Assembly (NCBI GenBank): GCA_031082205.1
Contig: JAVHLJ010000024.1
Span: 1-37,754, forward strand
Source: Elusimicrobiales bacterium
GTDB lineage: Bacteria > Elusimicrobiota > Elusimicrobia > Elusimicrobiales > UBA9959
DNA: 37,754 nucleotides
Reading direction: 5' to 3'
Below, piece after piece: positions 1 to 37,754 of the stretch (position 1 is its first letter; each line of letters starts with the position of its first letter). Below the pieces are notes generated by a model. That model saw only the letters and a program-made list of their open reading frames with translations. It did not search any database and was not told the origin of the DNA. A program made the translations under genes and the position numbers.

Positions 1-170
1 CGGGGCCGCGCCTCGTGGCCGCGCCTGCGACGACATCTCGCGGATAAGAGCGGGACTCCTTCGTTAGAAGGGATTAAAAGCGGTATTTATAAGTCGACCT
101 CGGGATGTTGCGCAAAGTAGGTTCGAATTTCATCCTGAAAAGGCCGCCAGATTTTAAAGGCGGTCAGGAC
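1..170 (+). other. Non-coding, hairpin-rich stretch, cut by the window edge
   Basis: I see no convincing gene here. The left 45 bases are very GC-rich, then the composition turns AT-richer than the genes around it. Three possible stems follow one another: CCTTC/GAAGG around a GTTA loop near 57-71, a seven-base pairing of 101-107 with 130-136 enclosing a palindromic TTGCGCAA, and GGCCGCC/GGCGGTC at about 142-165. A strong terminator comes directly after. This fits the 3' end of a plus-strand structured RNA or the untranslated tail of a gene lying left of the window. A short open frame ends at about 66 and could be the last codons of such a gene, but too little is visible to call it. Confidence 0.3.
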
Positions 171-199
171 AAAAAAGCCCCGATAAGGGGCTTTTTTAT
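171..199. terminator. Bidirectional intrinsic terminator
   Basis: The stem GCCCC (177-181) and GGGGC (187-191) has a GATAA loop, flanked by six A on the left and six T on the right, so it can end transcription from either side. It overlaps the stop codon of the MFS transporter gene on the minus strand and also lies after the hairpin-rich plus-strand stretch. Confidence 0.85.
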
Positions 200-1443
200 T
201 TGCCGGCGGCCGGGGAGGCCGCGCGCCGGCTGGCGCGGCGGAGCGGGGCTGATTCGTTAAGAAAGAACGGGATGGCCGCGCCCGCGGCCGTCACAGCGCC
301 CAGGCTCAGCAGGAAAGTCCCGTAACCTCCCCCCGACTGTATCAGATAGCCCGCGAAGAGAGGCGCGGCGGCCGTGCCCACCACGGAGATCATGGAGGTG
401 AATCCCTTTATCCCGCCTATCGCCTCCGTTCCGTAGACGTCGCTCCAGAGCGCGGTCTGTATGGCCTCGCCGGGGCCGGTGGTGACGCCGCACAGCGCCA
501 TGAACGCCGCCGCGGCCCAGGGCCCGTCGGCCGAGTGGACCACGGCTATCCCCGCCATGAACGGCAGCAGGTAGAAGCGCAGCAGCCGCGCCGCGCCCAG
601 CGTGTCTATCAGCGTGCCGGCCGCCAGCGAGCCCGCGAAGCGGGCGGCCGCGAAGGCGGCGAAGCCGCCGGCCATGACGGCGGGCGGCCAGCCTTTGTAC
701 TCGCACAGCAGCGCCTGGTAGAGGAAAAGCCCGGTCAGCGCGAAGGGCGGCACCAGGAACACCAGGAGCACGGCGCGGGAGGACGGATCGGCGAGCAGCG
801 TCCGCACGGCGGACTTTTTGCCGGACCGGGCGGCGGCGGCCGCGCCGGTCAGGGCGGGCACGCCGGCGCCGCGCATGAGCCGCAGCACCACGGGCAGGAA
901 TACAAGCAGGATAACGGCGCCCATTATGCCCATGCTCCAGCGCCAGCCGAAGGCGCCGATCAGCGTCATCACCGCCGCGGGCAGCATGGCCTCGCCCAGC
1001 GGGTAGCCCAGCGAGGCCACGCCCAGCGCGCGTCCGCGGTGGGCGTCGAAATGACGGGCCATGGAGGCGGCCGCGATCAAACCGAACATTCCCTGCCCGC
1101 CCAGGCGCAGGCCCAGGACGCCGGCGAAAAGCCAGGCGGGGCCTGGCGAGAGCGCGACAAGGGCGCAGGACGACATCAGTATCGCGGCGGCGAGCAGCGT
1201 GACGGATGGGACTGTGGAGCGGTCCAGCAGCCGGCCGAAATAAGGCATGGCCAGCGCCGCGCCCAGCGTGGCCGCCGAGTAAAGCGCGCCGAAACCGATC
1301 TTATCGAGGCCGAAGGCGGCGAGCAGGTCGGGCACGAACAGCGAGATGAGGAAAGTCTGGCCGAAGCCGGAAAAAAGGGTCAGCAGAACGCCGGAGGCGA
1401 GCACGCGCGGGTGGGCGCCGATGAGGCGGGCGTAGCCCCTCAC
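196..1443 (-). CDS. MFS transporter
   Basis: This is a 415-residue polytopic membrane protein of the major facilitator superfamily. It consists almost wholly of hydrophobic helices, with two halves joined by a basic, alanine-rich loop near the middle (about residues 195-215). A GRLLDRS segment between helices 2 and 3 matches the MFS loop signature, and a HFDAHRGRALG segment fits the equivalent loop of the MCT/OFA-like branch. The substrate cannot be read from sequence; a small organic anion is only a family-based guess. The frame stays open far upstream, but the GTG at 1443 is chosen because it overlaps the stop of the methyltransferase gene (GTGA) and is followed at once by a normal transporter N-terminus. 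It is the last gene of the lipoprotein-kinase-methyltransferase operon and ends in a bidirectional terminator. Confidence 0.85.
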   Translation of the reverse strand: MRGYARLIGAHPRVLASGVLLTLFSGFGQTFLISLFVPDLLAAFGLDKIGFGALYSAATLGAALAMPYFGRLLDRSTVPSVTLLAAAILMSSCALVALSPGPAWLFAGVLGLRLGGQGMFGLIAAASMARHFDAHRGRALGVASLGYPLGEAMLPAAVMTLIGAFGWRWSMGIMGAVILLVFLPVVLRLMRGAGVPALTGAAAAARSGKKSAVRTLLADPSSRAVLLVFLVPPFALTGLFLYQALLCEYKGWPPAVMAGGFAAFAAARFAGSLAAGTLIDTLGAARLLRFYLLPFMAGIAVVHSADGPWAAAAFMALCGVTTGPGEAIQTALWSDVYGTEAIGGIKGFTSMISVVGTAAAPLFAGYLIQSGGGYGTFLLSLGAVTAAGAAIPFFLNESAPLRRASRRAASPAAGK

Positions 1444-2096
1444 CTGTCCCCGCCGCCCAGCCTGACGCCGAACGGCAGCATGGGAAAGCCCCCGCCGCCG
1501 GCGCGCGCGCGCTCGTATACGCTGATGTGCTGGAACATCCACATGTAGGGCGGCCGCCGCGAGCGCAGCGCCTCGAAGAGCCGGCCGGTCTTCGGGCGGC
1601 AGTAGGCGAAGCCCAGCCCCGCCAGTTTCTCCACCCAGTAGCGCTTGGGGCGCTCGTTGACGTGATGACGGCCGCCCTGGTTGGGCGGCGCCGCCGAGAT
1701 AAGGAGCGTGTCGCTGAACCCCGCCAGGTTGCGCAGGAAAACGTCGGCGAACGGCTCGGGGATATGCTCGGCGACCTCCAGGCAGAGTGCGAGATCGAAA
1801 GTTCCCCAGGCGTTCTCGAAGGGCTCGGTGAGGTCCTGCCTGTGCACCGGCAGGCCGAAGGAATGCTCCGCCGGCGGGACCACGCCGTCGAGCGAGAACA
1901 CCTCCGCCCCGCGGGCTCCCAGGAAATGGCCGTAGACTCCGCAGCCGCAGCCGATATCGGCCACGCGCGCCGGCGCGAACTGCCGGAATATCTCTTCGCT
2001 TATCAGCTCCGCCGAGCGGACATAGTCGGCGTGGCCGGGGCCCCATTCCCGGAAAAACTCATCGTCGTAGACGCGTTCGAGCCCTTCCATCATCAA
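1440..2096 (-). CDS. Class I SAM-dependent methyltransferase
   Basis: The 218-residue protein has a Rossmann-type methyltransferase core. The glycine-rich SAM-binding motif VADIGCGCG is at residues 45-53, an acidic strand end (SLDG) follows, and CLEVAEHIPE marks the post-II region typical of Methyltransf_11/23 proteins. The C-terminal part (ERPKRYWVEKLAGLGF) resembles that of methyltransferases that modify small molecules or sugars, but the substrate is unknown. The start overlaps the kinase stop within a run of ATG codons, and the stop overlaps the transporter GTG, so the three genes are probably translationally coupled. A kinase, a methyltransferase and a transporter together could sense, modify and move one compound; that is inference. 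Confidence 0.8.
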   Translation of the reverse strand: MMMEGLERVYDDEFFREWGPGHADYVRSAELISEEIFRQFAPARVADIGCGCGVYGHFLGARGAEVFSLDGVVPPAEHSFGLPVHRQDLTEPFENAWGTFDLALCLEVAEHIPEPFADVFLRNLAGFSDTLLISAAPPNQGGRHHVNERPKRYWVEKLAGLGFAYCRPKTGRLFEALRSRRPPYMWMFQHISVYERARAGGGGFPMLPFGVRLGGGDR

Positions 2097-3487
2097 GGCG
2101 ATCGGAAAAAGCGGCCCGCCCGGGCCCGCAGCGCGTCATATAGGGCCAGGACCCGCGACAGTATCCGGTCAGCGGGGCCCGTCTTAGGCGGCTGGTGGAG
2201 AGGAAGCCGGAAAGAGAAAGTGGCGCTTTTCCCGGGCTCGCTGGCTATCTCCAGCGAGCTGCCGTGCAGGGCCAGCAGGTCGTTGACTATCTTCAGGCCG
2301 AGGCCGTAGCCGGAAGCCGCGGCGCGGCCGCTGTCGCTCCTGTAGAAGGCTTCCTTAAGGCGGTCAAGTTCTTCGGCCGGTATGCCGTCGCCCGTATTGC
2401 GTATGGAAAAGACCGCCCCGGGCGACGATCCGTCGTGACGCGCCATATGCATGGATATCTTCCCGCCGGGCGGGGTGTATTTCACGGCGTTCCCTACGAG
2501 GTTGGAGATGACAAGGGCGATCAGCTCCTGGTCGGCTTCCACCGGCACCCGTCCGCCCCAGTCCGTCTCCAGGGAGATGTTCTTGTGCGACAGCAGCTCT
2601 TTCACGGAGGCGACGCAGCGCGCCGCTATGTCCCTCAGAAAGACGCGGCGGGGCTCCGGGGTGAAGCGTCCCGACTCGAGGCGCGCCTCGCTGAGTATGT
2701 TCTTCACGAAGGTCCTGAGATTGCCCTGCACTTCCGAGAGCATGTCGTAGACCGCGGAAAGTTCGGACAGACGCTCCTTGCTCTCCCCTTCCTTGAGGAG
2801 GAACACCCCCCCTTCCAGCCCGGACAAGGCGTTATTGAACTCGTGGCTTACGGTGTGTATCATGGCTGATTTAAGCTCGGCGGCCCGCTCCACTTTTTTC
2901 AGAAGGAAGCGTATCACCAGCAGCAGCGTTACCACTGCCGCCAGCGCGAGCATTATCAGTGTCAGCCTTTCGCGTATGCCGGCAAGGCGCGGAGCCATGG
3001 TATCGGAGTCTATGATGATGGAAGCAGTGCCCACCCGCCTGGACCCGGCCCAGACGGGGGCGGAAAAATAATGACACTGCAGCCCGTCCGGGCATTTGAA
3101 ATCCTTTTTCAGCGTCGCCGCGGCGGCCCGGGCGGCCTCTCCCTCGGGGGAGGAGTCCTTGTCCCCTATCCTTTCCGGGGCCGAATGCGAGCGTATCCTG
3201 CCCGCGCCGTCCATGACGCAGGCGTACTTGATTATGGAATCAGTGGCCACGCTGTTGACCAGGGCGTGAAGGAAAAAGAGGTCCTCGCGCGGGAACATGG
3301 CCACGCCGGCGCCCTTGGACAGGGTCACGACGCGGTTGCGCATGTCGTCGAAGACGGCCTGGCGGCCGGCTTCGACCATGCGGGCCGCCAGCACGGCGAT
3401 GAGCAGGAAAGCCAGGAAGGCGGCGGCCAGCAGGCCGTCAACGGCGAATTTCCTCAGCTTAAGTATTTTGACGGTGCGGTCGCCCAT
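2093..3487 (-). CDS. Membrane sensor histidine kinase
   Basis: The 464-residue kinase has a first transmembrane helix at about residues 14-36, an extracytoplasmic sensor region of roughly 135 residues and a second helix at about 174-196. The HisKA box HTVSHEFNN follows with phospho-acceptor His215. The HATPase domain has N-box Asn333 (NLVGNAVKYTP), G1 motif NTGDGIP (365-370) and G2 motif GYGLGLKIV (393-401). The second helix leads almost directly into the H-box, with no recognisable HAMP domain. The sensor region looks Cache-like by size and carries two cysteines six residues apart (132 and 138) that could form a disulphide. No response regulator is encoded next to it, so it is an orphan kinase here. 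Its ATG overlaps the lipoprotein stop by one base (TAATG). Confidence 0.9.
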   Translation of the reverse strand: MGDRTVKILKLRKFAVDGLLAAAFLAFLLIAVLAARMVEAGRQAVFDDMRNRVVTLSKGAGVAMFPREDLFFLHALVNSVATDSIIKYACVMDGAGRIRSHSAPERIGDKDSSPEGEAARAAAATLKKDFKCPDGLQCHYFSAPVWAGSRRVGTASIIIDSDTMAPRLAGIRERLTLIMLALAAVVTLLLVIRFLLKKVERAAELKSAMIHTVSHEFNNALSGLEGGVFLLKEGESKERLSELSAVYDMLSEVQGNLRTFVKNILSEARLESGRFTPEPRRVFLRDIAARCVASVKELLSHKNISLETDWGGRVPVEADQELIALVISNLVGNAVKYTPPGGKISMHMARHDGSSPGAVFSIRNTGDGIPAEELDRLKEAFYRSDSGRAAASGYGLGLKIVNDLLALHGSSLEIASEPGKSATFSFRLPLHQPPKTGPADRILSRVLALYDALRARAGRFFRSP

Positions 3488-3777
3488 TATTTACCGCCGG
3501 AGACGCGCCGGATCTTCTCCCTAAGCTGGCGAGCAGGCGCGTAGGAAGGGTGTATTTTTGAGATCTGGTCCAGGTAGCCAAGCGCCGAGCCCATGTCATT
3601 ATCCGTGTAAGCGCTCACGGCGCGGTAATAGAGACGCTCCACCCGCCGGGAATCTTCCTCCGAAAGCCTGACAGCGGGGACCGCCGCCGGCGCCGCGGGA
3701 GCGGCCCCGCCGCGCATAGCGGAGCAGCCGGCCAAAAGCGCCGGCAGAAGAAAGGCCAGAGCCCCGCGAAAGGACAT
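3487..3777 (-). CDS. Small lipoprotein with TPR-like segment
   Basis: This 96-residue protein starts with a short hydrophobic signal and a clear lipobox, LLAGC, with the modified cysteine at residue 18. An alanine/proline-rich linker follows, then an amphipathic stretch (RVERLYYRAVSAYTDNDM and on) that looks like a single tetratricopeptide helix pair with the YxxA and G..A pattern. It is probably anchored in the outer membrane or the outer face of the inner membrane. It is the first gene of the operon with the histidine kinase, so it may act with the kinase sensor region, but that is only contextual. A purine-rich GGGGGAGGG lies about 11 bases upstream of the ATG. Confidence 0.75.
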   Translation of the reverse strand: MSFRGALAFLLPALLAGCSAMRGGAAPAAPAAVPAVRLSEEDSRRVERLYYRAVSAYTDNDMGSALGYLDQISKIHPSYAPARQLREKIRRVSGGK

Positions 3778-3801
3778 TTGTTTATTACCCTCCCCCGAAA
3801 A

Positions 3802-3810
3802 AGTCTACCA
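3802..3810 (-). promoter_or_regulatory. Putative extended -10 promoter for the kinase operon
   Basis: On the minus strand TGG is followed by TAGACT, an extended -10 element (TGnTAnnnT). It lies between the valS terminator and the lipoprotein start codon, leaving a leader of about 20 bases with a GGGGGAGGG ribosome-binding sequence. No convincing -35 is visible. Confidence 0.4.
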
Positions 3811-3817
3811 TTTCAGG

Positions 3818-3858
3818 AAAAGAAAATCCCCCTGGCGCCGAACCCGGCGGCCGGGGGA
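3818..3858 (-). terminator. Intrinsic terminator after valS
   Basis: Read on the minus strand, TCCCCC (3853-3858) pairs with GGGGGA (3827-3832). An inner CGCCG/CGGCG hairpin with a GGTT loop is nested inside. The T-rich tail TTTTCTTTT (3818-3826) follows. It begins shortly after the valS stop codon and separates valS from the kinase operon. Confidence 0.75.
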
Positions 3859-3871
3859 CGTGCGGCGCTTT

Positions 3872-6511
3872 TCAGGCGGCGCCGAGTTCCACTACGGCAG
3901 CCAGGGCGGCCTCGTCCGAGGCGGTCTCCTTGAGCGAGAAACCGGCCTTGTCCACGCAGCCGGCGGAGAACAGGTCGTCGAGCGCCAGTTGCAGCGCGGC
4001 GGCCTGCTTCGGTCCGCATTCCACGGCGAGCCTGGCCACCGGCCATTTGACGCTGCGCTTCTCGCCGGCCTTTTTGGTCCGGATGGCGTCGAGCGCGGCG
4101 CGCGCGGCCTTGAGCACCAGCGCGTCCCCCTCCACCGGCGCCATCTCGGCGGCGGACGGCCAGGGCGCCTTGTGCACCGACGGGTGGCCGGTGCGCTCCG
4201 CGAAGGACCAGCTCCAGACCTCCTCGGTGATGAAAGGCAGGAACGGCGCGAAGAGCCGCAGGAAGACGCCGACGGTCCACTCGAGCGCGGCGGCGGCCGA
4301 GCGGGCCTGCGCCGGCGAGCCGGAATAGGCCCGGCCTTTAACGAGCTCCAGGTAATTGTCGCAGAAGTCCCAGAACGCGGTCTCGACATAGAGCAGGACC
4401 GCCGCGTAATCGTAGTTCGCGAAGTCGGAGCGCGAGGACTCGACGATCCCTTTCAGGTGCGAGACCCAGGCGCGGTCGAGCGGTTCCGTGATGTCGGCCG
4501 GGCCCAGCGGCGCGCCGCCGGCGGCGGGGCCGCGGGACTGCATGATGGCGAACTTGGAGGCGTTGAAGATCTTGGTCGCCAGCCGCATGCCGACCTTGAA
4601 CACGCTCTCGTCGTAGACGGTGTCCTGTCCCAGCTTGGCCTTGCCGCTCCAGTAGCGCAGGGCGTCTGCCGAATAGGTCTGCAGCAGGCCCTCGGGCGTT
4701 ATCGTGTTGCCCTTGGACTTGCTCATCTTGCCCTTCTCGGGGCTGACCACCCAGCCGCTGATGGCGGCGTTGTGCCAGGGCACGGAATTCTCGTGCATCC
4801 ACGACTTCGTGATCGTGTAGAAGGCCCAGGTGCGGATGATCTCGTGCGCCTGCGGCCGCATGTCGGCCGGGTAGAGGCGGGCGTGCTTGTCCTTGTCCGT
4901 CGCCCAGCCGCTGGAGACCATCGGCGTCAGCGACGAGGTGGCCCAGGTGTCCATGACGTCGTGGTCGCCCGTGAAGCCGCCGGGCTTGCCGCGCTGCGCC
5001 TCGGTGTAGCCGGGCGGGCAGTCGGTCTGCGGGTCGACCGGCAGGCGCGCGGCGTCCGGCACGATGGGGCTGCTGTGGTCGGGGGCGCCCTCGGCGTCCA
5101 GCGGGTACCAGACCGGGAACGGGACGCCGAAATAGCGCTGGCGGCTGATGCACCAGTCCTGGTTGAGGCCCTCCACCCACTGCTCGTAGCGCTTGAACAT
5201 GTACTCGGGATGCCACTTGACCTTGCGGCCCTGCTCGAGCAGCGCCGGCTTGTTCTCGAGTATGCGGATGTACCACTGCCGCGTGGGGACGAACTCGAGC
5301 GGCTGGTCGCCCTTCTCGTAATACTTGACGGCCTGTTTGGTCGGCTTCGGATCGCCGGCGAGCGCGCCGGAGTCTTTAAGCAGCTGCACGGTCTTCGCGC
5401 GCGCCTGCTTGGCGTAGAGGCCGGCGAGCTGGCCGTAGGCGGCGGCCGCCGCGGCCGGGTCGGCGCTGTCGAACTGGTGGCCCTCGCCGAACTGCACGGG
5501 GATGAGCCGGCCGTCGCGGCCGATGACCTGGCGCAGCGGCAGCTTGTGGTCGCGCCAGAACTGCACGTCGGCTATGTCGCCGAAGGTGCAGATCATCATG
5601 ATGCCCGTGCCCTTCTCCGGGTCGGCGTGATGAGAGGGCATTATCGGCACGCGGGCCTTGAAGAGCGGAGTCACGGCCTTCCTGCCGAACAGCGGCCGGT
5701 AGCGCGCGTCGTCGGGATGGGCCACTACGGCTATGCAGGCCGCGAGCAGCTCGGGGCGGGTCGTGGAGATGACGAAATCGCCCCCGCCCTCGACGGCGAA
5801 CCGTATGTCGTGGAAGAAGCCGGAGGCCTCGCGGTCCTCGCATTCGGCCTGCGCCACGGCGGTGCGGAAGGTGGTGTCCCACAGCGTGGGGGTCTCGGCG
5901 CTGTAAACGAAGCCTTTCCTGAAAAGGTCGAGGAAGGAAAGCTGCGAGGTCCTGCGGCAATGCTCGCCGACGGTGGAATAGGTCTGCCGCCAGTCGATGG
6001 AAAGGCCCAGCCGGCGCCACAGCGCCTCGTAGACCTTCTCGTCCTCGGCGGTCTGCCGCTCGCAGAGCTCCAGGAAGTTGCGGCGGGAGATATGCTCGTA
6101 GTCCTTGAGCTCCTTCTTGGGTCCCGAGGGCTTGTAATCGGGGTTATAGGGCACCGACGGCTCGCACCTGACGCCGAAGAGGTTCTGCACGCGGCGCTCG
6201 GTAGGCAGGCCGTTGTCGTCCCAGCCCATCGGGTAGAAGACGTTCTTGCCCAGCATGCGCTGGAAGCGCACCAGTATGTCCGTCTGGGTGTAGCTGAAGA
6301 CGTGGCCGATGTGCAGGGAGCCGGAAACCGTGGGCGGCGGCGTGTCCACGACGAAGGTCTCCTGCCGCGGGCGGGCCGGGTCGTAGTGATAGACCTTGTC
6401 GCTCTCCCAGCGCGCGCTTATGGCGGGCTCTACCGTCCCCGGGAGGTAGCTGGCCGGAAAATCTGACTTCTTCTCGTTGGTCTCCGTTGAGGCGTCTTTC
6501 ATAGGGACCAT
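3872..6511 (-). CDS. valS: Valyl-tRNA synthetase
   Basis: Class I aminoacyl-tRNA synthetase of 879 residues that charges tRNA-Val in the cytoplasm. The ATP-binding HIGH motif is at residues 67-70, just after the DTPPPTVSGSLHIGH signature typical of ValRS, and KMSKS is at 595-599. The long segment between them includes the CP1 editing domain that removes mischarged threonine. The protein ends shortly after the anticodon-binding helical bundle and lacks the C-terminal coiled-coil arm of E. coli-type ValRS. It therefore resembles the shorter branch shared with archaea and some bacteria. The frame is open upstream of 6511, but that region holds the divergent promoters. ATG at 6511 is preferred because AAAGG lies just before it; an ATG three codons further in (6502) is possible. 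Confidence 0.95.
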   Translation of the reverse strand: MVPMKDASTETNEKKSDFPASYLPGTVEPAISARWESDKVYHYDPARPRQETFVVDTPPPTVSGSLHIGHVFSYTQTDILVRFQRMLGKNVFYPMGWDDNGLPTERRVQNLFGVRCEPSVPYNPDYKPSGPKKELKDYEHISRRNFLELCERQTAEDEKVYEALWRRLGLSIDWRQTYSTVGEHCRRTSQLSFLDLFRKGFVYSAETPTLWDTTFRTAVAQAECEDREASGFFHDIRFAVEGGGDFVISTTRPELLAACIAVVAHPDDARYRPLFGRKAVTPLFKARVPIMPSHHADPEKGTGIMMICTFGDIADVQFWRDHKLPLRQVIGRDGRLIPVQFGEGHQFDSADPAAAAAAYGQLAGLYAKQARAKTVQLLKDSGALAGDPKPTKQAVKYYEKGDQPLEFVPTRQWYIRILENKPALLEQGRKVKWHPEYMFKRYEQWVEGLNQDWCISRQRYFGVPFPVWYPLDAEGAPDHSSPIVPDAARLPVDPQTDCPPGYTEAQRGKPGGFTGDHDVMDTWATSSLTPMVSSGWATDKDKHARLYPADMRPQAHEIIRTWAFYTITKSWMHENSVPWHNAAISGWVVSPEKGKMSKSKGNTITPEGLLQTYSADALRYWSGKAKLGQDTVYDESVFKVGMRLATKIFNASKFAIMQSRGPAAGGAPLGPADITEPLDRAWVSHLKGIVESSRSDFANYDYAAVLLYVETAFWDFCDNYLELVKGRAYSGSPAQARSAAAALEWTVGVFLRLFAPFLPFITEEVWSWSFAERTGHPSVHKAPWPSAAEMAPVEGDALVLKAARAALDAIRTKKAGEKRSVKWPVARLAVECGPKQAAALQLALDDLFSAGCVDKAGFSLKETASDEAALAAVVELGAA

Positions 6512-6578
6512 TTTACCTTTTTTGGCGGCGGGCCCGCCCGGCCCGATACAGCCCCCTTCCCGGGGCGGCGCCGGCAAA

Positions 6579-6588
6579 ATTGTATAAT
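6579..6588. promoter_or_regulatory. Overlapping divergent -10 elements of valS and ychF
   Basis: TATAAT on the plus strand (6583-6588) would serve ychF, whose start codon is at 6627. TACAAT on the minus strand (6579-6584) would serve valS. The two hexamers share two base positions, so RNA polymerase probably cannot occupy both at once. No good -35 sequence is visible on either side. Confidence 0.5.
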
Positions 6589-6626
6589 CAATGCTCGGAA
6601 AAAGACTTCGCGGCAAGGACTTTCAA

Positions 6627-7700
6627 ATGGACATCGGCATAGTCGGGCTTCCCAACGTAGGCAAATCCACGCTCTTCAACGCGCTGACCCGCGCGGGCGC
6701 GGCTTCGTCCAACTACCCGTTCACGACGATAGACCCCAATGTCGGCGTGGTGCCGGTGCCCGACAGGCGCCTCGACGCCCTCTTCGACCTGTTCAAGCCG
6801 CCGAAGAAGGTCCCGTCGTACATCAAGTTCGTGGACATAGCCGGCCTGGTCAAGGGCGCCTCCAAGGGCGAGGGCCTGGGCAACAAGTTCCTGGCCAATA
6901 TCCGCGAGGTGGACGCGATAGTGCAGGTCGTGCGCGTGTTCCAGGACCCCGACGTGGTCCACGTGCTGGGCGAGATAGACCCGATACGCGACATAGAGGT
7001 CATCGAGACCGAGCTGATGCTGGCCGACATGGAGACCGTGGACAAGGCGCTGGAGAAGAACCAGCGCGACCTCAAGGCCCGCACCAAGGACGCCGAGGAG
7101 AAGCAGGTGCGGCTGGAGAAGCTCAAAAGCCTGCTCGCCGACGGCAAGCCCGCGCGCGAGGCCGGCTACACGGCCGAGGAAGTGCGCGACTTCAACCTGC
7201 TGACCACCAAGCCCGTATTCTTCGTCGCCAACACCTCCGAGAAGCCCGACCAGGCCGTGCTCGACAAGCTGCGCGCCTTCATCAGGGAGCGCGGCGCCGT
7301 GCTGGTCGAGATCTCGGCCAAGATAGAGTCCGAGATAATCGAGCTGCCCGACGAGGAGAAGGCCGTTTTCCTCAAGGACCTCGGCGAGGAGTACACGGGC
7401 CTCGAGAAAATGGCCATCGCGGGATATAAGCTGCTCGACCTCATCAGCTTCTTCACCGCCGGCAGCGAGGACGAAGTGCGCGCCTGGAGCCTGCGCCGCG
7501 GCCTCAAGGCCCCGCAGGCCGCCGGCCGCATACACACCGACTTCGAGAAGGGCTTCATCCGCGCCGAGGTCTATTCCTTCGACGACATCATGAAGTACAG
7601 GGAAGAGAAGGCGCTGCGCGAGAAGGGGCTCATCCGCTCCGAGGGCAAAGAGTACGTGATGAAGGACGGCGACATCTGCTTCTTCAAGTTCAACGTGTGA
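6627..7700 (+). CDS. ychF: Redox-regulated ATPase YchF (Obg family)
   Basis: 357-residue P-loop NTPase of the Obg/TRAFAC group, close to the usual length of about 363. YchF proteins bind ribosomes and hydrolyse ATP rather than GTP. The P-loop GLPNVGKST is at residues 7-15, and [17 protein letters not shown] is the family's G3 and switch region. In the G4 position the GTPase NKxD is replaced by NTSE, consistent with ATP preference. A coiled-coil segment occupies about residues 130-170, and a C-terminal TGS domain ends in [11 protein letters not shown]. The start at 6627 is chosen over an earlier in-frame ATG (6591) because AAGGA lies seven bases upstream and the protein then begins with the conserved [14 protein letters not shown]. 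Confidence 0.97.
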
Positions 7701-8410
7701 CCCGGTCCGGCCTTTTCAAAGTCTTGTTCGCCGCCGCGCTCCTGCCGCCCCTGGCCGGGTGCTGGAGCGCTTATTACGACGCGCGGACCTTCTTCGCCTC
7801 CGGGAATTTCGCCTCCAAGGAGCAGCTGGCGACGCTCGGGGTCCCCGGCATGCCGGAGCCCGGCTCCCCGGCCGACAGGGCCGACATGGCCGCCGTCCTG
7901 GACTGGCAGGCGAAGAGGACGCCGGAGCAATGCGAGGCCGCCAAAGCCCAGGCGCGCGCGGGCTACGAAGTATTTTTCGGCGACCTATACCCCCTCCCTG
8001 ACGATCCCGCCGCGGCTGAATTCATTGATAAAGTCCGGGACGATGTCTGGCTGGCCATGGGCCTGCTGAAATCCAAATACGACAGGCCCCGCCCCTACTC
8101 CCGCGACAAGGCCGTGAAGCCCTGCCTCCGGCGCCCGGGCGGCCTGGCCTATCCCAGCGGGCACGCGGCCCTGGCCCGGGCTTACGCGCTCATACTTTCC
8201 GAGGTCGCCCCGGCCCGCCGCGCGGAATTCCTGGCCCGCGCCGACCAGGCGGCCCTCAACAGGGTGATAGGCGGCGTCCACCACCCCTCGGACATAGAGG
8301 CCGGCAAGCTCCTGGCCGAAGCCCTGTACGAAGAGGCCCTGGCCGACCCGGAGTTCAGGCGTGGCCTGGACGCCATGCGGGCCCGGCCGGGTAGGCCTGC
8401 CGGGCAATAG
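7697..8410 (+). CDS. Class A-type acid phosphatase (PAP2 family), lipoprotein
   Basis: 237-residue secreted phosphatase. A hydrophobic signal ends in the lipobox PLAGC with Cys22, so the mature protein is probably lipid-anchored in the periplasm. All three motifs of the PAP2/vanadium-haloperoxidase superfamily are present: KSKYDRPRP (Lys125 to Pro133), PSGH (153-156), and R189-x5-H195-x3-D199. This arrangement, with the long N-terminal region before the first motif, resembles class A non-specific acid phosphatases (PhoN type), which release phosphate from organic monoesters. The GTG start overlaps the ychF stop (GTGA), implying translational coupling; the functional link to ychF is not obvious. 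A lipid phosphatase role is less likely because no multi-helix membrane domain is seen. Confidence 0.85.
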   Translation: MTRSGLFKVLFAAALLPPLAGCWSAYYDARTFFASGNFASKEQLATLGVPGMPEPGSPADRADMAAVLDWQAKRTPEQCEAAKAQARAGYEVFFGDLYPLPDDPAAAEFIDKVRDDVWLAMGLLKSKYDRPRPYSRDKAVKPCLRRPGGLAYPSGHAALARAYALILSEVAPARRAEFLARADQAALNRVIGGVHHPSDIEAGKLLAEALYEEALADPEFRRGLDAMRARPGRPAGQ

Positions 8411-8471
8411 TACATAGGTCCAAAAACGGGTCTTTTTAGCCCTAAAGTTTCTTACGGGAAAGCCCGCCGGC

Positions 8472-8480
8472 TGTTATGAT
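8472..8480 (+). promoter_or_regulatory. Extended -10 element six bases before a start codon
   Basis: TGT followed by TATGAT forms an extended -10 element (TGnTAnnnT) that ends six bases before the ATG at 8487. No Shine-Dalgarno sequence fits in between, so the deacetylase transcript would be leaderless or nearly so. No clear -35 is seen. Confidence 0.5.
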
Positions 8481-8486
8481 ATCAGT

Positions 8487-9587
8487 ATGAAAACAGCCGT
8501 CATACTCTCAGCCCTCATATCCCTCAACGCCCTGCCCTCCGCCGCGGGCGCTTTCGAGGATTCCCTCTCGTCCGACAACATCTTCTCCGCCGAGGTCCCG
8601 GCTCCGCCTGCGCCGGCGGGCGATGAGACCCCCGGCGCGGCTTACTCCCGCTATACCGCCGCTCTCAACCACTATTCGGAGATGGCCTTCCGCTCAGAGC
8701 CCGGCACCGAAGCTTACATGGAAGCCTACCTGGCCGCCTCCTATCTCCGCGACAGGCTCGAACCCCTGGGCGGGACGGCCGCGGCCAAGAGCGCCCGCAT
8801 CGACCTCGATTTCGCCCGCCCCGACGCCGCCACGCTGGCCGAGGTGGCCGATTTCTTCGGCTGGGGCCAGGCCATGAAGGACGAACAGCTCTCCCCCCCG
8901 GTCACGATCAAGGCCGGCTTCGCGACAATAAAGTACGTCAAGGGCAACACCCCTTTCCTGGTGCAGGGCGATTCTTTCCTGAAGCGCGGAGAGGTCATCC
9001 TGACCTTCGACGACGGCCCCGACACCCACGGGCTGACGGCCTCCGTCCTGGAGAGCAACGCCGGTTCCGCCCCCTCCATATTCTTCGTGCTGGGCAGCAA
9101 GCTCGGTCCGGCCGGCCGCGCCGTGATACGCGACGAGGCCGCCAGGGGCCACGAGGTCTCGCTGCACGGCTACTGGCACGCCACCGAGACCGGCAAGCCT
9201 TTCACCCGGTATTCCACGGAGCAGGTACTGGCCGATCTGGGCCGCACCGCGGACCTGATAAAGACCGCCACGGGCAAGGCCCCCTCCTTCTTCCGCCCCC
9301 CCTACGGCATCATAGCGCCGCAGGCCCTGCGGGCGGCGATAGACAGGTTCGGCGTGACACCGATGGGCTGGACCGTGGACACGCTGGACTGGTCGACCAA
9401 GGACCCCGACGAACTTTTCGAGAAGACCACCAGCCTCATCCGCCAGCGCGGCAAGGGCATAGTCCTGATGCACGACATACACCCGCAGAGCGTGCGGGTC
9501 AACGCGCGGCTCATAAAGTGGCTCGGCGACAACGGCTACAAGGTGGTCAACCCCGAGGCCGCCGTCCGAGCCTTCCGCGGCAGCTGA
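8487..9587 (+). CDS. Secreted polysaccharide deacetylase (NodB domain)
   Basis: 366-residue protein with an N-terminal signal peptide (cleavage near residue 22), a helical region of about 130 residues and a C-terminal NodB-homology domain. The carbohydrate esterase family 4 motifs are complete: TFDDGPD (173-179, metal-binding Asp176), HGYWH (His227 and His231), RPPYG (270-274), DTLDW (298-302) and LMHDIH (His329). Such enzymes remove acetyl groups from peptidoglycan, chitin oligomers or exopolysaccharide using a bound metal. The N-terminal domain is not recognised and may position the substrate. It has its own promoter and is followed by a strong terminator, so it is probably a single-gene unit. 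Confidence 0.9.
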   Translation: MKTAVILSALISLNALPSAAGAFEDSLSSDNIFSAEVPAPPAPAGDETPGAAYSRYTAALNHYSEMAFRSEPGTEAYMEAYLAASYLRDRLEPLGGTAAAKSARIDLDFARPDAATLAEVADFFGWGQAMKDEQLSPPVTIKAGFATIKYVKGNTPFLVQGDSFLKRGEVILTFDDGPDTHGLTASVLESNAGSAPSIFFVLGSKLGPAGRAVIRDEAARGHEVSLHGYWHATETGKPFTRYSTEQVLADLGRTADLIKTATGKAPSFFRPPYGIIAPQALRAAIDRFGVTPMGWTVDTLDWSTKDPDELFEKTTSLIRQRGKGIVLMHDIHPQSVRVNARLIKWLGDNGYKVVNPEAAVRAFRGS

Positions 9588-9603
9588 AACCGGCCAGCGA
9601 CGC

Positions 9604-9640
9604 AAAAAAAGACCCCGGTATCGGCCGGGGTCCCTTATTT
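9604..9640. terminator. Intrinsic terminator after the deacetylase gene
   Basis: The perfect eight-base stem GACCCCGG (9611-9618) and CCGGGGTC (9625-9632) has a six-base loop, followed by CCTTATTT. An A-tract on its left means it could also work in the opposite direction. Confidence 0.85.
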
Positions 9641-9642
9641 CG

Positions 9643-9648
9643 TAAAAT
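9643..9648 (+). promoter_or_regulatory. Possible -10 element of the helicase gene
   Basis: TAAAAT ends 12 bases before the helicase ATG at 9661 and immediately follows the upstream terminator. No -35 or TGn extension is seen, and there is no Shine-Dalgarno sequence in the short remaining leader. Confidence 0.35.
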
Positions 9649-9660
9649 CATTGTCCTCAT

Positions 9661-11846
<2,186 letters not shown>

Positions 11847-11850
<4 letters not shown>

Positions 11851-13001
11851 GGCTCCGGCTCCTGCTCGCCGCGCTGGCGGCCGCCCTGCTGTTCTGGTTC
11901 GCCCAGGCCTCTTTCGTGATACCGCTGGGCTCCGACGTCCCCGAATTCCTGGTCTCCAACTACGCCGTCCGCGAGGAGTCCCCGGACCATCCGCGGCTGG
12001 CCGCGCTGCGCCGGGCGGAGAAGCTCGACCAGGTCGTCGCGCCGGGAAAGACGCAATTCGAAAAGACGGTGCTGCTGCGCGGCTGGGCCCGGCGGCAATG
12101 GGAGCATCACTCCGGCAGCTTCGCCTATCCCCCGTGGGACGCCGCGGAGATACTCCGGCTCGCGCGCGGCGGCAACCGCGGCTTCTGCGCCCAGTACGCG
12201 GTCGTCTTCCTCCAGGCCGCCGTCTCGCTGGGACTGCACGCCCGCTATATCGATCTGCCGGGCCATTTCCTGACGGCCGTCTGGTCCGACGCGCATTACA
12301 AGTGGGTCGCCATGGACCCGTATCTCGACCTGCATTACGAGCGCCGGGGCTCGCCTCTCTCGGGGATGGAGATGCACCTCGCCTCGCTGCGCGGGGAACC
12401 GGGCGGCATAGAGGCCGTCTCCTCGGACGGCGGACGCAGGCCGCTGAAGACGGGGGACCTTTCCGCCTGGAGTTCCTACTCGATAATACTGCGCAACAAC
12501 CATCTCTCGGAACCGGTGAAGGCCGAAGTCAACGGCGCCGCGGCCAGGCCTCTCGCCGTCGCGGGCGGACGCGCCTCCTACCCGGTGGCTGGCAGGGACA
12601 GGCTGGGCATAGCCGACATTTTCCTGTCGTACGGCAACGGGGAAGAGCCCCCCGTTCCGGGGAGGCCGTTCACGGCCGACCGCGACGATTTCCGGCGGGA
12701 CATGAATTCCACCGTTTTAGTATGGGCGGAGAGCCGCAAGGACCCGGGAACGGTCAAGCTGCTGCTGAAGGCCGAGAATTCGCCGGGTTTTTCGTCTTTC
12801 CTCGTCAAGTCGGAGGGAACGGACTGGGAGCCGTCGCCGGAGAAACTGGCCGTCAGGCTCTCGCCGGGCTTCAACGCCATATCGGCGCGCGTCGCCACCA
12901 GGCACGGCTGGACCGGGCGTCCCTCTTCGGTCAGGCTTTTCTACAAGCCGGCCTGGCTGCTGGCGCCACGCCGGAGGACCGGGCTGCCCGGCAGCGTCTG
13001 A
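11847..13001 (+). CDS. Transglutaminase-like protein, secreted or membrane-anchored
   Basis: 384-residue protein with an N-terminal hydrophobic helix (residues 3-22) that acts as a signal or anchor. A transglutaminase-like fold follows, with a readable Cys-His-Asp triad: Cys114 in RGFCAQYA, His140 in DLPGHFLTAVW and Asp157 in YKWVAMDPYLD. Bacterial members are usually cysteine proteases or amidases rather than cross-linking enzymes. The roughly 180 residues after the domain look like beta-rich extracytoplasmic modules and are not recognised. Its ATG overlaps the helicase stop, so it is probably co-transcribed with the helicase, an unexpected pairing. Target unknown. Confidence 0.75.
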
Positions 13002-13052
13002 AGCGCGGGCCCGGATTTTTGATGATACGAGGAACCGTAACCGGAGGACACC

Positions 13053-13484
13053 ATGCTGGAACTGTTCAAAAAGTTCGAAAGAGCGGTGGTCGTGGCGCTG
13101 GCGGGACTGCTGGCGGCTACGATACTTTTTTCCACGCTGGAACTGGCCGTAACTCTCTTCAAGGACCTGGCCTCGCCGCCGGTACTGATGCTGGAGATGC
13201 ATGAGCTCCTGGACATCTTCGGCCTCTTCCTCCTCGTCCTTCTCGGCATAGAACTGCTCGAGACGATGAAGGCCTACCTGAGGGAGAACGTGGTCCACGT
13301 CGAGGTCGTCATGATAGTGGCCATCATCGCCATCGCGCGGAAGGTCATCATCCTGGACATCAAGGAACTCGAGGGAACCGCCCTCCTGGGACTTGCCGCG
13401 CTCATGGCGGCGCTGGCTTTCGGCTACGTGCACATAAAGCGCACCCACCTCAACTGCGGCACACGGCCGGAGAACCACAAATAG
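13053..13484 (+). CDS. PsiE-like membrane protein
   Basis: 143-residue integral membrane protein with about four transmembrane helices (near residues 12-34, 50-70, 82-100 and 106-126). The pattern ELLDIFGLFLLVLLGIELLET followed by VVMIVAIIAIARKVIILD matches the phosphate-starvation-inducible PsiE family, whose molecular function is unknown. A good ribosome-binding site (GGAGGA) lies five bases before the ATG. The secreted acid phosphatase a few genes upstream could share a phosphate theme, but no Pho-box was recognised. The Nudix gene follows after eight bases. Confidence 0.75.
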   Translation: MLELFKKFERAVVVALAGLLAATILFSTLELAVTLFKDLASPPVLMLEMHELLDIFGLFLLVLLGIELLETMKAYLRENVVHVEVVMIVAIIAIARKVIILDIKELEGTALLGLAALMAALAFGYVHIKRTHLNCGTRPENHK

Positions 13485-13492
13485 CCCGCGCG

Positions 13493-13921
13493 ATGAATCA
13501 TACGGAACGGAAGAAAGAATTCTCGGCCGGCGGCGTCGTGATCAAGGGCGGCCGGCTGCTGCTGATAAAGATGCGCAACCTCGCCGGCGAGGAGGTCTGG
13601 ACCTTCCCCAAGGGCCACCTGGAGGAGGGCGAGACGCCGGAGGCGGCGGCCCTGAGGGAAGTGCGCGAGGAGACCGGACTCGAATGCAGGATACTGGCCG
13701 CCCTTCTCACGACCGCCTACTCTTTCCTGCGCCGGGGAGTCCCCGTGGACAAGCGGGTGGACTGGTTCCTTATGGAGGAGACCGGCGGCGACGGCAGGGC
13801 TCTCACGCCTGACGAAGTGCTGGAAAAACGCTGGGCCTCTCCGGGCGAAGCGGACGGGCTGCTGAAATACCCCAGCGACCTTGGGATAATGAAGCTGCTG
13901 CGCACCGAGAACAGGATCTGA
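13493..13921 (+). CDS. Nudix hydrolase
   Basis: 142-residue Nudix protein. The Nudix box is complete: Gly41, Glu47, then REVREETG (55-62), the Mg-binding acidic helix that hydrolyses nucleoside diphosphates linked to another moiety. An SAGGVVIKGGRLLLIKMR start and a WTFPKGHLEEGE segment are like those of diadenosine polyphosphate (Ap4A) hydrolases and other MutT-like house-cleaning enzymes. The exact substrate cannot be decided from the sequence. It is the last gene of its run and is followed by a strong terminator. Confidence 0.88.
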   Translation: MNHTERKKEFSAGGVVIKGGRLLLIKMRNLAGEEVWTFPKGHLEEGETPEAAALREVREETGLECRILAALLTTAYSFLRRGVPVDKRVDWFLMEETGGDGRALTPDEVLEKRWASPGEADGLLKYPSDLGIMKLLRTENRI

Positions 13922-13943
13922 ACGGGGCCCCGCGCGACGGCAG

Positions 13944-13977
13944 GCCGTCCGCCTCAGGCGGACGGCTTCTTTTTTTT
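13944..13977. terminator. Strong terminator shared with the end of a convergent gene
   Basis: The ten-base stem GCCGTCCGCC (13944-13953) and GGCGGACGGC (13957-13966) has a TCA loop, followed by a T-rich run to 13977. It ends the plus-strand Nudix operon. The right half of the hairpin and the T-run are also codons of the minus-strand methylase gene, whose stop codon is the loop itself. Confidence 0.9.
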
Positions 13978-14676
13978 GGCCGGGGCCGCGGGAAGCCCCG
14001 GGACGAACAGGGTCGTGGCGACGCCCGCCTTCCTGATATCCGAGCCCAGCTTTTTGACCGAAGATTCCAGCAGTCGCCCCTGTCGGAAATTATCGCAGTC
14101 GGCGAGCACGGCCCGGTGGCCCGGCGGATAGGCCGCCAGCAGCGCGGCGAGGAACCGCTGGCGGGCGCGCGCGTAGGCCGGCAGGTTCAGGTCGGAGGCC
14201 ATGAAGAAGAGCGTGTCCATTCCGGGCGTGATCTCCGGCAGGCAGTCGCAGGCCGACAGGTCCACGAGCCTCAGTCCGCCTACGCTGAAACGGTTTAGGT
14301 CCAGGGCGTTGACCAGGGCGTCCAGCGAGGAGACGGCCTCCAGCACTCGCACGTCGGCCCCGGCCGCGCCCACCCGCGAGGCGACGCGCCTGGTCGTGAC
14401 GTTGAGGAAAAGCGGGTTGCCGTAGGTGACGAAAGCGATCCTGCCTCCCCGGGAAAGGCGGGAGATCAGCCTGCCCGCTATTTTCGCCGGGGTCAGGTCG
14501 CGGAGGAAGTGAAGCTCCCGGCAGAAAGGCCTCAGGAAAGCGGCCGTCGCCTCGTCCAGGCAATGGGTGTAGGCGGCGTCGCAGCGCTTCAGTTCGGACA
14601 GCGTCTCGGCGGTTACATGGGCGGGCTTGAGCCCGAAGGAACAGATCAGCAGTTCTTTTTTCATGGTAATTTTCAC
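13954..14676 (-). CDS. Tetrapyrrole-methylase-fold protein
   Basis: 240-residue protein resembling the SAM-binding TP-methylase fold. It has an N-terminal beta strand with a glycine turn (LLICSFGLKPAHVTAETLSE), an AFVTYGNPLFLN segment in place of the usual GDP loop, and a VRVLEAVSSLDALVNALDL segment matching the family's ExxSSL...A pattern. Relatives methylate porphyrins or corrinoids, modify rRNA (RsmI) or methylate peptide backbones. Which applies here cannot be told, and no cobalamin, haem or precursor-peptide gene lies nearby. The GTG at 14676 overlaps the preceding stop (GTGA); an ATG four codons later (14664) is an alternative. The C-terminus ends in a lysine run encoded by the terminator of the convergent Nudix operon. 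Confidence 0.65.
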   Translation of the reverse strand: MKITMKKELLICSFGLKPAHVTAETLSELKRCDAAYTHCLDEATAAFLRPFCRELHFLRDLTPAKIAGRLISRLSRGGRIAFVTYGNPLFLNVTTRRVASRVGAAGADVRVLEAVSSLDALVNALDLNRFSVGGLRLVDLSACDCLPEITPGMDTLFFMASDLNLPAYARARQRFLAALLAAYPPGHRAVLADCDNFRQGRLLESSVKKLGSDIRKAGVATTLFVPGLPAAPAKKKKPSA

Positions 14677-16127
14677 CGTGAACCCGGGAATAAGCCGGCG
14701 AGGCGGAAGCCGCCGGGTCCGAAGCCCAGGCCCAGCGGGTTGAGCAGGACGCCGCCGGCCAGGTACTGGGCGCGGGCGTTGGCGCGCGAAACGGAAACGG
14801 AGAGGCTGAGCGCTTCGCCGAAGCCGGCGGCCGCCGTCTCAGGGCTCAGCCCGGCGCCGGAAGCCGCCGAAAGGGCTGAGAAGGCTCCCCCGAAGTCCCC
14901 CTTCTCCGCCAGCTCCGCCGCGCCGGGCGCCGCCCGCCCGAGCTCCTCCAGCAGGCGCTTTGAACGCGAGTAGGCGGAAGCCGGAGCGGCGCGGCGGAAA
15001 TACCGGTCGGCGAGAAAGTCGTAAAGGCAGGAGAATTGCGGCCGGGCGGCCGTCGCCGCCATGTTGGCCAGGAGCAGCGCGGCGCGCGCGCCGAAAGAGG
15101 CTGCGAGGTAAATCCTCTCCCCTTCGTGCACCAGGCGCGAGATCTCCGCGGACGCGGCGCCTCCGGACTCTATCCTGGCGCCGGCGCCGTCCAGTTCGGC
15201 CGCCGCCTCCCTGGCGCGGCGGGCGGACGAGGGCCGGCCGCGCCGCTCCATGACCCCCGCGAGCGCCTCCAGGTCGTCGGCCGCCGCCAGCAGCGAAGAG
15301 GCGGACAGGCCTCCCCTGACCGACAGGCGCAGTTTCTCTAGGCGGGCCGCCTCGGCCGCGGTTATCCTGTCACGGCCGGAGACCGAGGAGGCCGCGCCGA
15401 GCAGGCCGCGGTAGTCGGCGAAAGCTTTTTCAACCAGGCCGGCGCGCCGCCCGGCGCGCGGTCCCGCCGCGTTCTCCAGGTCCCGCCTGGCGGAATCCGC
15501 CCAGGCGCCCAGCTTCCGCGCCGAGGAGGACAGCGCCTTCTTGTCCAGTTTGTAATCCGCGTTCACGAGCGAGGAACCGTCGTCGGAGGGACCCTCGTCC
15601 GACGGCGTTATCCGCATGGTCCCGCCCGGGGAGCCGTCCGGCTCCATGGCCAGCCCGGCGAAAAGCCGCCGGCCGGCCGCGCTGAGGTCCTCGTCAGAGG
15701 CCGCGCCGTCGGCCGCCGCGGCCGAGAGCGCCTTCACCAGGCCGACGAAATGGGGACTTATCTCGAAGGAGTATTCCTTGTAAGTATAGCCGCGCTCGGC
15801 CGAGGCGTCGCGCCCCTTCCTGAGGTAAAGATATATTTTCGCGGCCTGATCAGGGTCCCGCCTGATCCAGGCCAGCATTTTCTCCCTGACCTCGGCGTAG
15901 GGCTCTCCCTCTTCTATCGCCACGAATTGCCCGGCCATTCCGGCCTCGATTATCAGGTCGGCCGTCTCTCCGCGGAAGAACAGGCTCGACATCAGCCTGT
16001 CGCGCGTCTCCTCGAAGGAGCGGGCCTCCTCGCGCGGAAACATCTGCGCCGCGTCCGGCACCGCGTCCAGGGCCGCGGCGGGCAGGGCCAGCGCGGCCGC
16101 GGCAATCAATGCGGCGAGCGCCCTCAC
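14673..16127 (-). CDS. Secreted protein of unknown function
   Basis: I do not recognise this 484-residue protein. It has a clear signal peptide (hydrophobic residues 3-18, AAALA-type cleavage site) and then a mostly helical, alanine-rich body. The region at about 30-130 has a more varied composition and looks like a folded domain (MSSLFFRGETADLIIEAGMA and AKIYLYLRKGRDASAERGYT). Residues 150-195 are a serine/aspartate-rich linker. The rest is long helices with many Arg/Glu/Ala, and the C-terminus is glycine- and leucine-rich with GGVLLNPLGLGFGPGGFRLAG. Its GTG overlaps the PLD stop and its stop overlaps the methylase start, so it is firmly part of the envelope operon. A periplasmic role is inferred from the signal peptide only. 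Confidence 0.6.
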   Translation of the reverse strand: MRALAALIAAAALALPAAALDAVPDAAQMFPREEARSFEETRDRLMSSLFFRGETADLIIEAGMAGQFVAIEEGEPYAEVREKMLAWIRRDPDQAAKIYLYLRKGRDASAERGYTYKEYSFEISPHFVGLVKALSAAAADGAASDEDLSAAGRRLFAGLAMEPDGSPGGTMRITPSDEGPSDDGSSLVNADYKLDKKALSSSARKLGAWADSARRDLENAAGPRAGRRAGLVEKAFADYRGLLGAASSVSGRDRITAAEAARLEKLRLSVRGGLSASSLLAAADDLEALAGVMERRGRPSSARRAREAAAELDGAGARIESGGAASAEISRLVHEGERIYLAASFGARAALLLANMAATAARPQFSCLYDFLADRYFRRAAPASAYSRSKRLLEELGRAAPGAAELAEKGDFGGAFSALSAASGAGLSPETAAAGFGEALSLSVSVSRANARAQYLAGGVLLNPLGLGFGPGGFRLAGLFPGSR

Positions 16128-17257
16128 AGCCAGGACCTCATCATGTAGAGCACCGCGCTGGCCGCCTTATGAAGGAACGGGCGGGCGCGGCAGTCCGCGA
16201 GCGTTATCTCCCGGCAGCCGGCGAGGTCGTCGCCGAAGAGCCGTTCCATCTCCGACCCGAAAGCGCCGCCGAAGACGTTGACGTTCAGCTCCAGGTTGTA
16301 ATGAAGGCTGCGGTGGTCGAGGTTGTGGCTGCCGACGGAAGACCAGACGCCGTCTATCACGGACGTCTTGGAATGAAGGATCTCCCCTTTCCACTCATAT
16401 ATGCGCACGCCGCTGCGTATCATCCTGGGGAACATGGCCCAGGAGGCCCAGCGCACGTAGGGATGGTCGGTCTTGCCCGGCGCGATCACGCGCACGTCCA
16501 CGCCGCGGCGGGCCGCGCGCATGAGGCTTTTCCTTATTATCCGGTCGGGCAGGAAATAGGCGTTGGTGATGTATATCCTGTCCCGGGCGCGGTCTATGGC
16601 GTGCCGGTAGGCCCTGCGTATCGACCGCTCCTGGCGGAAGCCGGAGGCGGAGAGCACGGCGGCGTGCTCACGCCCCGCGTGGTGCGGCGCGTGCTGCGAA
16701 GCGGGGGAGGACTTGCCGCAAAGAGACCAGGAATCCCAGAAAAGCCTCTCTATCTCCGCCGCCACCGGGCCCGAGACCCTGACCTGGGCGTCCTTCCAGC
16801 CGGCCCCGCCCATGGACCTGGGCGCGTCGCGCTCGGTCATGTTGAAGCCTCCGACTATCGCCGTGGTCGTGTCGGCGCAGATCATCTTGCGGTGGTTGCG
16901 GCGCCCCCAGTTCCAGTGCGGCTTCCAGGGCACCACGGGATGGAACTCGCCGACGCGCACGCCGCGGCGGGCCAGGTCCCGGAAAAAATCCCTGTCGGTG
17001 AGCAGGGACCCCACGGAATCGTATATGAGGTAGGTCTCGACGCCGGCGGCGGCGCGCCCGGCCAGGAGTTCGCCGAAACGCCGCCCGACGGAATCGTCGG
17101 AAAAAGAATAGAACTCCAGCAGGAGGCGGCGCCTGGCCGAAAGCACGAGCTCCTCCATCGCGGCGAAGGCCTCGCCTCCGCCGCGCAGAAGCGAGGCCTC
17201 GTTGCCGGGGGAAGCTATTCCCGGGTCGAGGCAGTAGTGTCGCCAGTTCTTTTCCAT
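16124..17257 (-). CDS. Phospholipase D-like protein, cardiolipin-synthase type
   Basis: 377-residue protein with two HKD motifs: HRKMICAD (His122, Lys124, Asp129) and HSKTSVID (His295, Lys297, Asp302), each followed by a GxxN segment (GGFN, GSHN). This is the bacterial cardiolipin synthase/PLD family, which transfers phosphatidyl groups between phospholipids. There are no N-terminal transmembrane helices, so it is more like E. coli ClsB than ClsA. A long SPASQHAPHHAGREH insert lies between the two halves. The start overlaps the upstream ligase-like gene by 43 bases, so a later start is possible. The conserved part begins at about residue 18 (GNEASLL), leaving little room for change. Confidence 0.85.
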   Translation of the reverse strand: MEKNWRHYCLDPGIASPGNEASLLRGGGEAFAAMEELVLSARRRLLLEFYSFSDDSVGRRFGELLAGRAAAGVETYLIYDSVGSLLTDRDFFRDLARRGVRVGEFHPVVPWKPHWNWGRRNHRKMICADTTTAIVGGFNMTERDAPRSMGGAGWKDAQVRVSGPVAAEIERLFWDSWSLCGKSSPASQHAPHHAGREHAAVLSASGFRQERSIRRAYRHAIDRARDRIYITNAYFLPDRIIRKSLMRAARRGVDVRVIAPGKTDHPYVRWASWAMFPRMIRSGVRIYEWKGEILHSKTSVIDGVWSSVGSHNLDHRSLHYNLELNVNVFGGAFGSEMERLFGDDLAGCREITLADCRARPFLHKAASAVLYMMRSWL

Positions 17258-18900
17258 AGTTCGGGCGGCGCCGAGACCAGCGCCATATCATAGGCCGACC
17301 CCGCCGAAGCCGCCAGCGCGGCCGAAGCAGCGGCGGCCGCCCGCTCGGTCCCGGCCGCCGGCCTGCGGCCGGAGGACTCCAGCAGGTCCGCCAGGGCCAG
17401 CCGGGCGCGCGCGAAATTGGGTTCCAGGTAAAGGGCGCGCCGCAGTTTCTCTTCGGCGGCCCTCGACGCGCCGGCCGAGGAGTAAAAGCCGGCCGCCCTG
17501 AAATTCAGGCGCGCTGAAAGCGGAATACTCTCGAGCCCGGTCTCGGCCGCCGCTGCGCCGGCGGCGGCGCTGCCGGTCCAGGCCGCCAGGGCCTCGGCCC
17601 GGGCCAGGTGCAGGGACTCGCTGTAAGGGGAGAACCGCAGGACCCGGGCGGAGCATTCCAGCCGCGAGGCGGGCTCGAACCCCGGGGAAAGCAGGCACGC
17701 CGCGTCGCGCCCGTGCCGGTGCGTCCACTGCCAGGCGAAGGCCGCCAGTCCGGCCGCGGCCATCGCCTGGAGCAGGCGGGACCAGTTCCGCCCGGCCGCC
17801 GGAGCCGGAACGGCGGGGACCGGGGCCGCGCCGCCCGCCAGGAAGGCGAGCATCAGCAGCTGGATACCCCAGGCGAAAAAGATGCCGTCGAAAAGGGAAT
17901 GGACGAAAAGAAAGAGCGCGGGCGCGGCGAGCGGGCTGCCGGCCGCGCGGCGGAAAGAGGCCCGGAAGGCCGCCAGGTACAGCGCCGCGCCGGGCAGGCC
18001 GGTCTCCGCCAGCAGCTGCAGAGGCTCGCTGTGAGCGTGAGGAGTGGAATGACCGAAGAAGGATATCCCGTTGAAAGCCGGGAACTTGAAGATCTCGAAA
18101 GCCTGGCCGAAGGCGCCCGGCCCCCAGCCGGACAGCGGCCGGGCCGCGAAAGCGGAAAAGGCCGAAGCCCAGATGTCCAGCCTCCTGTAAGCGTGCGGAT
18201 CGTCGAGCTTCAGGAAAGAATGGAGGAGTTCCCGCGGCAGCAGGGCGGCCAGGGCAAGCGGCGCCAGCACTACGGCCAGGCCCGCGCGCTTGCCTCCGGA
18301 TTGAAAAAGCGACCAGGAAAGCGCGGCCCAGGCCGCCAGCGCCGCGCCTCGCGAATTGAGCGCGGCCACCGCGCCGAAGATAAGCGCCGCCCCGCCCCAT
18401 GAAAGCCAGCGGGAACGGCCCGCGGCGCGCCGGCCTGAAACCGCGAGGAGCACGGCGCCGGCTCCGCACAGGGCCGCCGTGTAATTGGGATTGGGCGGGA
18501 GGATCCCGGTCAGCGGAAGCCCGGCGAGCAGCTGGTAATAGACGCCGGCGGCCCCGGCGGCGGCGGCCAGGGCCGCGAAGACGAAGGCCGCGCGGGAGAG
18601 GCCGGGAACGCCGGCCGCGCAGCCGAAGAAAGCGGCGCCGACCCAGAATTTGGAGGAAGCCGCGAGGGCGGCCGGACCGGCGGCCGGGTTCATGAGGGCG
18701 GAAAGGAGGGACCAGGCCGCCAGGCCGGTCCACAGCTTTCCGCGCCGGAAGTCGGCGCCGCCCTCCGCGAAAAGGGCCATCGACCAGAACGCCACGGTGA
18801 AGAGAGCGGCCTGCGCCGGCGAACGCAGCCCACCCATGGCGACCGCCAGGACCATGGCGGCGAATATCCACGCCGGGCTTATGTTCTCACGGAGCTTCAC
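17215..18900 (-). CDS. O-antigen ligase/polymerase-like membrane protein with TPR tail
   Basis: 561-residue polytopic inner-membrane protein. About ten to twelve hydrophobic helices are followed by a soluble C-terminal tail. The periplasmic loop carries the Wzy_C/O-antigen-ligase pattern: LSGWGPGAFGQAFEIF, then HAHSEPLQLLAETGLPGAALYLAAF, with the conserved histidine and glutamates. The tail (from about 400) has TPR-like repeats (LNFRAAGFYSSAGASRAAEEKLRRA and on). Members transfer or polymerise undecaprenyl-linked glycans onto lipid A core, other sugars or pilin. The GTG start at 18900 overlaps the stop of a second, related gene. Lying next to the pil cluster, a pilin or protein glycan ligase is as likely as an O-antigen enzyme. 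Confidence 0.75.
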   Translation of the reverse strand: MKLRENISPAWIFAAMVLAVAMGGLRSPAQAALFTVAFWSMALFAEGGADFRRGKLWTGLAAWSLLSALMNPAAGPAALAASSKFWVGAAFFGCAAGVPGLSRAAFVFAALAAAAGAAGVYYQLLAGLPLTGILPPNPNYTAALCGAGAVLLAVSGRRAAGRSRWLSWGGAALIFGAVAALNSRGAALAAWAALSWSLFQSGGKRAGLAVVLAPLALAALLPRELLHSFLKLDDPHAYRRLDIWASAFSAFAARPLSGWGPGAFGQAFEIFKFPAFNGISFFGHSTPHAHSEPLQLLAETGLPGAALYLAAFRASFRRAAGSPLAAPALFLFVHSLFDGIFFAWGIQLLMLAFLAGGAAPVPAVPAPAAGRNWSRLLQAMAAAGLAAFAWQWTHRHGRDAACLLSPGFEPASRLECSARVLRFSPYSESLHLARAEALAAWTGSAAAGAAAAETGLESIPLSARLNFRAAGFYSSAGASRAAEEKLRRALYLEPNFARARLALADLLESSGRRPAAGTERAAAAASAALAASAGSAYDMALVSAPPELWKRTGDTTASTRE

Positions 18901-20324
18901 TCTCTCCCCCCGAAGCGGGGATGCCCCGCCAGCCCGGGAGCGCCGGCCCGGCCGTAGACTTCCCTGAGCGCCGAGAAGCTCGTCACCCTGGACGGCATTT
19001 TAAGAAGGGCTTTCTCGAATACGGCGGCGGACAGGAAAAGTTCTTCCCTGTCGCCGGCCCTCAGCGCGCGGGCCAGGCGCAGCCGGCCGGCGGACTCCTC
19101 GGCCGCTCCCCGCCCGTACGGGACCGCGGCGGCCCGGCCCAGCGCGCCCAGGGCCGCTTCCTCCCTTCCCGCCGCCAGATGGGACGACGCCGCGGCCATC
19201 TCCCGCTCGTAGGACAAGGGGGCGGCCAGGGAGTACGCGGCCGCAGCGGCCAGCAGGGCGGCCATAGCCGCCGCCGGCCGGGACTGAAAGCGGAACCACT
19301 CCTCTCCGCCGGCCGGCAGCTCGCGTCCGGCCAGCACGCAGAAGAGCCAGAAATTGGCCGGCAGCGACATGCCGAAATCAAGGACCGAATGGAAAAGCGC
19401 GGCCAGCAGCCCGAAGAGGGCCAGGCGCCTGGCCCCGGCCGCGGCGAAGCCGAGCAGCGAGAACCAGGCCAGCGCGGCCGGCACTCCGTTCTCGGCGGCG
19501 AACTCCAGGTAGTGATTGTGGGCGTAGAGCGAAGCCTCCGCCGCGCCGGGAGACTTATAGAGAGGATACAGCCAGGTGAACGAGGAGTGTCCCGCGCCCA
19601 GCAGAGGCGAGTCCTTTATCATCGCGGCCGCCGCGCGCCACCATTCCATCCTGTTATCCGCCGACACGAAGTCCGACTGCGTGAGGGCCAGCGCCGCCGC
19701 CGCGCCCAGGGCCGCCAGGACCAGCATCATGCGCCTGTCCCCGGCCTTCCGCAGGTAGACGAAGGCCAGGACCGAGGCGGAGGCGATCAAAGCCAGGAGG
19801 CCGCCGACCGAACCCGTAAGGAAAAATACGAGCGCCAGGACCGCCGTCAGGGCGAAGCTGCCGCGCGCCACGGCGACCGGCCCCGCGAGCAGGAGGAAGA
19901 AAGCCAGCGCGTTGGGATTGACCAGCGTGGCGCTGACGCCGGCGGACCTGAGGACGAAAGCCTGGTAGAGGGCCGCGGCGGCGACGGCCCAGGCCGCCGC
20001 GCGCAGCGCCCGGTCGGTCAGCGCGCGATCGCTGACCGACTGCCCACGCGCCATGGAAAAAAGGCAGAAGCCTGCGGCCAGCGCCCCCCACTCGAAGAAG
20101 ACCGCCTCGCGCAAGGGCGAAAAATACACTGAAAGGGCGGACAGGACGGCGGCCGCGGCCAGCAGGACCGGCAGCGGCCCGGCGGCGGCCTCCCTGCGGC
20201 GGTAGAGGCTCCAGGCGAAAAGGGCGAAGGCCAGCGCCTGGAAAGAGCCCTGCAGGCGGACGCCCATCACACCCTGCAGCAGGGGGGCCGCGGCGACGAA
20301 GGGAAGCAGGTATAGGGCTGGCAT
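18897..20324 (-). CDS. Second O-antigen ligase-like membrane protein
   Basis: 475-residue polytopic membrane protein, apparently a divergent paralogue of the downstream gene. Its membrane helices alternate with short loops. The Wzy_C-type signature is visible as LLGAGHSSFTWLYPLYKSPGA, then YAHNHYLEFAAENGVPAALAWFSLLGF, including the conserved His and Glu. The C-terminal 110 residues (from YSLAAPLSYEREMAAASSHL) are soluble and helical, probably TPR-like. The start codon lies in an AT-rich patch that also forms the T-tract of the pilQ terminator. This is the first gene of the five-gene envelope operon. Whether the two ligase-like proteins have different acceptors cannot be judged from sequence. 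Confidence 0.75.
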   Translation of the reverse strand: MPALYLLPFVAAAPLLQGVMGVRLQGSFQALAFALFAWSLYRRREAAAGPLPVLLAAAAVLSALSVYFSPLREAVFFEWGALAAGFCLFSMARGQSVSDRALTDRALRAAAWAVAAAALYQAFVLRSAGVSATLVNPNALAFFLLLAGPVAVARGSFALTAVLALVFFLTGSVGGLLALIASASVLAFVYLRKAGDRRMMLVLAALGAAAALALTQSDFVSADNRMEWWRAAAAMIKDSPLLGAGHSSFTWLYPLYKSPGAAEASLYAHNHYLEFAAENGVPAALAWFSLLGFAAAGARRLALFGLLAALFHSVLDFGMSLPANFWLFCVLAGRELPAGGEEWFRFQSRPAAAMAALLAAAAAYSLAAPLSYEREMAAASSHLAAGREEAALGALGRAAAVPYGRGAAEESAGRLRLARALRAGDREELFLSAAVFEKALLKMPSRVTSFSALREVYGRAGAPGLAGHPRFGGRE

Positions 20325-20330
20325 CTCTAT

Positions 20331-20376
20331 ATTAAATAAAAAGGCGCGGGTTCCAGGACAGCCTGAAGCCCGCGCC
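20331..20376 (-). terminator. Terminator of the pilMNOPQ operon
   Basis: On the minus strand GGCGCGGG (20369-20376) pairs with CCCGCGCC (20343-20350). A small CAGG/CCTG hairpin is nested in the loop, and the tail is TTTTTATTTAAT. A second inverted repeat, GAGGCGGA/TCCGCCTC (20380-20396), spans the pilQ stop codon. The T-tract lies directly upstream of the next gene's ATG at 20324 and contains a TAATAT that could be its -10. Confidence 0.8.
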
Positions 20377-20393
20377 CCGAGGCGGAGTCCGCC

Positions 20394-22235
20394 TCAGCCC
20401 TCCAGTATCCTGGGGGTCACGAAGATCAGCAGCTCGCGGCGGTCCCGGGTGACGCTCTTCTTGCGGAAGAGGTAGCCGAGTATCGGGATATCTCCCAGAA
20501 GCGGGACCTTGAAGACGGACTCGGCCTGCGTGTCGCTTATCAGGCCGCCGATGACGATGGTCTCGCCGTCGCGCACTATCACGTTGGTGTCCGCGGAACG
20601 GGTGTCTATGCCCGGGGCCCCGCCGGCCACGGGCGTGATCGTCGGGGAGACCTGGCTGACGCTGGGATTGATCTTCATCGAGATCCTGCCGTCGGAGTTG
20701 ATCGTGGGCGTGACGGTGAGCTTGATGCCGACCGACAGGTAGGTGACCTTGGTGGTCGATATCGGCGGCGTGGCGGCCGTGATCTCGGTGGTCGTGTAGG
20801 GCACCTGGGTCGTTATGTCTATATTGGCTTCCTTATTGTTGAGCGTGGCCACCTTGGGGTCGGAGAGGACCTTGGCCTTGCCCTTCTTGGTAGCCGCCGA
20901 GATGACGGCGTCGAACATGTAGTTGGACGCCACCTTACCCAGCCGGAAGGCGCCGTAGATGACGTTGGCGGGCAGATTCACGCCCGTGCCTCCGGTTTCG
21001 GCCGTCATGGCTTTATTCATCAGCATAGTGCCGCCAAGCCGCTCGACGGGTGGAACAGTTACGGGATCGTCCTGCGAACCGATATAGCTCCCGCCCTTGT
21101 CGTGCCCGTAGGCAGACCAGTTGATGCCGAGGTGGAAGCTGTTGTCCAGCGCCACTTCGACCAGCTTGGCCTCTATGAGCACCTGCCTGGGCATCCGGTC
21201 GAGGCTCTTGATGATGCGCGCCGCGGCCTCCAGGCCCATGGGCGAATCGGTGATGATGAGCGCGTTATTGGCCGCGTCCACGTTGACGGCCGAGGTCCTG
21301 CCCTCGGCGCCGGCCACGGAGACCAGCTGGGCCCTCACTTCGTCGGCCTTGGAGTAGTTGAGGAAGAATATCCTGGTCTGGGGCATGGCCTTCTTCTGCT
21401 CGGCCATGAAGGTCTGGGGGGAACCGATCCGAAGGATATTGTCGCCCACCTGCTGGGTGGCCAGTCCTTTCACGTTAAGGACCGTCTTGAAGGCCTCGTC
21501 GAAAGGAACCTTGTTGAGGTTCATCGTCACGCTGCCGGAAACGTCCTCTCCGTAAATGACGTTTATCCCGGCCTTGGAGGCCAGCATCGCGATGACCTCC
21601 TTGATGTCGGCGTCGTTGTAATCGAAACTGACCGGCTCCCGGGAGAGGGACTCCATTATGTTGCGCGAGGAGGAGGCCGGGCGGCGCGCGGCGGGGGCGG
21701 GGGCCGGCCTTATCACGGGCGCGGACTCGGTCTTCAGGTCGGCGGCGGCGACTTTCAGTTCCGGCCCGGGCGCGGCCTCCGGGCTGGGGGTTATGACCTT
21801 GACCGAGGTGGAGGGGGCCGTGACGGCGTCCTTGATCTTTTTTTTGGGCTCGAACAGCTTGCCTCCGACGACCACCACTATCTCGTTGCCCCGCTGGGTT
21901 ATATCGTATACGGCTTTCTGCGTCAGGTCCATGACCACGCGGGCCACGCTGACGGGAGAGGTCTGATGCTGGCCGGTGCGGACCTTCCTGAGGAAAGTGC
22001 CGCCGGCCGGGATATCCTCCAGGGTCTTCAGCCTGGCGTCCTGCAGTTCCACAACGATGCGGTCGGGGCTGCCGACGGTGAAGGCCTTGTATTTCACGGG
22101 CCTGTCGGTCGTTATGTAGACGCTCTCGGCGGAAACGCGCACGCCCTTCACGGAGGCGGCTTCCGCGGCCGAGGCCAGCGGCAGGCATTGCGCGGTGAGC
22201 AGCGCGGAGATCATCATCGAAACTGTTTTTTTCAT
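20394..22235 (-). CDS. pilQ: Type IV pilus secretin PilQ
   Basis: 613-residue outer-membrane secretin through which the type IV pilus leaves the cell. After a signal peptide (to about residue 24) comes one AMIN domain (about 28-128), which in relatives binds peptidoglycan. A linker follows, then the N0/STN-like domain (FDYNDADIKEVIAMLASKAGINVIYGEDV, from about 200), a NolW-like N1 domain (IFFLNYSKADEVRAQL, from about 285) and the secretin C-domain (from about 350). The latter has the family end signature VPLLGDIPILGYLFRKK. Only one AMIN domain is present. It is last in pilMNOPQ, 53 bases after pilP, with AGAAGGAA upstream of its ATG and a CCGGCC/GGCCGG stem (22269-22286) in the gap. Confidence 0.95.
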   Translation of the reverse strand: MKKTVSMMISALLTAQCLPLASAAEAASVKGVRVSAESVYITTDRPVKYKAFTVGSPDRIVVELQDARLKTLEDIPAGGTFLRKVRTGQHQTSPVSVARVVMDLTQKAVYDITQRGNEIVVVVGGKLFEPKKKIKDAVTAPSTSVKVITPSPEAAPGPELKVAAADLKTESAPVIRPAPAPAARRPASSSRNIMESLSREPVSFDYNDADIKEVIAMLASKAGINVIYGEDVSGSVTMNLNKVPFDEAFKTVLNVKGLATQQVGDNILRIGSPQTFMAEQKKAMPQTRIFFLNYSKADEVRAQLVSVAGAEGRTSAVNVDAANNALIITDSPMGLEAAARIIKSLDRMPRQVLIEAKLVEVALDNSFHLGINWSAYGHDKGGSYIGSQDDPVTVPPVERLGGTMLMNKAMTAETGGTGVNLPANVIYGAFRLGKVASNYMFDAVISAATKKGKAKVLSDPKVATLNNKEANIDITTQVPYTTTEITAATPPISTTKVTYLSVGIKLTVTPTINSDGRISMKINPSVSQVSPTITPVAGGAPGIDTRSADTNVIVRDGETIVIGGLISDTQAESVFKVPLLGDIPILGYLFRKKSVTRDRRELLIFVTPRILEG

Positions 22236-22288
22236 ATTCGTTTCTTCCCGTTCCTTCTAGACTGTCCGCCGGCCGCTCCGGGCCGGGC

Positions 22289-22735
22289 TTACTTCCCGTG
22301 GAGGTTCAGCGTTACGGAAACCCCTCCCATAGTGAGCTCCACCTGCTTTCCCCGTATGGCGCCGGCGGCGCCGGGCACCGTCTTGCGCTTGGAGTCGAGC
22401 AGCTTGCCGCCTTTGAGTATGTACACCGCTCCGGAGGCCTTGTCCGTCAGCATGGCCTGCTTGCCGGAGGCGTCCTCCATTACGCCGGTCAGCGAAAGGC
22501 CGGCAATGGTGGAGCTGGAGAGCGGGACTTCGGCCGCGGCGGCCGCGCTCCCCGTCTTCGGCTTGTGGTCCCCGAAAAAAGTGGAGGGGACCATCGGGTC
22601 CCGCGCGTTCATGGGGCGGTAGAGACCCTCCACCGTGGCGGGCGGGGTGGAGACCGCCACCGCGGCGGGCGCGGTAACGGCCGGCTCCTGCGCGAAGCAG
22701 GACGAGGCTGCGGCGATGATCAGGGTCTTGAGCAT
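22289..22735 (-). CDS. pilP: PilP-like type IV pilus protein
   Basis: 148-residue exported protein in the position of pilP between pilO and pilQ. A short hydrophobic signal is followed by ASSC (cysteine at 13), which resembles a lipobox but lacks the usual leucine at -3. A disordered Ala/Pro/Val linker comes next, then RDPMVPSTFF (the RDPFxP pattern before the PilP fold). The small beta domain (LSLTGVMEDASGKQAMLTDKASGAVYILKGGKLL) matches the PilP homology region. PilP links the inner-membrane PilN/PilO complex to the secretin. It is assigned mainly by operon position plus these motifs. Confidence 0.85.
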   Translation of the reverse strand: MLKTLIIAAASSCFAQEPAVTAPAAVAVSTPPATVEGLYRPMNARDPMVPSTFFGDHKPKTGSAAAAAEVPLSSSTIAGLSLTGVMEDASGKQAMLTDKASGAVYILKGGKLLDSKRKTVPGAAGAIRGKQVELTMGGVSVTLNLHGK

Positions 22736-22739
22736 TTTT

Positions 22740-23294
22740 TTACCCGTTGTAGAGGAAAGAGACCAGCGTGAAGTTGCCGTTCATGGTCCCGGTCGCCGCG
22801 TTGGGAGTGGAGACCACCGAGAGGTTCTCCATGGTTATGATGCGCTCCTCCAGCGCCAGCGAGGTGAAGAACCGGCCGAGCTTGTGGTATTCACCGCTGA
22901 CGGATACGGCGTACGAAACGCGAGTGAAGTACTGCTCCTTGACCGACGAAGCCGACCCGATGGAGTTTATCGTGACGCCGTACTTGCGGCTCTTGTCGGT
23001 GAGCGTCTTTATGAGCTCGGGCAGCTGCTTGTCCTTGGGCAGCTTCTTCTGGGCGGCCTCTTTCTCCAGCTGCAGCGAGGCGAGCTTCCCCTCGAGGTCC
23101 TTGAACTTGGCCTTCTGCTTCCTGGCGTTGTCTATCTCCCTCTCCAGTTTCTCGACCTTCACGGTGTCGGCCTCGAGCTGCTTGGAATACGGGAACCAGA
23201 AGTAGAAAAGGTAGACGTAGACGAAAAGCCCGGCGAAAAGCGCGCCCCCGACTATCATCCCGATCTGGTCTTTGGTCAGCTGTATCTCTTTCAT
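22740..23294 (-). CDS. pilO: Type IV pilus inner-membrane protein PilO
   Basis: 184-residue bitopic membrane protein. A short cytoplasmic start is followed by one transmembrane helix (about residues 12-33), then a coiled coil (EADTVKVEKLEREIDNARKQ, to about 90) and a ferredoxin-like periplasmic domain (LPELIKTLTDKSRKYGVTI and VSGEYHKLGRFFTSLALEERIITMENLSV). This is the PilO layout; it dimerises with PilN to form the alignment complex. It lies one base after pilN and four bases before pilP. Confidence 0.93.
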   Translation of the reverse strand: MKEIQLTKDQIGMIVGGALFAGLFVYVYLFYFWFPYSKQLEADTVKVEKLEREIDNARKQKAKFKDLEGKLASLQLEKEAAQKKLPKDKQLPELIKTLTDKSRKYGVTINSIGSASSVKEQYFTRVSYAVSVSGEYHKLGRFFTSLALEERIITMENLSVVSTPNAATGTMNGNFTLVSFLYNG

Positions 23295-23295
23295 G

Positions 23296-23847
23296 TTATT
23301 TGTACACGTACTTCAGCGTTATCGGCGCGGAATAGGTGCGCGCGCCCTCGGCCTCCGATATCGCGACGGCGCCCAGCGCCACGTCGGCGTACCGGGGGTC
23401 CTTCTCCAGGTGGTTTATCCAGTAGGCGAGGTCGTAGGGGGACCTGGACATCAGCGCTATCGTCATCGAGAGCGTGGTATCCTTTAGCGTGGTGTTCATG
23501 TTGTTGAACCACATGCTCGCCGGCAGTTCGGAGGTCACGTCCTGCATGAAGCGGGTGTAGATCATCCGGTTGCGGCTTATCCTGTTGATGGCGTCCAGGT
23601 AGCGCTGCACTTCGGCTATCTCCGCCTCTATGGCCTTCACCCGTTCGACGTCCTTCTTGAGGACCTTCATCTCCGCTTCGCGCTCGGCGAGCCGGCTTTC
23701 CATTCTCTTGACGCGGCTGAAATGCCAGCCGGAGACGAGGACCAGCACGGCGGCGACCGCGACGCCGGCCAGCACGGCCTTGGCGATGATGACCTTGCGG
23801 TTGAGCCGGTCTATGTACTCCTGGGGTATCAGGTTGATCTTAACCAT
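23296..23847 (-). CDS. pilN: Type IV pilus assembly protein PilN
   Basis: 183-residue bitopic protein starting with VKINLIPQEY, the conserved INLxP peptide by which PilN binds the groove of cytoplasmic PilM. One transmembrane helix follows (about residues 20-42), then a coiled coil (RVKRMESRLAEREAEMKVLK and on) and a periplasmic ferredoxin-like domain (SMTIALMSRSPYDLAYWINHL). It lies one base after the pilM stop and one base before pilO. The fit to the family is complete. Confidence 0.95.
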   Translation of the reverse strand: MVKINLIPQEYIDRLNRKVIIAKAVLAGVAVAAVLVLVSGWHFSRVKRMESRLAEREAEMKVLKKDVERVKAIEAEIAEVQRYLDAINRISRNRMIYTRFMQDVTSELPASMWFNNMNTTLKDTTLSMTIALMSRSPYDLAYWINHLEKDPRYADVALGAVAISEAEGARTYSAPITLKYVYK

Positions 23848-23848
23848 G

Positions 23849-24958
23849 CTATTCCCAGTCCTTCATCCTGCGCAGGGCCAGGCCGGCGGCCACGGACAGG
23901 GCCGGCAGCGTCTCCCGGGGGATGTTCCTGGCCATGGGCTGCTCGCCGAGGAAGGAGAAAGGGTTGACTATCTCGACCGGGACCTTGAACTCGGCGGAGA
24001 GGAACTTGCCGATATTGCCCAGGTTGGCGATGCCGCCGGAGAGCATGATGCGGGAAACGGAGTTCTCCGCGCCCTGCGAGAGGTAGAAGTCTATGGAGCG
24101 CGAGACCTCGGTGTAGAGGTCGCGCAGCACGCCGGCGGCGGCCTTGGAGACGGCGATGCCCTCCTTGTCGTAGTCGGAGACGGCGGCCTGCTTCTCCTCG
24201 TCGGTGACGAGCAGCCCCTTCGACTTCTTGAGGATGTCGGCGGCCATCGGCTCGGCCTTGAGCAGCTTGCTTATCGCCTTGTCGAAAGCGGCTCCGGCTA
24301 TGAAGATGTCGCGCACGACGCGCGTCACGCCCTGCGAGACTATCGAGAGGTTGGTGACCTTGTGGCCGATGTTGAGGAAGAGAACGGTGCCCTCGGGCTT
24401 GGGCTGGAGGCGCTCGTAGAGGGTTTCCAGGGCGAAGGAGTCAACGTCTATCACCAGCGGCTCCAGCCCGGCCGCCGAGAGTATCTCCAGCTTGTCGGCC
24501 ACGGCCTCCTTCTTGGCGGCGACGAGGACGGTCTCCATCTTGGGCTGCCCCTCCTCGGTCACGTCGTTGAGCACGTAGCAGGTGAGATTGACGTCCTTTA
24601 TGTCGAAAGGGATGAAAGGCTCGGCCTCTACGCCCAGCGTCAGCGCCAGCTCCTTCTTGCCCAGCTTGGGGAGCTTCACGTAACGGACTATGACGGCGTT
24701 GCCGGAGATGGACGCCGCGGCGTACTTGGCCGAGACTCCTTTCTTCTTGAGGTGCGTCTTTATCTCGGAGGCGATGGCGAGCCGTTTCTCTTCCGGGGTG
24801 GCGTCCGCCTTGAAGGCCAGCGGGATGTAGCCCCAGTCTTTGAGCTTCAGCTCTTTTTTATCTTCGGTGAAGCAGACTATCTTTACGGAGTAGCTCCCGA
24901 TGTCTATGCCGACGACATCCTTGGGAGGGAACATTTTTTTTATGAGATCTGCGATCAT
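23849..24958 (-). CDS. pilM: Type IV pilus assembly ATPase-fold protein PilM
   Basis: 369-residue cytoplasmic protein with an actin/FtsA-like fold. The phosphate-1 motif GIDIGSYSVKIV opens the domain, ISGNAVIVRYVKLPKL and ALTLGVEAEPFIPFDI are typical of PilM, and LSGGIANLGNIGKFL is the adenosine motif near the C-terminus. PilM binds the N-terminal peptide of PilN and couples the cytoplasmic motors to the periplasmic ring. The frame is open about 16 codons further upstream, but the ATG at 24958 is chosen because the protein then starts as in relatives, with GGA just upstream. It is the first gene of pilMNOPQ, behind a near-consensus promoter. Confidence 0.95.
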   Translation of the reverse strand: MIADLIKKMFPPKDVVGIDIGSYSVKIVCFTEDKKELKLKDWGYIPLAFKADATPEEKRLAIASEIKTHLKKKGVSAKYAAASISGNAVIVRYVKLPKLGKKELALTLGVEAEPFIPFDIKDVNLTCYVLNDVTEEGQPKMETVLVAAKKEAVADKLEILSAAGLEPLVIDVDSFALETLYERLQPKPEGTVLFLNIGHKVTNLSIVSQGVTRVVRDIFIAGAAFDKAISKLLKAEPMAADILKKSKGLLVTDEEKQAAVSDYDKEGIAVSKAAAGVLRDLYTEVSRSIDFYLSQGAENSVSRIMLSGGIANLGNIGKFLSAEFKVPVEIVNPFSFLGEQPMARNIPRETLPALSVAAGLALRRMKDWE

Positions 24959-25032
24959 TTTTCCGCTTTTAGACCCCCGCCCGGCGGCTGGTTCACGCCG
25001 GCCCAAAATCTTAGCGCTTATATATTACATAA

Positions 25033-25060
25033 TTATTACAGCAAACGGACCTTTTGTCAA
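25033..25060 (-). promoter_or_regulatory. Promoter of the pilM operon
   Basis: On the minus strand a perfect -35, TTGACA (25055-25060), is followed after 16 bases by TAATAA (25033-25038); a 17-base spacing gives AATAAT. The downstream DNA is AT-rich, with a leader of about 65-70 bases to pilM. The -35 overlaps the stop codon of the upstream membrane-protein gene. Confidence 0.75.
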
Positions 25061-25584
25061 GGCCTCTTCTCCCTCTCGTCAAGGCCCGGGGCCCGAGGGC
25101 CGGCGCCGGCCGCTTTTTTCAGGAGCGCCACCGCGGCCTCGCCAAGACCTCCGCCGGCCGCGTGGACCAGGAGCCCCGCCCGCGCGAGCACGAACAGCGT
25201 CGCCCCGAGGAAAACCGACTGATAGGCCCACTCCAGTTCCGGCATGAACGGGTAGACCGAAGGCTGGAGAGCGTGGTAGGCGTACAGCAGGCAGAGCTGC
25301 GCGGTCAGCAGCGAAGCCACGCGCCCGGCCCGCGGCAGCACCGGGAGCAGCCGGTCGAAGAGCGGGGAGGCGGCCAGCGCGAACTCGGCCAGCGCCGCTA
25401 TGACCGCCAGCGAGAGGACGGAATTTATGAAATCGGGGGCCGCTATCCTTCCGCCGAAAGCGCTGAGCTCCCTGGCGAAAGGGAGTCCGCCGATGAAAAC
25501 CCCCATGCCCAGCACCACGACCGCGGTTATGCCCGCCTTGAAAGCCAGCGCCAGCAGCGCGTCCCAGCCCTTCTCTTCTTCCAT
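25057..25584 (-). CDS. Membrane protein of unknown function
   Basis: 175-residue protein that I do not recognise. It has about four hydrophobic segments (near residues 12-34, 53-73, 87-108 and 120-142) and a short basic, glycine-rich C-terminal tail that probably lies in the cytoplasm. The start at 25584 is supported by a strong GGAGGGGAG just before the ATG. The open frame upstream of it has only a TTG start and no such site. It lies between the pil operon and an AT-rich divergent promoter region. Its last codon overlaps the pilM promoter, so some read-through into pilM is possible. Confidence 0.6.
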   Translation of the reverse strand: MEEEKGWDALLALAFKAGITAVVVLGMGVFIGGLPFARELSAFGGRIAAPDFINSVLSLAVIAALAEFALAASPLFDRLLPVLPRAGRVASLLTAQLCLLYAYHALQPSVYPFMPELEWAYQSVFLGATLFVLARAGLLVHAAGGGLGEAAVALLKKAAGAGPRAPGLDEREKRP

Positions 25585-25648
25585 CTCCCCTCCTCCCGTT
25601 TCCGCGGCGGCGGAACCTGTCAAGACCCTGGGCCTTGCGCCGCGGAAC

Positions 25649-25680
25649 TTGCATTATTATATATAGTATGATAATATAAT
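25649..25680 (+). promoter_or_regulatory. AT-rich divergent promoter island
   Basis: About 40 bases (25650-25690) are almost pure A/T in a GC-rich neighbourhood. On the plus strand TATAAT (25675-25680) lies 20 bases after TTGCAT (25649-25654) and would serve the 58-residue gene at 25719. On the minus strand TATAAT (25656-25661) could serve the membrane-protein gene. The -35 assignments are weak. Confidence 0.45.
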
Positions 25681-25718
25681 ATATTAAGGGCCGGGTAGGC
25701 CCTTTGGAGGGAAATTTC

Positions 25719-25895
25719 ATGCATATCGAAAGAACCGAGTACAAGGGACAGCCGGTCATTATCCTCAAGCGCAGCGAGAGCGACAGGTACCCCTTCTCCT
25801 TCGGCCTCTCGAAGGCCCGCATGATCATCGAGGCCATCGAAGAGATCAAGAAGTTCGTCGAAGAGCACGACGGCAACGCCGAGAAGAAGCCCTGA
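25719..25895 (+). CDS. Small conserved-looking cytoplasmic protein
   Basis: A 58-residue protein that I do not recognise. It has a beta-like first half (IERTEYKGQPVIILKRSESD), then a PFSFGLSKARMII turn and helix, and a charged helix (EAIEEIKKFVEEHDG). The mixed composition, lack of low-complexity sequence and a very good ribosome-binding site (GGAGGG, eight bases before ATG) argue that it is real. It is followed after 13 bases by the quinone methyltransferase gene and shares its terminator. The fold could suit a small DNA- or protein-binding module, but this is speculative. Confidence 0.75.
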   Translation: MHIERTEYKGQPVIILKRSESDRYPFSFGLSKARMIIEAIEEIKKFVEEHDGNAEKKP

Positions 25896-25908
25896 TCCCG
25901 ACCGGCTC

Positions 25909-26610
25909 ATGCCGGAAGAAGACCGCGGCCCGATAGCTCGCTTCTACGACGCTATAGCCGGCCGCTATGAACTGGTTAACGGCTTTCTGACGCTGGGCCT
26001 CGACGGCTTTTGGCGGCGGAAAGCCGTTTCGTTTTTCCCCGCCGGGCGCCCCCTGAAGGCGCTCGACGCCTGCTGCGGCACCGGCGACATGACTGAAGTC
26101 CTGCTCCGGCGCCTGCCGGCGGGCTCCGCGGTAGCCGGGGCCGACTTCAACGCGGCGATGCTGGCCCGCGCCCGCGCGCGGCTGCCAGGCCTGGAATTTT
26201 TCGAGGCGTCCGCCTCGGCCCTGCCTTTTCCCGACGGCGGCTTCGACCTGGTCACCGTTTCTTTCGCGACGCGCAACCTGGCCTCTTCGCCGGAGGGCCT
26301 CGCGGCCTGCCTGCGCGAGTTCCTGCGGCTGCTGCGCCCCGGCGGCACCTTCATCCAGCTGGAAAGCAGCGTCCCCCCCTCCGCTTTCGTCCGGTTCTTC
26401 TTCCGCCTCTACGTGCGGGCGATGATCTCGCTGGCCGCCGCGCTGCTGCCGCGCGAGTCGCGCGCCGCCTACCGCTACCTGGGCTCCAGCGTGCTGACCT
26501 TCATGGACGCGGACGCCATGAGCCGCGAACTTCTCTCCGCCGGTTTCAGCCAGGCCCGCTACGAACGCCTCTTCCCAGGCGCCGTCGCCGTCCACGTCGC
26601 CGTGAAATAA
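25909..26610 (+). CDS. menG: UbiE/MenG quinone C-methyltransferase
   Basis: 233-residue class I methyltransferase. YDAIAGRYELVNGFLTLGLDGFWRRK at the N-terminus is the UbiE/MenG signature region, LDACCGTGD is SAM motif I, FATRNLAS matches the family's GIRN segment, and YRYLGSSVLTF fits the YxYLxxSxxxF motif near the C-terminus. The enzyme methylates demethylmenaquinone (or the ubiquinone precursor) in respiratory quinone synthesis. Menaquinone is assumed here, but no other quinone genes are in the window. Cysteines replace the usual residues in CCGTGD. There is no clear ribosome-binding site. The next cluster encodes ATP synthase, so both neighbours serve energy metabolism. Confidence 0.85.
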   Translation: MPEEDRGPIARFYDAIAGRYELVNGFLTLGLDGFWRRKAVSFFPAGRPLKALDACCGTGDMTEVLLRRLPAGSAVAGADFNAAMLARARARLPGLEFFEASASALPFPDGGFDLVTVSFATRNLASSPEGLAACLREFLRLLRPGGTFIQLESSVPPSAFVRFFFRLYVRAMISLAAALLPRESRAAYRYLGSSVLTFMDADAMSRELLSAGFSQARYERLFPGAVAVHVAVK

Positions 26611-26644
26611 AAAAGCCCGCCGGGCAACGGCGGGCTTCTCTTTT
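26611..26644. terminator. Bidirectional terminator between menG and atpC
   Basis: The stem GCCCGCCG (26615-26622) and CGGCGGGC (26628-26635) has a GGCAA loop, flanked by A-tract on the left and TTCTCTTTT on the right. It serves the convergent menG and ATP synthase operons. Confidence 0.88.
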
Positions 26645-26661
26645 CACCGTCGAAGGGACGG

Positions 26662-27096
26662 CTATTTCTGCCCGGGGCGCTTGCGGCGCAGCTCCGCCAC
26701 CTTGAGCCGCACGGCCGCCTTTTTCAACGAGGCCTGCGCGGACTCCAGGTCCAGGTCCGCCGCATGGGCGGAGAGAGCCGCCTTGGCGCTGGCGTATTCC
26801 TGCCGCGCGCGCTCCTCGTCCACCTCCCGCGCCAGCTCCGCGCCTTCCGCGAACACCGACACCTTGTCCCTGTAGACCTCGGCGAATCCGCCCATCACCG
26901 CGAAAGTCTCCTCGGAGTGCCCCTCCCGGTAGCGCAGCACGCCCGGGCGCAGCTGGACCGCGAAAGGCGCGTGGCCGGGAAGCACGCCCATCTCGCCGCC
27001 CTCGGCGGGCAGGGCGACGAAGTCGACCTCCCGGTCCTGGAGGTACGGCTTCTCCGGCGTGACTATGTCCATCAGCAGGCGCTTCTTCTTGGTCAT
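26662..27096 (-). CDS. atpC: ATP synthase epsilon subunit
   Basis: 144-residue epsilon subunit of the F1 stalk. The beta-sandwich domain (LLMDIVTPEKPYL, then GEMGVLPGHAPFAVQLRPGVLRY) is the family signature. The C-terminal two-helix region (VDEERARQEYASAKAALSAH and ASLKKAAVRLKVAELRRK) can inhibit ATP hydrolysis in relatives. GGAGA lies upstream of the ATG. It is the last gene of the atp operon, 19 bases after atpD. Confidence 0.95.
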   Translation of the reverse strand: MTKKKRLLMDIVTPEKPYLQDREVDFVALPAEGGEMGVLPGHAPFAVQLRPGVLRYREGHSEETFAVMGGFAEVYRDKVSVFAEGAELAREVDEERARQEYASAKAALSAHAADLDLESAQASLKKAAVRLKVAELRRKRPGQK

Positions 27097-27115
27097 GGGG
27101 TCTCCGGGCGGCGGC

Positions 27116-28552
<1,437 letters not shown>

Positions 28553-29452
28553 TTATCCGCCCAGCGCCTCGGCCCCGCCGACTATCTCGTTGAGCTCGGT
28601 GGTTATCATGGCCTGGCGCATCTTGTTGAGTTTCAGAGTGAGGTCGGAGATCAGGTCCGAGGCGTTGTTGGACGCCGATTCCATCGCGCTCATGCGCGCG
28701 GCCAGCTCGGCGGCCTGGGATTCGAGCAGTATCCTGTACACCTGCGCCTTGACGAAGCGCGGCAGCAGCGCGCCCAGGAACTCGGCCTTGTCCGGCTCGA
28801 ACGCGAAATTATGGCAGAGGGGACCGCAGGAGGGGTCGAGCAGGATGTGCCGGCTCAGCGGCAGCAGCTGCGCCTCCACGACGCGCTGGGACATCATCGA
28901 CTTGAACTCGTTGTAGATGACCGTGTAGCCGCAGACGGAGCAGGCGGCGTAGGATTCCAGCATCTTCCCGGCCAGCAGTTCGGCGTGGGCGTAGGAGGCC
29001 TTGGGAAAGATGCCGGTCAGCTCCGTCTCTATGTCCAGGTCGAGGCCCTTGAGCCGGCGGAAGAAGTCGCGGGACTTCCTGCCGACCAGGGCCAGCCGCA
29101 CCTTGCGGCCGCGGTGCCGGGCCAGCCAGGCCAGCGAGGCCTTGAGGATATTGTTGTTGAACGAGCCGCAGAGACCCTTGTCGGCCGTCACCACGCAGAG
29201 GCCGATGGGGCCGTGGTCCTTGCGCTGCTCGAAGAGAGGGTAGGCCGGGGAAGTCCTGAAATCCTCCTCCCCCAGCTCGCCGTAGAGGTCCCTGAGCATG
29301 CCCTCCATCCGCGACGCGAAGGGGCGGGAGGCCAGTATCGAACCCTGGGCGCGTTTGATGCGCGCGGCCGCCACCATCTTCATGGCGTAGGTTATCTGCC
29401 GTATGTTCTTTACGGACGAGATATGTTTTCTGATGTCGCGCAATGAAGCCAT
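28553..29452 (-). CDS. atpG: ATP synthase gamma subunit
   Basis: 299-residue central-stalk subunit. The N-terminal helix SLRDIRKHISSVKNIRQITYAMKMVAAA and the C-terminal helix (ASNNASDLISDLTLKLNKMR, ending in EIVGGAEAL) form the rotating coiled coil. VVTADKGLCGSFNNNI is the signature of the middle domain. A four-cysteine cluster (CSVCGYT with neighbouring Cys residues in the middle domain) is unusual and worth noting. Its start follows the epimerase stop after 12 bases, with AAGG upstream. The normal neighbour atpA is one gene further away because of the epimerase insertion. Confidence 0.96.
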   Translation of the reverse strand: MASLRDIRKHISSVKNIRQITYAMKMVAAARIKRAQGSILASRPFASRMEGMLRDLYGELGEEDFRTSPAYPLFEQRKDHGPIGLCVVTADKGLCGSFNNNILKASLAWLARHRGRKVRLALVGRKSRDFFRRLKGLDLDIETELTGIFPKASYAHAELLAGKMLESYAACSVCGYTVIYNEFKSMMSQRVVEAQLLPLSRHILLDPSCGPLCHNFAFEPDKAEFLGALLPRFVKAQVYRILLESQAAELAARMSAMESASNNASDLISDLTLKLNKMRQAMITTELNEIVGGAEALGG

Positions 29453-29464
29453 TTCAGCCGGGCC

Positions 29465-30385
29465 TTACTTCCAGCCCTTCTCCAGTATCTTCACGTAGTC
29501 GGCTATCCCGTCGGCCAGGCTCCACTCGGGCCTGTAATTCAGCAGCGCCTTGGCCTGCCGCAGGTCGGCCTGCGTCCTGTTCTGGTAGAAGCCGTACGGG
29601 TTGTCGAAATACTCGGGCGCCAGGTCCGTTCCCATCCCCTTGTTCAGCGCGTCTATGACGGCGTTGAAGTTCTCGGGGCGGCCGGTCGCCGCGTTGCAGA
29701 CGCAGGACCGTTCCGCGTCGAGCGCGTTGAGGTTGGCGCGCACCAGGTCCTTGACGTAGACGAAGTCGCGCGTCTGCTCGCCGTACTTGAAGACGCGCGG
29801 GCGCTTTCCGGCCTTCATCTGCCTGTAGAGCTGGAAGATCATGCTGGCCATCTTGCCCTTGTAGTACTCGCGCGGGCCGTAGACGTTGAAATAGCGCAGG
29901 CCGACCAGCGTCATGTCCTTGTGAACTTCGGCCCACTCGCGGGCGAGGTTGTCCATTATCGCCTTGGAGAAGCCGTATACGTTCTCGGGGGTCGGCGTCT
30001 GAGTCTCCAGCATGGGGCACTCTGAATTGCCGTAGACCGCGGCGGAGGAGGCGTAGACCACGCGCTTCACGCCGTGTTCCAGGGCGTATTCCAGCACGTT
30101 GCGGAAACCGTCCACGTTTACGGCCATCATACGCCGCTGGTCGGTCTCGGTCGTGTCCACTACCGCGGCCTGGTGGAACACCGCGTCAACCTTGCCGACC
30201 CTGCCGAACCAGTCCCGGGAGAGGATGTCGCCGGCTACCACGTCGCCGCCGAAGCCCGAGAGGGTCCTGAAATCTCCGGACGAGAAATCGTCCAGCACCA
30301 CCACCTTCGCCTTGCGCTCCTCCTCGAGGGCGAAGGCGATGTTGGAACCGATGAATCCGGCGCCGCCGGTTACCAGGTATCTCAT
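29465..30385 (-). CDS. NAD(P)-dependent sugar-nucleotide epimerase, HldD-like
   Basis: 306-residue extended short-chain dehydrogenase/reductase. TGGAGFIGS (6-14) binds the cofactor, Tyr137 and Lys141 form the YxxxK catalytic pair with a serine at about 113-114, and RYFNVYGPREYYKGKMASMI closely resembles ADP-L-glycero-D-manno-heptose-6-epimerase (HldD), which makes the lipopolysaccharide core sugar. The C-terminus (YQNRTQADLRQAKALLNYRP) also agrees with HldD-like proteins. A UDP-glucose/GlcNAc epimerase is possible but less likely. The gene lies inside the ATP synthase operon, 10 bases after atpA and 12 before atpG, with its own GAGGA site. Its codon use looks like that of its neighbours. Confidence 0.85.
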   Translation of the reverse strand: MRYLVTGGAGFIGSNIAFALEEERKAKVVVLDDFSSGDFRTLSGFGGDVVAGDILSRDWFGRVGKVDAVFHQAAVVDTTETDQRRMMAVNVDGFRNVLEYALEHGVKRVVYASSAAVYGNSECPMLETQTPTPENVYGFSKAIMDNLAREWAEVHKDMTLVGLRYFNVYGPREYYKGKMASMIFQLYRQMKAGKRPRVFKYGEQTRDFVYVKDLVRANLNALDAERSCVCNAATGRPENFNAVIDALNKGMGTDLAPEYFDNPYGFYQNRTQADLRQAKALLNYRPEWSLADGIADYVKILEKGWK

Positions 30386-30395
30386 ATGGCCGTCC

Positions 30396-31919
<1,524 letters not shown>

Positions 31920-31928
31920 GCGTACCGC

Positions 31929-32471
31929 CTATGTGGTGATTTTCTTCCTGAGCCGCGCCAGCCTGCCGCTGAGCGTGGCGTCCAGCAGGAAGCCGCCGAA
32001 ACCGGCTTCGAAGCCGCCCAGTACTTTTTCGGAAATCCTGCCCGAGACCGAGACCCTCCGCCCGGAAAAGGCGGACAGCGCCTTCTCCAGTCCCGCGCGT
32101 TCCGCGTCCGAGAGAGGGTAGCGCGACGTCACTTCGGCCCGGAGCACGCCGGCGGCCTCGTCGGCCAGCAGCGCGCAGCGCGAGGTTATCTCCTCCAGCA
32201 GCCCCAGCCGGCCCGTCCTGACCAGCAGGGAGGCCAGGGCCAGCGCGCGGGCGAGCTCGGGGGCGGGGCAGGCCTTGGCCAGTATGTCCAGTTTGAGCCT
32301 GGCGGGGACGAGGGGCCTCAGCAGCAGCGGCAGGGCCGGGGCCGCTTCCTTCCCCAGCCGCCTCAGGGACTCCAGCCGGCGCGCGGACTCTTCCGACGCG
32401 CCCGGGGCGCCCGGAGGGGGCATATAAGCGGCCGCGTAACGGCCGGCCAGAAGGCTGTCGGAGGTTTTCAT
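31929..32471 (-). CDS. atpH: ATP synthase delta subunit
   Basis: 180-residue delta subunit that joins the b-stalk to the top of F1. LLAGRYAAAY near the start is the expected N-terminal motif, and the C-terminal EVTSRYPLSDAERAGLEKAL...GFEAGFGGFLLDATLSGRLARLRKKI fits the family signature. It is more divergent and proline-rich in its N-terminal half than usual, as delta often is. It lies four bases after atpF. Confidence 0.9.
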   Translation of the reverse strand: MKTSDSLLAGRYAAAYMPPPGAPGASEESARRLESLRRLGKEAAPALPLLLRPLVPARLKLDILAKACPAPELARALALASLLVRTGRLGLLEEITSRCALLADEAAGVLRAEVTSRYPLSDAERAGLEKALSAFSGRRVSVSGRISEKVLGGFEAGFGGFLLDATLSGRLARLRKKITT

Positions 32472-32475
32472 CCGT

Positions 32476-32976
32476 TCAGGCCTTGCGGGCCCCGAACTCC
32501 TTTACGGCTTTGGCCACTATTTCTTCGTTGAGTTTCCTGTCCACCGTGCGGGACAGCACCCGCTCGGCCGACATCAGCGAGAACTCCGCCAGGCTGTTCC
32601 TCAGTTCCGAGGAGAGTTTCTCCCGCTCCGCCTGCAGGTCGCGGGCCGCGCTTTCGAGCATGGCCGCCACGCCCCTGCGGGCGTCGTCGAGCAGCTTGGC
32701 CTTTGCCCGCTCGCCGTCCTCCGTCGCCTCGCGCAGCCTGGCCTGCATCTCGGCCTTTATGCCGGCGAGGCGCTCCTCTATCTCCTTGGAGGCCAGTTCG
32801 GCGGCGGCGCGCGCCCGCTCGGCGGCCTCGCGCTCGTCCCGCAGGCCCTTCTCCCGCTGCTCGGCGGCCTGCAGCACCGGCTTCCAGACCGTCTTTGAAA
32901 GCAGCAGCACCAGCAGCCCGAAGACGAGCAGCGTCCAGAAAGTCAGGCCGAAATCCGGCCTTATCAGAGCTTCCAT
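32476..32976 (-). CDS. atpF: ATP synthase b subunit
   Basis: 166-residue peripheral-stalk subunit: one N-terminal transmembrane helix (about residues 8-30, FWTLLVFGLLVLLLSKTVWKPV) and a long charged coiled coil (EQREKGLRDEREAAERARA and on). A single b gene is present, so the stalk is probably a b homodimer. GGAGT lies upstream of the ATG. Confidence 0.95.
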   Translation of the reverse strand: MEALIRPDFGLTFWTLLVFGLLVLLLSKTVWKPVLQAAEQREKGLRDEREAAERARAAAELASKEIEERLAGIKAEMQARLREATEDGERAKAKLLDDARRGVAAMLESAARDLQAEREKLSSELRNSLAEFSLMSAERVLSRTVDRKLNEEIVAKAVKEFGARKA

Positions 32977-32990
32977 GTCCGACTCCTGTC

Positions 32991-33017
32991 GGCGCCTCGC
33001 GGGACCCGCCCGGCGCC
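32991..33017 (-). other. Stable hairpin between atpE and atpF
   Basis: GGCGCC (32991-32996) pairs with GGCGCC (33012-33017), with an inner GCGG/CCGC stem between. No T-tract follows on the minus strand, so it is unlikely to be a full terminator. It lies in the 54-base gap after the c-subunit gene and may slow RNA decay or partly attenuate transcription. Confidence 0.5.
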
Positions 33018-33030
33018 GTAGTCCGTGATC

Positions 33031-33327
33031 TTACTTATGCGCTTCGGTCTGTACCGGGGCCGCGACGGCCTCGGGGGCCTTCGGCATGCCGAAGTTGAGC
33101 ACCGCGAAGAGGCAGATGACCAGGGCGAAGAAGGCGATGCCTTCGATGAGCGCCGCGGCGATGATCATCGAGGTCCGCAGCTGGCCGCCGGCCTCGGGCT
33201 GCCGGGCCGTGCCTTCCATCGCGCTGGCCGCGAGCTTGCCGATGCCCATCCCTGCGCCGACGAGGGTCAGGCCCGCTCCGAGCCCGCCGCCTATGTAACC
33301 GAGTCCAAGGAACAGCATGTCGTTCAT
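33031..33327 (-). CDS. atpE: ATP synthase c subunit
   Basis: 98-residue two-helix proteolipid of the Fo ring. The conserved loop is ARQPE (41-45) and the ion-binding carboxylate is Glu62 in ALIEGIAFF. Compared with Na-dependent c subunits, the helix-1 glutamine is replaced by isoleucine (GMGIGK) and the Glu is followed by Gly-Ile, not Ser/Thr. This points to proton coupling. The C-terminus has an extra polar tail of about 20 residues. The following gap contains a stable hairpin, in line with the high amount of c subunit needed. Confidence 0.96.
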   Translation of the reverse strand: MNDMLFLGLGYIGGGLGAGLTLVGAGMGIGKLAASAMEGTARQPEAGGQLRTSMIIAAALIEGIAFFALVICLFAVLNFGMPKAPEAVAAPVQTEAHK

Positions 33328-33360
33328 GTAAGCTACCTCCGTGTATATCCGCTCAAAAAC

Positions 33361-34128
33361 CTAGTGCGGGTGCATCGCCGCGCCCGTGAATATGGCCGTC
33401 AGGAAGGTGAAGATGTACGCCTGCAGGAAGGCCACGAAGATCTCCAGGAGCGAGACGAAAATGACCAGCACGATCGCGGCCGGCGCCGTCACGCCCACGC
33501 CGAGCCAGGGGTTTATCGCGCCGAAGATGAAGATCATGCCGATGAAGGACAGGATCACTATGTGCCCGGCTATCATGTTGGCGAAAAGACGGATGCAGAG
33601 CGCGAAGGACTTGGTGACCAGGCCCAGCACCTCTATCGGGAAAAGCAGGGGGTAGAGCCAGACGGGCACGCCGGCCGGCACCAGGTGGGCTATGTACTTG
33701 ACCACGCCCTGCTCGCGCATGCCGGCCAGGTTCACCAGCAGGAAGGTGCAGAAGGCGAAGCCGCCGGTGACGGCCAGGTTGCCGGTGGCCGTGGCGCCGA
33801 AAGGCACCATGCCGGCCAGGTTGAGCCCGAGTATGAAGATGAACAGCGTGCAGAAATAGCCGGTGTAGCGGGCGCCCTTCTTCCCCATGTTCTGAACGAC
33901 CACCTCGTCCCGGATGAAAAGGACCAGCGCCTCGAGCATCGAGCGGAACGGGGCCAGCCCCGCCGAGCGGCTGCGGCGCAGGAGCGGCAGGCCGGCTCCG
34001 ATAACAGCGGCGACCAGGACTATCATCAGGAAATGCTTGGTCAGGGGAAGGGACAGCGGGCCCGCCGACAGCGGGGCCGCCAGCGTATGGTCTATTATGT
34101 GGTGCTCTAGGATCTCTTTGACGTCCAT
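33361..34128 (-). CDS. atpB: ATP synthase a subunit
   Basis: 255-residue Fo channel subunit with five to six transmembrane helices. The essential arginine is Arg180 in SFALCIRLFANMIAGH, and GLNLAGMVPFGATATGNLAVT and AYIFTFLTAIFTGAA are typical of the family. It overlaps the preceding atpI-like gene by 22 bases. The gap to atpE (33328-33360) holds a strong GGAGGT ribosome-binding site for the c subunit. Confidence 0.97.
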   Translation of the reverse strand: MDVKEILEHHIIDHTLAAPLSAGPLSLPLTKHFLMIVLVAAVIGAGLPLLRRSRSAGLAPFRSMLEALVLFIRDEVVVQNMGKKGARYTGYFCTLFIFILGLNLAGMVPFGATATGNLAVTGGFAFCTFLLVNLAGMREQGVVKYIAHLVPAGVPVWLYPLLFPIEVLGLVTKSFALCIRLFANMIAGHIVILSFIGMIFIFGAINPWLGVGVTAPAAIVLVIFVSLLEIFVAFLQAYIFTFLTAIFTGAAMHPH

Positions 34129-34406
34129 GGGCCCCTGGGAACGAGAACTACCTCTAGGATCAGCTGCGCGAATATCAGCGCGGCCGCGAAAGCGACTATG
34201 ATTATATATTTTTCATTACGCAGAAGCCATAAAGCGCCCAGCAGGAAGAGCAGGCGGTAGAAGAATCCGGCGACGAAGGCGGCGAAGAACACGGGCTGCG
34301 AGGCCGGCACCGCGCGCCGCATGACCGCCCCGGCCAGCAGGCCGTTGAAGATACCGCAGGCGGCGCCCAGCAGCGCCGCGGAGGCGGCGGTCTCAGGCGG
34401 CGTCAC
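34107..34406 (-). CDS. AtpI-like membrane protein of the atp operon
   Basis: 99-residue protein with three to four hydrophobic segments (SAALLGAACGIFNGLLAGAVM, PVFFAAFVAGFFYRLLFLLGALWLL and YIIIVAFAAALIFAQLILEVVLV). It has the position and composition of the AtpI/AtpR small subunits encoded just before atpB, which in other bacteria help assemble the c-ring or bind Mg. Its GTG start (34406) overlaps the previous gene by 14 bases and follows GGAGGG. Sequence similarity is weak, so the call rests on context. Confidence 0.7.
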   Translation of the reverse strand: MTPPETAASAALLGAACGIFNGLLAGAVMRRAVPASQPVFFAAFVAGFFYRLLFLLGALWLLRNEKYIIIVAFAAALIFAQLILEVVLVPRGPWTSKRS

Positions 34407-34638
34407 CGGGCCCTCCCTTGCGCCGCTCCTCTTCCTCCCGGCTTACCGCGGCCACCTCCCGGAAGAACAGGTAGAAGCCCGCGGCCAGGCCGGCGGCGGC
34501 GCCCGCCGCGGCCAGCCAGTGTCCCGTGCCCAGCCGCCGGTCGGCCAGCAGGCCCAGCCAGAAACCGAGCCCTACCCCGGCCGCCAGCTGCAGCCCGGAC
34601 TGAAGCAGCCCGTAATATCCCCTTCCTTCCTTCTTCAC
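34393..34638 (-). CDS. AtpZ-like protein, first gene of the atp operon
   Basis: 81-residue protein with two predicted transmembrane helices (QLAAGVGLGFWLGLLADRRLG and GHWLAAAGAAAGLAAGFYLFF) and a charged C-terminal tail. This is the AtpZ/ATPase_gene1 pattern: GLQLAAGVGLGFWLGLLAD and AAGLAAGFYLFFREV agree with the family. AtpZ and AtpI help assemble or regulate the ATP synthase in other bacteria. The start is GTG at 34638, with an AGGA directly before it and a TAGAAT -10 six bases upstream. It has the normal position of the first atp gene. Confidence 0.75.
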   Translation of the reverse strand: MKKEGRGYYGLLQSGLQLAAGVGLGFWLGLLADRRLGTGHWLAAAGAAAGLAAGFYLFFREVAAVSREEEERRKGGPGDAA

Positions 34639-34644
34639 TCCTGT

Positions 34645-34653
34645 ATTCTAACA
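34645..34653 (-). promoter_or_regulatory. Extended -10 of the ATP synthase operon
   Basis: On the minus strand TGT then TAGAAT (34645-34650) form an extended -10 element that ends six bases before the GTG start of the atpZ-like gene. The transcript would be leaderless or nearly so. It stands back to back with the promoter of the GGDEF gene. Confidence 0.55.
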
Positions 34654-34655
34654 AA

Positions 34656-34664
34656 TGCTAAAAT
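34656..34664 (+). promoter_or_regulatory. Extended -10 of the GGDEF gene
   Basis: TGC then TAAAAT (34659-34664) form an extended -10 element ending seven bases before the ATG at 34672. AGGG between them could be a weak ribosome-binding site, but it lies only two bases before the ATG. Confidence 0.55.
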
Positions 34665-34671
34665 TAGGGCG

Positions 34672-36393
34672 ATGGGAAAAGGCCCGAAAAAGATACTCTT
34701 CATCGACCCGCCGCCCGGCTCCGAAAGCGGGATAATGCCGCTGCTCGCGGAGCGCGGCTGGGAGGTGCGGCGCTCCGGGAATTACCAGGAGGCGATGACC
34801 TCTCTGCAGAACTGGAAGCCGGACCTGGCCGTCCTCAATATCCTCACCGAGGCCTTCAACCCGCTCGACCTCCTTAAAGAGGTGCGCGAGAACCCCTTCA
34901 CCCAGAACCAGCGGATCGTCGTATTCTCCCATTCGCCCAAGATAGAGGTGGTCACCGGCCCCTCCCCCCGCGTGAGCGGCTACCTTAACAAACCCATAGA
35001 TTTCGAGGCCCTCAAAGGCCTCCTGCTCAAGACGGCGGAGAAGCCCGCCCCCGGCAGGCCCGTTACGGTGCTGGTCGCCGACGACGACGAGGAGTTCTCC
35101 GACCTGGTCAAGATGTTCCTGGAGGCCAATTACTACCGCCCCGTGGTCGTGAACGACCCGCTGAAGGTGGTGGAGACGGCGAGGACGGAAAAGCCGGAGG
35201 CCATGCTGCTCGACATCATGATGCCCGGCAAGGACGGCTTCCGCATAATGGAGGAACTGCAGGACGAGGCCGCCACGGCCTATATCCCCGTCATAGTCCT
35301 GAGCGCGCTGCGGCTGGACAATTTCCAGGAGAGGGGCATACTGACCGGCCTGCCCGAGATAGTCTCCAAGGACATGCCAAAAGAGCTGCTCATCAAGCTG
35401 ATAGAGGCGCAGCTGGGCGGGACGGAGGCGGGCGGGGAGGCGGAGGCGGCCGCGCCGCGTTCCGACAGGCCGCGCGTACTCTTCGCCGACGACCAGACCG
35501 AACTGCTCTACCTGATGAAGGAAATGCTGGAGCAGGCCGGCTTCGAGGTCATAACGGCCGAGAACGGCGGGGAGGCGATGAAGGCGGTCTTCGAGAATAC
35601 CCCCGACATAGCCGTGCTCGACTACAACATGCCGGTCAAGGACGGCCTGGCGGTGGCCGAAGCGCTCAAGGAAAACCCGCTTTTCGCCCACATCCCGATA
35701 ATAATCTGCACCGCCTTCGGCGAGAAGAGCACCAAGCTGCGCGGCTTGAGCATGGGCATAGACGACTACCTGATAAAGCCGGTGGACGCCGACGAACTGA
35801 TAGCCCGCATCCGCATGATACTCAAGCGCAACAAGCAGGTGCTCGATACCAACCCCCTCTCCAAGCTGCCCGGAAACCCGTCGATACAGGCCCGGGTCGA
35901 GCGCGAGATACAGAAGGGCTCCGATTTCGCCGTGCTTTACATCGACCTCGACAACTTCAAGGCCTTCAACGACTCCTACGGCTTCGAGGCCGGCGACCGG
36001 GTCATAAAGACCACGGCCAACCTCCTTGTAAAGCTGACCATACAGAACGAGAACTCCGAGGATTTTATCGGCCATATCGGAGGCGACGACTTCATAGTCG
36101 TCACCACCTTCGACAAGGCGGAGCCCCTGGCTAAAAGCGTCATAGCGGCCTTCAACGAGATAGCGCCGTCATTCTACAGCAGGGAAGACCGGGAGCGCGG
36201 CTGCATAGTCTCCACCGACCGCCAGGGGAACATAAAGAAGTTCCCGTTCATCACCATCTCCATAGGCGTTGTGCACAACCGCCTGCGGCCGCTGAACTCT
36301 TTCGCCCAGGTCAGCAATATAGGGACGGAACTCAAGAAGTTCGCCAAGGCCGGCTCGGGCGGCAACTACACCATAGACCGCCGCAAGGACTAG
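34672..36393 (+). CDS. Triple receiver-domain GGDEF protein (putative diguanylate cyclase)
   Basis: 573-residue cytoplasmic signalling protein. Receiver 1 (about 7-120) lacks the phospho-acceptor: Asn56 stands where Asp is expected (LAVLNIL) and its acidic pocket is poor, so it is a pseudo-receiver. Receiver 2 (about 131-248) has DDD (137-139), Asp181 and Lys233. Receiver 3 (about 267-385) has DD (273-274), Asp317 and Lys369. The GGDEF domain (about 400-570) has YIDLDNFKAFNDSYG and the active-site variant GGDDF (470-474), compatible with c-di-GMP synthesis. No RxxD inhibitory site is seen before it. It diverges from the ATP synthase operon across only 33 bases. The start at 34672 is preferred over longer open frames because the promoter lies just before it. 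Confidence 0.9.
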   Translation: MGKGPKKILFIDPPPGSESGIMPLLAERGWEVRRSGNYQEAMTSLQNWKPDLAVLNILTEAFNPLDLLKEVRENPFTQNQRIVVFSHSPKIEVVTGPSPRVSGYLNKPIDFEALKGLLLKTAEKPAPGRPVTVLVADDDEEFSDLVKMFLEANYYRPVVVNDPLKVVETARTEKPEAMLLDIMMPGKDGFRIMEELQDEAATAYIPVIVLSALRLDNFQERGILTGLPEIVSKDMPKELLIKLIEAQLGGTEAGGEAEAAAPRSDRPRVLFADDQTELLYLMKEMLEQAGFEVITAENGGEAMKAVFENTPDIAVLDYNMPVKDGLAVAEALKENPLFAHIPIIICTAFGEKSTKLRGLSMGIDDYLIKPVDADELIARIRMILKRNKQVLDTNPLSKLPGNPSIQARVEREIQKGSDFAVLYIDLDNFKAFNDSYGFEAGDRVIKTTANLLVKLTIQNENSEDFIGHIGGDDFIVVTTFDKAEPLAKSVIAAFNEIAPSFYSREDRERGCIVSTDRQGNIKKFPFITISIGVVHNRLRPLNSFAQVSNIGTELKKFAKAGSGGNYTIDRRKD

Positions 36394-36414
36394 CCGTCAG
36401 CCCCCCCGAAAGAG

Positions 36415-36442
36415 AAGGGCCGCGCCATCGCGCGGCCCTTTC
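36415..36442. terminator. Terminator between the GGDEF and protease genes
   Basis: The ten-base stem AAGGGCCGCG (36415-36424) and CGCGGCCCTT (36431-36440) has a six-base loop and a short T/A flank. It serves the convergent GGDEF and protease genes; the U-tract is weak. Confidence 0.65.
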
Positions 36443-36459
36443 AGTTACGGGCGATCTGC

Positions 36460-37590
36460 TCAGATGAAAGTCGGCTCGGGGATATCGTCCTCGTCCGGAT
36501 AATAGACGGCGGGAACTACGCCGCCGCGGCCGTCGGGGTTGTATATGGCGGGAACCACGCCCGAATCCCGCAGGCTGGGAGCCCGCGTGGGGATATCCCG
36601 TTCCTTCGCCTCGTCGATAGCGCGCTCGAAATCGGTGACCGGCAGTAAATTCTTCAGCCGGCCGATCAGCGTGACGTCCTCGCCGCGGCCCTCGTCCTGG
36701 CCCACGACGTGCGCGGCGCCCGGAGCGTAGCCGCCCGGCCGGCGCGGGTCATAGTAGGTGACGCCGTCCGACTCGGTGTGGATATAATCGGTGCCGCCGC
36801 GGGTCAGCACGCCCTCGATGAGCATGGTGTCGGCGTTGAAGACCGGGCTGCCGGAGTTGCCGGCGAAGGTGTCCAGGTCGGTCACGAAAAATCCCCTGTC
36901 CGCGTGGACGCGGCGCACGCTGGCGCTGCCGGCGACCTTGACCGGCATGCCGCTGGGATAGCCGATGGCGAAAAGCCTGGCCCCGGCCGCCGGCGCCGCG
37001 CCGCGGTTTATGGCCAGCGGGAAGCGTTCCGCGGGCACCTTGCGGTCCAGCCGGACCACCGCGTAATCCGCGCCGTTCCTGTCATAGTGGCTGGCCACCA
37101 CCTCCTTGCACCCGAAAACGTTCTCCGCCGGCACCTCGGAGGGGAAGGCGCCGGCCCTGGTCACCGCGTAGCCGAAGACGAAGGAGGTCTGGGCGCAGGT
37201 GATGCCCTCCTCGAAGCAGTGCTGGGCGGTGACCACCAGGTCCTCGCCGGCCAGGAAAGAGGAGCAGAAAGAGCCGAAAGGCTGGTCGCCGTAGCGCTCT
37301 TCCTCCCGCAGGTTGAACTTGTCGCGGATGGTGCGGCCGGAACCGATCGAGGCGGTGCCGCGGGAGGCGTCCAGGACCACGTCACGGCTGCGGAACAGGG
37401 CGGCGGTGGAATCGGCCAGGTGCTGATAAACCCGGTCGGCCTCGTAGTAGTCCGCGCGGTCGTCCGAACCGTAGATGGCTATCGGCACTATATTGGCGCC
37501 GTAACCGGTCCGGCGCTCGGCCAGGAGGGCGCCGGGGAAAAGGAGCACCGAGGCCGCGAAAGCCGTTTTCATGGTCATCCTTGCGTTCAT
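36460..37590 (-). CDS. Secreted trypsin-like serine protease
   Basis: 376-residue exported protein with a signal peptide (about residues 1-24, ending in ALLA). The chymotrypsin-fold triad is readable: His124 in VVTAQHC, Asp175 in GADYAVVRL and Ser246 in GNSGSPVF. Cysteines at 109 and 125 flank the histidine as in the classical 42-58 disulphide, and two more (132, 161) may form another. A region of about 80 residues precedes the protease domain. After it comes a tail of about 100 residues, ending in two copies of GVVPA(I/V)Y(N/Y)PD and an acidic end. GNSGSP is closer to V8/glutamyl-endopeptidase-like enzymes than to trypsin itself. A GAGGAGG site precedes the chosen ATG. Confidence 0.87.
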   Translation of the reverse strand: MNARMTMKTAFAASVLLFPGALLAERRTGYGANIVPIAIYGSDDRADYYEADRVYQHLADSTAALFRSRDVVLDASRGTASIGSGRTIRDKFNLREEERYGDQPFGSFCSSFLAGEDLVVTAQHCFEEGITCAQTSFVFGYAVTRAGAFPSEVPAENVFGCKEVVASHYDRNGADYAVVRLDRKVPAERFPLAINRGAAPAAGARLFAIGYPSGMPVKVAGSASVRRVHADRGFFVTDLDTFAGNSGSPVFNADTMLIEGVLTRGGTDYIHTESDGVTYYDPRRPGGYAPGAAHVVGQDEGRGEDVTLIGRLKNLLPVTDFERAIDEAKERDIPTRAPSLRDSGVVPAIYNPDGRGGVVPAVYYPDEDDIPEPTFI

Positions 37591-37620
37591 GGCGCCCTCC
37601 TCTCCCTGAGATTATCCGCT

Positions 37621-37648
37621 GGTATAGTGTGGCATGAGGGTTGACCAA
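37621..37648 (-). promoter_or_regulatory. Possible promoter of the protease gene
   Basis: On the minus strand TTGGTC (37643-37648) and TATACC (37621-37626) are separated by 16 bases, leaving a leader of about 25 bases with a GAGGAGG site. Both hexamers are imperfect. The remaining 37649-37754 holds an AT-rich patch (ATATATATAG near 37693) and a doubled TAGGCCC, with no gene seen. Confidence 0.35.
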
Positions 37649-37754
37649 AATCAAGTCCCAAGGGTCCCGGCCCGCCATAGGCCCTTAGGCCCATATATAT
37701 AGAGCTATTCAGGCAGTTCGTTTACACCTTCCCCTGCCCAAAAGCATATATTGG

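Follow-up and report, generated by a model that had tools for sequence, protein, structure and literature searches.

Leaderless expression from a −10 element placed at the open reading frame is established in Actinobacteria, Deinococcus-Thermus and other groups (PMC3160421, PMC12340547). In these TA-led promoters, a TAnnnT element lies a few nucleotides before the start codon, leaving little or no leader, often without a −35 element, and the arrangement is common genome-wide. Neither Elusimicrobiota nor Elusimicrobia is named in the main texts of the two papers. Another relevant system is the bidirectional promoter of Escherichia coli (Warman et al., PMC12825309), built around a shared or overlapping pseudo-symmetric −10 and found in some cases between divergent genes. 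Its starts, for which 10, 18 and 23 bp are common distances, are too close for two polymerases to be held at once. In all five such promoters tested, basal activity was too low for competition, and the opposite RNA was repressed once one direction was substantially activated (PMC12825309).

The stretch of DNA analysed here (the window; 37,754 nt of contig JAVHLJ010000024.1 from an Elusimicrobiales genome, assembly GCA_031082205.1) contains an atp operon and a GGDEF gene in divergent orientation, separated by 33 bp. The features concerned are the following.

33361..34128, minus strand: atpB, ATP synthase subunit a (PF00119, E = 1.8e-55)
34107..34406, minus strand: second atp gene, encoding a small membrane protein (AtpI-like; weak match, below the cut-off, to the Cg1360 ATP-synthase-associated family)
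34393..34638, minus strand: atpZ-like first gene of the operon (profile match to Pfam ATPase_gene1, PF09527), GTG start, predicted to be leaderless; N-terminus supported by orthologues
34639..34671, no strand: intergenic region with both putative promoters (direct sequence read, open reading frames and shuffle frequency)
34645..34653, minus strand: putative extended −10 of the atp operon, TGT-TAGAAT (core 34645–34650, TG 34652–34653), ending 6 nt before the GTG
34656..34664, plus strand: putative extended −10 of the GGDEF gene, TGC-TAAAAT (core 34659–34664, TG 34656–34657), ending 7 nt before the ATG
34672..36393, plus strand: three-receiver GGDEF protein of 573 aa (Response_reg in three stretches; GGDEF, 4e-16), predicted to be leaderless

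Read directly, the 33 bp are TCCTGTATTCTAACAAATGCTAAAATTAGGGCG, bounded by the GTG of the atpZ-like gene at 34638 (minus strand) and the ATG of the GGDEF frame at 34672 (plus strand). The minus strand reads TGT-TAGAAT-ACAGGA-GTG into the atpZ-like gene, and the plus strand reads TGC-TAAAAT-TAGGGCG-ATG into the GGDEF gene; the two TG motifs are separated by two bases (34654–34655). A preliminary description of this DNA, which reported two outward-facing extended −10 elements with two bases between their TGs, is exact in coordinates and motifs. It did not mention how close each element is to its start codon: at 6 and 7 nt, both are at the distance expected of leaderless promoters. No −35 element accompanies either promoter, and a scan requiring one finds no promoter in the gap. 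Two other start codons were considered and rejected: a minus-strand TTG at 34654, which is in a different frame from atpZ, and an upstream-extended GGDEF frame (ATG at 34321, 690 aa), whose orthologues begin at the ATG adjoining the −10.

With −10 cores that end 6 and 7 nt short of the start codons, neither mRNA should have a leader. The usual distance from −10 to +1 is 6–7 nt, which would put the transcription starts on the first base of the GTG or ATG or immediately beside it, at predicted positions 34638 and 34671/34672, and leaderless translation of both mRNAs would be expected. The locus shares with TA-led promoters a −10-like hexamer ∼6–8 nt before the start codon (6 nt for atpZ, 7 nt for the GGDEF gene) and a genome-wide enrichment at that distance; it differs in that the Elusimicrobiota motif is often extended (TGnTAnAAT) and in that the start sites here are predicted. 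With the E. coli bidirectional promoters it would have in common divergent starts too close for two polymerases, as its geometry leads one to expect, but the −10 cores are separate, 8 bp apart, and the predicted starts are ∼33 bp apart, not ∼10–23 bp. By the definition of PMC12825309, the gap is a pair of separate divergent promoters.

The missing −35 elements could suggest that the two hexamers are chance words in AT-rich DNA and that the true promoters lie elsewhere, for example within the flanking genes. This is very improbable. When the 33 bp are shuffled by mononucleotide, TAnAAT appears at 6–7 nt from both ends with a frequency of 2.75e-5, which indicates that the paired −10s are not due to chance, and both their spacing and their sequence are fixed across genera. 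The same arrangement also has a position peak genome-wide. In the genome from which the window comes, TGnTAnAAT-N6/7-ATG is present at 27 sites, against one for a reversed-pattern control. Other spacings give 2 sites at 4–5 nt and 17 at 8–9 nt, and it is this profile (2, 27 and 17) that defines the peak. Each of the 27 ATGs opens a frame of at least 133 codons; among random ATGs, 44% open at least 80 codons. Over 41 genomes, the counts, summed by hand from a table, reach 1688 against 267 for the control. A test of −10 position based on gene calling in a 400-kb sample gave only a weak peak, because the choice of start is ambiguous, and whole-genome pattern counts were used in its place.

Conservation in relatives bears on each promoter and on the distance between them. 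Fifteen genomes of the family together have 16 loci at which an orthologue of the GGDEF gene and the atp operon point away from each other. A TGn-extended −10-like hexamer lies 6–7 nt before the GGDEF ATG at all 16, and a −10-like hexamer lies 6–7 nt before the GTG or ATG of atpZ at 13, with none found at that distance in G004, G005 and G022. Both elements also occur outside the linked loci. The atpZ −10 is present in G007, G015 and G016, where adjacency to the GGDEF gene is not seen, and the GGDEF −10 at copies not found beside atpZ in G012, G013, G015, G016, G021 and G023. For G007 and G016, the missing linkage may only reflect contig breaks; linkage is likewise not seen in the family members G012, G013, G015, G021 and G023, nor in the examined genomes of family f2. 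The distance between start codons at the 16 linked loci ranges widely (33, 33, 37, 39, 41, 53, 74, 96, 99, 125, 140, 146, 229, 384, 435 and 2563 bp). Within the genus, where both −10s are retained, it is 33, 33, 41 and 96 bp. In the genus alignment, the 33- and 41-bp spacers differ by 8 bp adjoining AAATG repeats, which would fit slippage or deletion, and the 96-bp spacer, that of G001, carries a longer insert. Thus, of the conservation proposed as a check in the preliminary description, that of each promoter is borne out and that of the tight spacing is not. Its identification of the elements as promoters of the two genes is very probably right, as some dozen genera retain the motif and its distance from the start codon, whereas the DNA separating the promoters differs in both length and content.

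Two of these loci merit separate description. G024 has two divergent atp–GGDEF pairs on different contigs (L074 and L075), with leaderless −10s at both and spacings of 39 and 74 bp. In G005 (L064, G005:C31:23800-27300), ∼2.5 kb separate atpZ from the GGDEF gene, whose −10 is kept; an open reading frame in that stretch resembles, by eye, a group II intron reverse transcriptase.

The preliminary description also raised the idea of an either/or choice between ATP synthase expression and c-di-GMP signalling, polymerase bound at one −10 excluding the other so that the two genes are reciprocally set. The local geometry lends itself to the idea: with predicted starts ∼33 bp apart, the upstream part of each promoter covers the −10 and start of the other, and simultaneous binding of two RNA polymerases is plausibly precluded in this genome. 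In E. coli, one direction can be repressed when the opposite one is activated (PMC12825309), and occlusion could matter in part of the family, as seven linked loci out of 16, in 6 of 15 genomes, have gaps of at most 74 bp, at which footprints would still overlap. Occlusion in this genome is therefore possible. Against a switch, basal competition is negligible in E. coli (PMC12825309), and mutual repression at basal activity is probably weak or absent here. Moreover, there is little space within 33 bp for an activator to bind; taken with the low basal competition in E. coli, this makes a switch possible but not indicated. Mutual exclusion of polymerases would also be expected to keep the distance. 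Yet the spacing varies even within the genus and exceeds 95 bp at 9 of the 16 linked loci, the overlapping geometry is not kept in relatives, and the promoters persist where the two genes are not found together. A conserved switch between ATP synthase and c-di-GMP is thus unlikely, the either/or choice is not supported, and the proposed steric switch is improbable. Searching the literature for control of atp operons by c-di-GMP returned nothing relevant.

Divergent adjacency might instead place both genes under one shared local input, such as supercoiling, a nucleoid protein or a common activator, so that they rise and fall together. The divergent order at the 16 loci, including both copies in G024, speaks for such co-regulation, and adjacency kept in many genera may be a sign that a link between the two genes is under selection. 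However, in the genus alignment the two −10s and their edges are the only parts of the spacer that are shared, and linkage is not seen in the family members named above or in the f2 genomes. Joint control is therefore unlikely, though less so than the switch. Nor is the arrangement special to this gene pair. Back-to-back −10 pairs at leaderless distance, with 0–30 bp between cores, recur in 35 of the 41 genomes (142 strand-hits against 22 for the control, summed by hand, many pairs being counted on both strands). The genome of the window has three; one of them (C55) is rich in AT and perhaps not a genuine pair. A broader proposal, that −35-less leaderless extended −10s are common in Elusimicrobiota and that back-to-back occlusion couples the energy operon to the signalling regulator whenever either is activated, is as a whole improbable, about as much so as the switch.

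The genes on either side have features of their own. The plus-strand gene encodes receiver domains followed by a GGDEF domain, as in PleD-type regulators, but it has three receivers, the first with N in place of the phospho-acceptor D (VLNIL), a GGDDF in place of GG(D/E)EF, and a score below the NCBI cut-off for PleD (211 versus 474 bits). GGDDF is the active-site motif in 19 of 19 aligned orthologues and departs from the active diguanylate cyclase motif [GAS]G[DE]E[FY]; in the orthologue alignment, an RxxD inhibitory site was not seen before it. The roles of these residues (phospho-acceptor D, RxxD site) are presumed from what is generally known of PleD. Degenerate GGDEF motifs are typically inactive. 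One GGDDF enzyme, GSU1937, has nevertheless been shown to be active (PMC8835794), so that activity of the three-receiver protein is conceivable. Of its earlier placement in c-di-GMP signalling, the three receivers and the GGDEF domain stand; c-di-GMP output, given the invariant GGDDF, is uncertain. In related receiver–GGDEF proteins from Omnitrophota, Clostridia, Chloroflexota and others (80 loci, L101–L180), GGDDF accounts for 71 of 73 GGDDF/GGDDY-type sites and canonical GGDEF is unmatched. These GGDDF proteins look like a widespread subgroup whose enzymatic activity is worth testing. Convergent with the GGDEF gene lies a candidate secreted trypsin-like protease (36460–37590, minus strand), with a GNSGSP motif seen by eye and no NCBIfam match.

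In the atp operon, a sugar epimerase gene (29465–30385, minus strand) lies between atpA and atpG. Its product scores above the NCBI cut-off for ADP-glyceromanno-heptose 6-epimerase (309 versus 274.6 bits), and the order atpA–epimerase–atpG is found in all six relatives checked (G001, G002, G006, G011, G017 and G022).

Collectively, the comparison favours, with a probability of about 80%, two leaderless promoters that lack a −35, act independently and are close together by chance, over a conserved switch. Each would be an extended −10 located 6–7 nt before its start codon, with RNA polymerase starting on the codon's first base or immediately beside it; one would drive the atp operon, headed by atpZ, and the other the REC-REC-REC-GGDEF gene. 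That they are so close in this genome would follow from the minimal leader that such promoters require, combined with changes in spacer length, and any steric clash of two polymerases would be a matter of local geometry. The biology is thus ordinary for a poorly studied phylum, this promoter type being already known in other phyla, and, set against its relatives, a tight divergent pair that resembles a switch in a single genome makes better sense as two leaderless promoters acting independently. Elusimicrobiota are for the most part uncultured, and for them TGnTAnAAT ∼6–8 nt before the start codon offers a simple, testable promoter signature, which should aid the correction of start-codon and operon annotation.
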